Shown here: piece after piece, positions 1 to 64,000 of the stretch
Layout of the letters: the number at the start of each line of letters is the position of its first letter
Numbering within the stretch: position 1 is the stretch's first letter
Source: Puniceicoccaceae bacterium
GTDB lineage: Bacteria > Verrucomicrobiota > Verrucomicrobiia > Opitutales > JAFGAQ01
Assembly: GCA_028285755.1 (NCBI GenBank)
Contig: JANQOQ010000001.1
Coordinates: forward strand, 1-64,000
DNA: 64,000 nt
Direction: 5' to 3'
The notes under the pieces: generated by a model
What the model saw: the letters and a program-made list of their open reading frames with translations, nothing else
Told to the model about the DNA's origin: nothing
Databases searched by the model: none
Program-made: the position numbers and the translations under genes

Positions 1-1
1 C

Positions 2-508
2 CTCAAATATGGTCAGCACCAGGGCAGCAACACACGCGCTCCTGATGATGAAGCAGGGGGCGGATATCTGAAGTTTTATTTTGAATCGGGTATTTCCGAG
101 TTTGGCTTTACCTTTATTGACCTGGAAGAATCTGCAAAAGACACGATTATCACATTCCGTGACAGTAATACGGGCATGAGTGCATCTGTCGGATTTGACG
201 AATTTGTATCGGGAGGTTTGTTCGACCAAACCGGTGTGGGAGCAGGCCAGGTAGTCTGGGGTAACAATCATGCAAATAAGATCAACCCAATATCTGTCGC
301 CGATCTTAATAATGTGCTCGGTAAAAATTTCACTACTTTCGACCAGGTTAAATTCCGACTGAAAGGCAGTGGTGGTATTTCCAATATGTATTATAACACT
401 GGCACGCCGGTTCCTGAAGCATCTACACTCTTGGGAGGTGCGGGAGTGTTGTTGATCATCGGCTTCCATTTTTGGCGCCGACGCAAAGCTGCTTTACAGT
501 CCCAGTAA
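2..508 (+). CDS. PEP-CTERM sorting-domain protein, 5' end missing
   Basis: The reading frame is open from the window edge, so the start lies upstream; 168 residues are visible. The C-terminus has the PEP-CTERM layout: a VPEAST motif, a hydrophobic segment (LLGGAGVLLIIGFHFW) and a basic RRRK tail. In this family the tail is cut by an exosortase and the protein is delivered to the surface or an extracellular matrix. The visible part is closely similar to the protein encoded at 812-1750 (shared GLFDQTGVGAGQVVWG, ADLNNVLGK and LKGSGGISN), so the two are tandem paralogues. The N-terminal part cannot be judged. A strong terminator follows the stop. The ligand or structural role is unknown. Confidence 0.88.
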   Translation, partial: LKYGQHQGSNTRAPDDEAGGGYLKFYFESGISEFGFTFIDLEESAKDTIITFRDSNTGMSASVGFDEFVSGGLFDQTGVGAGQVVWGNNHANKINPISVADLNNVLGKNFTTFDQVKFRLKGSGGISNMYYNTGTPVPEASTLLGGAGVLLIIGFHFWRRRKAALQSQ

Positions 509-533
509 TTCGTCGCGACTATTGTTTTTATAG

Positions 534-564
534 AGAGGCACCCGGTTGGGTGCCTCTTTTTTTT
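534..564 (+). terminator. Rho-independent terminator of the first PEP-CTERM gene
   Basis: A perfect 10-bp stem (AGAGGCACCC with GGGTGCCTCT) and a GGTT loop are followed directly by a run of T, 26 nt after the stop codon. Confidence 0.92.
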
Positions 565-731
565 GTGTTCCGGCCATTCCCTCAAGTGTAAAATATTATG
601 AGGAATCCGAAAAATTTGAAATGATAGCGCACCTGCAATCCCATGAGAATAAAGCACTTAACGGCATAAACCATGCTCAATGAGCACACCCGAAATTCAA
701 GAGTTGGCCGAGCTGTCCGATAACTACAATA

Positions 732-762
732 TTGACAAATCACTGATATCGATTTTTACATT
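732..762 (+). promoter_or_regulatory. Possible sigma-70 promoter for the second PEP-CTERM gene
   Basis: A perfect TTGACA box at 732-737 is followed after 19 bp by TACATT (4 of 6 matches to the -10 consensus). The spacing is long, so support is moderate. It lies 50 bp before the ATG at 812. Confidence 0.35.
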
Positions 763-811
763 AAGGCGATTAGTAACTTTCTTTCGTTCTAGAATTTTTC
801 GTGGTAAACGT

Positions 812-1750
812 ATGAAATTAATTTTAAGGGCAAGAATTGCCGTATTGCTGTATATACTCGCAGCGCTCTCATTTGTCGGCTACCAAAGTAGTCAGGCAGT
901 GATCGTCAATGGAGATGCGATTACCATTGATTTTGAAGATTTTGAGTCCGGTACACTGTTGGGATACGATGATCTTAATACGAATACACACCTGCAAAGA
1001 TATCGTTCGTCAAACAACTCAGATTTAGACCCGGGCCAAGGCTTCGACCTTACTATCAACAACCCCAGTAACAGTAAGGATGCAGCCGCCCTCTATGATT
1101 CGAATCGCTCGGGGGGTGAAGACCCTGACCTGGAGTTTGACTATAAAGGTGGTAACCAACAAGGCATCAAACAGGGCAATGTGCTGATCATCCAGGAGTC
1201 TTTCGACGGCAACGATATCAGTAATGGTGAACTGGACCTCGCATACGGCAAGCACCAGAGTGACAGTAAACGCGCTCCGGATGACGAAGCCAACGGGGGT
1301 ATGATCAAATTCTCCTTTGAATCGAATATTTCACAATTTGGTTTCACCTTTATTGATTTGGATGAATCCAATATGACCACATCAATCACCTTTCGTGATA
1401 CAAACACCAATACAACCGCAAAGATCACCTTTAATGAGTTTGAGAAATCAGGACTCTTTGACCAAACCGGCGTAGGCGCGGGGCAAGTCGTCTGGGGTGA
1501 TCGCACTGCCAATAAAGTTAACCCAATAACTGTAGCGGATCTTAACAATGTGTTAGGTAAAGACTTTAGTAGCTTTAATGAGGTGCAGTTTGATCTGAAA
1601 GGTAGTGGAGGTATCAGTAACGTTTATTACAGCACGGGAACCCCGGTTCCTGAAGCATCTACTTACATCGGCGGTACCGGTATATTATTGCTGATAGGAT
1701 TTCATTTTTATCGGCGCCGTAAACAAAAAGCGGCCTCAGTCCAGGCTTGA
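812..1750 (+). CDS. PEP-CTERM sorting-domain protein
   Basis: A 312-residue secreted protein. I chose the ATG at 812 because it begins a classical signal peptide (MKLILRARIAVLLYILAALS, cleavage near SSQA), whereas the longer frame from 680 would bury it. The body is a beta-rich, Asn/Asp/Thr-rich domain. The C-terminal 36 residues form the PEP-CTERM anchor: VPEAST, a hydrophobic stretch, then YRRRKQK. It is a tandem paralogue of the protein ending at 508; the closest identity runs from the PDDEA block to the anchor. No exosortase gene is in the window. The function is unknown; an exopolysaccharide- or matrix-associated surface role is the family expectation. Its terminator overlaps the 3' end of the convergent TPR gene. 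Confidence 0.88.
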   Translation: MKLILRARIAVLLYILAALSFVGYQSSQAVIVNGDAITIDFEDFESGTLLGYDDLNTNTHLQRYRSSNNSDLDPGQGFDLTINNPSNSKDAAALYDSNRSGGEDPDLEFDYKGGNQQGIKQGNVLIIQESFDGNDISNGELDLAYGKHQSDSKRAPDDEANGGMIKFSFESNISQFGFTFIDLDESNMTTSITFRDTNTNTTAKITFNEFEKSGLFDQTGVGAGQVVWGDRTANKVNPITVADLNNVLGKDFSSFNEVQFDLKGSGGISNVYYSTGTPVPEASTYIGGTGILLLIGFHFYRRRKQKAASVQA

Positions 1751-1769
1751 TTCTTCACCTGTACATTTT

Positions 1770-3455
1770 CTATTGCAAAGCACCTACATTGGTTAGGTGC
1801 TTTTTTATTAGATTATATTCTTCGGTGAGCAAGATGGCTGACTGAGATTGCTGATACAAACGCTGACCGGCCTGGGCATCGCCATTTTCAAACTCGTAGA
1901 GTGCGTAATAAAAAGCAATTTCCGGAATCCTTACCGCTTCAGCATCCAGGGATTGCATAATCTTGAGGGATTCCAGTGTCTGGCCATTCTTATGCAGCGC
2001 GAAGGCGTAGGTTGCACTGGGGATCACAGAGTCAGGATATTCTTCGTAGAGCTCCCGGGCTGCTGCCAGCTGAAGATCGATATCCTGATCCAGCAGTAGG
2101 CTGTACATGATCAGGTTATTGCGGATGACATCGTTGTCCGGTGCGCGGTCATTTGCCTTAATCGAGAGGGTCAAGAGCTGGCGGGTGTTGAGCTCTTCAT
2201 GATAGAAACGATGCAACTGATCATAAGCCCAGGGCACCTGCACGCCTATATCGATCATCTCCTGCAGCATGCCGACCCATTCGCTCTGCCAATTCTCCCA
2301 ACTGCCCAGGAGTTGTGCCAGGCGGTATTGCTCACGAATGTTCTTACGGGTGAGCTGGCGCGCCTCAGTCCAGTTCTTTTGATATTCAACGGTTTGCCCA
2401 AGCGCCTTGTGGGCACGTGCCAGCAACGCATACTTGTAGTAACTCAAGTGCTCCCAATCTTTATCGAGCAGGTAGACCATCAGCTCGCCCCAATTTTCCT
2501 GCAGATTGAGAGCATCCGCATAGGCGATCTGAAAGGATAAGCTATCCTGCATCTGATTTTCGTTGCTCTTCAGAAATTCAATTGCCTGTTCAGACCGGCC
2601 TGACTTGGAGAGCACATTACTGATTTCCTCCAATAAAATTGGCGAAACATCGTCGATACTGTCCAAGTAAGGCAATATCTCCTCATCACGCTCCAGACTT
2701 AATACCAAGCCCAGATGCCTTACATATTCATCCAAGGTGATTTCTTCACCTCGGGTAACCAGGCTACGGGATAAATTGAGTGCGTCCTCCAGCTCGTTTC
2801 TTGCCAGTGAATATTCGATCAATACACGCCAGAGATCGTCTTTGGTTTCATCATCCGATGATAGTTCCTCAACCAAGCGATTGACCTCCCCGGTATCCGA
2901 GAGATCCCCCTTACGGAGGAGTATCGACAGCAAATTCAACCTCAGGGCTACATTATCCGGACTCGCCAAAAGCGCTTTTCTGGAGTAATCTTCCGCCGAC
3001 TCAAAGTCTTCCATTTCAAGGGCTATCGCGGTACTTAAATTATGATAGCCCGCCCGCTGGGTAGGCCCGGGAACCATCTTGTCGACTATGGATTGGGCTT
3101 CATTCAGATCTCCCCTTTCCAAAAGAGTTGCGGCTAGCCCATAGAGCGCATCGTAGGAATTGGGTTCTAAATACACCCATTCCCGCCACCAGTTGATTTC
3201 GTCCGGGTCATTCGTGAGGGCAGCGTATTCAGTCAGGTTACGCACTGCCTCAAGATTCTCAGGTTCGAGCTCCAATACCTTAATATACCAGTATTTGGCA
3301 TACTCCCAGTTTTCCTGCTCAACATAACTTGCAGCAATCGCACTGAAGCGACGAATCTTCACTTCATTATATCCGTAAACGGCCAGATAAGCAACCGCAA
3401 TGACTACAGAAATGAAGGTGAGAATAAGAAATATACGTTTGAGTGAGCCGAGCAT
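1770..3455 (-). CDS. Membrane-anchored TPR-repeat protein
   Basis: 561 residues. One N-terminal membrane segment (about residues 7-30) is followed by a long helical array of TPR-like units, for example the segment WEYAKYWYIKVLELEPENLE near residue 50, where paired helices carry the typical W/LG/Y/A/F/A/P spacing. The protein probably sits on the periplasmic face and scaffolds other proteins. TPR proteins of this kind often accompany PEP-CTERM/exosortase loci, and here it is convergent with a PEP-CTERM gene, but no exosortase is visible, so a role in sorting is only inference. It is downstream of rsmE on the same strand after 54 bp. Its 3' end carries the terminator of the opposing gene. Confidence 0.8.
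   Translation of the reverse strand: MLGSLKRIFLILTFISVVIAVAYLAVYGYNEVKIRRFSAIAASYVEQENWEYAKYWYIKVLELEPENLEAVRNLTEYAALTNDPDEINWWREWVYLEPNSYDALYGLAATLLERGDLNEAQSIVDKMVPGPTQRAGYHNLSTAIALEMEDFESAEDYSRKALLASPDNVALRLNLLSILLRKGDLSDTGEVNRLVEELSSDDETKDDLWRVLIEYSLARNELEDALNLSRSLVTRGEEITLDEYVRHLGLVLSLERDEEILPYLDSIDDVSPILLEEISNVLSKSGRSEQAIEFLKSNENQMQDSLSFQIAYADALNLQENWGELMVYLLDKDWEHLSYYKYALLARAHKALGQTVEYQKNWTEARQLTRKNIREQYRLAQLLGSWENWQSEWVGMLQEMIDIGVQVPWAYDQLHRFYHEELNTRQLLTLSIKANDRAPDNDVIRNNLIMYSLLLDQDIDLQLAAARELYEEYPDSVIPSATYAFALHKNGQTLESLKIMQSLDAEAVRIPEIAFYYALYEFENGDAQAGQRLYQQSQSAILLTEEYNLIKKHLTNVGALQ
1777..1806 (+). terminator. Terminator of the second PEP-CTERM gene, inside the convergent CDS
   Basis: A 9-bp stem (AAAGCACCT with AGGTGCTTT) and a 9-nt loop, followed by a T run ending at 1806. 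The whole element lies within the last codons of the minus-strand TPR gene, whose stop is at 1770-1772. Confidence 0.85.
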
Positions 3456-3509
3456 GGATAAAGAAATCGCAAAATTTAATCATAACATAATCAAATAATT
3501 TCAAAAAGT

Positions 3510-4259
3510 CTACTCATCAAACGATTGTAAGCGGCATCGGTATTGAGCCGCCAGCAGGCTACCCGCAGCGATTACGGCAGATTCGGTGCGTAACACACGT
3601 TTACCGAGGTGCACCATTTGATAACCCTTTTTGCGAAATAACTCACGTTCAGAGTTATTCCACCCACCCTCGGGGCCGATCGCCAAAACGGTCTTTTCTC
3701 TGAGATGTTCACTGGCTGCTAATAGCTCGGACTGCCCTTCATAATTATCGAGGCAAATGCACGTAGTGCTTGCATCCGGCAGGTGTGATAAAAGGGCCGA
3801 TTCCAGGCTTTCCCCAAAAACCACTTGCGGCCTTAAAACATTGAAGGCCTGCTCAATACCCTCGTGAAGCTGTTGCTCCCATTCACGGCTAGTCCAGAGT
3901 TTACTCCGGATATAGGAAGGCTCAGATTTGGCAGCCATTACAAAATGAGCTTTCTTGATTCCGAGGGGTGCCAGTTCGCGCAGAATTTTTCGGCAGGTCT
4001 GAGGCCGGGACAGCCCGACAATGAGAGTCAGCGGCAGGAGTGGCTCCGTTTGCTCCCGGATCCCCCACCCTATTTCCAAAATCAGATCCCCATTCGCCTG
4101 CCGCTCTACACGGGCCTTACCGAGTGACTGATCGGGGCATCCCACATAGACTGTATCGGACAATCCACCCAGCAAATATTTCTCAATATGCAGTGCCCTG
4201 GGGTCGTCCTTTCCCAAAATCTGGCGGGTATTTGTATTATCAAGTAGTATCAGATTCAT
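3510..4259 (-). CDS. rsmE: 16S rRNA (uracil(1498)-N(3))-methyltransferase RsmE
   Basis: 249 residues, the normal length for RsmE. The enzyme uses S-adenosylmethionine to methylate N3 of U1498 in helix 44 of 16S rRNA, within the 30S subunit. The C-terminal SPOUT (trefoil-knot) domain carries the family signatures GPEGGW (residues 195-200) and LGKRVLRTESA (about 218-228). A PUA-like N-terminal domain precedes it. The gene is divergent from the glycine-zipper lipoprotein gene and lies upstream of the TPR gene, probably in one transcript. Confidence 0.95.
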   Translation of the reverse strand: MNLILLDNTNTRQILGKDDPRALHIEKYLLGGLSDTVYVGCPDQSLGKARVERQANGDLILEIGWGIREQTEPLLPLTLIVGLSRPQTCRKILRELAPLGIKKAHFVMAAKSEPSYIRSKLWTSREWEQQLHEGIEQAFNVLRPQVVFGESLESALLSHLPDASTTCICLDNYEGQSELLAASEHLREKTVLAIGPEGGWNNSERELFRKKGYQMVHLGKRVLRTESAVIAAGSLLAAQYRCRLQSFDE

Positions 4260-4398
4260 CCGCTTTTCATTGCAGTTCCGCGAATACGGCTTAATGTGTT
4301 ATTATAGAATTAATTAGAAAATGGTAAATTAATTGAATAAAGCACAAATACCCCACGTCCAATTCATAAACATTATCTATACTCAAACTGTAATTACC

Positions 4399-5055
4399 AT
4401 GAAAATAGCAAAGAAATTTATCGTCGCCCCATTGCTGATCATCTCGCTTTTGTTAATGAGTGCATGCAGTCATACCGACTCAAATGCAGGTAGTGGAGCA
4501 ATCGCAGGTGCACTTGTGGGTGCAGTCATTGGAGGGGCCATAGGCAATAATATCGAAGGTGACTCAGGCGGATATTATGACCATGGCTACGGTTACGGCA
4601 AACGCCACCATCGTGGCCATTATCGAGGTCACTACGGCGGATACGCACATGTGGACAACGGCGGAGCTGAAGGTGCCGTATTGGGTGCGGTTGCAGGTGC
4701 CGTGATCGGTGGGTTGATCGGAGCATCTCAAGACGAAGAAGAACGGGTTGAGGCCGCAGAACGACGTGCTGAGGAATATCGTTACAATCGTGAGCTGGCC
4801 CGGGCCAGGGCTGAACACGAGGAAGCGCGCAATGACTACGAGCGCAAGTTGAACGCAAACGAAGGTAATCAGCTCACTGAAGCAGAAGTCTATGATGCCG
4901 AAGAACGTGCGAAGGCGGCCGAGCAACGACTGCTGGACCTAAAGGCACAAAAACGTGAAGCCCTGCAAAAGCAACAGCGCTATGAAGAGGCTGAGCGCCG
5001 CCGCCTTGAGGCTGAAGCTGAGATACGGGAGCTTGAGGAAACCCTCGCTATCTGA
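4399..5055 (+). CDS. Glycine-zipper lipoprotein with C-terminal coiled coil
   Basis: 218 residues from the ATG at 4399, which starts a lipoprotein signal peptide with lipobox MSAC (Cys23); an upstream in-frame start at 4333 would spoil it. Two glycine-zipper segments (about 31-50 and 91-110, repeats of GAxxGAxIGG) flank a His/Tyr/Gly-rich linker (57-85). The last 105 residues are a charged coiled coil rich in Ala/Glu/Arg. Glycine-zipper envelope proteins insert into or associate with the outer membrane. The specific function is unknown. The next gene, also a lipoprotein, follows on the same strand after 66 bp. Confidence 0.82.
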   Translation: MKIAKKFIVAPLLIISLLLMSACSHTDSNAGSGAIAGALVGAVIGGAIGNNIEGDSGGYYDHGYGYGKRHHRGHYRGHYGGYAHVDNGGAEGAVLGAVAGAVIGGLIGASQDEEERVEAAERRAEEYRYNRELARARAEHEEARNDYERKLNANEGNQLTEAEVYDAEERAKAAEQRLLDLKAQKREALQKQQRYEEAERRRLEAEAEIRELEETLAI

Positions 5056-5121
5056 ATCCAGATTTGTAAAATCGGGTAATCCAATGATATAAAAAAAGTA
5101 AATTTAAGCTGAATACAGAAA

Positions 5122-5853
5122 ATGAATCACATTTCATCAAATTCTAAAAAGCACTGGAAATCGATTGGATTACCCTTACTCGCCGTATTCCTGCTGTTGG
5201 CAGGCTGCACCCCCTATTATCAGTTTCAAGTCGATAGCATCGCTGATAAATCCGTCGGGCTTGGAGAGTCATTCATTGTCGTGAGTGGTAACCCCGATCT
5301 CCACGAAGGCAATTTACGCTTTATTGAAGCCAAGAACTACGTTGTCAAAGCCATGGAAGGCAAGGGATTCTATGAGAGCCGCAGTCTGCAAAACGCCGAT
5401 ATGATCCTTGAGATCAACTTCGGCGTTGGCGACCCCCGCGAGGTGCTGGACGTCACTCACTACCCGCAGACTTACTGGACCCATGGCCGCTCATACTCTG
5501 TCAGTGTGCCCGTCCGCAACGCAAACGGCAAGGTCATTGGATTTGAGCGTCGTATCTTTCGCGAGCCGTCCCGTAGCTACACTCATTGGGAAGAACGTAT
5601 CCAACGGGTCACCCTCTATGACAAGAGTCTCGAGCTCAAGGCATTTGATAATCGCACAGGAAACTCAGTACAGGCCGCAGAGCTATGGGGCGTCAATGTC
5701 AGGAATACGGACACCTCTCCGGACCTGCGCTACTACCTTCCGCTGATGCTGGCTGCTGCAATCCCTTACATTGGTGAGAATACCGGCGTTATCCAAACGG
5801 TGCAGCTCACCGATACCGATCCTGAGGTGCTTTTCCTGCGGGAACCGAGCTGA
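5122..5853 (+). CDS. Envelope lipoprotein, DUF4136-like
   Basis: 243 residues with a lipoprotein signal (lipobox LAGC, Cys29). The first residues after the lipobox (TPYYQFQVDS) and the later alternation of short beta strands and helices resemble small lipoproteins of the DUF4136 type, but I cannot confirm the family. It is probably anchored in the outer membrane facing the periplasm. It follows the glycine-zipper lipoprotein and precedes trpA on the same strand, so the three may be co-transcribed. A hairpin lies between it and trpA. No catalytic motif was recognised. Confidence 0.75.
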   Translation: MNHISSNSKKHWKSIGLPLLAVFLLLAGCTPYYQFQVDSIADKSVGLGESFIVVSGNPDLHEGNLRFIEAKNYVVKAMEGKGFYESRSLQNADMILEINFGVGDPREVLDVTHYPQTYWTHGRSYSVSVPVRNANGKVIGFERRIFREPSRSYTHWEERIQRVTLYDKSLELKAFDNRTGNSVQAAELWGVNVRNTDTSPDLRYYLPLMLAAAIPYIGENTGVIQTVQLTDTDPEVLFLREPS

Positions 5854-5893
5854 GCCTATCCAGGTAAATTCGAATAATACTTGGCAAATAGGC
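5854..5893 (+). other. Stable hairpin in the trpA leader
   Basis: The outer arms GCCTAT/ATAGGC and inner arms CCAGGT/ACTTGG (one G-T pair) stack into a 12-bp stem with a CAA bulge and a 13-nt loop, ending 26 nt before the trpA ATG. There is no T run, so it is not a standard terminator. It may be an mRNA stabiliser or leader structure. Confidence 0.45.
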
Positions 5894-5919
5894 AATGAGC
5901 CGCTACTAAACGATCTTTT

Positions 5920-6708
5920 ATGACTCGTTTAGAAGCACTCTTTCAACAACCGCGCAAGCAATTCATCGCCTATATTTGCGCGCTTGATCCGGACTACGCG
6001 ACGTCCCTGGAGATTTGCAAGCTATTGATCGAATCAGGCGTGGATGTGCTGGAGCTGGGGGTTCCTTTCTCAGATCCGTTGGCGGACGGGAAAACGAATC
6101 AACTGGCGGCCGAACGTGCATTGGCTAACGGAGCCACTACAGATCAGGTATTTGAGCTGGTAGCAGATATCCGCAAATTCAGCGAAGTGCCCATCGTCTT
6201 CTACACCTACTACAATATCGTCTACAATCAGGGTATCGATAACTACTGTCAGAAGGCAAAACAAGCCGGAGTGGATGCTATGCTGGTGCTCGACTTACCC
6301 CCGGAAGAGGCGGGAGAGATGGTCGAGGCCTGTAAACGCTACGATATCGACCGCATTTTCCTGGTAACCCCCCGCACGCTTGAGAACCGTATCCCCCGGA
6401 TCACCGAAAATGCGAGCGGTTTTATTTACTACGTATCATTTGAAGGTGTCACGGGTGAAAGGACCCAGGTAGCGGCCGATTTACAGGAGCGGGTGAATGC
6501 CATCCGCAAGTACACTCCCCTGCCCGTTTGTTGTGGGTTTGGTATTTCCAATGCGGATCAGGTCAACCAGGTCGCCGAAATCGCGGATGGGGTCATCGTT
6601 GGGAGTAGTATTGTGCGCCTCATTGCTGAAAATGAGGGAGACAATCCGGTTATCCTGAATGCGATTAAAGAAAAAGTAAGCAGCCTGATCTCAGGAATAC
6701 CCGCTTAG
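5920..6708 (+). CDS. trpA: Tryptophan synthase alpha subunit
   Basis: 262 residues, full length for TrpA. The enzyme splits indole-3-glycerol phosphate into indole and glyceraldehyde-3-phosphate; indole passes to TrpB within the alpha2-beta2 complex in the cytoplasm. The TIM-barrel signature LELGVPFSDPLADG contains the two catalytic acids (Glu45 and Asp56, equivalent to E. coli Glu49 and Asp60). The phosphate-binding region CCGFGISNADQ and GVIVGSSIV is present. The next motif reads FEGVTG where many homologues have a VTG.TG-type sequence. No other trp gene is adjacent, so trpA is separated from the usual trpB neighbour. Its stop overlaps the convergent rsfS stop by three bases. Confidence 0.95.
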   Translation: MTRLEALFQQPRKQFIAYICALDPDYATSLEICKLLIESGVDVLELGVPFSDPLADGKTNQLAAERALANGATTDQVFELVADIRKFSEVPIVFYTYYNIVYNQGIDNYCQKAKQAGVDAMLVLDLPPEEAGEMVEACKRYDIDRIFLVTPRTLENRIPRITENASGFIYYVSFEGVTGERTQVAADLQERVNAIRKYTPLPVCCGFGISNADQVNQVAEIADGVIVGSSIVRLIAENEGDNPVILNAIKEKVSSLISGIPA

Positions 6709-7088
6709 CTGACTGGCAAGCCTTCGCTTGGGTATAGATAGGTCGAGCGATCTTTCCAGAGGGATTCGATGGCGTAGAGCTCACGCGTTTCGTCGAGAAA
6801 GAGATGAAGCACAAAATCGTAAGCATCCATCACTACCCATCCACTTGCGGGGTCCCCGTCGATCACTCCCACATCCGCATCCATGCCTTTGATTACCTCG
6901 CGGGCACTATTCGCCATTGCCTTGAGTTGCGGACCTGATGCCCCAGAGGCAATCACATAATAGTCCGTTACACTGGATATCTCACGCACGTCAATCACTG
7001 TTGTGGCGATTGCCTTTTTATCCAAGATCGCCTCACAGCAGCGCTTCAGGTTTTCGGGCAGTTCTTCGAGTTTCAACGATTCAGGCAT
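6705..7088 (-). CDS. rsfS: Ribosomal silencing factor RsfS
   Basis: 127 residues, typical of the RsfS/Iojap/YbeB family. The protein binds uL14 on the 50S subunit and blocks subunit joining when nutrients are scarce. Family features are DVREISSVTDYYVIASG (about residues 33-49) and GDPASGWVVMDAYDFVLHLF (about 79-98). It overlaps the end of nadD by 8 bp and is translated after it, the common nadD-rsfS arrangement. Confidence 0.95.
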   Translation of the reverse strand: MPESLKLEELPENLKRCCEAILDKKAIATTVIDVREISSVTDYYVIASGASGPQLKAMANSAREVIKGMDADVGVIDGDPASGWVVMDAYDFVLHLFLDETRELYAIESLWKDRSTYLYPSEGLPVS

Positions 7089-7695
7089 TCAATAATGGAT
7101 CTGGGGTGTAATATAATTGATTGGCACTAATATACTCATCCACACGCTGATGCAAGAACATGTATACCGGCAGGCGATTTTGAATGCGCTCGCGGATTTC
7201 GGACGAGCTTATGAGCATTTCATGGCTCTCGACTGTCATCACGTTCATACGCACCATCTCCGGATTTAGACCGAAGGGATATCCCGGCCGCGTAAAGCCT
7301 ACAAATTGTACGAGTCTACTAAGCTCTTCCACATTCCGCCAGTTCTTAAGCTGATTCATCTGATCTGCCCCCAGCAGAAAAAAGAACTCACAATCCGGGT
7401 AATCCGCACGGATTTGCTTGACGGTATCGATGCTGTAGTTGACCCCCCCGTTCTTGATTTCTATGTCGATCGCACGAAATCGCGAATCCATTGATACCAT
7501 CAACTCTACCAGACGAAATCGCTCATCTGCGCTGATCTGTGAGATTTTATCCTTTAAGGGTGCCTGATAAGCGGGAATAAACCACACTTCATCCAGTTCG
7601 AGGAATTCGTATGCATCTTGCGCCAGAATAAGGTGACCCAGGTGAGGCGGGTCAAAGGAGCCCCCAAATAATCCTATTTTTTTCTTTTTATTCAC
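7081..7695 (-). CDS. nadD: Nicotinate-nucleotide adenylyltransferase
   Basis: 204 residues. It transfers AMP from ATP to nicotinate mononucleotide to give deamido-NAD in NAD biosynthesis (cytoplasm). The N-terminal nucleotidyltransferase signature GGSFDPPHLGH (residues 10-20) supplies the HxGH motif, and the C-terminal SSSEIRERI matches the ISSTxIR motif. The length and order of motifs are normal. First gene of the nadD-rsfS pair. Confidence 0.95.
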   Translation of the reverse strand: MNKKKKIGLFGGSFDPPHLGHLILAQDAYEFLELDEVWFIPAYQAPLKDKISQISADERFRLVELMVSMDSRFRAIDIEIKNGGVNYSIDTVKQIRADYPDCEFFFLLGADQMNQLKNWRNVEELSRLVQFVGFTRPGYPFGLNPEMVRMNVMTVESHEMLISSSEIRERIQNRLPVYMFLHQRVDEYISANQLYYTPDPLLNA

Positions 7696-7783
7696 GGAAG
7701 CTTGGCATTACATTGCTTGCTTTTGTAAGAATCAACTCAAACTCTTGCCAAGGAGAAATTTTTTCAAAAACCACTTATTAAAT

Positions 7784-8602
7784 ATGCAATATGTATTCCA
7801 ATTTCTAAAGGGCATTGTTATCGGTGTCGCTAATATTATTCCGGGTGTATCCGGAGGCACAATGGCGGTTGTCCTGGGTATATATGAGCGCCTCATTTCT
7901 GCCATTAGCGGGGCACTGAAATTTGATAAGAAATGGTTAGGCCACATCATTTTCCTGGCGTTGATCGCTGCAGGCGCAGTTGCAGGCCTGAAGCTCCTGG
8001 CCCCGGTTATCCAATATTCACTGGATAACTTCTTTCAATACACCATGCTTTTCTTTATGGGACTGATCACAGGTTCCTTCCCGACCATCTTTAAAACTGC
8101 ACCCATCCACAATTTCGCTTTTCGGCATATCCTGGTGCTCACCGCCGGCATTGCGGTGGTATTGTTACTCGGAGCATCCTCCGATGCAAAGGACAGCATC
8201 GAAGCGAGCATGGGCAATATCAACTACCCGATCCTCTTCATTTCGGGTATGCTTGCCGGTGCAGCGATGATCGTTCCCGGTGTGAGCGGCTCACTGGTGA
8301 TGGTGCTGCTGGGCGTTTATCCTACGATTCTCTTTGCCATCGACGAACTGCACATTCCCATATTGGGACTCTTTGCAATAGGAGCAGGTACCGGGGTGCT
8401 CGTATTCTCGATCTTGATCAAATGGCTCCTGAAGCGTGCGGCTGATTCCACCCATGCGTTCATCTACGGGCTGGTCGGAGCGTCCATCATCGTACTTTTC
8501 AAGGGGTTCCCAGAGGGAGATATCTCCTGGCTGATCGGTGCGCTCGTGCTTATCAGCGGTGCAGCCATTGCTTACCTGGGTAGCTTTGCTCCCGAGAAGT
8601 AA
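7784..8602 (+). CDS. DUF368 integral membrane protein (probable undecaprenyl-phosphate translocase)
   Basis: 272 residues from the ATG at 7784; a TTG at 7745 would add 13 polar residues and is less likely. There are about eight hydrophobic segments. The two internally repeated glycine/proline motifs IIPGVSGGTMAVVLGIYERL (near residue 18) and MIVPGVSGSLVMVLLGVYP (near 163) are diagnostic of DUF368, an inverted-repeat fold. Members of this family have been shown to recycle the C55 lipid carrier undecaprenyl phosphate across the cytoplasmic membrane; that function is transferred here by family. It is convergent with the PP2C gene with no intervening base. Confidence 0.88.
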   Translation: MQYVFQFLKGIVIGVANIIPGVSGGTMAVVLGIYERLISAISGALKFDKKWLGHIIFLALIAAGAVAGLKLLAPVIQYSLDNFFQYTMLFFMGLITGSFPTIFKTAPIHNFAFRHILVLTAGIAVVLLLGASSDAKDSIEASMGNINYPILFISGMLAGAAMIVPGVSGSLVMVLLGVYPTILFAIDELHIPILGLFAIGAGTGVLVFSILIKWLLKRAADSTHAFIYGLVGASIIVLFKGFPEGDISWLIGALVLISGAAIAYLGSFAPEK

Positions 8603-9448
8603 TCAGGCCACCTGCGCATCCCCTGTTTCCCGGAGCAGGCGGTGAATCACGGGAGTCCAGCTCGAACGGGACTGCTGGACCTGGCAGAGCAAGACGCTCG
8701 CATCTTTTGTCGCAGTATGCTCACTGGCTAAATCAACCATATCCCCTGCAGCCGCCTCATGATTCATGCTTCCGTTATGATCACACCAGTCGAGCAAACG
8801 TGCCTGGATGCGGCTATCCGGCATTTCTTCGGTAAATCCGGCCGTGCAAAGCATAAATACATCATTTGATTCGATTTTGAGCAAATCGATCTGCGGCTTG
8901 ATTGCCCCATGCTGCCCAATCGTCTGCGTAAGATTATGACGACTCGGATATTCCCGCGCCTTCTCCGGGGTAATCTTACCCTCCATTACCATATCCCACA
9001 CTTCGGTATGATCCTCGGTAAGCAGCTGCAAAAGATTATCCTGAAAGCGGTAAACCCGAGAGTTTCCAACGTGCCCATAAATGACCGTCTTTTCGGTAAA
9101 CCACACCACCGTCAGTGTCGAAGATAACGCTTCATCCGAAGCCTGAGCCCTTAACTGGCTGTGCACTGTTATAAAAAGATCTTTCAGCTGGTTCTTCACT
9201 TCATGCTCGTCCATACTCGCGGGATTATCCAGCTTACCGTAAGCCTGCTTAAAAAGTTCAATCGTGCGCGTGCCCACACCCTCTCCTTTCAGGCCATCAG
9301 ATATGGCCAGCACCAAATGCTTCTGATAAAATGAGCCCCGTATGATATTCTTAGCATCTATAGCATCGGATTGATCCGAGCTCCAATACGCGTCATTGCT
9401 GGACGCCGGGTCAGTATTACGGCTCTTGCCTGAATAATCAAGAATCAT
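8603..9448 (-). CDS. PP2C-family serine/threonine protein phosphatase
   Basis: 281 residues. PP2C phosphatases are metal-dependent enzymes that remove phosphate from Ser/Thr residues. Recognisable motifs in order: LVLAISDGLKGEGVG (about residues 46-60, metal-binding Asp), STLTVVWFTEKTVIYGHVGNSR split over 109-128, LTEDHTE (about 138-144), VFMLCTAGF (about 197-205, in place of the usual LLCSDG) and KDASVLLCQ (about 248-256). The Ala in CTAGF replaces the metal-ligand Asp of the canonical SDG motif, so activity may be altered. The last 20 residues are an extension. No partner kinase is adjacent. Confidence 0.85.
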   Translation of the reverse strand: MILDYSGKSRNTDPASSNDAYWSSDQSDAIDAKNIIRGSFYQKHLVLAISDGLKGEGVGTRTIELFKQAYGKLDNPASMDEHEVKNQLKDLFITVHSQLRAQASDEALSSTLTVVWFTEKTVIYGHVGNSRVYRFQDNLLQLLTEDHTEVWDMVMEGKITPEKAREYPSRHNLTQTIGQHGAIKPQIDLLKIESNDVFMLCTAGFTEEMPDSRIQARLLDWCDHNGSMNHEAAAGDMVDLASEHTATKDASVLLCQVQQSRSSWTPVIHRLLRETGDAQVA

Positions 9449-9564
9449 GGCGGTTATCTAATGAGGTTCGATAATTGGAAAATTTACCTTGATAATCGTT
9501 CCTTCTTAAACCGACTTGAGCTCTAAATAACCTAAAACCAATAAGTTCTCCTCAAAATTATTAC

Positions 9565-9609
9565 AGTGCATCATTGCACTTGCTTAATTCATACATTATT
9601 AAGTATAAC
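9565..9609 (+). promoter_or_regulatory. Candidate promoter and operator for the solute-binding protein/kinase pair
   Basis: A perfect inverted repeat AGTGCA-TCAT-TGCACT (9565-9580) directly abuts a TTGCTT box (9580-9585), which is followed after 18 bp by TATAAC (9604-9609). An operator placed on the -35 box is the simplest reading. It is 41 bp before the ATG at 9650. Confidence 0.45.
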
Positions 9610-9637
9610 TTAGCTGATTGTTAGGGATAGCATTAGC

Positions 9638-10897
9638 TTGATATGTAATATGCCTTCACCGTCATTCCTCAATTTTCACACAGCGATTTATTGCTTGGTC
9701 ATCCCGATTACACTTACCTATTTGCCCAGGATTGATGCAGCAGATCACCAACCGGTATTAAGGGTTTTATCATTTTATGACCCCGCTATACGCGAAATTG
9801 CGACCCAGGTATATGAATTTGAGAATGAAGAAAATTGCTTTGTTGATTGGACTTTTCTCTATCATGAAGATCTTGAGGAAGCTGTATACAAGAATATTGA
9901 AAGCTATGATGTAGTATCGATCGATGAGCCTTGGTTAGCGAGCCTCAATCCTAAATTACTACCGGTCGCTGAGTGGCCAAAAGCGAACATCACTTATGTA
10001 GATGACAATAATGGCTGGCTTGATCAATACACGTTTCTCGGGCAATGGTATTCGGAAACGCTGGCTCTGCCTGCGGTCATCAATTTTTACATTCACGTAT
10101 ATCGTGCAGATGTATTTGCCGATCCCGATCTTCAACAAGCCTACTCCTCTAAATATCAAGCTGTTTTTGAACCTCCAAAAGATCTGGAATCGCTTTTAAA
10201 GATCAGCGAATTCCTGTATGAAAATACCGATTATTCAGGTTTTGCAGCACTCTCCCACGCCTCTGAAGGTATGGTGGTTGATATTCTCTATTTTTTGGCA
10301 ATGGCGGGCACTCCAATTACCGATCGAGAATCACTCTCTACTCTCGATCCGGATAAAATACAGCAAGCACTCAATGCATATACGCTTATTCACTCGCTTA
10401 GATCGCCCGCATCGAGTGATTGGACAGTCGATGATATTAACGATGCCTTTATCAGAGGTGAAATCGCCCACACCTTCCAATGGACAAGCTTGCTTAATCC
10501 CCTGCGTGACCCTCTCTTTTTTAGTGCGAATGCTTCAACGGCTTTCAAATACTTACCCTATCCTGAACATGGTATTACCGTTTCAGGTGTATGGCTGCTT
10601 GGCCTGCCCCTAAATGCCGATCCGCAAAAAAGGAACTATGCAGCTAGTTTTGTGCATTGGTTTCGGGAACGCATTGAAGAAGGAAGCTTGCAGAAAACTC
10701 AGCTGCTATATGACGACCCGGAGAATATTAAGGTCCTTAGTCGTCCTCAGCTTATCCGTTATCCTGAATTTTCAAACATTCTTAGAGCGCTTGGGGTGGA
10801 TCTATTGGAGGGGAATACCAGCACTGAAGAAGGGACTGATCGCCTCATTCAGGCATTGAATCATTTTCTTAAAAAAGAAAATTCCGATGAAAGCTAA
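9638..10897 (+). CDS. Extracellular solute-binding protein (family 1, sugar type)
   Basis: 419 residues with an N-terminal signal peptide (hydrophobic core about residues 14-28); the ATG at 9650 is an equally good start. The rest follows the family-1 solute-binding protein pattern: an alpha/beta lobe with YDVVSIDEPWLASL near 90, a SGFAALSHASEG loop near 210 and a late SGVWLLGLPLNAD strand near 310 that corresponds to the usual ligand-binding region. Such proteins capture sugars in the periplasm. No ABC permease or ATPase is adjacent. Its last 11 bases overlap the start of the histidine kinase gene, so the pair is translationally coupled and this protein probably presents a ligand to the kinase rather than to a transporter. 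The ligand is unknown. Confidence 0.82.
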   Translation: MICNMPSPSFLNFHTAIYCLVIPITLTYLPRIDAADHQPVLRVLSFYDPAIREIATQVYEFENEENCFVDWTFLYHEDLEEAVYKNIESYDVVSIDEPWLASLNPKLLPVAEWPKANITYVDDNNGWLDQYTFLGQWYSETLALPAVINFYIHVYRADVFADPDLQQAYSSKYQAVFEPPKDLESLLKISEFLYENTDYSGFAALSHASEGMVVDILYFLAMAGTPITDRESLSTLDPDKIQQALNAYTLIHSLRSPASSDWTVDDINDAFIRGEIAHTFQWTSLLNPLRDPLFFSANASTAFKYLPYPEHGITVSGVWLLGLPLNADPQKRNYAASFVHWFRERIEEGSLQKTQLLYDDPENIKVLSRPQLIRYPEFSNILRALGVDLLEGNTSTEEGTDRLIQALNHFLKKENSDES

Positions 10898-12497
10898 ATC
10901 TGCTATATTGATCCTCCTGTTGACTGCAACGGCTTTGGTAACCCTTACCACTGCAAAAACACTTAAAGTCGGTTACTACGCAAATGCTCCTATGATTTCA
11001 GAATCTGCTGAAGGAGAACCGGAAGGTATTTTCATCGACTTCCTGGAATCAGTAGCGGAGCAGCAAGGCTGGCAATTAGACTACGTTTTCGGTTCCTTCG
11101 CAGAACTTACAGATGCCGTAAAAGCCGGGGATATTGACATATTGCCCTGTATCACAACCAGCTATGATCGCTTGCAGGTCATGAGTTTCACACGACAGCC
11201 TTTACTCGAAAACTGGGCTATACTGCTTAGGCGCAATGACGTTGCCGTGAACAATTTCTTTGATCTTGAGGGTAAGCGTGTTACTAGCCTGAAAGGCGAT
11301 ATCCATCAAATTGCGCTCCGCCAAATGCTTGAACGCTATCAAATCGAGTGCGAAATCATTGAAGTCGATGACTATGAAACGGCAGTTCGAATGCTCGACG
11401 AGGGTAAAGGAGATGTTGCTGCGGTAAGCCGCACGTTCAGCACCCGACGTGGAAGTTTCTTTGATTCTACCTCTACTTTGCTGATCTATAATCCGATCCC
11501 TCTGCACTATGCCTTTCCCAAAGGTCAGCACCTGGATGTTATTCACGCGCTGGATGAAGCCTATGCAATCCAATCAATCGATCCCAATTCCACCCTATTG
11601 CTTTCAATGGCAAGACTCCTGAGGCCTGACACGCCATTTCAAGTTCCCGTTTGGATCTATGTATTCGGCGTAACCCTGCTGATGATCGCACTGGCATTCG
11701 GTATCGCCGCACTCCTTCTGCGTACGATGGTCAACCGTAAAACTGCAGAACTTCAAAGCGAAACGGTACGCGCTACAGAAGCGCTGAGAGCTCAAAATCT
11801 CTTCCTTGCTACCTTGAGCCATGAGCTGCGCACCCCCCTCAATTTCATCATTGGCCCCCTCGATATTTTGCGGGATGAGCTGGAAATAACACAGACAGAG
11901 CGGCAAGAACTACTGAACGATTGTCGGGATGGAATAGATCGGCTCCAGCATCTCTTACTATCATTGCTTCGTTTTTCAAAGGTTGATAACGAAAATTTTA
12001 TTCTTGAGAAAAAACCGGTACTACTAAAGCCACTATTGCAGGAAATCATACAAGTTGCTGAGGCACTGCCCCGCCGTGACACTGTCAGCCTGATATCGAA
12101 TATTGAGGTGTCGCCCGATCTCACAGCACTCACGGATGAAGATGCCATATTTCAAATCGCACTAAACCTCTTGCACAATGCGCTCAAATATACTGAGCAA
12201 GGGCAGGTTGAATTCTCAGTGAAAGCGAATGATGAAAATTCTAAAATAACATTCAGTCTCATGGTAAAAGATACCGGAAAGGGAATTCCGAAAGAGAATT
12301 ATGAAACCATTTTCACTCCCTTTCTGAAGGGAACTAAAAATAATTATGTTGAGGCAGGTACCGGGTTAGGCCTTTCTATTGTGGATCGCCTGGTAAAATC
12401 ATTTGGCGGAAATCTCCGCTTCACCAGTCAGGAGAATATGGGTACCACATTTCGAGTTACCTTAATTCTAGAAGGAGCTGAACTCATTACTGAATGA
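10887..12497 (+). CDS. Sensor histidine kinase with periplasmic family-3 solute-binding domain
   Basis: 536 residues. A signal peptide (1-23) is followed by a complete SBP_bac_3-type domain (about 25-240, beginning LKVGYYANAPM), a membrane helix (254-278), a coiled linker, HisKA with phospho-acceptor His312 in SHELRTPLN, and the ATPase domain with N-box (NLLHNALKYT), G1 (DTGKGIP) and G2 (GTGLGLSIV). No receiver domain is fused, so a separate response regulator must exist; none is adjacent. The domain order resembles BvgS/EvgS-type sensors but is shorter. The overlap with the preceding solute-binding protein gene suggests a two-layer ligand sensor. The downstream hairpin at 12501 probably ends the transcript. 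Confidence 0.9.
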   Translation: MKAKSAILILLLTATALVTLTTAKTLKVGYYANAPMISESAEGEPEGIFIDFLESVAEQQGWQLDYVFGSFAELTDAVKAGDIDILPCITTSYDRLQVMSFTRQPLLENWAILLRRNDVAVNNFFDLEGKRVTSLKGDIHQIALRQMLERYQIECEIIEVDDYETAVRMLDEGKGDVAAVSRTFSTRRGSFFDSTSTLLIYNPIPLHYAFPKGQHLDVIHALDEAYAIQSIDPNSTLLLSMARLLRPDTPFQVPVWIYVFGVTLLMIALAFGIAALLLRTMVNRKTAELQSETVRATEALRAQNLFLATLSHELRTPLNFIIGPLDILRDELEITQTERQELLNDCRDGIDRLQHLLLSLLRFSKVDNENFILEKKPVLLKPLLQEIIQVAEALPRRDTVSLISNIEVSPDLTALTDEDAIFQIALNLLHNALKYTEQGQVEFSVKANDENSKITFSLMVKDTGKGIPKENYETIFTPFLKGTKNNYVEAGTGLGLSIVDRLVKSFGGNLRFTSQENMGTTFRVTLILEGAELITE

Positions 12498-12500
12498 ATC

Positions 12501-12520
12501 AAAGCGCCCATCGCTTTAAT
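12501..12520 (+). terminator. Weak terminator after the sensor kinase
   Basis: A 6-bp stem (AAAGCG/CGCTTT) with loop CCCAT and an AT-rich tail begins 4 nt after the kinase stop codon. The stem is short. Confidence 0.4.
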
Positions 12521-12608
12521 TATTCATTGAAAAAGCAGAGAGTTCAAATTTTGGAGTTGTCCCACACACGGCCAGGCCTCATATTCGGCAGCTTAGGATT
12601 TTGAAAGG

Positions 12609-12694
12609 GCCCGAGTGGCGGAATGGTAGACGCTGAGGACTTAAAATCCTTTGCCAGCAATGGCGTGTGGGTTCAAGTCCCACCTCGGGCACCA
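12609..12694 (+). tRNA. tRNA-Leu (anticodon TAA)
   Basis: An 86-nt class II tRNA. The acceptor arms GCCCGAG and CTCGGGC pair perfectly, the anticodon loop is CTTAAAA with TAA at 12642-12644, a long variable arm (TGCCAGCAATGGCG region) is present, and the T arm reads GTGGG-TTCAAGT-CCCAC. CCA is encoded at 12692-12694. It reads UUA codons. It sits at the boundary between housekeeping genes and the carbohydrate island. Confidence 0.96.
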
Positions 12695-12757
12695 TTATCT
12701 AAGCGAAGCAGAGGCAATCTCGTGTCGAGGTATGATCATTGGTGAACTTGATCCGGG

Positions 12758-14386
12758 TTATTGCTTTGCCTGGATTTCGATTAGCGAGATTCCATTGGGA
12801 GGCAGCTTAAACTGGATACTGAAGCGACTTCCGCTGATAGCGCTATTTTCAGTAGGGATGCTTTTCAGTGTCATAGCTTCCCGTATTGCTGCGTCTTCTA
12901 ACGGGTTTGGGAATTCGGGGGCTCCGAGTTCCAGGTATTTTGTATAGGCGTTGCTGTATTTGTGGTCGATACGCCAGTGAGTAACTTCTGCAATTTCCTC
13001 AAGGCCTGTTTCGATCATAAGTTCGATTTTTTCGGGAGGTTTTGTAACTTCGATCTGATCTTCCTGGAAGTTAACGATGAGTATCTGAACCCCCTTTTCC
13101 GAACGAGCAGCCAGTGCCCAGACTGCATTATTTTCGGGCTTAGAAACACCCACAAGCTGGTCGCCCAACTTAGCGAGCATACGATAACCATTCAGAATGG
13201 GTAAATGGTAACCACTGCGTGTATGAAAAACCCGAGTGCCCAGAAAATCACCCCGGTTAGGGTTTTCATAGCCTGAGATGCAAAACGACATACTGTCAAA
13301 CCGCGGTAAGCCTTTGAGCTCACGATCAAGCTGACGAATCACCAGCTCAGTCATAAAGGCGGGTGAGTATTCGGTATTGCGGACAACGGCTTTGGGTTCG
13401 CTTTCCATGGTGCGCGTACCGCTTGCTGTGGTGCCCCACTCATCCAGGTAAAAGGGTAATTGCTGAAGTTTCGGATAGTCCTCAAGGACGGCATAATACT
13501 TTTCCTGAGCACTGATCAGGTAGTCTACCGATGGATACTCACGCCCGGGGCCGCCGGCACCGCCTGAGCCTCCATAGATGTGCAGGGAGAGGTAGTCGAT
13601 AGGTGAGCCGATCTCACCGGTGACGTGATTCTTACCGCTTGTGACATGGTCGAAGAACAAGCGCAATTGATCGGGGTTGAGATAGGTTTTTGTCGAGGAA
13701 TAGCCACCGCCGCCGATACGTGCTAGCGGGAAGGCGCGCTTAACGCCATGGGCAAAATAATCGTAGAGTTCGTTGTAAGCTTCGATATCTTCCTGATACC
13801 AAAATCCGCGAAGATCGGGCTCATTCCAGCAACGGATATACCACTGTTTCACTTCCTCTTCACCAAAGGTCTTCACTATATGTCGGGTGAAATCGTAGCA
13901 TAGCTGTTCCCACTGCCAGAAATCTGCAGGGGGAGAGATGTTCATCTGCCTGCCGTAGTTGCGACGCTTGATGGCTTCCGGTATCGAGGCGAGTTGCTGG
14001 GGCATTCCGAAAAAGACTACGATGGGTTTTGCGCCAGTGCTGAGGATTTTGTGTGCCATGGCATCAAAATCGGACCAGTCGTAGGAGATTTCGCCAGAAT
14101 CGGACACGCGGATTGCGTTTTCAGGCTGATTATAGATGCGAATGTAGCGCATGGCTGCGCCTGCTTCGTGCATGAGTTCAAGGAGATCATCCCCCCAGGG
14201 AGTCAATAAGTATTCGGTTGGGTGCCACTTTTGCGAAGACCAGAAGGGCTTCAGCTCACCTGAGACTTCATTGGCATCGAATTGAATGTATGTTGTTTTT
14301 GTGTTTTCTTCACTAAAGCATAAGATGTGAAGGGAAAGTGCGAGAATCCAAATGTATGCGTGTAGCGTTTTTCTTATTGGTGTCAT
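12758..14386 (-). CDS. Glycoside hydrolase family 39-like enzyme
   Basis: 542 residues with a signal peptide (about 1-25). The (beta/alpha)8 domain carries a clan GH-A acid/base in RCWNEPDLRG (Glu189) and a nucleophile in YLDEWGTT (Glu316), both in the spacing expected for GH39, the family of beta-xylosidases and alpha-L-iduronidases. A C-terminal beta domain (about 430-540) follows, as in GH39. In a locus with uronate and rhamnose enzymes, removal of xylose or a uronate side residue is plausible, but the substrate is not shown by the sequence. It is the last gene of a minus-strand block (GH28, GH105, phosphodiesterase-like, GH39). Confidence 0.8.
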   Translation of the reverse strand: MTPIRKTLHAYIWILALSLHILCFSEENTKTTYIQFDANEVSGELKPFWSSQKWHPTEYLLTPWGDDLLELMHEAGAAMRYIRIYNQPENAIRVSDSGEISYDWSDFDAMAHKILSTGAKPIVVFFGMPQQLASIPEAIKRRNYGRQMNISPPADFWQWEQLCYDFTRHIVKTFGEEEVKQWYIRCWNEPDLRGFWYQEDIEAYNELYDYFAHGVKRAFPLARIGGGGYSSTKTYLNPDQLRLFFDHVTSGKNHVTGEIGSPIDYLSLHIYGGSGGAGGPGREYPSVDYLISAQEKYYAVLEDYPKLQQLPFYLDEWGTTASGTRTMESEPKAVVRNTEYSPAFMTELVIRQLDRELKGLPRFDSMSFCISGYENPNRGDFLGTRVFHTRSGYHLPILNGYRMLAKLGDQLVGVSKPENNAVWALAARSEKGVQILIVNFQEDQIEVTKPPEKIELMIETGLEEIAEVTHWRIDHKYSNAYTKYLELGAPEFPNPLEDAAIREAMTLKSIPTENSAISGSRFSIQFKLPPNGISLIEIQAKQ

Positions 14387-14409
14387 CGTATATAGTTGCT
14401 GAAATTTGG

Positions 14410-15486
14410 CTATTGGGTAAGTGAATACGTTTCAAGTTTGCTGATAAAATCTTCAATACGGGCTGAGCTTATGTGTTGGTGCCATGAGCCAATATTTTCT
14501 ATGCTGTAAATACCTTCGTGAGTTTCCCTGTGCTTGAGCAGGAGTTCGTTGAGCCGCTCCTGTTGGTCGTCATATTGATAGGCCGAGGTGTGCTCAGCGT
14601 GAATTTCCCTGAGGATACGTCCTATTGAGTATTTCGGGGGTTTAGCGCCCATCAGATAGGCAATGGTGGGTGCGATATCGATAAGTTCCGCATCCGGATA
14701 TCTTACGCCTTTTCGGATATTTGAACCGAGCACCAGTAATTGGGTCGTGGCGCTTTCCTTGTCATTAATGGGATGGCCGCCTCCAACCGCCTGGCCGTGG
14801 TCGCCCATAATGAACAGAACCGTATCCTTCCATTTATCTGTATCTTTAAGCCATTGTACGAATTCACCCAATAGCTGATCGACATATTGATTTTGGGCAA
14901 TAAAGGGGGAAATAGGGTGCCAGATGTTACCGGTGTAGGGCTGATCAGCATCCCGGTGGCTGCGATGGCCCGCAGAGCCCGGGCCCTGGCAATGGATTCG
15001 CAGGAAGGCCGGGTCGTGCTCAATGAGTATACGCTTTGCTTCATTAACGGAGAGTTCGTCCCTGAAAATGTCTTCCCACTCGTTGGACATATCCCGGTAG
15101 ATATCGAATCCGCCACTGATTGCTTCATAAGCCCATACGTTTGCGACAAAGGCGGTGGTTTGATCCTTGAAGCTATGCTGGATCATGGCCTCCTTAATAC
15201 CTTCCTGGCCGATAAAAATCGTGCCTGTCATGAGCACCGGGTTGGGAATGGATGAGCTCCAGGGGTATTCAGCACTCTCCGGGGGGTGTGCGGGCAATAG
15301 GGTGTGTACTCGCTCATACAGCACACCCTCGTCGATCAATTGGGTAAAATGCGGCATTTCGATGCGTTCGTGTAAACCGGACGGCATTGCATCAATGATG
15401 AAGAGGATCACTCGCGTGGGGTTGGATGAATGCATAGTTTGAAAGCTGATAACCCAGAGAAAAAGAAATATCCAGCCACATTTCAT
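14410..15486 (-). CDS. Alkaline-phosphatase-superfamily hydrolase (phosphodiesterase type)
   Basis: 358 residues with a signal peptide (1-20). The metal-binding Asp32 lies in LFIIDAMPSG, and the second metal site in FIMGDHGQAVGGGHP. The sulfatase cysteine box C-x-P-x-R is absent; the nucleophile position is occupied by PWSSSIPNPVLMTG (Ser77-79), closer to nucleotide pyrophosphatase/phosphodiesterases, which use Thr or Ser. It is therefore not a formylglycine sulfatase. It is exported and embedded between GH105 and GH39 genes, so it may remove a phosphate- or sulfate-type substituent from the glycan. The exact ester is unknown. Confidence 0.78.
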   Translation of the reverse strand: MKCGWIFLFLWVISFQTMHSSNPTRVILFIIDAMPSGLHERIEMPHFTQLIDEGVLYERVHTLLPAHPPESAEYPWSSSIPNPVLMTGTIFIGQEGIKEAMIQHSFKDQTTAFVANVWAYEAISGGFDIYRDMSNEWEDIFRDELSVNEAKRILIEHDPAFLRIHCQGPGSAGHRSHRDADQPYTGNIWHPISPFIAQNQYVDQLLGEFVQWLKDTDKWKDTVLFIMGDHGQAVGGGHPINDKESATTQLLVLGSNIRKGVRYPDAELIDIAPTIAYLMGAKPPKYSIGRILREIHAEHTSAYQYDDQQERLNELLLKHRETHEGIYSIENIGSWHQHISSARIEDFISKLETYSLTQ

Positions 15487-15495
15487 ATCCGTTTA

Positions 15496-16617
15496 TCAAT
15501 TACGCGTGTCTTTAAGAGCGATTTCGTCGATACCGAGCTTGCGAGCCTGAGTGAAGGCTAAAACAACTGGGCCAAATGCATGAGAATCGTTAAGCTTCCA
15601 TTGGCGGGCCGCATAATCTGTTTTTGTGCCGTTACCCGGAGCGAGGCAGCCGATGCAGGTGTTGCTGACTGAGCCATCCAGTGAGATGTAGCTGAGGTAA
15701 CCCTGAAGGCCTTTTTTGAGTGAGTCTCGATAGGATTGCGGCAAAATACCCACCTCAATACCGACGCCGATCGCATGGAGCAGCAAACCACTGCCTGAGG
15801 TCTCGATATAGGAATCGGGATCGGTCATTTCCTGATACCAGAGGCCCTGACTATTTTGGTGAGCGATGACCGCCTTGAAAAAGTCTTTGGCCAGGATTTC
15901 AACCGCCTGGCGTTCAGGATGTGAGCCAGGCAAATCCCGCATAAGTGCCGCGAGAGCGAATGCTCCCCAACCGTTGCCCCGGCTCCAGTTATCTTCAGTT
16001 AGATTACCCGCACCATTGTAGCCGCGTGCCTGATGGACGAGGCCGGTTTGCTTGTCTTTTAGGATGCGAAAGAGCTCCAGGGTCTGGAATACCGCGTAGT
16101 CGATATAATCCTGATTTTCCAATAGAAGGCCGGAATACAAAAAGTAAGGGGTTACAATGAATGCTATATCGATAAAGACCTGATCGTCCGGGTTTTTGGC
16201 AGTCTTGCTCGTCATGAGGTTATCAGCCGTGCGTATCTGCTCGCGAAACATGCGATCTGCATTTTCGCGGATGTGGGGAATCAGGTCATCCCCATGTCCA
16301 TGGAATGCCAGATAGGGTGCGGCCATTCCGCCGACTTCATAAGCTATGAAATTCCCACGACCGTGTATTTCGCCAGTTAGAAATTGATTCAGTAGCTTAT
16401 TTGTAAAACGGATCCAGGGGTCGTTACCTTCCAGCAGCGAATATTCAGCAAGTCCCTGAACGAGCAATACTCCGGGGTAGAGCCCCAGATCAATGGTATC
16501 GATTGCCTTGGCGGTGACCCTTAACGGGACCTCATTGGTTTCGATATGGGGTGAATTTATAGCCTGCAGGGAAGTTAGAAGCTGAGAACAAAGGAATATG
16601 ATAGCGAAAGATTTCAT
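15496..16617 (-). CDS. GH105/GH88-type unsaturated uronyl hydrolase
   Basis: 373 residues from the ATG at 16617, which starts a signal peptide (MKSFAIIFLCSQLLTSLQA); the frame continues upstream to 16665 without a better start. The alpha/alpha-barrel has the family features VFIDIAFIVTP (Asp150, probable catalytic acid) and SRGNGWGAFAL (about 212-222). These enzymes hydrate and release the 4,5-unsaturated uronic acid left on oligosaccharides by polysaccharide lyases. A lyase must therefore act upstream, though none is in the window. The product, after spontaneous rearrangement, would not enter the UxaC route unless reduced. Periplasmic by its signal. Confidence 0.85.
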   Translation of the reverse strand: MKSFAIIFLCSQLLTSLQAINSPHIETNEVPLRVTAKAIDTIDLGLYPGVLLVQGLAEYSLLEGNDPWIRFTNKLLNQFLTGEIHGRGNFIAYEVGGMAAPYLAFHGHGDDLIPHIRENADRMFREQIRTADNLMTSKTAKNPDDQVFIDIAFIVTPYFLYSGLLLENQDYIDYAVFQTLELFRILKDKQTGLVHQARGYNGAGNLTEDNWSRGNGWGAFALAALMRDLPGSHPERQAVEILAKDFFKAVIAHQNSQGLWYQEMTDPDSYIETSGSGLLLHAIGVGIEVGILPQSYRDSLKKGLQGYLSYISLDGSVSNTCIGCLAPGNGTKTDYAARQWKLNDSHAFGPVVLAFTQARKLGIDEIALKDTRN

Positions 16618-16721
16618 TATTCTATCGGTTACTGATGCGTTGAAGTTGGGTATCCAGGTGCACACGGTTGACGACGCGACGGTGGGTGTTGTGGTGAGTG
16701 AAGGTGATTATGTTCATTTGG

Positions 16722-18062
16722 TTAGTCGGCTATTTCGGCAGTAAAGTTTTCAACTATCATATCATCTACAAATTCTATAGTGCCCTTTTCGTGACCACGT
16801 ACGTGAACATTTTTGAGGTGGAGGTTCTGGATTAAGCTGCCCGGCAGACCGACGATCTCGATTGATTTACGAGCGCTTTCAGAATACACATTCTCAATAA
16901 AGAGATTTCTGACTATAGGCAGTGCCAGCCCCATCAGTTGCTGGGCTGCATCCCCTCTCTCCAGGGGTTCCATATTATAGTTGAGAGTTAATCGTATGGC
17001 TTCGTGACGTATGTTTTTCATACTGATGTTGCGAATTGTGATATTCTCTACCACCCCGCCTCGTCCAGGTCTGGTTTTGAGGCGAATGCCCCGGTCTGTA
17101 TCATCAAATTCGCAATTTTCTACAAGGACATTACGCACACTGGATGACATTTCGCTACCGATCACGAACCCCCCATTACCTTGTTGAACCCTGGAGTTGC
17201 GCACCACCACGTTTTCAGTCGGAAGGTCAGGCTCCAGCACATCCACCCCTCGACCCGATTTCAGGCAGATCGCATCGTCTCCTGTGTCCAGAAAGCAGTT
17301 TTCTATCAGCACATTGCGGCAGCCATCAATATCGATCCCGTCGTTATTCGGCCCGAGTGAAATGACCTCGATGTTGCGAATTATGATATTTTCTGAATAA
17401 ACTGGATGGATCATCCAGGATGGACCATCGATAAACCGAGGGCCATCCAGCAGAATATTTTTGCAATGTATAAATTGAACAAACGGAGGCCGCACCCCGT
17501 CTTCGGGTGTCCCGAATATCCGCTCTTTAATCGGCACTTTTTCATTGCCCATTTCAAACAGGCGAACCATACCCGGCTGATTTTGTTTCCACGGCCACCA
17601 TACCTGGCCGTTGCCGTCGATAGTGCCTTTCCCGGTAATGGCTATATTGGTGGCATCTCTGGCGTAGATCGGCGGTGAATAATTATAGCATAGGTAACCA
17701 CCTCTTTGGATTAACACGACGGGCAAATAGTCTTCGAATCGGTCGCTGAATTCCAAATAAGCCCCCTCTTCCAGGTGAAGGTTCACGTTGTCTAATAGTT
17801 TTATGGGGCCTGTGAGCCACTTGCCTGCCGGGATGATAACACGACCGCCTCCCTGCGTGGAGCATTCCTGAATCGCAGAGCGGATGGCTTCCGAGGTGGC
17901 TACAATATCGTCGGGTTGCGCGCCAAGTTCCACAATGGAATAATCGACATCGCGGAAAGCCGGTGGCTGAGGATCAAAGGTTTCCAGCCAAGCGAGATCG
18001 GTTCTGGCATTCAGTGATATCCCTACAATTAAGAGAGAAAGGACTAGTATATTTTTAAACAT
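16722..18062 (-). CDS. GH28 polygalacturonase-like enzyme
   Basis: 446 residues from the ATG at 18062 (an ATG at 18068 adds MP); the open frame further upstream runs into a terminator hairpin and is rejected. A signal peptide is followed by a right-handed beta-helix of repeated NxxIxN turns. GH28 catalytic aspartates are present (NNDG near 239 and TGDDA near 260-264, counted from 18062), as is the RLK triplet (near 327-329). The usual GHG histidine is replaced by Asn in QGNGGFVIGSE. It probably acts on a galacturonate-like or other uronate linkage in the periplasm. It follows the TonB receptor after a terminator. Confidence 0.85.
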   Translation of the reverse strand: MFKNILVLSLLIVGISLNARTDLAWLETFDPQPPAFRDVDYSIVELGAQPDDIVATSEAIRSAIQECSTQGGGRVIIPAGKWLTGPIKLLDNVNLHLEEGAYLEFSDRFEDYLPVVLIQRGGYLCYNYSPPIYARDATNIAITGKGTIDGNGQVWWPWKQNQPGMVRLFEMGNEKVPIKERIFGTPEDGVRPPFVQFIHCKNILLDGPRFIDGPSWMIHPVYSENIIIRNIEVISLGPNNDGIDIDGCRNVLIENCFLDTGDDAICLKSGRGVDVLEPDLPTENVVVRNSRVQQGNGGFVIGSEMSSSVRNVLVENCEFDDTDRGIRLKTRPGRGGVVENITIRNISMKNIRHEAIRLTLNYNMEPLERGDAAQQLMGLALPIVRNLFIENVYSESARKSIEIVGLPGSLIQNLHLKNVHVRGHEKGTIEFVDDMIVENFTAEIAD

Positions 18063-18067
18063 GGGCA

Positions 18068-18098
18068 TAAAAAACAACGGGGCTGATCGCCCCGTTGT
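18068..18098 (-). terminator. Rho-independent terminator between TonB receptor and GH28
   Basis: A perfect 10-bp stem (arms 18074-18083 and 18089-18098, core AACGGGGC) with a 5-nt loop. Read on the minus strand it is followed by six T, directly abutting the GH28 start codon at 18068/18062. Confidence 0.88.
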
Positions 18099-18122
18099 CA
18101 TTATAATTATTGTAAGTAATTT

Positions 18123-21100
18123 TTAGAAACTAAAGGTGTTGCGGATGGTCCACTCGAGGGGAGTGGGGATACGCCATGCAACCTCGGCACCATCGGGGTT
18201 TGCCTTTATGGGTACCAACTCATCATCATTCAACAGATTGCGCACGTTGAGCTGGATTTTCCAGTCAATGCGGTCGTTCCATATTTTGCGTGTGTAGCCT
18301 ACCCATGCATCCACCCTTATTTCTGAGTCGCCAAAGAAGGGGCGATCAACATCGATATTGAATGCTCCGTCCTCGAATTCACGCAATGCAAAACCGATAA
18401 TGGATTCATCTTCCCAGCGAATAGCACCCCCTACGTTTACGCCTTCAAGCGTACCATCGGTAAAGCGGTAATTGGTGATCACGTTGAATCTCCACTCGCG
18501 CAACTCCGGGTTTTTCTGCCCGTCCAGGGCTTCTACCCGCCGTAATCTGTTGAAGAAATTCTGTGCATCCAATTGCACGGTATTTCGACTGGTGCTGGAT
18601 ATAAAATCCCTCAGGTTTCCAAGGAACGCCTGCTCCCAATTAGTCTCGAGAGTTCCATCCCCATCGAAGTCATAGGCGGGTGTATTCACAAATTCGCGGA
18701 ATGTGGCTGCCGCATTATTTGAGATAGCCTCCTGCCTATAAGCATTAAAGAGAATATTCCAGTTGGGAGTCGGGTTGTAGACGAGCTCAATTTCAACGCC
18801 CTTGGTCTCAAGATCCTGTACCGCTGATGCCGGGATACCCCCCGTTAGTTGAGCCCCCTCCACAGGATCATAAGTAAAGCCGACACGATCCAGGTAATCC
18901 TGAGGGGGTGGAACGTATTGTATATCCGCGATACCGTCGCCATTGGTGTCTATCTCGGGGAATATATCATCGTCCAGATTGGCATTAAAGTCAGGATTAC
19001 GTTCAGCACCCGGTTGATCCGTAAACTCCAGCACTCGCCCGTGTATTCCTGCAAATGTATTCAGGCTTGGAACATCACTTGCGCCTACGTTGGACTGAGT
19101 GGTCTCGTACCAGGTTGTCCTCACGATAAATTTGTTGTCAAACAAACCTACTGTAAACCCGTAATCGGTTGTTTCGCCAGTGGGTGAGCTGATCAGGCTT
19201 CCGTCCGGATTAAAGCGGCTACGCGCGGGCTGAAAGTTTTCCGACTCCCCGTAATGAACATTGAGTGTGGAGAGGCCTTTGACTTTTTCCAACCAGGAGT
19301 TGGGTGTTTTAAGCACAAAGCCGTAATTCCAGGTGGAGTCTTTGCTCAATAATGGATCGTCATCAATCAATGGGAAATCCGTGATAATGAAGCCGTTGTC
19401 ATCGCGCTCGGGAGCACCTCTGGCTTTGGACACCAGATCATCCTGTCTCCATGAAACGGTGGTAATAAGCACATCTTTAATGAGACTGCTCTGGAGAACA
19501 AATGCCAAAGATTCCACATTACGGCTGGTACGGGTAGCCGAGTTGATAGCATTCTCCGTCAGGGCCAGCTGAACATTCTGGAATTGACCTTGTGGAAGTG
19601 GAGAACGTCCACTATTACCTGCCAGGCGATAAAAACCATCTCCAGCGATTTCGTTGTTTGGCATCTGCGCCACCCGGATGTTGCTAATGTTAGCTCCCGC
19701 CGGTGTGTTACGATCCGCAATCGATGGCCCTAAATAGTGCACCGAACCGACTCTGCGGCCCTGAGTGCTGGTTAAAGAGGTATTGCGGTTCCAAAGATTA
19801 TCAAGCCCTGTAACTACGGGAACTCCGCTAAAGCCTATTCGATCTTCCTGGGAATCACTGAATAAGCCGGTAATCGTGTGCTTGCCCAGCCACCTAATGA
19901 TTTTGTTATCATTCTCCGTGAAATCAATCTCTGCAAAGATGGTTGCGCGGAAGTCTTCTCTCTCTTCTTTGCTACCTCCGTAGTAGCCGCTACCAGATAC
20001 AAAAGGGCGCCCAAAATTCTTATTGGGAGTACCGTCCATCAGTGTGGTATTAATGTCAATCGAGAGCCCGGTTCTCGCACCTGCATTGAAGCGACCCCCG
20101 TATTCCTGCTCGATTGTTTCGCTCGCATAGGCGATCTCGAAGCCTACCTTATCGTCAAAGAGTAACTGCTCGATAAAGATGTTTTTAGCGTCAAACTCGA
20201 AATTTTCGTACTTATTGGGCCCATCAATAAGCAGTTTGCGAAAGTCAAAGATAGAGCGGTCTGATAACGTGGGTGAAGAGTAAAAAGCCGCATACGGCAG
20301 CGTTCCCCCGGTGGGGCTGCGATAGTCCCGCAATGCGGTATTCAGATTCGTAGCCTGCATGAATACACCTGTAGAGTTCTCGACCACGTTGTTTGAAATA
20401 CCCTGGCGGCCAATAATACGAGGTAGAACCGTTCCGTCTCCATAAGGGTCGCTGGGAATTATGTTACCGGGTCCTTCAAAAATCATGGAAACGCCGCGGT
20501 GGTAACTATCCACAACGTGATGGGTCAAGCGTGCATTGGTGGAGTAGGGATCGTTTGGATCCGTCACTGCACCGCGAGGCCAGCTTCTCGTGCCCATATT
20601 ACCACTGTCCCAAGGGAGTTTGGCAGGCAAATTTAGCGTACCTAAAATATCGACATCCCATGGATGAAACCAGGGAGTAATCAAGTCGGTAACCGGGATT
20701 GTGCGCGGGCGGTTGGCATCCTGCTTACCGTCTTCGAAACTTCCACGAATGGTGGTGAGCCCCCAGGTGTTGTCATCTTCACCAAACAGGTCTTTCTGAA
20801 ATTTGAAGGTTGCATGTACGCGCTGGTCTTCCTGAAACGCCGGATCCTGCTCAAACTTCTCATCATCGTGCAATGCCATGACGCGAATGGCGAGGACGTC
20901 ATCGATAATCTGGCGATTAATATCAAATGATGCCCGGTATGAGCCATAACTACCAAATGTGAAATCCACCCGGGTGGCATCCTTGTATATGGCTTGTTTC
21001 AGCGAGTTATTAATGATACCCGCCGGGCTACCCAGGCCGAATAATACCGCATTGGAACCGCGATTGATTTCGATACGGGTTGTATTATAGCTGTCAAACG

Positions 21101-21995
21101 GTATGGATGAGCGAAAATAATCACGCGCTCTATCCGCACTTGCCAAGCCCCGAATACGGGTGGATGCCAGTATATTGTTACGGGTGGACTCATCATTAAT
21201 TTGGGCGGAAGTTCCCGTAGTAGCGAAATTCGTGAAATTACCTCCTACCCCTGCGACTTCGGTTCCCGTGGTATATACAAGGATATCGAGTGCATCCGTG
21301 GAGTTTGTGTCGTTCATAAGTTCTTCGGTAACGACGGTAATGGAAGTGGAAATATCTTCCAGATTTGAGCGTATGCGGGTACCGGCCAGCGTGGATGTTG
21401 CGAGGTAGCCGACGTCCTCTGTGCTTTCGATAGTAAAGGGTGAGAGCAGGAGAATGTCTTCATCTTCCTGTTCTTCCTGCGCAAATGTAGCTGCCTGAGT
21501 GGCAGTCAGCGCGAGTGCGCCCAGGAGGAGCCTCCTGAGGGGGTTGGTTTGTCTTCTATTTCGAGTAAACATTTTAGTTTCTTGATCAGTATTATCAGTA
21601 TTTGGGTTTTGTAGTTTTTGAGTGGATCGACCTTCATTTTCATCATCAGGTCGAGTGGCTAAGACGATTGCATAGGCACCACTCCAGCTATCCCGGACGA
21701 CCCCGAGTGGGGTGTCCTCCAGCATCTGATTTAATACTTCGTACGCTAAAAAATATCCATTTACTGCGGCAGTCGTAACTCCTTCGGTGATTTCGGGCAC
21801 GAACATCACGTCGACCTGCCCTTGCTGGGCTACCATGGGCAAAGTGGTCTGTGCTTCTCCAGCCGGTATTTGAAAGATTGTCAGTTGCTCCTGATGATCT
21901 GCAGCCTGCATGCACAGCAATACCAGCATGCAACAAACGGCAAACCACCGTTTGGATGCAATCGTTGATTGCAACAGATAAGGCTCTAGATTCAT
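18123..21995 (-). CDS. TonB-dependent receptor with N-terminal STN signalling domain
   Basis: 1290 residues from the ATG at 21995, which begins a signal peptide ending near QAADHQ. An STN (secretin/TonB short N-terminal) domain follows (about 30-115 from that start: FQIPAGEAQTTLPMVAQQG and onward). About residue 142 a second ATG (21572) opens another complete signal peptide (basic RRQTNPLRR, core LLLGALALTATQ, cleavage near FAQ), then the plug domain (TVVTEELMNDTNSTDALDIL) and a 22-strand-type barrel ending in the aromatic terminus WTIRNTFSF. It should import oligosaccharides across the outer membrane using TonB energy. The STN domain fits regulation by the adjacent FecR and ECF sigma genes. 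No SusD gene accompanies it. Confidence 0.9.
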   Translation of the reverse strand: MNLEPYLLQSTIASKRWFAVCCMLVLLCMQAADHQEQLTIFQIPAGEAQTTLPMVAQQGQVDVMFVPEITEGVTTAAVNGYFLAYEVLNQMLEDTPLGVVRDSWSGAYAIVLATRPDDENEGRSTQKLQNPNTDNTDQETKMFTRNRRQTNPLRRLLLGALALTATQAATFAQEEQEDEDILLLSPFTIESTEDVGYLATSTLAGTRIRSNLEDISTSITVVTEELMNDTNSTDALDILVYTTGTEVAGVGGNFTNFATTGTSAQINDESTRNNILASTRIRGLASADRARDYFRSSIPFDSYNTTRIEINRGSNAVLFGLGSPAGIINNSLKQAIYKDATRVDFTFGSYGSYRASFDINRQIIDDVLAIRVMALHDDEKFEQDPAFQEDQRVHATFKFQKDLFGEDDNTWGLTTIRGSFEDGKQDANRPRTIPVTDLITPWFHPWDVDILGTLNLPAKLPWDSGNMGTRSWPRGAVTDPNDPYSTNARLTHHVVDSYHRGVSMIFEGPGNIIPSDPYGDGTVLPRIIGRQGISNNVVENSTGVFMQATNLNTALRDYRSPTGGTLPYAAFYSSPTLSDRSIFDFRKLLIDGPNKYENFEFDAKNIFIEQLLFDDKVGFEIAYASETIEQEYGGRFNAGARTGLSIDINTTLMDGTPNKNFGRPFVSGSGYYGGSKEEREDFRATIFAEIDFTENDNKIIRWLGKHTITGLFSDSQEDRIGFSGVPVVTGLDNLWNRNTSLTSTQGRRVGSVHYLGPSIADRNTPAGANISNIRVAQMPNNEIAGDGFYRLAGNSGRSPLPQGQFQNVQLALTENAINSATRTSRNVESLAFVLQSSLIKDVLITTVSWRQDDLVSKARGAPERDDNGFIITDFPLIDDDPLLSKDSTWNYGFVLKTPNSWLEKVKGLSTLNVHYGESENFQPARSRFNPDGSLISSPTGETTDYGFTVGLFDNKFIVRTTWYETTQSNVGASDVPSLNTFAGIHGRVLEFTDQPGAERNPDFNANLDDDIFPEIDTNGDGIADIQYVPPPQDYLDRVGFTYDPVEGAQLTGGIPASAVQDLETKGVEIELVYNPTPNWNILFNAYRQEAISNNAAATFREFVNTPAYDFDGDGTLETNWEQAFLGNLRDFISSTSRNTVQLDAQNFFNRLRRVEALDGQKNPELREWRFNVITNYRFTDGTLEGVNVGGAIRWEDESIIGFALREFEDGAFNIDVDRPFFGDSEIRVDAWVGYTRKIWNDRIDWKIQLNVRNLLNDDELVPIKANPDGAEVAWRIPTPLEWTIRNTFSF

Positions 21996-22114
21996 GTAGG
22001 GGCATGGAGCAACACTTGGGTTACTCCAGAGACGATTGCCTTTAATTATCAGGTGAAAAAAAAATCTAACGTCGTAAGAAAATCTTTTGAGAATGATTAG
22101 TGACACTGATTCAC

Positions 22115-23179
22115 TCAATTATCCTTAAGTTGGATAGTGATATCAGTATCCCCACGCTCAACCGCAACAGGCATGGTAAGTTCCAACAATCTGAGGAATC
22201 CATCAAGGTTGCTGGAACGGAAGGTAGCGGTCATATACATGTCAGCCGCTTCACGATCCAGAATCCTCAGTTGTGCGGGATGATATTTATTAAACTCGGC
22301 CACAATCTCGCTTAAGGGTTGATTTTCAAATGCCAGAACCCGGTGTTTCCAAGCGAGTTTTACATCCAAATCTTCTTCATTTATATCTTCCACCAATGGT
22401 TCTTCCGCAAATTCTGAGAACGAGACGTAACTGCGTTGACCCGCAGTGAGTTCAGGGGTCGATTGCAAACTCTCCCAACTGTCGGTATCTGCTTCGGATT
22501 CAGTTTTCGTGAGGGGATTTACACTTACGCGCCCATGGGTAACCAGGACTTCCAGTGACTCTTCTTCCAAATTTACGCTGAAGGCCGTACCTATCGCTTG
22601 AATATCCACGCCCCGGGCATTGACAATAAAGGGGCGCCCGGGATTTTTCGCTACGTTAAAAAACGCTTCACCCGATAGCAGCTGCAAGCGACGCTCATTC
22701 GCATCAAAATCAATAAATATCTGAGCTCCTTTATTGAGTTCGATGACGCTGCCATCACTCAAGCGGTGAATCTCATAAGTGTGTGCCATGCTGCCTACAT
22801 CCGGAAGATAACCATTCTGAATATCAGAAGATCTTCCAATGCTTAGCCAGAGGCTTAGGGCTATGAGCAGGCAGGCGGCAATACTTGCAGCTAAGGTGCC
22901 GCGAAACCATTTCGACTCGTGCCAGTGCACGGCCAATAAATCGGGATTGGGCTCTTCGCTATGCTCGGGCCTCCATTCGACCAGGCTGTCGAATTGTTTC
23001 CAGTTTTGCTTGCGCAGGCAATACCATTCGCTGTGACGGGGGTCTGCCGCCATCCAGTCAAAAAAGGCATCCTGCTCTTCAGGCGTGAGCCCCTGATCTT
23101 CTTTGATAAGCCAGTCGAGTGCGGCTTCATCAATCAGTCGCTCTTCTTCGGATTTATATTCTGGAGAATCGTCTTTCAT
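22115..23179 (-). CDS. FecR-family anti-sigma/transmembrane sensor
   Basis: 354 residues. The N-terminal cytoplasmic part (about 15-60, with ALDWLIKEDQGLTPEEQ) matches the DUF4880 sigma-binding segment. A single membrane helix (about 93-115, TLAASIAACLLIALSLWL) is followed by the FecR beta domain (VNARGVDIQAIGTAFSV near 185) and a C-terminal DUF4974-like part (ENQPLSEIVAEFNKYHP near 295). Such proteins hold the ECF sigma factor and release it when the STN domain of the partner receptor reports ligand. It lies between the sigma gene (6 bp away) and the receptor gene. Confidence 0.93.
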   Translation of the reverse strand: MKDDSPEYKSEEERLIDEAALDWLIKEDQGLTPEEQDAFFDWMAADPRHSEWYCLRKQNWKQFDSLVEWRPEHSEEPNPDLLAVHWHESKWFRGTLAASIAACLLIALSLWLSIGRSSDIQNGYLPDVGSMAHTYEIHRLSDGSVIELNKGAQIFIDFDANERRLQLLSGEAFFNVAKNPGRPFIVNARGVDIQAIGTAFSVNLEEESLEVLVTHGRVSVNPLTKTESEADTDSWESLQSTPELTAGQRSYVSFSEFAEEPLVEDINEEDLDVKLAWKHRVLAFENQPLSEIVAEFNKYHPAQLRILDREAADMYMTATFRSSNLDGFLRLLELTMPVAVERGDTDITIQLKDN

Positions 23180-23185
23180 TTTACC

Positions 23186-23719
23186 CTATTTGACATGCTC
23201 CTTCATGTATGCTGAACATTTTTTGACACCGATTTTTAATTGGGTAGCTACTGTGTTTACCGAAATTCCCAGCTTTTCTGCAATCTCTATTTGCGACATG
23301 CAATAGACTTTGCGCAATGTAAAAATGCGCCTGCATTGAGCGGGCAGAGTCTGTATGGCTTTGGTTAATAGAGCAAGTTCCTGATTACGTGCGATGGACT
23401 CCGGTATGGAGTCCCCTGCATCCAAGACGTCTGAGTTTTCAGTTTCGGTTAAAGAGTTAAACTGAATAATTTTAGAACGGCGAACGATATCCATCGCCAA
23501 GTTCCGGGATACGGCAAACAAATAAGCTTTGGGGGCTTTTACTTCATTTTGATGATAGGCTTTCAGGATGCGGACGTAGGCTTCCTGTATAACGTCGTCA
23601 ATATCCACTCCACTGGAAAAGCGGTTGGATAGCCAAGCCTTTAGCATTGGTTCGTGGGGGTAGATATTTTCACGAAACCAGATGTCAGCCTGAAGCGCGT
23701 TTTTTTTAGGGTTTAACAT
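23186..23719 (-). CDS. ECF-type RNA polymerase sigma factor (FecI-like)
   Basis: 177 residues. Region 2 is visible in VDIDDVIQEAYVRILKAY and YLFAVSRNLAMDIVRR (about 38-80), and region 4 in LPAQCRRIFTLRK and MSQIEIAEKLGISVNTV (about 125-158). The sigma-70 extracytoplasmic-function subfamily directs transcription of genes controlled by its cognate FecR, here most likely the TonB receptor and the downstream glycoside hydrolases. It has its own candidate promoter at 23738-23771. Confidence 0.94.
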   Translation of the reverse strand: MLNPKKNALQADIWFRENIYPHEPMLKAWLSNRFSSGVDIDDVIQEAYVRILKAYHQNEVKAPKAYLFAVSRNLAMDIVRRSKIIQFNSLTETENSDVLDAGDSIPESIARNQELALLTKAIQTLPAQCRRIFTLRKVYCMSQIEIAEKLGISVNTVATQLKIGVKKCSAYMKEHVK

Positions 23720-23737
23720 GGATTTGGGGAGAATGCT

Positions 23738-23771
23738 ATTATAATATGCAGGATTGATAAGCGCAGGTCAA
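23738..23771 (-). promoter_or_regulatory. Candidate promoter for the ECF sigma gene
   Basis: On the minus strand a TATAAT sequence (23743-23738) lies 19 nt before the sigma start codon. A TTGACC box (23771-23766) overlaps the stop of the symporter gene but is 22 bp away; with CATATT as the -10 the spacing is 17 bp. Confidence 0.35.
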
Positions 23772-25426
23772 CGATTGGTTAACAAGCGTCTTGACATGAA
23801 AAACAAGTAGAGACCTATACCGGCGCAGAGGGTTCCGGCGGTGAGCGCGAGCTTTCCGCTGAGATCCGCCAGAGTAAAAAAGCTTACGCCAATGAAGAAG
23901 AAGCCTGCGATCATCAGTGAGAGGCCGAATAATTTGGCGAGTGCAGACTTAAAGCCAGGGTCAATACTGGGGATACGGTCTGCCGGGAGCGGAGTGCCGA
24001 TTTTGTCGAAAAACTGGTTTACTTTTTCCGGGATGTCTTTGTTGATGAGGCCGGAAATGATAAATGAGGTGAGGCAATAAGCGACAACCAGGAGTGTGGA
24101 GGTCTGCCAATCGAACCATCCCCAGATATTAAACGATAGCCCAAGAACCGCACCTCCGAAAACAGTGATCATTGCTCCCAATGAAGTGGGTCTTCGCATC
24201 AGCATACCGAATATAAGGGGCACAGACAGGGGAATGGCAAAGAGACTGTTAAAGAGTTTATGTGCCTCAAAGGCTCCGCCGAAGTTACCGACAAAGAGTG
24301 CGCCAAAGGTGATCACGAGGCCTACACTGATGGTCGCTATACGCGCGAAGTAGAATTGAGTTTTGTGGCTGCTTTTTTTGGCGAAAAGGCGTTTATACAC
24401 ATCGTTGGTGAGTACACCTGCAATGGCATTGAACTCCGAATTGAGCGCCGACATGGTGGCTGAGAACATGCCTGCAATCATGAGGCCCATCATACCAGCG
24501 GGCAGCAGCATCGCACAGAGGGTCACGTAGGATTGCTCCGGATCTGCGAGGTCCGGAACGATGACTTTGGCTGCGATTGCAGGCAGGAGGAATATAAAGG
24601 GTGTGGTAAAAAACAGGAATGCACTGCAGTACGCGACCTTGCTGGATGATTTCTCGTCTTTAACCGCGTAGAGTCGCTGAATAAATGCCCAGAGCGAATT
24701 GTATTTGAGCATCACCAGACAGTAGTAAGCGATGAGCCAGAGGGGTGCTCCCTTTTCACCGTTGAACCACTGCAGGTTTTCCGGAGCTTTTTCGATGATA
24801 CCGGTGAAGCCACCTGCTTCGTAGAGGGAGAGTGGCACGAGGATGAGGGTCGCGAAAAAGAGGACAATAAACTGGATGGTGTCCAACACGGTGACGGCCC
24901 AAAGACCCCCAATAATCGTGTAGAACGTAATGAGAAGCCCGGAGATCCAGATGGCTTCAGCGAGACTGATAGGCGTAACCGTCGAGATAAAGAGACCCGA
25001 TGCATAAAGGCGCACTGCGTTGTCGAGAAAGCGCAGTAAGAGGCCAACCCCGGAGAACATTTGACGGATCCCAACGTTGTAGCGCTGCTCGAGGTATTCG
25101 ATAGGGGTGGTGAGCTCAGCCCTGCGCCAGCGTTTGGCCATGACGCGGGCTGCAAAGATACAGGCGGGAACCGTCGACCAGAAGACCACCACGGCGATCA
25201 GACCATGCTCGTAGGCGATACCCGCGTAGCCAACAAAAACAAAAGTACTGAACATGGACATGAAATTGCTGACACCCGAAATATACCAGGGGATGGTGTT
25301 ACCGCCCACCAGATAGCCACCCACGTCTTTAACAAACCAACCAAAGAATAGACTGATAGCTGCCATCAGCAGCAGGTATGCGATGATGATGGTGTAATCG
25401 ATGCCTACGAGGTGCAGTTGTTCCAT
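23768..25426 (-). CDS. Sodium:solute symporter (SSS/SLC5 family)
   Basis: 552 residues with about 14 hydrophobic segments. Features of the LeuT-fold SSS family include the N-terminal GGNTIPWYISGVSNFMSMFS (about 35-55), the region LLRFLDNAVRLYASGLFIST (about 130-150) and MSALNSEFNAIAGVLTNDVY (about 326-345). It imports a sugar, uronate or other organic solute with sodium. It lies between the mannonate oxidoreductase gene and the ECF sigma gene in a uxaC-led block, so a uronate or short uronate oligosaccharide is the most likely substrate (inference). Confidence 0.9.
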   Translation of the reverse strand: MEQLHLVGIDYTIIIAYLLLMAAISLFFGWFVKDVGGYLVGGNTIPWYISGVSNFMSMFSTFVFVGYAGIAYEHGLIAVVVFWSTVPACIFAARVMAKRWRRAELTTPIEYLEQRYNVGIRQMFSGVGLLLRFLDNAVRLYASGLFISTVTPISLAEAIWISGLLITFYTIIGGLWAVTVLDTIQFIVLFFATLILVPLSLYEAGGFTGIIEKAPENLQWFNGEKGAPLWLIAYYCLVMLKYNSLWAFIQRLYAVKDEKSSSKVAYCSAFLFFTTPFIFLLPAIAAKVIVPDLADPEQSYVTLCAMLLPAGMMGLMIAGMFSATMSALNSEFNAIAGVLTNDVYKRLFAKKSSHKTQFYFARIATISVGLVITFGALFVGNFGGAFEAHKLFNSLFAIPLSVPLIFGMLMRRPTSLGAMITVFGGAVLGLSFNIWGWFDWQTSTLLVVAYCLTSFIISGLINKDIPEKVNQFFDKIGTPLPADRIPSIDPGFKSALAKLFGLSLMIAGFFFIGVSFFTLADLSGKLALTAGTLCAGIGLYLFFMSRRLLTNR

Positions 25427-25450
25427 TATCTTATCTCGGGTTCAGATTCA

Positions 25451-26293
25451 CTATAATCCTGCAGAAGCGAGGAAGCCACCGTCTACAGGGATGGTAATAC
25501 CGGTAACAAATGAGGCCGCTTCATCGTCTATGAGCCAATTCATGCAACCGAGGAGTTCCTTTGCTTCGCCGAAGCGTTTGGTGGGGGTATGGCGGATGAC
25601 CCCAGCGCCGCGATCACTGAAGCTGCCGTCGGGATTGTAGAGCAGCTTACGGCTGCGGTCATTTACAAAAAAGCCAGGCGCAATCGCATTCACCCGAACA
25701 CCCGAGGGTGCGAGATAAGCGGCCAGCCACTCGGTGAAACTTACAATCGCTGCCTTGGAGGCAGAGTAAGCCGCTACTTTGGGAAGTGCGTGGTAGCTGG
25801 TCATGGATGCAAAGTTGATGATTGAGCCCCTACCTTTTGCAGCCATATCTACCCCGAATACCTGGCTGGGGCGGACTGCTCCCATGAGGTTGAGGTTGAT
25901 ATTGGCCTCGAAGGCATCCATATCGAGCTTGAAGAAGCCTTTGGGGCCATCCTCCGTGAGTTCGGAGGGGTCATACTCGGTGATGTCAGTGATGGTGTCC
26001 GCTTCCTTACCACCCACTCCGTTGATGAGGATATCACAAGTGCCCAGTGAGGATGTAATTTTTGCACGGGCTTCCTTAAGAGCGGACATGTCGTTTACGT
26101 CCAAAGCGTGGCATTGAACTACCCCACCCGCCTGCTCTATGGCATCAGCGACGGTTTGCAGTTTGCCAAGGGTTCTCCCCATGAGGGCCAATGAGGCGCC
26201 TTGCCTTGCCAGATCTTTGGCCATTTCGGAGCATAGGGTGCCGCCTGCGCCAGTGACTATTACTACTTTACCACTTAGTGTTTTGTCAGACAT
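25451..26293 (-). CDS. SDR-family D-mannonate oxidoreductase (fructuronate reductase)
   Basis: 280 residues. The short-chain dehydrogenase signatures are complete: cofactor loop TGAGGTLC (14-21), NGVGG (91-95), Ser163 in NFASM, and Tyr176/Lys180 in YSASK. The size and the NGVGG and GFFVNDRSRKLLYNPDGS region fit the UxuB/YjmF type, which reduces D-fructuronate to D-mannonate with NADH. The assignment rests strongly on context: it starts 17 bp after uxaC (glucuronate isomerase), and uxuA is elsewhere in the window. A general sugar dehydrogenase role is the alternative. Confidence 0.82.
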   Translation of the reverse strand: MSDKTLSGKVVIVTGAGGTLCSEMAKDLARQGASLALMGRTLGKLQTVADAIEQAGGVVQCHALDVNDMSALKEARAKITSSLGTCDILINGVGGKEADTITDITEYDPSELTEDGPKGFFKLDMDAFEANINLNLMGAVRPSQVFGVDMAAKGRGSIINFASMTSYHALPKVAAYSASKAAIVSFTEWLAAYLAPSGVRVNAIAPGFFVNDRSRKLLYNPDGSFSDRGAGVIRHTPTKRFGEAKELLGCMNWLIDDEAASFVTGITIPVDGGFLASAGL

Positions 26294-26310
26294 GTTTTAG
26301 AAAATCGGGG

Positions 26311-27705
26311 TTAGCTTAAAAGGGATTTGGGATTAACATAACATACTTTGCGGATGATCGAGCTTAATAAATCTGAATCGTTTGGCAGGCTGCCTTCTTG
26401 CACCCAGCGTCCCAGAATATCGCAGAGGATACGCCTGAAGTAATCATGTCGAACTCCGGAGAGGAGCGAACGTGAATCGGTCGTCATTCCGATAAATGTA
26501 CCGAGCACACCGTGGTTCATGATAGCACGGAGCTGGCGTTCGATACCGTCGATATGGTCATTATACCACCAGGCCGGGCCGAGCTGCAGCTTGCCCGGAG
26601 AGCCCGCCTCAACAAATGAGCCTGTGAGCGATGCCACAGGCTCATAGCTGTTTGGGTTTAATGGAAAAATGATGACCTGGGGCAAAGCGTCCGCAGCTTC
26701 CATAAAGTCCAGATAACCTGAAAGGGCTGCTATATTGATCTGCTTACCGATACAGGCAAAACCCCCATGGGGACCCAGCTCGCGGAGTAATCGGCTGCTG
26801 GTACTGCGATGAGCCCCGATGTGGAGCTGAAGAGCCCACCCGACCCGACAACATTCCTGGTTAAGGAATGCGAAGATAGCCGACTGAAGTCTACAAACTG
26901 CTTTCACATCCAGGCTTTTTCCATCGAGCAAATCCTGAAAATCGGATTCAGCCGCCGTGTGGTCAGACACCCAAAAGTCGAGATCAGGCAAACCCAGGTC
27001 CATGAGCTTGCAGCCGGATTGGTTAAAAGAGTCTACGAGGTGTGAGAGCGCGTGTTTGAAGGAATCGAAGCTGTTAACTACAATTTGCGTTCTATTGGAA
27101 AGTTGGGTCAGCCAATCTTTAAACTTCGGATCGTCGACAGCCATCGCCTGCTCGCCCCGGAGCGAGGGTAGCATGGTAAAGCCGATATCTGCCTGTTGGG
27201 TGGATACCTGGGGCTGTAGATCGTCCAGCCAGACATCGGAAGTGCAGAAAGTTTCGATGTTTGATTTGCGAATCAGATTTTGCGCGCTGAGGTCGGGCTG
27301 AGCCAGCTTTTCATTGCAAGCCTCACGAATGCAATCGGCAGTCAAAGGGGTTAGTAATTCATCGATGTCGAAGAACTGTTTGAGCTCCATGGCTATCCAA
27401 TGAAACATAGGGTTACCCACCAGCAAGGGGACTGTACGCGCCCATGCCTGGAATTTTTCGCGGGGTGCGGCAGAGCCTGTGATGAGCTCCTCCGGTTCTC
27501 CTGCAATGCGCATTGCCCTGAGTTTATAGGGATCCGGGGTGAGCCACATATCCACAATCTCAGTATAACGTGTGTCCGTGCTAACGACGCCTGGATCCAG
27601 GTGACAATGATAGTCGATAATCGGCAGATCACGTGCATGCTGTTCGAACAAATCGCAGGCTTCGGGGGTATTGAGCAGAAAGTCTTCTCTAATAAGCGGG
27701 GTCAT
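26311..27705 (-). CDS. uxaC: Glucuronate isomerase (uronate isomerase)
   Basis: 464 residues, the normal UxaC length. The enzyme interconverts D-glucuronate and D-fructuronate, or D-galacturonate and D-tagaturonate, in the cytoplasm. The metal site HCH (33-35) lies in IDYHCHLDPG, and the amidohydrolase-type barrel has the UxaC sequence DMWLTPDPYKLRAMR near residue 60, MTTDSRSLLSGVRHDYFRR near 420 and the final strand-turn region typical of the family. It is the first gene of the minus-strand block and diverges from an IclR gene across a 66-bp promoter region containing TTGACA boxes on both strands. Confidence 0.94.
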   Translation of the reverse strand: MTPLIREDFLLNTPEACDLFEQHARDLPIIDYHCHLDPGVVSTDTRYTEIVDMWLTPDPYKLRAMRIAGEPEELITGSAAPREKFQAWARTVPLLVGNPMFHWIAMELKQFFDIDELLTPLTADCIREACNEKLAQPDLSAQNLIRKSNIETFCTSDVWLDDLQPQVSTQQADIGFTMLPSLRGEQAMAVDDPKFKDWLTQLSNRTQIVVNSFDSFKHALSHLVDSFNQSGCKLMDLGLPDLDFWVSDHTAAESDFQDLLDGKSLDVKAVCRLQSAIFAFLNQECCRVGWALQLHIGAHRSTSSRLLRELGPHGGFACIGKQINIAALSGYLDFMEAADALPQVIIFPLNPNSYEPVASLTGSFVEAGSPGKLQLGPAWWYNDHIDGIERQLRAIMNHGVLGTFIGMTTDSRSLLSGVRHDYFRRILCDILGRWVQEGSLPNDSDLLSSIIRKVCYVNPKSLLS

Positions 27706-27722
27706 TTTTACTTATAAAATTC

Positions 27723-27743
27723 TTGACAAAGGGTAGGTGTCAA
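27723..27743. promoter_or_regulatory. Divergent promoter/operator between uxaC and the IclR gene
   Basis: The inverted repeat TTGACA-N9-TGTCAA gives a consensus -35 box on each strand. On the minus strand TTTTAT follows after 18 bp (27719-27714), which would start uxaC transcripts only a few bases before its ATG. The plus strand lacks a good -10, so the repeat may instead be an operator. Confidence 0.45.
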
Positions 27744-27762
27744 TCGTTTTTTGAATAAAAAA

Positions 27763-27778
27763 TATTCATATATGAATA
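27763..27778 (+). promoter_or_regulatory. Palindrome across the IclR start codon
   Basis: TATTCATATATGAATA is a perfect 16-bp palindrome that contains the ATG at 27772-27774. Its position suits an autoregulatory site of the encoded IclR protein, but AT-rich palindromes also arise by chance. Confidence 0.4.
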
Positions 27779-28515
27779 ATACTGGAGTCCCCGCAGTTGT
27801 TACCGCCATTAATCTACTTAACGAAATTGCCAAACGGAGCGAGACCACCTCTTCCAGTGCTTTGGCGAGGCGTGTAGGTGCCAGTCAGCCTACCACCTAT
27901 CGCATTTTAAAAACTCTGGAGGCTGCGGACTGGATAAAATCGGTGCAAAACAGTGGTTACCAGCTTTCTATGGGGTTGCTGCCTATCGCGAAGCATTTTC
28001 AGGATTTTGGCAGATATGCCCAGACTTTGCAGGGGTACTTCGAATCGCTTGCCCGGGAACTGGACTTGCTCGTCAAGCTCACTGTCCGCCAGGATATGAC
28101 TCAATGTATCGTATGTACGGCTGAGCCGCTGAAAGAATTTACCGTAGCGGTGCCCCTGGGAGGAGTTTACCCGGTAGTCTGGGGCTCTCCCGGTGCCCCC
28201 CTGCTAAGCAATGAAACGGAGGCCCGGCTCGAAGCAATTATGGCGTCTATCCCGAAGAATGAATGGAAGCACGAAGATCCGGAAAATGTAAGGCGGCGAT
28301 ACCGGTCAGTCCGGGAAAACGGTTTAAGCGAGAGTATTGGCGAACATCCATTGGGCATCGATTCGATATCCACCCCGGTGGGTTTGCCCGAGGGCATGGC
28401 TGCCATTACTTTCGTCGGCCTTCGTGGCGAAATTACCGATAAAAATTTACCCCGTTTGCGCGAGCGGATCGTCTCTGCAGCGAGGCAATCCGAAATTTTG
28501 CTCAAAGACATCTAA
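27772..28515 (+). CDS. IclR-family transcriptional regulator
   Basis: 247 residues from the ATG at 27772; a TTG at 27751 would add seven residues. The N-terminal winged helix-turn-helix (about 5-65, SSALARRVGASQPTTYRILK) is followed by the IclR ligand-binding domain (about 75-245) with VKLTVRQDMTQCIVCTAEPL and SISTPVGLPEGMAAITFVGL. IclR proteins bind small catabolites and usually repress adjacent catabolic genes. It is divergent from uxaC and leads the plus-strand hydrolase block with only 22 bp before the next gene, so it probably responds to a uronate-pathway intermediate. Confidence 0.9.
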   Translation: MNNTGVPAVVTAINLLNEIAKRSETTSSSALARRVGASQPTTYRILKTLEAADWIKSVQNSGYQLSMGLLPIAKHFQDFGRYAQTLQGYFESLARELDLLVKLTVRQDMTQCIVCTAEPLKEFTVAVPLGGVYPVVWGSPGAPLLSNETEARLEAIMASIPKNEWKHEDPENVRRRYRSVRENGLSESIGEHPLGIDSISTPVGLPEGMAAITFVGLRGEITDKNLPRLRERIVSAARQSEILLKDI

Positions 28516-28537
28516 CCCAGCAACCTAAGCCCATATC

Positions 28538-30034
28538 ATGAAGTATCTGCTAATCCCCGCAATCCTTATCCTTACACTAACTGCACGTGCTGAACGCACT
28601 ATACCGCTAACGCCTGAGGCTCAGGAGAATATCGGCAAGATCACTGCCGAAATCCCTGAGGATTGGAAGAAACTGGGTTACGTAAAACCTACTGCCTCGA
28701 CCGATATCAAACATTCCCTACTGGGAATCGGGGGTGAGACGCTCTGCCGGGATTTTGCCAATTTTGATGAGTATAAGGACTATCTGGAGCCTTTGGGAGC
28801 CAAACGTATCCGCCTGCAGAGTGGCTGGGCCAAGACTGAAAAGGAGCAGGGAGTCTATGATTTTGGTTGGCTTGACCACATCATCGATGAATCCATTAAA
28901 CGCGGGGTTGAGCCCTGGCTGGAATATTCTTATGGCAACCCCATTTACCCCGGAGCCGGGGGCGTGGGCCTGGGACAGGGCATGCCCAGCTCTGAAGAAG
29001 GGCTGGCCGCGTGGGACCGATATGTGACTGAAGCTACGAAGCGCTATGCGGACAAGGTTTACTACTACGAAGTTTGGAATGAGGCAGATCATGGCGGTAA
29101 TTTTAACCGCAGAACGCATGGTGACTTGACGGGTGATGAGTGGCTGAAATATCCCCGGCTTTATATTCGTACGGCTGAGATTATCCGCAAATATGATCCG
29201 GATGCCTACATTGTAGCGCTCGCGATTGCCGGGGTTGGAAGGCAACAAACTGTGCAGGTTTTTTTCGACTATCTGAAAGAACAGGGAAAACTGCATCTGG
29301 TAGATGCCATCTCGATTCATGGCTACCCTCAAAACCCGGACAATGACCAGGAGCATGTAAAGCGTCTGCGTGCGTTTATGGATATGTATGCGCCGTGGGT
29401 GCACATCTGGCAGGGGGAAACGGGTGCACCTTCCCGCTTTCAGGAAAGCCTGGCACTGCGCAACTTGGATTGGTCTGAGCTGAGCCAGGCCAAGTGGAAT
29501 ACGCGCCGGGCGCTCTCCTATGTGGGTCGTGGAATCCCTTTCAGCATGTTCCAGATCTCGGATATGAATTACAAGCAGAGCAACTACACCCTGATGAACA
29601 CCAAGGGGTTATTGCACATGAATGAAGACCTCACGATCAAGCGTGCACGGCTTGCTTACTTCTCATACCAGAACTTATGCAGCCTCTTTAACAGCAAGCT
29701 GATTCCCATGGGAGAGGCGGATATTGAGAGTGGCTACAAAACCCTGAGCGCCTATCGTTTTTATGATCCAGTCGAGGGTCGCAGCAGTTATGTTTTCTGG
29801 GATAACCGGGGTAAACCGAATGAAGAGTATACGCGTACGAATATCCGTATATCTCTGGAAAATTTTCGTATTCTGAATCCGGTTTATGTGGATCTGGTAT
29901 CCGGAGCGGTGTATGCACTGCCTGAGGAGCACGTAGAGCGTTACAATGCAACTGCGATCCTAAGGGATATTCCTGTTTGGGATGGACCGGTGATGATTAC
30001 GGATGCGTCGCTGGTGCCATTGTTGACTGAGTAA
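28538..30034 (+). CDS. Clan GH-A glycoside hydrolase (GH39-like)
   Basis: 498 residues with a signal peptide (1-18). The barrel domain has an acid/base in YEVWNEADHGG (Glu182) and a candidate nucleophile in IWQGETGAPS (Glu294), the beta-4 and beta-7 positions of clan GH-A. The YGNPIYPGAGG loop and the C-terminal beta domain (about 400-498) recall GH39 or distant GH5/GH79 relatives; I cannot fix the family. The enzyme is exported, probably periplasmic, and is the first hydrolase of the IclR-led block. The substrate is unknown. Confidence 0.72.
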   Translation: MKYLLIPAILILTLTARAERTIPLTPEAQENIGKITAEIPEDWKKLGYVKPTASTDIKHSLLGIGGETLCRDFANFDEYKDYLEPLGAKRIRLQSGWAKTEKEQGVYDFGWLDHIIDESIKRGVEPWLEYSYGNPIYPGAGGVGLGQGMPSSEEGLAAWDRYVTEATKRYADKVYYYEVWNEADHGGNFNRRTHGDLTGDEWLKYPRLYIRTAEIIRKYDPDAYIVALAIAGVGRQQTVQVFFDYLKEQGKLHLVDAISIHGYPQNPDNDQEHVKRLRAFMDMYAPWVHIWQGETGAPSRFQESLALRNLDWSELSQAKWNTRRALSYVGRGIPFSMFQISDMNYKQSNYTLMNTKGLLHMNEDLTIKRARLAYFSYQNLCSLFNSKLIPMGEADIESGYKTLSAYRFYDPVEGRSSYVFWDNRGKPNEEYTRTNIRISLENFRILNPVYVDLVSGAVYALPEEHVERYNATAILRDIPVWDGPVMITDASLVPLLTE

Positions 30035-30046
30035 TATTTTCAAGTC

Positions 30047-31663
30047 ATGCAACGATTCTCCAACTATTGGTTGGTCTACCTGATTGCCTTCGGTTGCTTG
30101 TGCGCACAACCCAGCGGTGTCATTTATGATGTTCGTGATTTTGGGGCGGTTGGAGATGATGAGAGCTTAAATACTGAAGCGATCCAGCGGGCGATCGATA
30201 CGTGCTCTGAAGACGGGGGCGGTAAGGTGTATTTTGAGCGTGGAACTTATGTATCGGGCACGATAATTCTGAAAGATGGCGTTACCCTGCATATTGATAA
30301 AACTGCTATTCTGAAAGCGAGTGATGACCTGGATGATTTCCCGAGCATGCCCTCCAAGTATTCCGCGTATCAGCGGACTATGGAGACCAATAAGATGTTT
30401 ATCTATGCGGAGGATGCGAAGTACATCGGTATCGAGGGCTCCGGGACAATCGATGGGAACGGGGACCATTGGGCGGAGGGGCCGTATGGGTTTCCTTCAT
30501 TCAGCCTGAGGCCACGCCTCCTGCATTTCAGGTATTGCCAGTATATTTCGATAAAGGACGTTACGCTGTATAATTCTGCTTCGTGGGTGCAGTCCTATCA
30601 GTCTTGCAAAGACATGATCATCGATGGAATCACAGTTAACAGCCGTGAGAATAAAGATATCGAGGCCGAGCGCTATGCGACTGTGCCCGGACGCAATACA
30701 GATGGGCTCGACCTGAATGACTGCGTGCGCGTGCGGATATCCAACAGCACGATCATCAGCGGGGATGATGGTATTTGCCTGAAGAGTTTTTACCCCGATC
30801 AGGCTTGCCGGGATATCGTGATCACGAACTGCATCATATCCACCAATGCCTCCGGGATCAAAATCGGAACGGAGAGCGCCGGTCGGTTTGAGGATATCAC
30901 TGTGAGTAATTGTGTCGTGTATGATACGCGGCGGGATGCGATCAGTGTGATGACTGTGGATGGTGCCCAGATTGAGCGTATCAATATCTCGAACATCACC
31001 TGCCGGAACATCAAAACCAGTGCGATCTTTTTGCGTCTGGGTAAGCGTATGCGCCCTTATCGGGAAGGGATCGAGCTGAATGAGCCCTATATGCGGGATA
31101 TTTCGATCACGAATGTGCAGGGCACGCGGATTGCGGCTGCATACGGGTGCATTATTGCCGGACTGCCAGGATACCCGATTGAGAACATCCATCTTGAGAA
31201 CATCAACCTGACTTACGAAGGCGGAATGGAAGAAGTAGTCGATTTCAGTGAAATTCCGCTATATGAGGAGAAATATCCAAATGGTCTCATCTTTGGGACA
31301 ATCCCTGCCTATGGTTACTACATTCGCGATGCCAAGAATCTGACGATGGAGAACATCCAGATGCATCTGCTCAAGCCTGATGCGAGGCCTACGATTCTCA
31401 TGGAACGTGTGGAAAAGGCTCATTTCAGCGACATCCATGCGGATCTATCCGTAGATGTGGAATCCCTGTTTAAGGCGCATAATTCAGGGCAGATCGAAAT
31501 TGATGCGATGAGTATTTTTGAAAGTCCGGTTCCTCTCCTCAGCGTTTCCGGGGGTGAAAGCGGACCGATGGTTTTGCAGCTCAATCCATATTTGGAAATG
31601 GAGGAAGCGGTTTTGTATGCTGACGAGGTATCCCCCGACAGCATTTATGTTATGAATCAGTAA
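30047..31663 (+). CDS. GH28-like beta-helix hydrolase, divergent active site
   Basis: 538 residues with a signal peptide (1-23). The first helix turns carry YDVRDFGAVGDD (28-38), the classical GH28 entry motif. Catalytic aspartates are retained in GRNTDGLDLND (Asp219) and SGDDGICLKS (Asp240, Asp241). The downstream GHG motif is replaced by NASGIKIGTES (267-277), and the RIK triplet is not evident (RRDAISVMTVDG). The C-terminal 150 residues extend beyond the usual GH28 domain. It differs from the other GH28 in the window, so the two probably cut different linkages. It lies 12 bp after the preceding hydrolase gene. Confidence 0.82.
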   Translation: MQRFSNYWLVYLIAFGCLCAQPSGVIYDVRDFGAVGDDESLNTEAIQRAIDTCSEDGGGKVYFERGTYVSGTIILKDGVTLHIDKTAILKASDDLDDFPSMPSKYSAYQRTMETNKMFIYAEDAKYIGIEGSGTIDGNGDHWAEGPYGFPSFSLRPRLLHFRYCQYISIKDVTLYNSASWVQSYQSCKDMIIDGITVNSRENKDIEAERYATVPGRNTDGLDLNDCVRVRISNSTIISGDDGICLKSFYPDQACRDIVITNCIISTNASGIKIGTESAGRFEDITVSNCVVYDTRRDAISVMTVDGAQIERINISNITCRNIKTSAIFLRLGKRMRPYREGIELNEPYMRDISITNVQGTRIAAAYGCIIAGLPGYPIENIHLENINLTYEGGMEEVVDFSEIPLYEEKYPNGLIFGTIPAYGYYIRDAKNLTMENIQMHLLKPDARPTILMERVEKAHFSDIHADLSVDVESLFKAHNSGQIEIDAMSIFESPVPLLSVSGGESGPMVLQLNPYLEMEEAVLYADEVSPDSIYVMNQ

Positions 31664-31729
31664 GACCACGTTCACTCTAAGTTATTGTTAATACGTCCAT
31701 AAATTAAATTTAAAACCACCACGCACCTT

Positions 31730-33829
31730 ATGAAACGACTTATATCACTTATTGTTTTCTCTACGATATCCCTGTTGCATGCGGATATCCAGGTAGCCAC
31801 TCCCCTACAGGACTGGCTCGACTTAGCAGCCCATGATCTCTCGAAGGATGTAGAGAGAGTGACTGGTGAGCAGCTCATGGTTGAACGGTTTGAGCCTTTT
31901 GAGCAGATTGATGAGCGACGTATGGTGATCGGCTCGTTGGAAAATGAGGTGTTTACCCAATGGCTCCAGGAAAACTATCCAGAGATTAAAAACCAGCTGG
32001 AAGGCAAACATGAGGCGTTTATCATCCGCTCGCTGAATACAGCACCCGAGACGATCGTATTTGCCGGGAGCGATGACCATGGCGCGATGCGGGGGATTTA
32101 TCATTTCAGCCGCACGGTGCTGGGGGTGGACCCCACGTATTTGTTTACCAGGATCGAGCCGCATAAGATTTACGATCTGGACTGGTCGGCGATCGATATT
32201 TTCGGGGATGAGCCGACTTTTGCCTACCGCGGGTGGTTTATCAATGATGAGGATTTACTGACTGGCTGGCTTCCCGGGGGTGGGAGGCGCTATATCGATT
32301 ATAAGCACTACGGGATGACTACCTCTCCCAAAGCGATGGCCAAGGTGGCCGAAACGGCGGTGCGGCTGGGCTATAATCTCATGATTCCGGCGAGTTTTGT
32401 AGATATTGCCAACCCGCCTGAGAAGCGCCTGGTGGATGAGTCGGCAAGGCGGGGGCTCTACCTTTCCATGCACCACATTGAGCCGCTGGGGGTAAATGCC
32501 TATGCGTTTTTCAACTACTGGAAAGACCGGGGTGAGGAGCATCTCTTTTCCTTCCATAGTTCGCCGGAGCAGATGGAAGAGACCTGGAGGCACTATGCGG
32601 ATCTATGGTCAAAATACGACCATGTTATCTGGCAGATCGGACTACGCGGGATCGCGGACCGTCCGATGTGGATGGCAGATCCGGATACCCCCACCTCGGA
32701 TGCGGTACGCGGGCAGATCATCTCGGATGCAATGGCCCTGCAGAAGCGAATCATCGCGGATGTGACAGATAATGCGGATGTGACCATCACGACGACGCTC
32801 TGGGGCGAAGGTGCGCACTTTCTGGAGCAGGGGCATTTGGATATTCCTGAGAACGTGAAGATCATTTTCTCAGATAATTCTGCCGGGCGTGTGTGGCAGG
32901 ACGATTTTTATAACACCGAACGCGTACCGGAGTATGGGTATGGCGTTTATTTTCACCATCAGCTATGGGGGGTTGGGCCGCATGCGGCGCAGGGTGTTTC
33001 GCCGGCTGAGCAGGAGCATTTATTCAGACTGGCGTATGAATATGACTCACACGACTATGCGATCATCAATGCTTCAAGCATCCGGGAATTTGTGCTGGGG
33101 CTGAGCGCGAGTTCACAGACTTTGCTGGATATCGAAGCTTACAGCTCAGAAACTTTTATGGAGGAGCAAATGGCGTTTTGGTTTGGCGAAGCCGGATCTT
33201 CAGCCGCACGCGCTTATAACGAGTTTTTTGATATCTATATTGAGAATGAGCGGGGAGTCCCCTTTCTGCTCGATGGTTTGCTACGACAAAAAGGACATCA
33301 TGCGATGGGCGCAATCAATACCATCGTCGATACCGGTGAGCCTCCCAAGCCGCAGGACAATGCGACGAGTTATTGGGTAAACAAACACTTGCGGGACGTG
33401 AGACCTCAGCTCCCTGAGGGAGTGACGCATACGATGCAGATGGAAGAGCAGCTTGAGAATCTGATGCGGGTGTATCCGAGCATAAAACTCGCGGAAAATT
33501 TGATCAGCATCCATTGTGATGAGTCCCGGCAGCGTTTTTTCCGGGAGAATCTCATCGCATCTTGGCATATGATGCATGCGCTGAATACCTGGGCACTCCA
33601 CCTTTCCCGCGCGGAGGACGCGATCCGTGCGGGTGATGAGGAGACCTGCGTCGCCGAGCTGAAAAAGGCTGTGAAGAGCCTGAAGCTCATCGATGAGGCG
33701 AAAGCGATCGTAACTGATAACCCTTACTTCGCGACCTGGTATGACGGGGACACGAAGATGGACTTCAAGGAAGTCGACCGCCGCACCCTGCACACCTACC
33801 GATTCGTAAGCCAGGAGCTGGGTGATTAG
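31730..33829 (+). CDS. GH115-like alpha-glucuronidase
   Basis: 699 residues with a signal peptide (1-19). An N-terminal alpha/beta domain with the segment ETIVFAGSDDHGAMRGIYHF (near 108) and a central barrel with HVIWQIGLRGIADRP (about 300-315) and IIFSDNSAGRVWQDDFY (about 380-396) match GH115 proteins, which release 4-O-methyl-glucuronate or glucuronate from glycan side chains. A helical C-terminal region follows. The released glucuronate would feed UxaC. GH115 members range up to about 950 residues, so this one lacks an extra C-terminal domain. Third hydrolase of the IclR-led block, 66 bp after GH28. Confidence 0.8.
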   Translation: MKRLISLIVFSTISLLHADIQVATPLQDWLDLAAHDLSKDVERVTGEQLMVERFEPFEQIDERRMVIGSLENEVFTQWLQENYPEIKNQLEGKHEAFIIRSLNTAPETIVFAGSDDHGAMRGIYHFSRTVLGVDPTYLFTRIEPHKIYDLDWSAIDIFGDEPTFAYRGWFINDEDLLTGWLPGGGRRYIDYKHYGMTTSPKAMAKVAETAVRLGYNLMIPASFVDIANPPEKRLVDESARRGLYLSMHHIEPLGVNAYAFFNYWKDRGEEHLFSFHSSPEQMEETWRHYADLWSKYDHVIWQIGLRGIADRPMWMADPDTPTSDAVRGQIISDAMALQKRIIADVTDNADVTITTTLWGEGAHFLEQGHLDIPENVKIIFSDNSAGRVWQDDFYNTERVPEYGYGVYFHHQLWGVGPHAAQGVSPAEQEHLFRLAYEYDSHDYAIINASSIREFVLGLSASSQTLLDIEAYSSETFMEEQMAFWFGEAGSSAARAYNEFFDIYIENERGVPFLLDGLLRQKGHHAMGAINTIVDTGEPPKPQDNATSYWVNKHLRDVRPQLPEGVTHTMQMEEQLENLMRVYPSIKLAENLISIHCDESRQRFFRENLIASWHMMHALNTWALHLSRAEDAIRAGDEETCVAELKKAVKSLKLIDEAKAIVTDNPYFATWYDGDTKMDFKEVDRRTLHTYRFVSQELGD

Positions 33830-33960
33830 GAGCGATTCGCCTGCCGGAAATTGTGGTATTATTGGGCAAAACAGCATAAAATCACTTCTTAAATGAAGCA
33901 GTTCGCTTAGCTCAGTCACATTGAGTAAGACTCCGGCATTATTCTATAATCATTATTAAT

Positions 33961-36759
33961 ATGATAAATCTAAACTTCCCACTTTGTTTGTTACTCAGTT
34001 TATTCGTTTTTCATGCTGCCTATGCGTCCAAGGTGACGGAATCATGGCCCGGATACTGGATTGCCTATGAAAGGGAACAACTATCCGAGTATTCAGAATA
34101 TCTAGAGGATGCGTATTGGATATGGACTGAGAACCGAAGAGGTGTGCCGCATGAGCGGATGGCGAGTGCTCAAGAGGCAAATTTTCGCTACGAATTTGCA
34201 ATCGACAGACGTGAGGCCCTGTCAACGGCTGTAGCCTATATAACCGCTGACCATCAGTTGGCATTATCACTCAATGGTCATCCCATTTTGGAAAACCCTG
34301 ATTGGAATACTATATCGCACTTGGATTTGCTACCGTATATAAAAAGCGGGACCAATACGTTAACCGTAAAAGTTATAAATCGTAAAATACACGCTGAGGA
34401 TATTCGATCCAGGGCTGTCAATAATCCGGCAGGTCTAATTGCCAATATCCTACTAGAATATGTAGATGGCTCAACAGAGTCGATAGTGACTGATGAGTCT
34501 TGGGAAGTTGAAAATATACGGCTAAATAGGTGGGACCGGGCATCGACAAGTAGTTTTACTGGAATCGAAAAATGGAAGGAAATCGATGCGTATTCCAATC
34601 AGTGGTATTGCTACCGCAAAACGTTTGAGTGGAATTCCACACCTGAAAAAGCTATAGCCAGGATTGCGGTTGATTCCAAATATTGGCTATGGATAAATGG
34701 GGAAATGGTTGTATTTGAAGGCGGAGCGAAGCGCGGACCCACGCCCGATGACACTTACTACGATGAACTCGACTTAAGCCCCTATCTAAAGAGTGGGGAA
34801 AATACATTCGCCATATTGGCTTGGTATTGGGGGCGTGACGGCTTCAGTCATAATGACAGTGGTCATCATGGCCTCTATTTTGACTTGGCTAGTACTGAAG
34901 GGAAATCGGTCATTTCGGACAGTAGCTGGAAGGTGAGCAAACATACCGCCTTTAAAAACTCTTATGCGCCCTACCCAAACTATCGTTTGCCCGAGTTTAA
35001 CGTGCATTTTGATGCGCGCGATGATTTAGGGGACTGGTATTCAGAAGATTTTAGCGATCATCATTGGAATTATGCAGTTGAGCTGGGTCACCCACCGATA
35101 GCGCCCTGGAACCAGCTGTATGATCGACTTATACCCCAATGGAAGGATATTGGTCTGGTAGATTATGAGGATGCGCCGGAACTCCCATTTACAACAACTG
35201 AGGATACCGTATTGGAGCTTTCTTTGCCTTATAATGCCCAGGTGACGCCCTACTTTAAGATACGCTCGGAAGCAGGTAAACTCATTGATATGCGTATGGA
35301 TAATTATGTTGGAGGCAGTGAGCAGAGTATCCGCAGCGAGTATGTCACCAGGCATGGTTTGCAGGCATTTGAAACCCCTGCCTGGATGAATGGGCACAAG
35401 GTACAATATCGATTTCCGAGGGGCATAGAGATTCTCGATCTCAAGTATCGGGAAACCTCATTTGATGCGGAAATATTAGGCTCGTTTACCAGCGATAACG
35501 CCCAATTAAATGAGCTTTGGAAGCGCTCTATGCGCACGCTTTTGGTTTGCATGCGGGACACCTACTATGACTGCCCGGACCGTGAGCGTGCGCAGTGGTG
35601 GGGGGATGCCGTTATCCAATTGGGACAGACCTTTTATACGCTTGATCGCGGGGTAGATTCCCTGACAAAGAAAGCGATTCGCGAACTGGTCAATTGGCAA
35701 CGCCCGGATCACACGCTTTATTCGCCTATCCCATCTGCGAAGTGGTATTCAGAGCTGCCCGGGCAAATGCTTATGAGCATCGGCTATTATGGTTTCTGGA
35801 CGTATTATTTTTACTCAGGTGATATAGAAACTATAGAATACGCATATCCGCATTTGCGTAAATACCTGGAGCTATGGGAGATGGATGCGGATGGCCTTGT
35901 AGAGAATCGTCAAGGGGAATGGTACTGGGGGGATTGGGGTATAAATAAGGATACTCGCATACTCGATAATTGCTACTATTATATGGCTCTCAAAGGTGCC
36001 AAGCTCATGGCTCAAGTAATCGGTATTGATGAAGATGTTCGATTCTATGAAACCAGGATGGATTCGATTAAGCAAAATTTCGACCGTATATTTTGGCAGG
36101 GAAGTTACTACCGTTCGCCAGACCATAAGGGTGAGACTGATGATCGTGGTCACGGCCTCGCCGTGGTCGCCGGTATTGCAAATCCGGATAATTATGCTGC
36201 GATTGCTACTTTCCTGGAAAGTAATTATCACGCGAGCCCCTATGTGGAAAAATACATTTTAGAAGCACTGATTCAAATGGGTTATGTCGAACAGGCGATT
36301 GATCGCATGTTGAACCGCTACAGTACGCATCTGGCAGAGGATATTACCACTTTGTTTGAGGGTTGGGGTATAGGAAATGCCGGATTTGGGGGCGGAACCA
36401 TAAACCATAGCTGGTCCGGAGGTCCACTTACCCTTATGTCTCAATATATAGCAGGCATCGAACCCATTGAGGCTGGGTTTAAACGATTTCAGATTCGCCC
36501 ACGCCCGGGATCCCTAAAGCAAATCAGCGCAGACGTGCCTTCACCCTATGGGAAAATAGCGATCGATTTAAAGCTACAAGAAGACAGTATTATGCAAATG
36601 GTTGAGATACCTTCGAATACTATAGCAGAATTGAGCTTACCTATCCCAGACGGTAAAAGGGCACAAAAGATATTCATCAATAATCGCGAAGAAAGCTCGG
36701 CGGAATTAGAGTTAGGCACCGGACACTATCGCATATCAGCCGAGCTGATAGATCATTAA
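33961..36759 (+). CDS. GH78 alpha-L-rhamnosidase
   Basis: 932 residues with a signal peptide (1-22). Two N-terminal beta-sandwich modules (about 65-330) each contain the ALSLNGHPI/LWINGEMV type repeats found in rhamnosidases. The (alpha/alpha)6 domain carries the signature YYDCPDRERAQWWGDAVI near residue 536, with the acidic residues used for catalysis, and ends in a beta domain. It cleaves terminal alpha-L-rhamnose from oligosaccharides in the periplasm. Its base use is visibly more AT-rich than that of the preceding GH115 gene, and a 131-bp gap precedes it, so it may have a separate origin. Confidence 0.9.
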   Translation: MINLNFPLCLLLSLFVFHAAYASKVTESWPGYWIAYEREQLSEYSEYLEDAYWIWTENRRGVPHERMASAQEANFRYEFAIDRREALSTAVAYITADHQLALSLNGHPILENPDWNTISHLDLLPYIKSGTNTLTVKVINRKIHAEDIRSRAVNNPAGLIANILLEYVDGSTESIVTDESWEVENIRLNRWDRASTSSFTGIEKWKEIDAYSNQWYCYRKTFEWNSTPEKAIARIAVDSKYWLWINGEMVVFEGGAKRGPTPDDTYYDELDLSPYLKSGENTFAILAWYWGRDGFSHNDSGHHGLYFDLASTEGKSVISDSSWKVSKHTAFKNSYAPYPNYRLPEFNVHFDARDDLGDWYSEDFSDHHWNYAVELGHPPIAPWNQLYDRLIPQWKDIGLVDYEDAPELPFTTTEDTVLELSLPYNAQVTPYFKIRSEAGKLIDMRMDNYVGGSEQSIRSEYVTRHGLQAFETPAWMNGHKVQYRFPRGIEILDLKYRETSFDAEILGSFTSDNAQLNELWKRSMRTLLVCMRDTYYDCPDRERAQWWGDAVIQLGQTFYTLDRGVDSLTKKAIRELVNWQRPDHTLYSPIPSAKWYSELPGQMLMSIGYYGFWTYYFYSGDIETIEYAYPHLRKYLELWEMDADGLVENRQGEWYWGDWGINKDTRILDNCYYYMALKGAKLMAQVIGIDEDVRFYETRMDSIKQNFDRIFWQGSYYRSPDHKGETDDRGHGLAVVAGIANPDNYAAIATFLESNYHASPYVEKYILEALIQMGYVEQAIDRMLNRYSTHLAEDITTLFEGWGIGNAGFGGGTINHSWSGGPLTLMSQYIAGIEPIEAGFKRFQIRPRPGSLKQISADVPSPYGKIAIDLKLQEDSIMQMVEIPSNTIAELSLPIPDGKRAQKIFINNREESSAELELGTGHYRISAELIDH

Positions 36760-36919
36760 GACTACAGTTTTATTTAAGTAGACCGCAGAGAAAAGACTTA
36801 AGAGGTAAGTCGTATATGTACCAGGTTCTTTAGGTTATCGCTCTTAGCTAGTCCTTTCCCAATGAGTTTGTGAGGCAGGTGCTGGGTGAATAGCAGTGTA
36901 TGAATTTGGGAATGTTGGA

Positions 36920-37879
36920 CTACTCAGTGGCGTCGAGGAGGCCTTTGATGTAGCCGATGCCGAAGAGGTTTCCTGACATGCCGTAGCCGGGGGCGTCGTT
37001 GGCTTCATCGGCCATGGTGGGCACGTGGTCTGAGCGCAGGGGACAATTGAGACCCAGCTCTTTGTAAAGGCGGAACATGGCGGACATGTCTGTGGGGCCG
37101 TTGTCATGAAAGGTTTCGCGGAAGTCGGCGGGAGTGCCCACGACGTCGCGGATGTGTAGGAAGGCGATTTTACTGGCAGCGCCCCATTTTTGAGCGAGTG
37201 CGGGGACGTCCTCGCCCATGGTGGTATAGGTGCCCTGGCAGAATGTGAGCGCGTGGCTGGGGCTGTCTACGAGCGTAAGTGCGCGGTCTACGGCGGCGGC
37301 GCTGGTAAAGATGCGTGCGATGCCCCGGAGGGAGCTGACGGGCGGGTCGCAGGGGTGCAGGGCCATGGTGACTCCCACACTTTCGGCGATGGGAATAACG
37401 CGGGTGATGAAGTATTCGTAGTTTTCCCAGAGTTGCTTTGCGGTGATTGGCTCGCCTTCGGGCGGGAGCGCTTCGGCGTCTTTCCAGTTGAATGCGGTGA
37501 CGATGGCGTCGCCACGCTCTTTGACGTCCACGGCGGTGCGATACCAGCCCGTGACCATGAAGTTATAACAAAGGGTGCGGATACCGAGCTGCCCCATGTT
37601 TTCGAGCATGCGGCCGTAGCGCTCGATGTCTTCATCGCGCCCGGGGAGGCCACGCTTGATGCGGGACATATCGAACTGGTCCCCCTCCAGGCCGATAAGC
37701 TCGAGACCCGCACGCTCGAAGGTGCGCACGGAGGCTGCGAGCGAGTCGTAGTCCCACGGCGGGAGGTTGCCGGTGAGGTCGGTGGCGAGCTTTGCAAAGG
37801 CGTGGTCGACGCCCATTTGTTTGCAAAGCTGCCAACGGTGGTCGGGCTTATTGGTGAAGAACAGGTGGGTAAGCTTCAT
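36920..37879 (-). CDS. uxuA: Mannonate dehydratase
   Basis: 319 residues, shorter than most UxuA proteins (about 350-390). It converts D-mannonate to 2-keto-3-deoxy-D-gluconate. The barrel has the family segments LIGLEGDQFDMSRIKRGLPG (about 57-76), CYNFMVTGWYRT (about 99-110), MALHPCDPPV (about 171-180), CQGTYTTMGEDV and FLHIRDVVGTPADFRETFHD (about 234-253), with His and Cys/Asp residues positioned for metal binding. It follows the RraA-like gene by 48 bp on the same strand. Together with uxaC and the SDR gene it completes the route from glucuronate to KDG. The GC content is visibly higher than in the GH78 neighbour. Confidence 0.92.
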   Translation of the reverse strand: MKLTHLFFTNKPDHRWQLCKQMGVDHAFAKLATDLTGNLPPWDYDSLAASVRTFERAGLELIGLEGDQFDMSRIKRGLPGRDEDIERYGRMLENMGQLGIRTLCYNFMVTGWYRTAVDVKERGDAIVTAFNWKDAEALPPEGEPITAKQLWENYEYFITRVIPIAESVGVTMALHPCDPPVSSLRGIARIFTSAAAVDRALTLVDSPSHALTFCQGTYTTMGEDVPALAQKWGAASKIAFLHIRDVVGTPADFRETFHDNGPTDMSAMFRLYKELGLNCPLRSDHVPTMADEANDAPGYGMSGNLFGIGYIKGLLDATE

Positions 37880-37927
37880 GGGGGGCAGGGGATAATAAAT
37901 CGCTTTAAATCATTGATTATAAGCAGC

Positions 37928-38638
37928 TTAAAAGTAGCCGCCTTCTTCAGTGATTTCGTGGATGGTCTTGCCCTCTTTGACCCAACCGAAGATCTTCTTT
38001 TCGTTGCGTTTGATCTCCTCAGCGCGCAGAAGGACTTGTTCCGCGATCGCACGCGGCACGACGAGGACGCCGTCAATGTCACCCAGAATGATGTCCCCGG
38101 GGCGTACGTCCACAGTGCCGATTTTGATGGGGATCTGGTAGTGCGTGATCAGGCAGCGGCCCAGGCTGCCGTTGGAGATGCGGTATTTGTAAAATACAGG
38201 AAACTCAGCGTCGAGGATCTGGAAGGTATCGCGGATGCCGCCGTCGATGCAGGCCGCACGCACGCCCATACGCTTCGCGGTGGCAGTCATCACGCCGCCC
38301 CAGAGGGTCGCCTTTTCGTCCTGCGTGGTATCCCAAACGACGAAGCTGTCTTCGTGGAGCTCGTCGAGCATCTGCGTGCGGAACTCCATTTCACCGGTGA
38401 TCTTGGCATTGGGTGCGCTTTTTACAGTGAATGCCAAACCGGCAACGGTACGGTACTCGCGCAGGGGCATGATATGCCCGGGCAGTGCCTGGTCGAGCAG
38501 CACAAACTCGCGCAGCACGTCATTTACGGCACCCGTGTAGAGCGCTTCGTAGCGCGAGAGCATCTCTTTAAGCGGAATCGTGAATTCGACTTTGGCGACA
38601 TTTTCGCGCTGTTCGATGAGTTGATCGAGGTTCATCAT
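37928..38638 (-). CDS. RraA-like class II aldolase-family protein
   Basis: 236 residues from the ATG at 38638, preceded by a good ribosome-binding site (GAGGTG); upstream ATGs at 38671 and 38743 have none. The RraA/HMG-aldolase fold signature is intact: VRAACIDGGIRDT with the catalytic Arg and Asp, and DIILGDIDGVLVVP. Members with these residues cleave 4-hydroxy-2-oxo acids to pyruvate or decarboxylate oxaloacetate; those lacking them regulate RNase E. The gene is co-directional with uxuA and divergent from an IclR gene, so an aldolase role on a 2-keto-3-deoxy sugar acid is likely but unproven. Confidence 0.82.
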   Translation of the reverse strand: MMNLDQLIEQRENVAKVEFTIPLKEMLSRYEALYTGAVNDVLREFVLLDQALPGHIMPLREYRTVAGLAFTVKSAPNAKITGEMEFRTQMLDELHEDSFVVWDTTQDEKATLWGGVMTATAKRMGVRAACIDGGIRDTFQILDAEFPVFYKYRISNGSLGRCLITHYQIPIKIGTVDVRPGDIILGDIDGVLVVPRAIAEQVLLRAEEIKRNEKKIFGWVKEGKTIHEITEEGGYF

Positions 38639-38767
38639 ACCCACCTCTTTTTTGTAATCGTCGGTGCTCATATAAAGATACTGTTGTTGGTTTTTATTTA
38701 GTATTGATGAATTCAATCGTGGGCGCTTTAATTTCAAAAACAAGTCATTCTAATTTCTCATTTGAAA

Positions 38768-39535
38768 ATGACTAAGCACGAAAATCACCAAATTCCTGTC
38801 CTCAAACGAGCGCTCACGATACTCGATTACCTGGCGAATCACCCCCAGGATCGTACGATCAAAGGCATGGCATACGAGCTCGGCATTCCCCACACCACGT
38901 GCTACCGGATCGTGCAGACTCTCGTCGGCCATAATTGGCTGCGACCGGAGGCGCACGGCAACTATAATATCGCTCTGGGGCTCATCCCCCTTTTTGAGAC
39001 AATCACGCATCAACGGGTATTGCTGGAGTATTTGAAAGCACCTTGCGATGAACTTGCGGAAGCTACGGGGCTTAGCGCAAAAGTTTCCATGCCCCAGGGG
39101 GACTACGTCACCACGCTCTACTATGCAATGCCGCAAAGGCCGACTGCGCTCGCCTCAAAGCTTGGCTTCTCCAATCACCTCTGCATCGGCTCCACGGGCA
39201 CAGCATGCCTCTACACCCGCTCAGATGATGAAATCCACCGCATCATAAAAACGGCAGATGCCAGCACCTGGGAGCATCAGGACCAAAAGGAACTTTGGAA
39301 ACGCATCCACCAATTGCGGGACAAGGGATACTGCCTGGACACCGGCTCCTACTCCCCAGAAGTCTGCGCAATGTCTGCACCCATCCTGCAAACCGGCAAT
39401 CAAATCGCTGCAGTGATTACGATTATGGGCTTCCCGAAGGACTTCTACGGAGACATCAGAGAAACCCTGGGGCCTACCCTCATTCAAAAAGCCAGTGAGT
39501 GCTCCAATATAATCGCTAAAACCACGGATAGTTAG
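38768..39535 (+). CDS. IclR-family transcriptional regulator (second copy)
   Basis: 255 residues from the ATG at 38768; a TTG at 38762 would add two residues. The winged helix (about 9-65, MAYELGIPHTTCYRIVQTL) is followed by the ligand-binding domain with SMPQGDYVTTLYYAMPQR and the C-terminal SYSPEVCAMSAPILQ. It is divergent from the rraA-like/uxuA pair with about 100 bp to the chosen rraA start. A short inverted repeat CATTT-GA-AAATG overlaps its start codon, as in the other IclR gene. It probably controls the divergent pair in response to a sugar-acid intermediate. Confidence 0.9.
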   Translation: MTKHENHQIPVLKRALTILDYLANHPQDRTIKGMAYELGIPHTTCYRIVQTLVGHNWLRPEAHGNYNIALGLIPLFETITHQRVLLEYLKAPCDELAEATGLSAKVSMPQGDYVTTLYYAMPQRPTALASKLGFSNHLCIGSTGTACLYTRSDDEIHRIIKTADASTWEHQDQKELWKRIHQLRDKGYCLDTGSYSPEVCAMSAPILQTGNQIAAVITIMGFPKDFYGDIRETLGPTLIQKASECSNIIAKTTDS

Positions 39536-39545
39536 ATAGATCCTG

Positions 39546-41249
39546 CTAAGTAATACGCTTAGACCTACCCTTGCTGGTCATACCGATCCCCGGATTAAAA
39601 GTATTCGTTGGATCAAGCTCCTCGTAAAAGTTTTTGAGAGTTTGCTCGGCCTCATACATATGACCGACGTTGTGCTCGGCAGGATATTTTGCCCCTTTTT
39701 CATCGAGCAGTTCTAGCAGTTTGGCTTTCATTGCCTTGGTATCCGTGCCCTTCTTGAAGATATAATCCTGATGAAATACATGGCACATAAAGTGCCCGTA
39801 ATAGAGGGCTAAATCCAGATTCTCAGAAATCTCTTCGGGCAATTCTTCTATCCATTTTTCATCACTTCCTAAAAGTGCAATATCCAGTGCAAGCACTTCT
39901 TCGGTAGATTTCTGATGCATGTTTTGGTAGCGGATTGCAGCTCCCGCAGCCGCAAATCGATGTAGCAAAGCTGCTTTCTGTTCCTCAGGATTACACTCAA
40001 TGCACTCCACATCGTCATTATTCTTCCATACAGAATCGATGTACGCCCGTGCTTCGGCAATCCCCTCATCGCTCATGTTTAACAAAAGGTAATACTTATA
40101 TTTATCCCTAAACTCGAGTAGCCTCTTGGGTAGATGCGAAGGAAAGAGTCGGCTCACACTGTAGAGCAGCATATCCGGAATAAACTTTGGCAGAAAAGGA
40201 ACCTTGTTCAACAAATACTCCATATTGGATTTCAGGGCATACGCTTTCGGCAAATTCGATGTTCCCAGGTATTTTATGGATAGGTAAACATCTTTCCCAT
40301 ACTTCTCAGCCACGGTAAAAATCTCACGATTCATATACTCACACATCTCAGGCAATTCATTGAAATTTTGAAGAATATGCCTACGCAGCGAAGTAAAGTG
40401 AGCCGGATCATTGGAACCCAAATAAAATAGCTGTGTTTTCTGGGGGACGGGATAAGTGTCCAGCCTCACCGCAAATGCAGCCACTTTCCCCGCACTCCCA
40501 CTGACGTCACAAAGCCTGCCCGGATCCGCATTGTATCGATTGGGGACATCCGATTCCAGATTGCGAATACGATGTTGATATTCACGGTCCGAAGCGAGTT
40601 TTTCCATATCCCCAATATCCTCATCTGGGATTTCCCCGCGGTCGAGGCTCGCAAAAATCTCCTCAGGCATATCTCCCAGGTTTTTAATTCCGAGGTTATT
40701 GATCAACTCAAGCTTTCCGGCTTCATTTACCTTCGCAAACAAAGACAGCTCAGTGTAAGAGGAGCCGCGTTTACACAAAGCGCCCCCCGCATTATTGGCG
40801 ATACCCCCCACAATCGTCGCCCCGATGGATGTCGAACCAATCACCGAATGGGGGACGCGGTTAACACTCTTAAGCACTTGCTCGAGCTCATGCAACGTTG
40901 ACCCGGGAAGTGCCAGGATTTGCTTACCCCCATCAAGAAGGATAATTTTCTTAATTTTGGATGTGTTGATAATCACAACATCCCGATCGTAGTCGAACCC
41001 ACTCGGGCACGACCCCTCGGTCAGTCCGGTTTTCGTCCCCTGCATAATGATGACACAACCGGCATCCACACAGTATTGCAGAACCCTCCAATACTCTTGC
41101 AGGGTTGTTGGAAAAACAACGGCAATCGCGCTCCCGAAGCCTGAACGAAATCCCGAACGATAATAGGCAGTCTTCCATTCCTTAGTCAGGAGATTGCGCT
41201 TACCAACAACATTACACAGCTCATTAACAAGGTTTGTCTTTGGGGTCAT
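39546..41249 (-). CDS. dld: Quinone-dependent D-lactate dehydrogenase
   Basis: 567 residues from the ATG at 41249, which aligns with the E. coli Dld start; the frame continues upstream to 41321 without homology. Dld is a membrane-associated FAD enzyme that oxidises D-lactate to pyruvate and passes electrons to quinone. The FAD-binding part shows MQGTKTGLTEGSCPSGFDYD and HSVIGSTSIGATIVGGIANN, and the C-terminal part FGHFMCHVFHQDY-like and YPAEHNVGHMYEA segments, all characteristic. It is convergent with the second IclR gene. Two inverted repeats lie just upstream. Confidence 0.95.
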   Translation of the reverse strand: MTPKTNLVNELCNVVGKRNLLTKEWKTAYYRSGFRSGFGSAIAVVFPTTLQEYWRVLQYCVDAGCVIIMQGTKTGLTEGSCPSGFDYDRDVVIINTSKIKKIILLDGGKQILALPGSTLHELEQVLKSVNRVPHSVIGSTSIGATIVGGIANNAGGALCKRGSSYTELSLFAKVNEAGKLELINNLGIKNLGDMPEEIFASLDRGEIPDEDIGDMEKLASDREYQHRIRNLESDVPNRYNADPGRLCDVSGSAGKVAAFAVRLDTYPVPQKTQLFYLGSNDPAHFTSLRRHILQNFNELPEMCEYMNREIFTVAEKYGKDVYLSIKYLGTSNLPKAYALKSNMEYLLNKVPFLPKFIPDMLLYSVSRLFPSHLPKRLLEFRDKYKYYLLLNMSDEGIAEARAYIDSVWKNNDDVECIECNPEEQKAALLHRFAAAGAAIRYQNMHQKSTEEVLALDIALLGSDEKWIEELPEEISENLDLALYYGHFMCHVFHQDYIFKKGTDTKAMKAKLLELLDEKGAKYPAEHNVGHMYEAEQTLKNFYEELDPTNTFNPGIGMTSKGRSKRIT

Positions 41250-41266
41250 GCTGATAATTTGGGGCA

Positions 41267-41301
41267 GCCAAATGATTTTGGCAAATAAAAGAAAATTTGC
41301 C
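41267..41301. promoter_or_regulatory. Paired inverted repeats upstream of dld
   Basis: GCCAAA-TGAT-TTTGGC (41267-41282) overlaps GGCAAAT-N8-ATTTGCC (41280-41301). All arms are exact and share the GGCAAA-like half site. They lie 18-52 bp before the dld start codon, where a regulator would act. Confidence 0.5.
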
Positions 41302-41404
41302 TGAGAATGTGATGCTCCCATTTGCTTCTAGCCACATGAGAGCATCTTGGCATGCCATCGAATGGATGAGGGAAACCACCGTAGCGGCCCCACTTATTCA
41401 ACCT

Positions 41405-42691
41405 TCAAGTTCCGCCGCCTCGGGCACTCTCTTGAAGCACTTTATTCTCATTTTGAATACGCTCCAATTGCTGGGAACTCAACCCCTGAGAGTAATGAAA
41501 CTCCGGACTAAATTTAATATAGTGCTCCTTCAATTGATCGTCATGAATATCCTGACTGAGATCACAGTCAAATCGGACTAAAATTGAATGATTGCGACTC
41601 CAGTCCCCGGCAGCATTGGTGAAATGAGACAAACCCCACGTAATGCCGCGCCCATCCCTTGTATCTGTAAATGCATCCGCTATGTAAGGGCCAGCCGCAA
41701 TCGGCAAAAGCTCCGTAATCGCTGCAATTTCAAAGTTCACCCAGTCCTCTGCATATTGGATCGTGTGATGCTCCATACCATCCCGTTGAACAATGGCTGC
41801 CACTCCTTCCTTAAATGGGAAGAGAGTGGTTTCATGCCCTGAATTGATAACCGGGTTGAGCGGATGCTTCTTAAAAGGCCCCAACGGATGTTCTGCAATG
41901 GCCAGGCCTTGCATACGTACTTTGGTAGGCTTTTTATCCGGTCGGGTATCAAAATCCGATTTGTAGTAGAGATAGATTTTACCATCGTGGACCAGCGGAT
42001 AAGGATCATGAATGGAATGCTGGTCCCACTCACCGGGAGCTCCGTTGGGAATCACGATCTTATTGGCGGCCGTCCAGGGGCCATCCGGCGAATCGGCCCA
42101 TGAAACAGCGACCGGGCAAAAATCCCCCCGCGTGCCACTCGCTTCCATAAACGCCTGATAATAAAGGTAATACTTCCCTTCCCAAACCAAAATATCGGTG
42201 GTTGTCACAGAACGCCAGCCGGGCTGGGGCTTGGGGGGGCGGGGTACGGCTACACCCTGCTCCTCCCAGTTAAAACCATCTTTCGAGGTAGCATAATAGA
42301 TATCCGCCAAATCCCAATCCGCAGAGGGGATGACATCTGTAGCCTCCTTCGCTCGTGCCATCCCAATCGCCTTATGGCCGGTATTTCGAAAGGTATACCA
42401 CACGTAATATTTACCATTGGCAAAAATCACCTTAGATGGATCGCGACGCGTAACCGTTCCATCCCCGTCATTATAGTCAAAACCCTTAAGCTCTGTGTAT
42501 TTGAATTGGGTAAAGAGCTCATTTTGAGCAGGACGATTACTCAGATAATCATAGTTACGTTCTACCGCTGCGCTCAATGGGCGATCCGGTTTTTCCTCCG
42601 GCATAAGGTAAGGAAACGCTTCAGTCTCTTTCGCAAACAGAGAACCTGCTATGAAAGTGAAGCCAAGGAGTAAAAAGATTGATTTTTTCAT
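41405..42691 (-). CDS. GH117-like exo-hydrolase
   Basis: 428 residues from the ATG at 42691, which begins a signal peptide (MKKSIFLLLGFTFIAGSLFA). The five-bladed beta-propeller segments RRDPSKVIFANGKYYVWYT (82-100), HSIHDPYPLVHDGKIYLYY (about 220-238) and GHETTLFPFKEG fit GH117, known for 3,6-anhydro-L-galactosidases on agar oligosaccharides; the related GH43 superfamily is the alternative. It is last in the minus-strand operon after the sulfatase and aldo/keto reductase genes, so the substrate is probably a desulfated red-algal or similar oligosaccharide. Confidence 0.72.
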   Translation of the reverse strand: MKKSIFLLLGFTFIAGSLFAKETEAFPYLMPEEKPDRPLSAAVERNYDYLSNRPAQNELFTQFKYTELKGFDYNDGDGTVTRRDPSKVIFANGKYYVWYTFRNTGHKAIGMARAKEATDVIPSADWDLADIYYATSKDGFNWEEQGVAVPRPPKPQPGWRSVTTTDILVWEGKYYLYYQAFMEASGTRGDFCPVAVSWADSPDGPWTAANKIVIPNGAPGEWDQHSIHDPYPLVHDGKIYLYYKSDFDTRPDKKPTKVRMQGLAIAEHPLGPFKKHPLNPVINSGHETTLFPFKEGVAAIVQRDGMEHHTIQYAEDWVNFEIAAITELLPIAAGPYIADAFTDTRDGRGITWGLSHFTNAAGDWSRNHSILVRFDCDLSQDIHDDQLKEHYIKFSPEFHYSQGLSSQQLERIQNENKVLQESARGGGT

Positions 42692-42738
42692 AGTTTTAAA
42701 AGGGGCAAATAGCACAGATACTCTTTGTAAACGGGCAT

Positions 42739-43923
42739 CTAAACGATGCCGATATCCACTTTCTGACCTGCGATCGATACATTCTCGGCAACCATATGCT
42801 GCTCCAGCATATCCGACACACAGCAGGAGATGTAAGGGTTTTGCAGCGCCCATAAATACGCCTTCGCGTGGAGTGATAAATCATCTCGGTCTATCGCCGC
42901 ATTCAGCTTATCCACCCGCCACTGAGGAATATCCTGCCCATTGATAATTTTGGCCACTTTCATCGCTACAATGCCCATCCCCTGCTTATGCGCCTTGAGT
43001 ATCAATCGTTCGAGCGAAGCATGATTCCCGATATTATAGGCGATCATTGCGGCATCATAGTGGCCCAGCTCAATGGCCTTCTCCAGATTACCCGCCACAT
43101 CATTGTGCATGGAGAGTGCGCTAAAACGGATTGTCCCCTTCTTTTTCAACGCTTCGATCACTTCCGGTATATTCTCATCCTCAAGCATCTCGGGCATCGC
43201 CACACCATGAGGGCAGTGCAGCACATCCAGATAGTCCGTTTGCAAAGCCGTCAGGGAACTTTCTACCAGTTCATGCATACGTGCCTTGATTTTCGACTTC
43301 CATTCCCGCAGGGAACCATACTCCCGAAAAACCACATAACGCCGATAGGTGTCATATACCTTATTGGTTTGTGCATCCCAGTAATTGAAATGATAACCGG
43401 GTTTGAGAATACCGCGATCTTCGATCATTTGTTCAGCCTTCTTCCTGACTTGCTCCTGCTTTTCGGCCGGTAACCCCTTGAGTATATCGTTGGATATTTT
43501 GAGAACAAACTCATCGTAAAAACTGATCTTCGTAGACAAAAAGAGATTATCACGATTACCACTCTCCTTTAAGTAGGCACCGATCAGTTTCTCAGCCTGC
43601 CCCTTTTCATAAGCGGGCGCAGTATCGATGTAGTTCACTCCCTTTTCAAAACCGGTCCGAAACAAATCCACAAAGCGCTCACTTTTCCACAAAGCGGTAC
43701 CGTATACAATTTCCGACACCATCATCCCGGTATTGCCAAACATACGGTAAGCCATACCGTCTCGCTTATTGCGCCATTCAGGGACAGCTGCATGAGCAGT
43801 AGCCTTTGCCTTGCTCGCTTGGGTATTCTCAGCATTGAGCAGTGCCGGCGCAGCAGCCAGCCCGATCGAAGTTGAGATCGTTTTTTTAAGAAAGTCTCTT
43901 CGATTGTCTTTGTGGTTTTGCAT
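42739..43923 (-). CDS. Exported aldo/keto reductase
   Basis: 394 residues with a twin-arginine signal (NRRDFLKKTISTSIGLAAA). The TIM-barrel catalytic set is complete: Asp and Tyr in YIDTAPAYEKG (about 97-107), Lys in LSTKISF and His in LDVLHCPHG. Aldo/keto reductases use NADPH to reduce carbonyls, but Tat export to the periplasm suggests a bound cofactor or a different role, as seen in other periplasmic members of marine polysaccharide loci. The last 60 residues add an extension with YISCCVSDMLEQH. It lies between the sulfatase gene and GH117. Confidence 0.85.
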   Translation of the reverse strand: MQNHKDNRRDFLKKTISTSIGLAAAPALLNAENTQASKAKATAHAAVPEWRNKRDGMAYRMFGNTGMMVSEIVYGTALWKSERFVDLFRTGFEKGVNYIDTAPAYEKGQAEKLIGAYLKESGNRDNLFLSTKISFYDEFVLKISNDILKGLPAEKQEQVRKKAEQMIEDRGILKPGYHFNYWDAQTNKVYDTYRRYVVFREYGSLREWKSKIKARMHELVESSLTALQTDYLDVLHCPHGVAMPEMLEDENIPEVIEALKKKGTIRFSALSMHNDVAGNLEKAIELGHYDAAMIAYNIGNHASLERLILKAHKQGMGIVAMKVAKIINGQDIPQWRVDKLNAAIDRDDLSLHAKAYLWALQNPYISCCVSDMLEQHMVAENVSIAGQKVDIGIV

Positions 43924-43949
43924 GGGTAATCCTAACTATGGGTAGGTCT

Positions 43950-45734
43950 TCAAATACGATTAATATAAATATAATAAACTCCCTGCTTTTGATCGCGATT
44001 GCGTGAATAGGCCTCAAGTCGCACTTTTTCGGCAGGCAATTTAACGGTAAACACAACCTCTTCGGCATCATCGGGGATACCCTTCACCAGGGATTGGCCC
44101 CCGATATTCAATTGAATAGAATCGGCATTGATGGCCTGATAGTCCAGTTCATCATTGGGTAAAGATACCGGTATTCCCAGATAAGGCCCGGATCTTTCCA
44201 TGGGCCATCGCCTGCAACGTATCTCATAATAGCCCGCTTGCTCTACCCGGATGTAGTGGGCCGCATTTTCACTGGGAACCCCCAGGGCTATATCCTCCAC
44301 CTTCCAAATACCGCGGAACTCACCGATTGCATGCTGGATCGTCAGGGTAACCAGATTTTGCACATCACTGCCTACGCTCGCATAAGGAAACTCCTGATAC
44401 TCCATTCGCGCCATGGCCGCAGCAATAAACACAGTATTGGCCTTAAGCATATCTTCGACGAGCTCCGGGTAGCTATTCGCGAGATTATTCAGCTGCATCC
44501 GGTCTTTATCGACATTGTATAGCTCTGTTCCATTCAGCAATCGCCAGGGGCCTCTCAGGATGCAACTCCCGGCTACCGGTTCAGGCGCTCTCCAATCCTG
44601 CCGGTGATGGATAAAAAGCGTCCTTTCCGGTAATTGCTTTGCTTCACCCAATAACAAATCGCCCAATGACAAACCATCGAAATCAGCAGAAATCTCCATA
44701 TCTAGCCCGCACAAATCAACCAGCGTTGGCAGTATATCCACATGTGAAGTGAGCTCGTTAATGTCCTTGCCGGTATCCATCTTAGCCCCGGGCCAACGAA
44801 TAAAAAACGGTACACGATGACCGCCTTCCAGAATACTCCCCTTCCTCCCGCGATAGCCATGATTCCATCCGAGTTTACCCTCAGCATCAATCCCCCGGCT
44901 CGTCCCATTATCCGACATAAAGATGACGATCGTATTCTCAGCCAGACCCGACTCCTCCAGATACCTTTCTAACCGACCGAAATTCTCATCGATATTGGTG
45001 ATCATCCCATAAAACTCCGCGTTGACTATCTCTTTGCCCACCAAAGGCTTATAGGGATCGCTGTATTGATCATCTACAATGAAGGGGCTGTGCGGAGCAT
45101 TCGTAGATAAGTATACAAAAAAAGGGTTATCCGCTTGTCTTTGCGTTTCAATATACTCAACCGCCTCATCAAACCACACATCCGTGCAGTAGCCCTCAAA
45201 TGACCGGGGAACTCCATTCACAAAATAAGTATCATCAAAGTAGTCATTGCCCCAATAGTCGGAAAGTTCCCCCACTCCGCCCGATTTATGATACACAGCC
45301 AAATCAAAACCGCGGTCCATGGGACGTGCAGGATAATTATCGCCAAGATGCCACTTACCAAACAAACCGGTTGCATAACCATTCGCCTGAAAAACTTCCG
45401 CCAGGGTGGGAGTCGTGGGCTGTAGGATGTCACGTCCCTTATAAGTGGCCCACGCTCCATTATTGATCGCATACAACCCGGTCATCAATCCCGAACGTGT
45501 GGGTGTGCACATCGGAGTTACATGAAAATCAGTGAGCCGTACACTCCCCGCATAGAAACGATCCAGATTCGGCGTTTGAATCCACGGATTGCCATGGCAA
45601 CCCAGATCCCCAATACCCTGATCATCTGTTATAACTAAAATTACATTGGGCGGATCCTCCGTAGCATTTGCATAGACACCCCCTACGTACGCAACAATAG
45701 CACTAACAACGAGGGGAATAATGATACGGGGCAT
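43950..45734 (-). CDS. Formylglycine-dependent sulfatase (S1 family)
   Basis: 594 residues with a signal peptide (1-23). The sulfatase signature CTPTRSGLMTG (Cys76-Pro78-Arg80) supplies the residue converted to formylglycine. The metal ligands appear in ITDDQGIGDLG and later FMSDNGTSRG. After the catalytic domain (to about 470) a C-terminal domain of about 110 residues (HYIRVEQAGYYEIRCRRWP) looks like a carbohydrate-binding beta sandwich. It removes sulfate ester groups from a glycan in the periplasm. It is the first gene of the sulfatase, aldo/keto reductase, GH117 operon. No formylglycine-generating enzyme is in the window. Confidence 0.92.
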   Translation of the reverse strand: MPRIIIPLVVSAIVAYVGGVYANATEDPPNVILVITDDQGIGDLGCHGNPWIQTPNLDRFYAGSVRLTDFHVTPMCTPTRSGLMTGLYAINNGAWATYKGRDILQPTTPTLAEVFQANGYATGLFGKWHLGDNYPARPMDRGFDLAVYHKSGGVGELSDYWGNDYFDDTYFVNGVPRSFEGYCTDVWFDEAVEYIETQRQADNPFFVYLSTNAPHSPFIVDDQYSDPYKPLVGKEIVNAEFYGMITNIDENFGRLERYLEESGLAENTIVIFMSDNGTSRGIDAEGKLGWNHGYRGRKGSILEGGHRVPFFIRWPGAKMDTGKDINELTSHVDILPTLVDLCGLDMEISADFDGLSLGDLLLGEAKQLPERTLFIHHRQDWRAPEPVAGSCILRGPWRLLNGTELYNVDKDRMQLNNLANSYPELVEDMLKANTVFIAAAMARMEYQEFPYASVGSDVQNLVTLTIQHAIGEFRGIWKVEDIALGVPSENAAHYIRVEQAGYYEIRCRRWPMERSGPYLGIPVSLPNDELDYQAINADSIQLNIGGQSLVKGIPDDAEEVVFTVKLPAEKVRLEAYSRNRDQKQGVYYIYINRI

Positions 45735-45747
45735 ATTTTGATAAATA

Positions 45748-45796
45748 GAATTTTATTTGTTATATAAAATTCAAATTTCTCTGTAAAGTGAATTTT
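45748..45796. promoter_or_regulatory. Triple half-site operator region upstream of the sulfatase operon
   Basis: GAATTTTAT-N7-ATAAAATTC (45748-45772) forms a perfect 9-bp inverted repeat, and its second arm also pairs with a third site as AAAATTCA-N15-TGAATTTT (45766-45796). It lies 14-62 bp before the sulfatase ATG. Confidence 0.45.
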
Positions 45797-45899
45797 GTCA
45801 CTTAATCCCAATCCAACCTAAACGGTTATCCGCCTTAGGCCAGCCCCTTCTCGGTAGCCCATATGGGGCACTCGGCAGTGAATGGGCTATGCTCAATGA

Positions 45900-46529
45900 C
45901 TATGCACTCACTTGTGGATTCATTGAGTATTTACCCATGTGTGAGCTCTCCGCCAATACATGCCCCTTCATGGCTTCGAGCGCGTCGTCGCCCGAAAACT
46001 CCCCGCTGAGCCCGAGTGTAGCTACACCCAAGGCATAGATCGTAAAATAATAACGATGCGGAATCGAGTCGTTCCACGGTGGGCAGGGGCCGTCATAAGC
46101 GCCGTAAACACCCCCCATATCCGGATCACCCGCAAACCAGCCCGTGTAGCTGTTTTGACCATTCAGGCCGACCGCACTCTGCCCGCAGGGCTTTCCCCCG
46201 GGCGTAATCCCATTGGAACCCACGCCCTCCACCAGCTCCGAAATTCCGGACGGAATATCCACAAGAACCCAGTGATAAAAAGGAACACGCGGTAAATCCG
46301 CAGGGACGGTCTTGCCCTCCTGATTGACATCTTCCCCCGAAGAAGGGACATCAATATCATGGCAGATCAACGTGTACGACTGCGTTCCTGCGGGTGCGCC
46401 TGACCACGCTATGTGTGGGCTGATATTGTCGCTCGGGGCAAAAGGGGCATCCTCTCCGGGCTTGCCAAAGGCATAACGGGCGGGAATCACTCCTTCGTGA
46501 GCCCACGAATCAATTCTAATCTTAAACAT
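45900..46529 (-). CDS. PEBP-like protein (YbhB/YbcL family)
   Basis: 209 residues, cytoplasmic (no signal). The phosphatidylethanolamine-binding fold is recognisable from DNISPHIAWSGAPAGTQSYTLICHDIDVPS (split over 35-64), FYHWVLVDIPSG (about 84-95) and YDGPCPPWNDSIPHRYYFTIYALG (about 144-167), whose Pro-Pro and His residues line the binding pocket. The length is slightly above the family average of about 160-180 because of an inserted loop. The function in bacteria is not established. It is not clearly linked to the sulfatase operon. Confidence 0.9.
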   Translation of the reverse strand: MFKIRIDSWAHEGVIPARYAFGKPGEDAPFAPSDNISPHIAWSGAPAGTQSYTLICHDIDVPSSGEDVNQEGKTVPADLPRVPFYHWVLVDIPSGISELVEGVGSNGITPGGKPCGQSAVGLNGQNSYTGWFAGDPDMGGVYGAYDGPCPPWNDSIPHRYYFTIYALGVATLGLSGEFSGDDALEAMKGHVLAESSHMGKYSMNPQVSA

Positions 46530-46548
46530 ACTAGGCTATTGGGTTGGT

Positions 46549-46620
46549 GTTTTATTCGCAAATACAGCACTAATATAGCCAAATCGCTCGATTTTGCGAC
46601 TTACCGCATACGAATAAAAC
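46549..46620. repeat. Imperfect cruciform-forming element
   Basis: A perfect 10-bp inverted repeat, GTTTTATTCG and CGAATAAAAC, encloses a 52-bp spacer that itself contains AAATCG-CT-CGATTT. It sits between the PEBP-like gene and the end of the MATE gene. No transposase and no second copy were noticed. Confidence 0.45.
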
Positions 46621-46631
46621 GGAGTGATAAA

Positions 46632-48026
46632 TTAAGCCGATTTTGTACGGCTTAAGAAGCGCCAGACTAAAATGACTGAAGCGAGCACGAGACCTACGCC
46701 GTACCCAATCCAAATACCATTGGGGCCGACATTAATGGTAACCGCTATTATATACCCCAGAGGTAATGCAAACAACCAATAGCAGATTAAGGTCACAAAA
46801 ACCGGCCAGGTATTGTCCAACATACCGCGCAGAGCTCCCAGGGCGGTTGCCTGTACTCCATCTGCAATTTGCATGACTGCAAAGACGATAAACATCGTTG
46901 ACGCAAGTGCAATGACCTGAGGATCCTGAGACAATAGGCGGGCAACGTCATCCCCCAGAATAAGCAAAATAATCGCAAACGCACTCATCCAAACGATAAC
47001 CGTTATAAATCCCGCCAAGCCAATCCTGCGCAGGCGGTTCTCTGCACCTTCCCCAATTGCCTGCCCCACGCGAATGCTGACAGCTATAGACATCCCCAGC
47101 GGTACCATGTAAAGCACAGTACACACCGAATCCACAATCTGGTTAGCGGCCAGAGCGCCCGCACCAAAGAGCCCAAGCATCAGACCCGCCACTGAGTAGG
47201 CACCGCCTTCACCGGCATGCCCCAAAGCAAGCGGAGTCCCTTCCCGAATTTGTAAAATGATATCGCTGAGTTTTACCGATAAGGATGCACGATACGCTTT
47301 CATCTTACCGGCAAAACGCCAAAAACCAAAAGCCAGTAAAAAAGAGGCCGACTGAGAAAGGAAGCTCGCCAAGCCAGCCCCTAAAAGACCCAGCCCTTTC
47401 CAACTACCAGCTCCGTGGATCAGAAACCAATTAGCCGGAATATTGAGCAACACAGCCACAAATGAAAAGACAACACCGATCCAAGCCTGATCCGTAGCAT
47501 CATAGAGCCCCTTGATGGAGTAGAACATCGCAAAAGGTAGCAGAACCAGGCTCATCGCAATCCAGTAGGGTCGAATAATCGCGAGCACCTCAATGGGCTG
47601 GCCGAGAAACTTAAGAAGCGGCAAGGCAGCTATCATGAGCAAAACTCCCAATAAGCCTCCTATCAGGGATACTGCCAGGCCCGCCTTTACAGTCGACGAA
47701 ACCAAGTCATTATTCTTGGCTCCAAATGCTTGAGCGACTAACACCCCACAAACGGATACCAGCCCGTAAAGGGCCGAGTAGAAAATAACCATTACCGAGG
47801 TTGTAATTGAAGCCGCGGCGAGTGCGTTTGTGCCGAGTGGCGCAATCATGATGGTATCTACCAAACCGATTAATACGGACGCAGCCAAAGCTACCATAAT
47901 CGGGGTAGAGAGTGAAACTAATCGTTTTAATTCTCTGACGAGAGAACTCAGATAGCTCGCTGAAGCGGCTGAATCATCGATATCGGGATTTTGTCTGGGC
48001 ATGGCAATACTGTACGATGACAGCAT
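46632..48026 (-). CDS. MATE-family multidrug exporter
   Basis: 464 residues with 12 hydrophobic segments in two six-helix halves. Characteristic MATE elements are the N-terminal GLVDTIMIAPLGTNALAAAS (about 50-69), FGAKNNDL (about 121-128) in the first intracellular loop, and VGQAIGEGAENRLRRIG (about 311-327). Members export cationic drugs or metabolites using a sodium or proton gradient. A second ATG at 48002 is an equally likely start. No regulator is adjacent. Confidence 0.9.
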   Translation of the reverse strand: MLSSYSIAMPRQNPDIDDSAASASYLSSLVRELKRLVSLSTPIMVALAASVLIGLVDTIMIAPLGTNALAAASITTSVMVIFYSALYGLVSVCGVLVAQAFGAKNNDLVSSTVKAGLAVSLIGGLLGVLLMIAALPLLKFLGQPIEVLAIIRPYWIAMSLVLLPFAMFYSIKGLYDATDQAWIGVVFSFVAVLLNIPANWFLIHGAGSWKGLGLLGAGLASFLSQSASFLLAFGFWRFAGKMKAYRASLSVKLSDIILQIREGTPLALGHAGEGGAYSVAGLMLGLFGAGALAANQIVDSVCTVLYMVPLGMSIAVSIRVGQAIGEGAENRLRRIGLAGFITVIVWMSAFAIILLILGDDVARLLSQDPQVIALASTMFIVFAVMQIADGVQATALGALRGMLDNTWPVFVTLICYWLFALPLGYIIAVTINVGPNGIWIGYGVGLVLASVILVWRFLSRTKSA

Positions 48027-48153
48027 CTGGCCCCTACTGCCTATTTGGTGTATTTATAATCCCAGCCATGCGAGACTCTAAAAGAAATTGCCTGAAAAAA
48101 CCAATTGTCAAGACAGGCGCTGCAATCCTTTCAGCGCACTATTCTGGCACTGC

Positions 48154-49002
48154 CTACATAATAGGCGCAAAGACTTCCCGCCCGCGGCTGTGGGAGACTA
48201 TATGCGCCTCAAACCCATCCATCGTATTGGGCGACTCCTTCTGAACAGCCTGTTCCATACATACTACAGGTTTGATTCCGCGTTTTTTGAGAACTTCAAC
48301 CATATAGGGATAATCGATATCACCCGGTCCAAAGGTCTCCGTCCAGATTCCATCCTGCGACTGCCGGATATGTAGCTCAATGATACGGTCCCCGTAGAGC
48401 GTTATGATATCATATAAGGCAACATTCGAATCTCCCGCCCCCCGATAGACCCAATGGGTGTCCAGGCAGAGCTTTACATAGCGGGGGTCAGTCGCAGCAA
48501 GCATATGATGAACTTCCCGCGCCCCCTTCAGAAACTCAATATCGTGAAAATGATAGGCCAGCGAAACACCCATATCACTTAGTGCCTTGCCCAATGCTTC
48601 CAGCCCGTCGCGCTGAGTTGCCAATTGCTCGTCCGTCTTGCTGTCTTTGCTGCCCCACTGGATGGGTGACGGGTTGGTGACCACGATGTTCGTGCCCTTC
48701 AACTTTTTTGCACGCTCCACCAGTGGGAGCAGACCCTGGATCGTAGGCTCCACTTCCGCCGTTTCATGCAATTGCGAATTCACATAAACCGTCTGCATCC
48801 CAAGATCATACTTATCGGTGTATTTCGCCAGTTGGTCGACCTGCTCCAGCGAGCCCAGGCTCGGCTCAATACTATCGGCCCCACTCTGCTTGACTTCGGA
48901 TATACCACTTTCAAGTTCATCATTCCAAACACGGTCCTGCCTGCGATAGAAAGTGAACCAGGGATATGCGTTACACACCATTAAAGCATTGTTTTTTTTC
49001 AT
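48154..49002 (-). CDS. Sugar phosphate isomerase/epimerase-like TIM-barrel protein
   Basis: 282 residues, no signal peptide. The xylose-isomerase-like TIM barrel has SGADSIEPSLGSLEQVDQLA (about 41-60), MGVSLAYHFHDIEFL (about 148-162), YVKLCLDTHWVYRG (about 185-198) and IIELHIRQSQDG (about 222-233), where Glu, His and Asp residues form the metal site. Such proteins isomerise or epimerise sugars or act on inositol-type compounds; the substrate is unknown. A small hairpin (48117-48137) lies after its stop. Confidence 0.8.
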   Translation of the reverse strand: MKKNNALMVCNAYPWFTFYRRQDRVWNDELESGISEVKQSGADSIEPSLGSLEQVDQLAKYTDKYDLGMQTVYVNSQLHETAEVEPTIQGLLPLVERAKKLKGTNIVVTNPSPIQWGSKDSKTDEQLATQRDGLEALGKALSDMGVSLAYHFHDIEFLKGAREVHHMLAATDPRYVKLCLDTHWVYRGAGDSNVALYDIITLYGDRIIELHIRQSQDGIWTETFGPGDIDYPYMVEVLKKRGIKPVVCMEQAVQKESPNTMDGFEAHIVSHSRGREVFAPIM

Positions 49003-49121
49003 AGGGAATTAGGGTATTAAGGTTCCAATAGCTAAGTTAGCAACAGTGTGTATACTCATGCGAATTTGTCGACAGGCATTTTATACGTTTTCGTAATCCT
49101 AAACGTTTGATTGGAGGGAAA

Positions 49122-50075
49122 CTATTGGCTGGCCCACCTTAGCACGTGCTCCGCCGTCAACTGCTTTATTTCGGGCCATGTTAAGGAAACATCACCCCCC
49201 ACCGGATTCAAACTATGGTCTGCGTTCTTTACCTCAAAGTATGAAACCTCGACGCCCTTCTCCAGGGCGAGTGCATTCAAGAGACGACCGTTTTCCACCG
49301 GCACGACATGATCCTTATCTCCGTAAAAAAGTAATAACGGCGGTGCATCACTGGTGAAATGTCGGTCGGGACTCGTGAGGGCTCGTATTTCATCCGGGCT
49401 CAACCCACTGTAACCTTCAAACAGCAGAGGATTAATCGGCTGCCTTCGGCCCTCCCAGACACCCGTCTCCTCAAAAAAGCTGACGGCCCCAAAGTAAACG
49501 ACACTCCCAATAACCGTGTGGTCGATATCATCTCCCGATACCTCACCCGGAAGATAATCAGGCGGAGTAATCGCTGTAATGAGTGCCAGTGACCCACCCG
49601 CAGAAGATCCCCAGGTGATGAACTTATGGCGGTCTATCCCGAATCGGTCCGCATTCAATGCCAGGAATCGAAGGGCATCCTTACAATCCACATTCACCTG
49701 GTTCATGCGGATATTATTATCCCGCTTTACCAGGCGGTAATTAATACTCGCAACTGCGATTCCGGCCTCGGTAACAGCCCGGACCACATGCTTTCTGCTA
49801 TAAATGCTGTCTTTGGAGCCATTCACATAGCCACCCCCATGAAAAAAGATCAGCAGCGGTGCCTTTTCGTAAATAGTTCGTTTCGGGTAAATGATATCCA
49901 GTGACGTTCGATTCTCCTCACTATATTTGTATTCAATATTTTGCTCCCCTTTGAGTCCTAAGGCACTCAGCGCATTCGCAGCCCTTTGAGAGGCGCTGGA
50001 TTGATGGTTATCTGCATGTAGGGGCAATCCCCACCAGAAGCAGCTAAGACAAAGTAGGATGATCAGCATTTTCAT
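49122..50075 (-). CDS. Exported alpha/beta hydrolase (esterase)
   Basis: 317 residues from the ATG at 50075, which begins a signal peptide (MKMLIILLCLSCFWWGLPLHA). The carboxylesterase triad is visible: oxyanion motif FFHGGGYVNGS, nucleophile Ser in WGSSAGGSLA, Asp in LLFYGDKDHVVPV and His in NADHSLNP. The HGGG motif places it in the hormone-sensitive lipase/BD-FAE group of esterases, which deacylate small esters or sugar acyl groups. No adjacent gene tells the substrate. Confidence 0.85.
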   Translation of the reverse strand: MKMLIILLCLSCFWWGLPLHADNHQSSASQRAANALSALGLKGEQNIEYKYSEENRTSLDIIYPKRTIYEKAPLLIFFHGGGYVNGSKDSIYSRKHVVRAVTEAGIAVASINYRLVKRDNNIRMNQVNVDCKDALRFLALNADRFGIDRHKFITWGSSAGGSLALITAITPPDYLPGEVSGDDIDHTVIGSVVYFGAVSFFEETGVWEGRRQPINPLLFEGYSGLSPDEIRALTSPDRHFTSDAPPLLLFYGDKDHVVPVENGRLLNALALEKGVEVSYFEVKNADHSLNPVGGDVSLTWPEIKQLTAEHVLRWASQ

Positions 50076-50133
50076 TCTGATTACTATTAAGTGGGTGGCA
50101 AATAATATCAAAAACAAACACCCTTTTTGGCTA

Positions 50134-51597
50134 TCAGAGCGCAATGTTATTGTGCAGAAGCACAACCCCCGCCTGCCGGTCAAACTGCACCAGTGCCTTC
50201 CGGTATTCGTTTTCAGCAGCTACTTCGCGAATCTGTGCATTCACCAGGTCCGTCTGGAGCCGAATGAGGATAAACGTGGATGAGGTACCCCGCTGGAAAC
50301 GCTTTTGCTCAGCCTCCAGGCTCTTTTGGGCGAGATCACTGCTCGTGCGGGCACTTTCCAGGCGGTTCCAGCCATTCTCTACCTGAGCCGCTGCCGAATC
50401 CAGATCCAGCAGGATTGCCTGTTCGAGTTGTTTGATCGTAAGCTCGCGGCGATTGTTCTCCAGTGACGCAATGCCTATTCGGGCTTCCGCTGCACGGTTG
50501 CTGATCGAACGCGTAACATTCAACCCGATCGTATAATCAGGAAATTTATCACTATCCAGGTCATTGTAAGTCTGCCGGAAGGATCGACCAAAGCCCTCCA
50601 TACTCATGCGCGCATAAAGATTAACCGAAGTCAGCGATGCATGCCGCTCACGCGCCACCTCAATTTCTCCGATCTCCAAATTCAAAATGGCCTGTTGATA
50701 GTCGGGGCGCAATTCCAGCGCCCTTCCAAAACTGCGATTCGCACTCACTTCCGACTTCTCTACCACATTGGGGGTTTCAAAGGAAAAATCCCAATCCAGT
50801 ATCCCCACGACCTGATCCGATAATGAGCGCTTGATGCGATTCTTGGCCTGTACCAGTGCGGATTCAGCCAAATACACCCGCTCCTCACGGGCAGCGACCT
50901 CCGCCTCTGCCTGGAGTATATCCGTAGACGCGATAGAGCCGATTTCCGAGCGCCGGCGAATTTGCATGAGTAGCTGCCTCGCCAAATCGAGGCTCTCATG
51001 GGCTACCCGCAGGTTTTCCTGCGCCAAAACCCCATCGTAATACGCAAATTGTACTTCCGAGACCGTATCGATCACCGTCTGCCTGAGGCTTTGCTCCGCG
51101 ATGTTGAGCCGCTTCCCGGCAATCAGGATGCGCGCACGGTTAAAGTCCCGGCTGGAACCGCGCAGCAACGCCTGATTAACCGTCAGTGACGTTTCACCCG
51201 AACGGGGGATCGCCAGCTCGTCAAATTTGGTATTGGAGGACTGCAGGGAAACATTGGTTCCCGTATCAAATGCTTTTTCTATCGAGATGTTCTGGCTCGC
51301 TCCACTTACCGAAAAAGGGAAACTATTGGGATCACTGTTCGAATCCCGAAATTCAGATGCAGACACGCTCACCTGGCTCTCAAACGTCTCCGCCGAAACA
51401 TCCTGCTCAAGCTCCGATTGCAGAACCTCGGCCTCAACAATTCTTATGGAATAAGTGTTGGCGAGCGCCATTGGGATGATCTCATCAATACCGATTTCCG
51501 AGGGCTGATCTTCTGCAGCATCCGCAAACCCGGTGAACATCATCAAACCCAGCACAACCGCACCGGCTTTTATTCGATTTTTAAAGTACTTCTTCAT
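50134..51597 (-). CDS. TolC-family outer membrane efflux protein
   Basis: 487 residues with a signal peptide (1-27). The two OEP repeats of long coiled-coil helices and beta strands are visible, for example LARQLLMQIRRRSEIGSIAS near 205 and LEAEQKRFQRGTSSTFILIR near 430, the latter being the second copy of the conserved RxxxGxxS region. It forms the outer membrane exit duct of the export system encoded just upstream (adaptor, ATPase, permease). 120 bp containing a hairpin separate it from the permease gene. Confidence 0.92.
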   Translation of the reverse strand: MKKYFKNRIKAGAVVLGLMMFTGFADAAEDQPSEIGIDEIIPMALANTYSIRIVEAEVLQSELEQDVSAETFESQVSVSASEFRDSNSDPNSFPFSVSGASQNISIEKAFDTGTNVSLQSSNTKFDELAIPRSGETSLTVNQALLRGSSRDFNRARILIAGKRLNIAEQSLRQTVIDTVSEVQFAYYDGVLAQENLRVAHESLDLARQLLMQIRRRSEIGSIASTDILQAEAEVAAREERVYLAESALVQAKNRIKRSLSDQVVGILDWDFSFETPNVVEKSEVSANRSFGRALELRPDYQQAILNLEIGEIEVARERHASLTSVNLYARMSMEGFGRSFRQTYNDLDSDKFPDYTIGLNVTRSISNRAAEARIGIASLENNRRELTIKQLEQAILLDLDSAAAQVENGWNRLESARTSSDLAQKSLEAEQKRFQRGTSSTFILIRLQTDLVNAQIREVAAENEYRKALVQFDRQAGVVLLHNNIAL

Positions 51598-51623
51598 CGT
51601 TGACTCGGTTTACTGGGAAAATG

Positions 51624-51655
51624 AGGTCCGGAGGAGGTTGCCCCCCTCCAGACCT
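51624..51655 (-). other. Hairpin between permease and tolC-like genes
   Basis: Arms AGGTC-C-GGAGG and CCTCC-A-GACCT pair with one internal mismatch around a 10-nt loop. It is not followed by a T run on the minus strand, so it is more likely a processing or attenuation structure than a terminator. Confidence 0.4.
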
Positions 51656-51717
51656 TCCCCTTTCAGTTGCTTAGGCTATAGGAGAAATTGTTTTGTGCGT
51701 TATCGATATTCATAGCG

Positions 51718-54135
51718 TTAATCAATGCGCAGTGCCTCCGCAGGATCTGTGTTTCCGCCACGGATGGCAGGTATCAGGATGGCTACGGAAGATATGATTA
51801 AAATTAAAAGCAGAACCCCCATATAAACGACGGTGCTTTCGAATAGAGGCTGCAGAATGTTCATTAGCATAAATCGGATGAGAAAAGCCGCCAACACCCC
51901 AAATACGACCCCCACTGCAACATTGATCAGCCCTTCCCGGAACACCCTCAGGATGACATGCCCGGGAGATGCCCCCAAAGCCAAACGGATGCCGATCTCC
52001 CGAATCTTTTGACTCACTGAGAATGAAACCACGCCATATAGGCCCGCCGTTGCCATAATGAGTGCACCGACCGCAAATGTGGAGAATAACACAAAGATAA
52101 ACCTCAGGCTGATCTGAAATCCGCGAATCCGCTCCGTAAACGTCTCAACGTGCGAAATCAATACTCGGGAATCAATATCAGCCACCGTTCGGACAAGATT
52201 CGACTCAAAGGCCTTCGGGCTGTTGGGGATTTTCATGTGGATACCGAAATCGAACCATACATCCTGGAAGGAGCATAAGAAGAAGCCAGTTCGTTGATTA
52301 CGGTCACGCTCACTCTTAAAAATATCCTGAGATACCCCAATCACATTGAGCGTCCATTCTTCGTCACCATCCCGGTAAATCATCTGCTTACCAATCGGGT
52401 TTTCATTTCCCCATACCTGTTTGGCAAAAACATCCGTGACAATCGCCACATAGGGGCGCTCCTTATCATCAAGCTCCGTGAATTCCCTCCCCGCAATCAG
52501 GGGTGCACCCATGAGCTCAAAATACCCGGGCGACACTACCCATCGATAGAAAACCGGAAAATCATCGGTACTTGCATAGTCTTCCCCCACGATTTCCAGG
52601 GGAACGGTGATGCCTCCCGTGAATAACTCAGTGGAGTAAGCCGCACCCTGAACCTCAGGAAATGCATTCAGCTCCTGCATTACCTTCTTTAACATAACGG
52701 CCCGCTCCTGGTGCGTTTCATACATATTGGCATCCATACCCAGCTGGGCGTAGAGAAATTCATCCGGATCATAAGTCAGATCCTGGGAGTTGATATCGTG
52801 CAGGAAATAACCTACGATGGCTCCCCCGGTTACCACTGCACAGGCAGCAGCAATCTGGAAAATGATCAAAAGGCGACCCAGAATCGTCATTTTCAACGAT
52901 GATCCCGTGCGCGTGGAATCCCTTAACAAATCAGCCAATGTTGTCTTCGAGGCCCGCATCGCCGGTACCAGCGTAGAGGCTACGGTCACAATCACCGGAA
53001 TAATGATCACAAACAGGAAGTGCCGGAAGCTGTACTCCTCCTTGAAAAACCAGGAAGGCACGTTGAACTGCACATAGTAATCCAGAAATACCTCGGTGTG
53101 AAACCACTGCATCAGCAACCACCCCAACACCAATGAAATGGCGCTTATTATCAGAGATTCAAATAGCATTTGGTTCACGATCTGGGTGCGTGAGGCCCCG
53201 AGAGCACTCCGGATAGCCAGCTCATTGGCGCGCTTGGCACTGCGAACCGTTATCAGGTTCGACACTATCGCACAGGCCATAAACAAAATGAGTATCGCGC
53301 AAATGGCCATGGACAGGAAAAGCATCCGCGTTTGCTGATTAACAAAAAGTTCCTTAAAATGCTGAAACTCGATACTCTCGTAATTGGTATTCTCTACTGG
53401 CAGGAGCTCCTTCACCTTCATAAACGCATCGTTGGCCTGTTGAAGCGCGAGTTCAGGTGAAATATCTCCCCGGGTCTTACCCAATAAGAATACCTCGCTA
53501 CCCCAGCCGACCTGCTCAGTCACCGTCGCCGTATTCAGGGGTATCCAGGCTTGATTGGTGAATGGAAAATCAAATCCTTTGGGGGTCACCCCAATAATCG
53601 TGCGTATGATTCCATCGGCCTGAACCGTCCTTCCCAGAATATTTGGATCATTCGCGAAGAATTCACTCCAAAGTTGATGCGATATCAGCAAAGTGGGCGT
53701 TGCATCGGGCTCAGCATCCTCAGGCGTAAATGTCCTACCCATAATGGGCTCAACACCCAGCAGCTCCAGAAAATTGGTTTCAATATAGGGAACCCCCAGT
53801 TGCCTGCCTTTTTCCCCATCCTTTAAGATCACGTTGTCATTAAACATGGCAATAGTACCCTCCAGGCCATTATCGAGCTCCTTAAAACGCTCAAAGGTCT
53901 CATGGGGGAAACTCGAGTTCGCATTCGGATTCTGCGGGTTATCCCGCATGATCCGCATCAGGCGATCGCTGCCATCATAGGGGAGCTTACTCATGACCAC
54001 CGATTCGATCATGTTAAACATCAGCGAAACCTGGGCAATCGCGATGGATAATACCGCAATCGAAAGCATCGTGATAAGCGGTGTTTTCGCCATCACGCGC
54101 AGGGCAAATAGAAAGTGGTTTGTATATCTTTTCAT
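51718..54135 (-). CDS. ABC transporter permease, duplicated MacB/FtsX type (ADOP-like)
   Basis: 805 residues. Two similar halves each contain a periplasmic MacB core domain and an FtsX permease domain. The paired signatures RSALGASRTQIV (near 307) and RLALGASPGHVI (near 717), and the C-terminal PAEALRID, mark the duplication seen in acidobacterial-type orphan permeases. About eight membrane helices are present, the first at residues 15-35. It works with the ATPase encoded 11 bp upstream, the HlyD-like adaptor and the TolC protein to export a peptide, lipid or antibiotic-like substrate; the substrate is unknown. Confidence 0.9.
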   Translation of the reverse strand: MKRYTNHFLFALRVMAKTPLITMLSIAVLSIAIAQVSLMFNMIESVVMSKLPYDGSDRLMRIMRDNPQNPNANSSFPHETFERFKELDNGLEGTIAMFNDNVILKDGEKGRQLGVPYIETNFLELLGVEPIMGRTFTPEDAEPDATPTLLISHQLWSEFFANDPNILGRTVQADGIIRTIIGVTPKGFDFPFTNQAWIPLNTATVTEQVGWGSEVFLLGKTRGDISPELALQQANDAFMKVKELLPVENTNYESIEFQHFKELFVNQQTRMLFLSMAICAILILFMACAIVSNLITVRSAKRANELAIRSALGASRTQIVNQMLFESLIISAISLVLGWLLMQWFHTEVFLDYYVQFNVPSWFFKEEYSFRHFLFVIIIPVIVTVASTLVPAMRASKTTLADLLRDSTRTGSSLKMTILGRLLIIFQIAAACAVVTGGAIVGYFLHDINSQDLTYDPDEFLYAQLGMDANMYETHQERAVMLKKVMQELNAFPEVQGAAYSTELFTGGITVPLEIVGEDYASTDDFPVFYRWVVSPGYFELMGAPLIAGREFTELDDKERPYVAIVTDVFAKQVWGNENPIGKQMIYRDGDEEWTLNVIGVSQDIFKSERDRNQRTGFFLCSFQDVWFDFGIHMKIPNSPKAFESNLVRTVADIDSRVLISHVETFTERIRGFQISLRFIFVLFSTFAVGALIMATAGLYGVVSFSVSQKIREIGIRLALGASPGHVILRVFREGLINVAVGVVFGVLAAFLIRFMLMNILQPLFESTVVYMGVLLLILIISSVAILIPAIRGGNTDPAEALRID

Positions 54136-54146
54136 GGCCTTCGCAA

Positions 54147-54884
54147 TCAGGCATTCACCTTTTCATCCACGATTCTTCCGTCAAACAGGAAGACCACCCG
54201 CTTCACCATAGAGTTGTAGTGCTCATTGTGGGTCACCACACATACGGTGGAGCCTTGTTGGTGAAGCTCGCTGAGCAGCTCCATGACTGCCTCACCATTT
54301 TTAGAGTCCAGATTCCCGGTGGGCTCATCCGCAAGCAATATCCGCGGCTTGCCTACCAGTGCCCGGGCTACCGCCACGCGCTGTTGCTGCCCCCCCGAAA
54401 GTTGACTCGGCAAATGCCCCTCACGGTGATCCATCTCCACCCGTTCAAGCGCCTCTTTGACCAGTAGCTTGCGCTCCGAATACGGCACATCCCGGTATAT
54501 CAAGGGCAGCTCAACATTCTCGGAAACACTCATCTCCCCAATCAGATTGAAGTTCTGGAAGATGAATCCGATCGCCTTATTACGCAGTAGCGCACGCTTG
54601 CGGCCTTTGAAATCCTGTACCTCTTCACCATCCAGCAAATAACGGCCTGAGGTATTCCGGTCCAGTAAACCGACAATCGACAATAGAGTGGATTTCCCAC
54701 ACCCGGACGGACCCGAAATGGAAAGAAAATCACCTTCGTCAATGTCCAGATAAACTCCGCTCAACGCGCGGGTTTCCATGCGGTCGGTATAAAAAACCTT
54801 CGAAACATCCTCCAGCTGGATGATATGGTTTCCGGTTGCTTTTACAGTAGAGGTTGGGGATTCAGTTTGGGTCGTAGTAGTCAT
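54147..54884 (-). CDS. ABC transporter ATP-binding protein (MacB/LolD type)
   Basis: 245 residues. Walker A GPSGCGKST (58-66), Q-loop IFQNFNLI (108-115), signature LSGGQQQR (162-169), Walker B ILLADEPTG (182-190) and the switch His in VVTHNEH are all intact. The sequence belongs to the MacB/LolD/FtsE group, which powers FtsX-type permeases. It lies between the adaptor gene (23 bp) and the permease gene (11 bp). Confidence 0.96.
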   Translation of the reverse strand: MTTTTQTESPTSTVKATGNHIIQLEDVSKVFYTDRMETRALSGVYLDIDEGDFLSISGPSGCGKSTLLSIVGLLDRNTSGRYLLDGEEVQDFKGRKRALLRNKAIGFIFQNFNLIGEMSVSENVELPLIYRDVPYSERKLLVKEALERVEMDHREGHLPSQLSGGQQQRVAVARALVGKPRILLADEPTGNLDSKNGEAVMELLSELHQQGSTVCVVTHNEHYNSMVKRVVFLFDGRIVDEKVNA

Positions 54885-54907
54885 CTTGTGTATTTATAGA
54901 GTTATGG

Positions 54908-56167
54908 CTAACGCCTCAGTTGGATGGCTTCAGAACTCATCCAGCGTGACGAATCGGACAGTATAATCTGTTCTCCCGGGCGCAGCCCGTTGAGAATTTC
55001 GATTAAGGTTACGGATGAACGCCCAAACTCCACCAGTGTGCGGTCTGCCCGGGTTCCATCCTCGTTCAAAACAAATACTAATTCGCTCGTGTTTTCCTTC
55101 GCGATACTGGGGCGATCCACAAACACAACGTCCGTTAACCGCTGCAGCTCTATCGTGCCTTGTACGGTCTGCTCCGCCCTTACCCCTTCAGGCAATCCAT
55201 TGGGAAACCCAACATCCACACGGACTATCCCACGCTCCACATTGGGATCAATACGGGTAACCACCGCATCCACGAGCCCGGATGATCGGGTATCGACGAC
55301 CGCCACCTGCCCGATCTGGACCTCCCTGGCCTGGCTTTCCTGAACTTCCAGAACAGCCTCCAACTTCTGCGGATTGGCTACCAGGGCCAGTTGCATACCC
55401 TGGGTAACCTGCATACCCTGCTCCACTTCCAGTTGCTGGATAACCCCCTCAAAACCTGCACGCACATTTAACCCGTCGATCTGTGTTTGGAGTAAATTGA
55501 GGCGTGCTTTTGCCTGATCTACCATGGTTTGCTGCACAGCCAGCTGAGGTTCTACCGACTGCTCCTGAAAAGCAAGCCGCTCCCCTTCGGTTTCCAGGCG
55601 CGAACTCAGATGTTTGGCGCTGAGTATCGAGCGTTTCAAATTCAACTCGGATACCAGCCCTTCACTGAACAGCTGCTCATTGATCTCCTTATCGAGCTCT
55701 GCCATCTCAGTACTTTCCTGCAGCTGAGTGTAGGCACTGCGCATGGAAAGCAGTTCGATTTGCAGTCGCACCCGGGTGCTGGTTAGCTGAGCGACTGCAG
55801 CATCAAGCTCCAGCTTGGCATTTTGGTATTGCTGCTCCAGTTCCGGATTTGAGAGCTTCAGGATCAGTGTATCCAGGGTCACCTCAGCCCCGGAATCTAC
55901 AAATCTTTCTTCTACGCGGCCTAAACTTTGCGACGTGATCCAGCGCATATCTTCAGGCACGAGCCTTCCGAGCCCTCTTACATTTCTAAGCATATCCCCC
56001 CGTTGGACGGTACCTACCCAGACTTCATCGCGATCCACACGGGGCAGTGGGCTACTCAGCGTAAACACATAAATAAAAACGCCTAAAATCAGCACAGCAC
56101 CAATGCCAAACCAGATGCGTTTTTGTAATTGTTTCTTCTTAAACCTGTCGGGGCGTTCTATATCCAT
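54908..56167 (-). CDS. HlyD/RND-type periplasmic adaptor
   Basis: 419 residues. A membrane anchor (about 18-38, GIGAVLILGVFIYVFTL) is followed by a lipoyl-like half (GDMLRNVRGLGRLVPEDM), a long coiled-coil hairpin (about 110-215), the second lipoyl half and barrel (INGLNVRAGFEGVIQQLEVE-type segment near 235) and a membrane-proximal domain ending FGRSSVTLIEILNGLRPGEQ. It links the ABC permease to TolC across the periplasm. It is the first gene of the export operon and has a sigma-54 promoter directly upstream with a leader of only about 10 nt. Confidence 0.92.
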   Translation of the reverse strand: MDIERPDRFKKKQLQKRIWFGIGAVLILGVFIYVFTLSSPLPRVDRDEVWVGTVQRGDMLRNVRGLGRLVPEDMRWITSQSLGRVEERFVDSGAEVTLDTLILKLSNPELEQQYQNAKLELDAAVAQLTSTRVRLQIELLSMRSAYTQLQESTEMAELDKEINEQLFSEGLVSELNLKRSILSAKHLSSRLETEGERLAFQEQSVEPQLAVQQTMVDQAKARLNLLQTQIDGLNVRAGFEGVIQQLEVEQGMQVTQGMQLALVANPQKLEAVLEVQESQAREVQIGQVAVVDTRSSGLVDAVVTRIDPNVERGIVRVDVGFPNGLPEGVRAEQTVQGTIELQRLTDVVFVDRPSIAKENTSELVFVLNEDGTRADRTLVEFGRSSVTLIEILNGLRPGEQIILSDSSRWMSSEAIQLRR

Positions 56168-56187
56168 AACCTAAGCACCTTCACATA

Positions 56188-56203
56188 TGCAATGCCCATG
56201 CCA
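56188..56203 (-). promoter_or_regulatory. Sigma-54 (-24/-12) promoter of the export operon
   Basis: On the minus strand TGGCAT-GGGCA-TTGCA has GG (56202-56201) and GC (56190-56189) separated by exactly 10 bp, as sigma-54 requires. The only deviation from TGGCAC-N5-TTGCA is the sixth base. The start site would be near 56177, 10 nt before the adaptor ATG. Confidence 0.85.
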
Positions 56204-56286
56204 ATTAAAACGAATTTCATATAGCATTGATTAACAATAGCTTAAAAAAGATCATATAAAACCGAGCAAGTATTACAAACCTCTCA

Positions 56287-56324
56287 TGTATCACTCTGAT
56301 ACAACCAAGTCTCAATTTGATACA
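56287..56324 (-). promoter_or_regulatory. Tandem enhancer sites for the NtrC-family regulator
   Basis: A perfect palindrome TGTATCA-CTC-TGATACA (56287-56303) is followed by a second, imperfect copy AGTCTCA-ATT-TGATACA (56308-56324). The centres are 21 bp apart, two helical turns, and about 90-115 bp upstream of the sigma-54 promoter. This is the usual layout of NtrC-type enhancers. Confidence 0.75.
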
Positions 56325-56349
56325 ACCCGTACTAAACCCAATATTCTAC

Positions 56350-57690
56350 CTATATGACCTGTAGAGGTAGCCGAACGGTCGCTCTGCAACCACCCTCCGG
56401 ACGATTTGCTAACTCGATCGATCCACCATTCGCTTCGGCAATGTGTCGGCACAGCACTAAACCGATACCGCTCCCCTCCGATTTGGTGGAGAAAAAAGGC
56501 ACAAATAGGTTTTCCTCTTTATCAATACCGGGCCCGTCATCATCAATCCACAACACTGCATCGGTACTCGCCCGTTCCCAGGAAATCACAACCACCCCCG
56601 AATCATCCGTTAAGGACTCATGGGCATTTTTGATCACATTGATCAAGAGCTGTTCCAGCTGGATGGGATCTACGATCAAGGTGCATTCAGGGCCTTCCCT
56701 TAATTGGATCTCCGGCAAGCGCATGAGCTTAACTACCTTTTCAACACACTCCTTTAAATCAATCGGGCGCCGGTCCGGCTCCGGAAGTTTGGCCAGCTTT
56801 GCGTAATTATCTACAAATCGATTCATGCCATTGGCACGGGAAGAGATAACATCCAAGGCATCCAGGGTAGATTCCTTCTTATCCACATCAATTTCCATCT
56901 TTTCGAAACGATTTTTCAAGCTCTGGGATAGTGAAATGATGGGCGTTAGAGAGTTGTTTAGTTCGTGCCCCAAAACCCGGATCAATCGCTTCCATGCCAG
57001 CCGCTCCTCCTCCCGTAGCGGTGTTTTAACATCCGTGAGCAGATACAGATTCTTAGGCTTACCATCCTCCCGGAATGCAGAACGGTGGATCAGGAAACGA
57101 CTGCTCTTCTCGGGGAACTCGAGCCAAATCGTCCGCCCCGTTACCGATTCATCCAGAGCTTGCAGATTAAGCTCATCTATCGAATTTCCAACCAGGTGAT
57201 TCGCAGATTCATTGTATAAGTGAGCAAGGTAGGCATTCACCATCGTCGCCATCCCGTTCCCATCGAAAGCGATTACCCCAATTTCCACCTGGTCAATCAG
57301 GTATTGAAAACGCCGATTGGATTCAATAGCCGCGATCCGGTTGTTTTGCAACTCCTCTGCCAAGGTATTGATTTCATCATGCAGATAACCAATCGCATGC
57401 CGTTTGCTGTAGGTAACCAGGCGTTGTGAATAATCCCCCTGGTGGAGCGATCTCACACTGTTTGCCAAGGTGTAAAACGGTTCGTGGCAAACTCTCCAAA
57501 GCCCGAATAATAACAAACCGGCCCATAAAAGGTAGGAAAACAATAGCAAACCGAATAAATCTCCACTGATATCCTGTACCCGATACTGGTATACGTTAAA
57601 GACAATAGGAGGTATAGCTAAGAGTAATCCGAGCGAAAAAATCTGAAGCTGTAGGGGAAATCTCCGGAAAATCTGATTCAGCCACTTCAT
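56350..57690 (-). CDS. NtrY/NtrB-like sensor histidine kinase
   Basis: 446 residues. Two membrane helices (about 14-34 and 46-66) with almost no periplasmic loop, a HAMP-like segment (about 70-120), a PAS domain (about 125-220), HisKA with His242 in GHELNNSLTP, and the ATPase domain with N-box (INVIKNAHESL), G1 (DDDGPGI) and G2 (GSGIGLVLCR). The absence of a periplasmic domain suggests a membrane or cytoplasmic signal, for example envelope stress or a substrate of the exporter. The start overlaps the end of the response regulator gene by 4 bp, so the two are coupled. Confidence 0.92.
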   Translation of the reverse strand: MKWLNQIFRRFPLQLQIFSLGLLLAIPPIVFNVYQYRVQDISGDLFGLLLFSYLLWAGLLLFGLWRVCHEPFYTLANSVRSLHQGDYSQRLVTYSKRHAIGYLHDEINTLAEELQNNRIAAIESNRRFQYLIDQVEIGVIAFDGNGMATMVNAYLAHLYNESANHLVGNSIDELNLQALDESVTGRTIWLEFPEKSSRFLIHRSAFREDGKPKNLYLLTDVKTPLREEERLAWKRLIRVLGHELNNSLTPIISLSQSLKNRFEKMEIDVDKKESTLDALDVISSRANGMNRFVDNYAKLAKLPEPDRRPIDLKECVEKVVKLMRLPEIQLREGPECTLIVDPIQLEQLLINVIKNAHESLTDDSGVVVISWERASTDAVLWIDDDGPGIDKEENLFVPFFSTKSEGSGIGLVLCRHIAEANGGSIELANRPEGGCRATVRLPLQVI

Positions 57691-59054
57691 AGTCCGTAGT
57701 CCTGCAACCTACGGTAAAAGGTCGCTCTGCTGATGCCTAATTGCTTGGCTGCGCTGGTTACGTTTCCACCATGTTTTTTTAGCGCTTTTTGCATCAGCAG
57801 CTTTTCTATCTCTTCCATACTCATGGATTCAATGTCCGCATGGGTCTCAACCCCCGTATCCATCATCAGGTGCCGCCCGGTGATCTCTTCTTCATTGCAC
57901 ATCAATACAGCCCTCTCAATGGCGTGGTTCATCTCACGCACATTTCCCGGCCAGTCATAGCCCATCAATACGCGCTCTGCATCCCGGCTGAACCTGCGGA
58001 TGTCTTTACGGTACTTTCGGTTCATCTGCCCCAGAAAGAGATGGGCAAGCGGCATGATATCCTCCCTGCGGTTGCGTAGGGAAGGCATTTCCATCATTAC
58101 CGTATTCAGGCGGTAAAAAAGGTCTTCGCGAAACGATTTATCTGCCACACGCTCCCGGATGGGTGCATTGGTCGCGGAAACGATGCGAACATCCGTCTTA
58201 ATCGTACGGGATGAGCCCACCCGCTCAAACTCACCGGTCTCCAGCAGCCGCAGGAGTCGATTCTGCTGAGGTAGAGTAATATTGCCGATCTCGTCCAAAA
58301 AGATGCTTCCTCCCCGCGCGAGCTCAAAGCGCCCGGCACGGTCTGCCTTTGCATCGGTAAAGGCTCCCTTCACATGACCGAAGATTTCGCTTTCAAATAC
58401 TCCCTCGGCCAGACCGCCCATATTCACACTGATGAACGGCCCCTCATTACGCTCCGAAACATTGTGTATAAGGTTTGCTACCACACTTTTGCCGGTTCCA
58501 TTTTCCCCGAGCAGCATCACATTCGCCTCGGAGGGGCCGATATTCTCAACGATGGACATAATCTCCCGCATCGCCGGTGACTTGGCAATAAAATCGCTGG
58601 GGATATTTTCTTCCCGGGCGAGCCGGGTCTGCTCTTCAAGCAGGCGACCCCGCCTCATCGAACGTGTATTCGCAGCGACCTTGTCCACCATTTGAATAAC
58701 ACGTTCGTTATCCCAGGGTTTGCTTATAAAATCACTGGCTCCTCGCTTCAGGGCTTCCACAGCAAGATCAATCGTACCCCAGGCGGTCATGACTACGATC
58801 GGCAAATCCGCATCAAGCTCCTTCAGCTTATCTATCAGTTCAAGCCCCTCCTCACCGCTTGTAGTATCGCGCGTGTAGTTCATATCCAACAAAGCCGCAT
58901 CGAATTCAAAGCGTTCCACTTTGTTTATAATCTCTTTAACGGAACGCGCCGGTACGAATTTCCAACCCTGATCCTCAAAGAGTATCTTTCCTGAGGCGAT
59001 GATGCCGTCGTTATCATCCGCCAGCAGTATCGTATATTGATTCGAAACCCTCAT
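57687..59054 (-). CDS. NtrC-family sigma-54-dependent response regulator
   Basis: 455 residues. Receiver domain (about 8-125) with Asp13/Asp14, phospho-acceptor Asp57 and Lys in SKPW; AAA+ domain with Walker A GENGTGKS (183-190), the sigma-54 contact loop GAFTDA (230-235; consensus GAFTGA), and Walker B GSIFLDEIGN; C-terminal Fis-type helix-turn-helix VTSAAKQLGISRATFYRRL. It activates sigma-54 RNA polymerase after phosphorylation by the adjacent kinase. The palindromes at 56287-56324 are its likely binding sites. Confidence 0.95.
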   Translation of the reverse strand: MRVSNQYTILLADDNDGIIASGKILFEDQGWKFVPARSVKEIINKVERFEFDAALLDMNYTRDTTSGEEGLELIDKLKELDADLPIVVMTAWGTIDLAVEALKRGASDFISKPWDNERVIQMVDKVAANTRSMRRGRLLEEQTRLAREENIPSDFIAKSPAMREIMSIVENIGPSEANVMLLGENGTGKSVVANLIHNVSERNEGPFISVNMGGLAEGVFESEIFGHVKGAFTDAKADRAGRFELARGGSIFLDEIGNITLPQQNRLLRLLETGEFERVGSSRTIKTDVRIVSATNAPIRERVADKSFREDLFYRLNTVMMEMPSLRNRREDIMPLAHLFLGQMNRKYRKDIRRFSRDAERVLMGYDWPGNVREMNHAIERAVLMCNEEEITGRHLMMDTGVETHADIESMSMEEIEKLLMQKALKKHGGNVTSAAKQLGISRATFYRRLQDYGL

Positions 59055-59074
59055 AAATCCATTATTCTCAAAAA

Positions 59075-59116
59075 GTTAAGCGCAGCTTGAAAAAAATGCA
59101 ATTTTTTCAGCTGCGC
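59075..59116 (-). terminator. Terminator after the GH13 gene
   Basis: A long hairpin (arms GCGCAGCT/AGCTGCGC at 59080-59087 and 59109-59116, extended inwards by GAAAAAA/TTTTTTC with a bulged T) is followed on the minus strand by TTAACTTTTT. It separates the GH13 gene from the response regulator gene. Confidence 0.7.
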
Positions 59117-59206
59117 CTTATTCGATAAAAAAATTTGAGCAACTTTACTGTATGCAAAGCCACTCAAATTACCCCCAAAAAGTGTTTTGATTTCCAGTTA
59201 TACAGA

Positions 59207-61054
59207 CTATCTCAACTCAAATACCGATGGTTCACCCGGAGTCAGCGTTATCATATCCGCCAAAGACACTTCAAACCCTCTGACCACATCCCTGGCTACC
59301 GTTGCATCACCAATGGCTGCCTCGAACCGATCCACTTTCAAAAAGTAAGGTTCGGTGTTTTTATTCAAAGCGACCATGACCTTTTGATCTTCATAGGTTC
59401 GAAAGTATACATACACCGCGTCCTCAGGGGCAAAGTGCATAAGGCTGCCTTCCTGAACGGCAAGATTCCCCTTTCTCCAATTGAGCAGAGTCCGGGTAAA
59501 ATGCAGTGCATTCATTTCGTCAGACGCGAGTCCCACACCTGTGAATCCATTGACCTCATCGCCAGCCCAACCTCCTGGAAAATCATTCCGAATGTGACCG
59601 TGACCGTCGCTTTCATCATGGGTCATGAGAATCTCATCCCCATAATACAAATGCGGAATTCCACGGCTTGTGAGTATAAATGCCAACCCGTTCTTGTATG
59701 CATTCAGGCTTTTACCCACCTCCATGTAGAACCGAGGCTTATCATGGTTACCCAGGAATATCACATTATTGAAAGGATCCGGGTATACGTGATCGGTCCC
59801 GAGTGTTTCATAGAGTGTGCGCCAACCGGTGCCCCACGTTTCCTCTTCCTTTAAAGCACGCTCGAGACTATCCTGCACAGGGAAGTCTAGCAGCGACGGC
59901 AGATTTCCATCATAACCGTCAGCGTTTTCTTTTCCGTCCTGCCAGTATGCTAAAACACTGGGATTAAGACTCCACTCTTCACCCGTGATATTGAAATCTG
60001 GATATTCGTGCATCACGCGTTCACACCATTCTGCCATGGCATGCTTGTCAGGATACGGGTAAGTATCCTGCCTGAAACCACCCAACCCCAGATATTCGAT
60101 CCACCAAATGCTGTTTTGGATCAGGTAATCCTTCATGAGCGGATTTCTCAAATTCAAATCCGGCATGGAAGGCACAAACCAGCCCTGAGTCATCAAATCA
60201 GCATCCGATTGCGCCGCGTAAGGGTCCTGGTGCGTTGTACGATTATGATTAGTCACCTGGTAATCCGGATAAAAGTTTATCCAATCACTAGAAGGCATAT
60301 CCTTCATCCACCAATGCTCGACACCGCTGTGATTAAAGACTACGTCCATCACAATTTTAATACCCCGCTCCCTCGCTTTATCCGCAAGATCCAGATACTG
60401 CTCATTGGTGCCGTAGCGCGGATCTACTTTATAGTAGTCCGTAATCGCATATCCATGATAGGACGACTCCGGCATATCGTTCTCCAGAATCGGATTCAGC
60501 CAAATCGCGGTAATGCCGAGCTCGGCCAGATAATCCAGATTATCGATGATCCCCTGCAAATCACCACCATGACGCCCATAGGGCTCATTACGATCCACGG
60601 CAGTTTCGCGCATCCCGGGCACTGAGTCATTACTGGGGTCTCCGTTTGCAAAGCGATCCGGTGTAATCAAATACATTACGTCGCTGTTATCAAATCCCTT
60701 GATCGGCCGGGAATCCCCCAGTCGCTCCTTCAATTCATAATCAATTTCCTCAATGACGGTATTATTCCTTTCGAGGATTATTTTAAAACGCTCTCCTGCT
60801 ACAGCCCTCCCGGTATCCAGATAGACGAATAGAAAATTGTCGTTCTCCACACGTTCGATTCTTTCAACGGTGATTTGGGTGCCTGACAGGCGAACCTCCG
60901 CTCCCCCGATCGAGTCTCCATGGATTAAGACTTGCAGGAAGGGATCCTTCATACCTGCCCACCAAAAAGCGGGCTCCACCCGTTTGATCGCTGAAAATGC
61001 TACAGATAGCATCAAAAACGGGAGTATTAAGAGGAATACTGATTTGAATTTCAT
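59207..61054 (-). CDS. Periplasmic GH13 enzyme (neopullulanase/cyclomaltodextrinase-like)
   Basis: 615 residues from the ATG at 61054, which starts a signal peptide (MKFKSVFLLILPFLMLSVAF); the frame extends to 61111 into a terminator. An N-terminal beta-sandwich (about 25-115, starting PAFWWAGMKDP) precedes the GH13 barrel with DVVFNHSG (region I), GGFRQDTYPY (region II, Asp nucleophile), ITGEEWS (region III, Glu acid/base) and FLGNHDKPR (region IV). The layout resembles SusA and cyclomaltodextrinases, which cut alpha-1,4 or alpha-1,6 glucans in the periplasm. It follows the TonB receptor gene, giving a maltodextrin import and cleavage unit. Confidence 0.93.
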   Translation of the reverse strand: MKFKSVFLLILPFLMLSVAFSAIKRVEPAFWWAGMKDPFLQVLIHGDSIGGAEVRLSGTQITVERIERVENDNFLFVYLDTGRAVAGERFKIILERNNTVIEEIDYELKERLGDSRPIKGFDNSDVMYLITPDRFANGDPSNDSVPGMRETAVDRNEPYGRHGGDLQGIIDNLDYLAELGITAIWLNPILENDMPESSYHGYAITDYYKVDPRYGTNEQYLDLADKARERGIKIVMDVVFNHSGVEHWWMKDMPSSDWINFYPDYQVTNHNRTTHQDPYAAQSDADLMTQGWFVPSMPDLNLRNPLMKDYLIQNSIWWIEYLGLGGFRQDTYPYPDKHAMAEWCERVMHEYPDFNITGEEWSLNPSVLAYWQDGKENADGYDGNLPSLLDFPVQDSLERALKEEETWGTGWRTLYETLGTDHVYPDPFNNVIFLGNHDKPRFYMEVGKSLNAYKNGLAFILTSRGIPHLYYGDEILMTHDESDGHGHIRNDFPGGWAGDEVNGFTGVGLASDEMNALHFTRTLLNWRKGNLAVQEGSLMHFAPEDAVYVYFRTYEDQKVMVALNKNTEPYFLKVDRFEAAIGDATVARDVVRGFEVSLADMITLTPGEPSVFELR

Positions 61055-61072
61055 GGGTTTTATTAGGTTAGA

Positions 61073-61102
61073 CAAAAACAGCCCCGCAGAACGGGGCTGT
61101 TT
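61073..61102 (-). terminator. Rho-independent terminator between TonB receptor and GH13
   Basis: A perfect 11-bp stem (AAACAGCCCCG with CGGGGCTGTTT) and a 5-nt loop are followed by T on the minus strand. It ends 19 nt before the GH13 start codon and 27 nt after the receptor stop. Confidence 0.92.
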
Positions 61103-61128
61103 GAGACTCATACGTATTTATGATTGAA

Positions 61129-63870
61129 TTAAAACTTGTAGGATACCCCGAAGTTGAACTCAGCTCCATACAACTGGTAGTCCTGTACCAAACGGTCATC
61201 CGTATCTCCCTGCGTTGCAAAGAGAGGCTCGTCTGTCAGGTTTGATCCCTGTAACGTGAGGGTCATACCTTCAAGCGGGTGTCCATCTTGGAAAGAGTAT
61301 GCGATTTGCGCATCGATCACTGTCTCCGCCTGCAGATTTCGGAAAACTTCTCCGCGGGGACCGAACGTAGAGATGTCACCCCGGTATTCTGAACGATAGC
61401 GAGAGCTCACACGTGCTGAGAACCCAGCCTTCTCGTAGTAAAGAGTCGTATTGACTACTGTGTCCGACAGACCTGGGATTTCCTGATCCGACCCCGGAGT
61501 CGGCTCAATAGAGCTCTCGGTGAGAGATCCGCTCACAATCAAACCAAAGCCTGAAAGGTTCTCAGAAAGCACCTCACCCGGGATTGAAACCGTTCCTTCC
61601 AACCCGTAGAGCTTACCACCGTCGCCATTCACCGGCACTGTGCGGAATCCCTCGAAGATGAGCGGCACAACATCTGAATTTGTTTCAAATCCGGTAAAAT
61701 CCTGCAACGTGCTCTCATTGTAAGTGTAGCTCACGAGATCCTTGTAGAAACCGTTGATCGCCCAGTATCCCTTACCATCATCGAAGTAATTTTCAAATGT
61801 AATATCCAGAGAATTGGACCTCCAGGGCTCAAGCTCAGAATTACCCCCATTACCACTCCATGGGCTGAGCTGCACATCGGTAGAACCTGCCAACTGCTCA
61901 TTAAAGCCATAGGTAGAATTTGCACGGAAATCCACCATTTCCTGACGGGCCAACTGGCGCGCGATGCTGAAACGGATCTTTTGGTTATCATTCAGATCCA
62001 GGATCAAGTTCAATGAAGGAACCAAATCCCAGTAGTCATGCTGTCCACTCACCGGAAAGAGATCAGTTCCATCTGCCGCAAAACCATTTGAGCTTTGGTC
62101 CGAGTGGATCAGCTGGGTGCCGATGTTACCGTAGAACTTTTTACCGAAGAGATCAGTGTCAAATTCGGATTGAACGTAAAAGGTGGTAACGTCTTCCTGT
62201 ACGTCGAAGTTGTTGGCAATCAGATTCACATTATCATTGATAACCGTGTCGTAATAACCACTTTCCCAAAGTCCGCGCGAGTCGTAACTGTATTGACCAT
62301 CGATACCGATGAATGACAGATCAGCCACACCAACAGAAGGCGGAAGCGGAGCCGACGTTGCACCATTGGGAAGCGCAAGGAAGAATCCTTCAAAGCCACC
62401 CGGAGCCACTTCGATTTCGCTCTTTTCACGCGTGGTGTAGGCTACACCGAACTCAATGCGCTTCCAGAATGAATGATCCAGATCATTATAGACAATGGCC
62501 TTATACTGGCTCAACTCGTCCTCAGCACGGGGTCCCTTAAAGAAACCGACCTGACCGCCCGGCACACGATCGCCACCCCAACCCTGGGGACCTGCAAGCA
62601 TGATTGCATTCCCATCTGTGTATGACAGGGATGGATCCAAATCAACACCGATACCGGTCATGCTAAAACCGACAGAATCCGGGTTTCCCACCTGATTGGA
62701 TGCGTATCCGGAGTAAGTTTCCAATACATTGTCGTCACGCTCCATTGCAGAAGTAGATATATCCAGTTCAAGCTGCCAGCCTTCAGTGTCACCAAAGCGC
62801 AAGTTCAAGCCCAGGTTGTAGATATCTGCGTTACGCCATACATTGTCATTACGCATTACCATGTAGACATTGTTGAAAGTACCATTGGTCACCAAACCAT
62901 CTTGAACGGTAAAACCGGGCTGCAGTTGTGCAGAACTCCACCACAAAGGTACTTCTACCCCACGCAGGATCTGATCTTCCGCAAAATCCGAGAAAAAGAG
63001 ATCCACGGTCGCATGAAAACTCTCAGTTGGGCGATACTCGATCACACCCATGTAGCTGCTACGCTCAAGCTTACTCGAACGTACAAAGGGTTTTAAACCC
63101 CCTAAAACAAAATCTCCGTCTCCGGTTTCAGGATATCCCCACGCGTTGAATTGCTCACCTTGGCCTGCCTGATCAGTTACCGCATAACCGAATGCAATAC
63201 CGAGAGTGCCATCCATAAACTGGTCCGCATAGTTGATTGAATAACGGTGACCCGTATCATCCGAATCTGGATTCAGCTTACCGGCATCAACCACTTGGTA
63301 AAAATAGTTGGCTGCCAGAATTCTCTCTCCGATCGAAAGCGGGCGGATGGTCTGCATGTCGATCGTTCCTGCCAGACCCTGACCAATCAAAGAAGCCGTG
63401 GAAGTCTTATATACAGTTACACCACTGAGCAGTTCTGCCGGATATTGGTCAAACTCTACAGAGCGGTCACCACTGGTGCTCACTTGTTGTCTACCATTTA
63501 ACATCGCCGTGCTAAAGTCACCCACGAGACCACGGATAACAATACCCTGTGCACGTGAATTAATACGCTGGGTTGTCAAACCGGGCAGTCGTGCCAACGA
63601 TTCTGCGATACTCACATCGGGAAGCTTACCAATGTCCTCCGCAGCAATCGCTTCTACGATCACCGGCTGGATTCGTTTCTTTTCAGTTGCTGCTGCAACA
63701 CTACCGGCAAAACCACCGGAAATCACAAAAGCATCCAATTCATAAATCTTATCGATTTCTTCATCATCCTGAGAAAATGCAGTGGTAATGGTTACCACAC
63801 TCAGAAGAGTAATTACCCAGATCTTCTTAAAAGAAAAACTGGCAAGTATTCTTTGCGAATTCATAGTCAT
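61129..63870 (-). CDS. TonB-dependent receptor, Caulobacter/Xanthomonas-type
   Basis: 913 residues with a signal peptide (about 1-34, cleavage near AFSQ). There is no STN domain. The plug (about 60-190) contains KLPDVSIAESLARLPGLTTQ, typical of the TIGR01782 receptor group that includes maltodextrin transporters. A 22-strand barrel follows and ends with the aromatic terminus FNFGVSYKF. It should import malto-oligosaccharides or a related glucan, as the GH13 gene follows after a terminator. The second ATG at 63864 is a possible start. Upstream, a TTTGGG-N8-CCCAAA repeat (63876-63895) lies in the leader. Confidence 0.9.
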   Translation of the reverse strand: MTMNSQRILASFSFKKIWVITLLSVVTITTAFSQDDEEIDKIYELDAFVISGGFAGSVAAATEKKRIQPVIVEAIAAEDIGKLPDVSIAESLARLPGLTTQRINSRAQGIVIRGLVGDFSTAMLNGRQQVSTSGDRSVEFDQYPAELLSGVTVYKTSTASLIGQGLAGTIDMQTIRPLSIGERILAANYFYQVVDAGKLNPDSDDTGHRYSINYADQFMDGTLGIAFGYAVTDQAGQGEQFNAWGYPETGDGDFVLGGLKPFVRSSKLERSSYMGVIEYRPTESFHATVDLFFSDFAEDQILRGVEVPLWWSSAQLQPGFTVQDGLVTNGTFNNVYMVMRNDNVWRNADIYNLGLNLRFGDTEGWQLELDISTSAMERDDNVLETYSGYASNQVGNPDSVGFSMTGIGVDLDPSLSYTDGNAIMLAGPQGWGGDRVPGGQVGFFKGPRAEDELSQYKAIVYNDLDHSFWKRIEFGVAYTTREKSEIEVAPGGFEGFFLALPNGATSAPLPPSVGVADLSFIGIDGQYSYDSRGLWESGYYDTVINDNVNLIANNFDVQEDVTTFYVQSEFDTDLFGKKFYGNIGTQLIHSDQSSNGFAADGTDLFPVSGQHDYWDLVPSLNLILDLNDNQKIRFSIARQLARQEMVDFRANSTYGFNEQLAGSTDVQLSPWSGNGGNSELEPWRSNSLDITFENYFDDGKGYWAINGFYKDLVSYTYNESTLQDFTGFETNSDVVPLIFEGFRTVPVNGDGGKLYGLEGTVSIPGEVLSENLSGFGLIVSGSLTESSIEPTPGSDQEIPGLSDTVVNTTLYYEKAGFSARVSSRYRSEYRGDISTFGPRGEVFRNLQAETVIDAQIAYSFQDGHPLEGMTLTLQGSNLTDEPLFATQGDTDDRLVQDYQLYGAEFNFGVSYKF

Positions 63871-63875
63871 TTATT

Positions 63876-63895
63876 TTTGGGTTTCTAGGCCCAAA
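63876..63895 (-). promoter_or_regulatory. Inverted repeat in the leader of the maltodextrin-type TonB receptor gene
   Basis: TTTGGG-N8-CCCAAA, perfect 6-bp arms, begins 6 nt before the start codon at 63870. It could form an mRNA hairpin or be a repressor site. The sequence beyond it to the window end holds no gene. Confidence 0.35.
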
Positions 63896-64000
63896 CTCTC
63901 TAGCCATTCTTAAGCAACTGATAGGGGAAAGTCTGGGTAAATATTCAGTTCAGGGTTAACAACAAAAAGAGAATTCTTCCTGTCGCTGATAACTATAGTT

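Follow-up and report, generated by a model that had tools for sequence, protein, structure and literature searches.

Regulons of the NtrC/AtoC/PrsR type combine a regulator of receiver-AAA+-Fis HTH architecture with a kinase partner and with tandem operators upstream of a -24/-12 promoter. The system reported here is alike in all of these, but it is predicted to control exporters and small envelope proteins, its operators read TnTCA-N3-TGAnA or TCCCR-N5-GGGA, and its regulator carries a GAFTDA loop. BceRS-BceAB of Firmicutes, as described in the consulted part of its literature, also pairs an FtsX/MacB-type ABC system with a neighbouring two-transmembrane kinase that has almost no external domain, and such intramembrane-sensing kinases work with the FtsX-type transporter; unlike it, the present system has sigma-54, an NtrC-type regulator, a Gram-negative adaptor and TolC. 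DarBCD and MacAB-TolC share with our locus the adaptor, the ATPase and an FtsX-type permease. Identity with the darobactin exporter was rejected because all scores fell under the DarB/C/D cut-offs, and a non-systematic look at the neighbouring genes recognised no darobactin biosynthesis gene.

The closest published work appeared in 2025 (PMC12316311): according to its accessible part, sigma-54 promoters are enriched before COG0577/COG1136 ABC antimicrobial-peptide transporters in Opitutia, a result presented there as new, which amounts to a prediction of sigma-54 control for the same exporter families, in the same bacterial class, as here. That study scored promoters, and the accessible part of its text names no regulator for these exporters and does not contain the word "operator". 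A sequence-only reading of the present locus had called sigma-54 control of a MacB-like efflux system by a dedicated two-component pair a non-textbook arrangement; comparison supports such control, but the 2025 prediction came before it. In the open-licence literature we found no prior description of the regulator, its operators, or the spacing classes and operator switch described below, and a text search of the available portions of PMC3162934 and PMC4641369 found no mention of ABC exporters. The phylum is one for which regulatory data are very scarce; for a sigma-54 exporter regulon in it, the present analysis supplies a regulator, the promoter layout and two dialects of the operator, and turns the statistical prediction, as far as the accessible part of PMC12316311 describes it, into testable sites.

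The window (the whole stretch of 64,000 nucleotides that was analysed) contains a kinase whose stop lies at 56350 and an adaptor whose ATG lies at 56167, leaving a gap of 182 bp (56168-56349) in which the candidate control elements are found (Table 1). The promoter TGGCATGGGCATTGCA conforms to TGGCAYR-N4-TTGCW with a GG-to-GC distance of 10 bp and is the sole exact match in the window. Because matches with up to one mismatch are near expectation there (6 versus 2.9 expected), the promoter match by itself is not significant. Transcription is predicted to start near 56177, giving a leader of ~10 nt, and the genome encodes RpoN (410.8 bits against a cut-off of 277). Of the two palindromes, TGTATCACTCTGATACA (56287-56303) is the only exact TGTATCA-N3-TGATACA that a pattern search detected in the 4.25-Mb assembly, and AGTCTCAATTTGATACA (56308-56324) is a weaker twin with 2 mismatches; their centres, 21 bp apart, precede the -24 GG by ~93 and ~114 bp. 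The sequence-only reading had the gap and the promoter with its spacing right to the base, and its two palindromic sites, about 100 bp upstream and two helical turns apart, are confirmed. None of the other two-mismatch matches to the palindrome in this genome has a good sigma-54 site suitably spaced from it, and with the patterns used no second target besides the exporter operon was found in it.

Table 1 Features of the regulator-exporter locus (window coordinates)
Feature	Position	Strand	Remarks
TolC-type outer membrane efflux protein	50134..51597	minus	PF02321, 124 bits
ADOP-like duplicated FtsX/MacB permease	51718..54135	minus	586.7 bits
ABC ATPase (MacB/LolD/DarD-like)	54147..54884	minus	
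Periplasmic adaptor (HlyD/MacA-like)	54908..56167	minus	first gene of exporter operon
Sigma-54 (-24/-12) promoter TGGCATGGGCATTGCA	56203-56188	minus	exact consensus; TGGCAT-N5-TTGCA
Candidate operator 2, promoter-proximal, TGTATCAGAGTGATACA	56287..56303	minus	perfect palindrome; conserved in relatives
Candidate operator 1, promoter-distal, TGTATCAAATTGAGACT	56308..56324	minus	TGTnTCA-N3-TGAGA conserved in relatives
Histidine kinase	56350..57690	minus	two transmembrane helices, very short external loop
NtrC-type response regulator	57687..59054	minus	receiver, AAA+, Fis HTH; GAFTDA; SRATFYRRL

The gap is, with high probability, the enhancer-promoter region of an NtrC-type two-component regulon that controls the exporter, and genome comparison demonstrates the elements at the sequence level, their conservation, their co-occurrence with the regulator and the content of the predicted regulon. 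The regulator has the receiver, sigma-54 AAA+ and Fis-type HTH domains of the NtrC type. GAFTDA replaces GAFTGA in 44/44 of its orthologues and is listed among the GAFTGA variants that would keep activity (PMC4641369), so that the loop appears compatible with sigma-54. No curated NCBIfam equivalog cut-off was reached by the regulator; PrsR (TIGR02915) was rejected at 351.3 bits against 502.6. By hydropathy, the kinase and most orthologues with assignable N-termini have two transmembrane helices and an external loop of ~10 residues, although the count depends on the chosen start codon for some orthologues and in a few only one helix exceeds the threshold. The layout is as in the intramembrane-sensing kinases of Bce-type modules, as these are described in the part of the literature consulted, and transporter-based sensing is putative here. 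Adaptor, ATPase, MacB_PCD/FtsX permease and TolC lie in one gene run, as in tripartite MacAB-TolC-type exporters. The permease aligns with ADOP (TIGR03434) over its full length at 586.7 bits, below the cut-off of 622.3 for membership, and the term ADOP-like fits it better than MacB proper. A second adaptor-ATPase exporter set in the same genome (G000:C5:31890-33137, L378), with a 46% identical adaptor and a permease gene directly before it, has neither this operator nor the promoter.

Regulator orthologues score >470 bits against ~300 for paralogues, with one full-length intermediate at 392 bits. They occur in 33/384 sampled genomes of the class, and in a phylum-wide sample all orthologue-bearing genomes fall in this same class. 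The order regulator, kinase, adaptor, ATPase is kept in most orthologous loci, with the permease following in most, and in many of them an element equivalent to the -24/-12 promoter precedes the adaptor ATG by 32-46 bp. Whether the elements are conserved ahead of orthologous adaptors had been set beforehand as a test, and the prediction held: an operator lies 85-130 bp before a -24/-12 site in 30/33 orthologous exporter promoters, compared with a mean of 0.15 and a maximum of 3 in 200 dinucleotide shuffles, a result that is in-sample because the operator pattern was written after part of the loci had been seen. Two of the three misses (G001 and G003) have the paired operator farther off, in G003 with its first T 193 bp before the promoter, and the third (G338) shows no recognisable operator at the orthologous promoter. 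Two further loci, outside the 33, show no sigma-54 candidate before the adaptor (G232, G289). When five window-type promoters were aligned, the operators stood out as invariant islands, TGTnTCA-N3-TGAGA followed by GTnTCA-N3-TGAnAC; together with the comparison to shuffles, this places the elements beyond chance. In most window-type promoters of relatives, G, A or T replaces the -12 C (TGGTT, TGATT, TGTTT, TGGTA; loci L061, L062, L063, L374, L375, L414 and L426), which counts against the sigma-54 reading, whereas the window promoter is canonical.

Most orthologous loci carry a different operator, TCCCR-N5-GGGA; in 22/25 loci its TCCC recurs exactly 22 bp further downstream. The TnTCA-N3-TGAnA dialect is that of the window and its family, plus a single genus from a different family. 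The palindrome proposed earlier as the regulator's site is thus conserved in window-type relatives but is a local dialect. As a more independent test than the shuffles, 384 class genomes were scanned for a composite of TCCCR-N5-GGGA, 85-115 bp and TGGCAY-N6-TGC, which gave 114 sites in 46/384 genomes; the reversed pattern gave 4 sites, and one extra base between -24 and -12 reduced the number to 3. With up to seven such sites per genome in relatives, the arrangement is not the single-operon curiosity that it had seemed. In a genome collection of 84,980 species, a stricter pattern with two operators matched at least 118 stretches, and 113 of the matches listed are labelled Verrucomicrobiota or PVC.

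The promoter and operators could be real and yet serve another enhancer-binding protein, the adjacent regulator-kinase pair being a bystander. At least five other proteins in the window genome are similar over the sigma-54 activator domain, and some composite sites occur in genomes lacking an orthologue above the strict cut-off. We nevertheless regard this as improbable, because composite sites co-occur with this orthologue group: they are present in 31/33 genomes with the regulator versus 15/351 without it (Fisher p = 5e-32; the true significance is lower, as the genomes are related and independence is overstated). The two regulator-bearing genomes without a composite site are the window genome, which has the other dialect, and G002. 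Seven Opitutaceae-type genomes also have composite sites upstream of the regulator gene, where they precede a small gene. Moreover, differences in the regulator HTH coincide exactly with those in the operator: six window-type regulators have SRATFYRRL (once SRATFYRKL) as recognition helix, the remaining 38 have SRSAFYRRL, and the helix agrees with operator type at every locus where both were read. This match is consistent with the recognition helix reading the operator half-site but is not proof of it; the six window-type regulators form one clade (support 99/96), so the dialect switched a single time, and a lone evolutionary event is no proof of which residues recognise DNA. One locus (G117:C67:3082-3136, L390) has three tandem window-type operators with no good -24/-12 site nearby.

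In six genomes (G001, G003, G004, G037, G079 and G125) the exporter lies apart from the regulator-kinase pair and has kept both operator and promoter. In two members of the window's family, G003 and G004, the orthologous adaptor and regulator are on different contigs and the sequence following the kinase shows no adaptor; in a third, G001, which is 86% complete, no close regulator orthologue was found. The contigs of these three are short, so their separation may partly reflect assembly breaks, yet in all three a -24 element and the TGTTTCA / TGTCTCA operator pair precede the adaptor. In G125, G037 and G079, of another family, the regulator pair has no adaptor gene as a neighbour, and the element is found at the adaptor operon, which is located elsewhere. 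Since exporters at other places in the genome retain the operators, we rejected the view that these are simply carried along with the regulator genes next to them. These loci also bear on the rival view that the exporter owes its expression to a sigma-70 promoter or to transcription running on from the regulator and kinase genes, the sigma-54 match being decorative. A 9/12 sigma-70-like match lies at 56278-56251 and no terminator was seen between kinase and adaptor; the sigma-70 match is, however, weak (2 found, 0.6 expected), and the -24 element is conserved even where exporter and regulator are not neighbours, making this explanation very unlikely. As no terminator was seen, the regulator genes may supply a basal level of exporter transcription by read-through, to which the sigma-54 promoter would add inducible expression. 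Chance occurrence of palindromes and promoter match, for which the near-expected number of one-mismatch promoter matches might speak, is hardly credible in view of the alignment islands, the excess over shuffles, the uniqueness of the palindrome and the conservation upstream of both orthologous and unlinked exporters.

Returning to the gap as the control region of the adjacent two-component pair, we infer phosphorylation, DNA binding, ring assembly and sigma-54 dependence, as well as the kind of inducer and cargo, in the following way. The kinase, which has almost no periplasmic part, would sense the condition of either the membrane or the exporter and, in response, phosphorylate the regulator. 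Dimers of the phospho-regulator would bind both operators cooperatively, because these lie two turns apart on one DNA face, and the bound regulator would assemble into an AAA+ ring acting on sigma-54 RNA polymerase at the promoter ~100 bp away, so that the adaptor-ATPase-permease-TolC operon would be switched on. The system is most likely an envelope-defence response to a toxic compound or peptide, given that the orthologous regulator in related Opitutia appears to drive more exporters together with small envelope proteins. A broader picture, possible but on the whole rather doubtful, would be a class-wide Opitutia envelope-defence regulon in which an intramembrane-sensing kinase reads exporter load, small membrane proteins with a degron-like -LAA end give timed feedback, operator-promoter distance, differing by one helical turn, separates exporters from small proteins, and the operator code was exchanged once with target families unchanged.

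The predicted regulon content is MacAB/ADOP-type exporters, TolC and small envelope proteins. Downstream genes were examined for 60 composite sites: exporter genes follow 40 of them (36 within 1.5 kb) and small envelope proteins follow 15, a tally without a random-site control. Composite length separates the two: 39/47 targets are exporters at 122-130 bp (one of 117 bp counted in), and at 137-142 bp, a difference of roughly one helical turn, 12/13 are small proteins. Exact two-operator sites in the window-type clade precede ADOP-like permeases 37-38% identical to the window permease (G104) and a small secreted protein (G004) whose homologue in the other dialect is a TonB_C-type regulon protein (pairwise blastp E 2.6e-17), so that target families are common to both dialects. 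Dialects, matching helix change and shared target families together provide a natural case of regulon-wide operator turnover, and the composite element draws attention, across Verrucomicrobiota, to exporters and small envelope proteins that are so far uncharacterised.

Several small proteins were observed at these promoters. In family f36 (L104, L105, L109 and L116) a small predicted membrane protein, encoded in the interval from kinase to adaptor, lies between promoter and adaptor, and its representative from L104 had no NCBIfam match. Sigma-54-driven small membrane proteins of ~70-100 aa have a DYxR-like motif and mostly end in -LAA or -AA, resembling an SsrA-type degron; they are found upstream of the regulator (L110, L115, L120, L123, L130, L131 and L132) and at L199, L204 and L254, and one representative had no NCBIfam match and L204 no Pfam match. 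A further group of sigma-54-driven proteins is secreted, ~93-103 aa long and marked by an LPxYxV-AP-like motif (L215, L223, L240, L244, L247 and L251).
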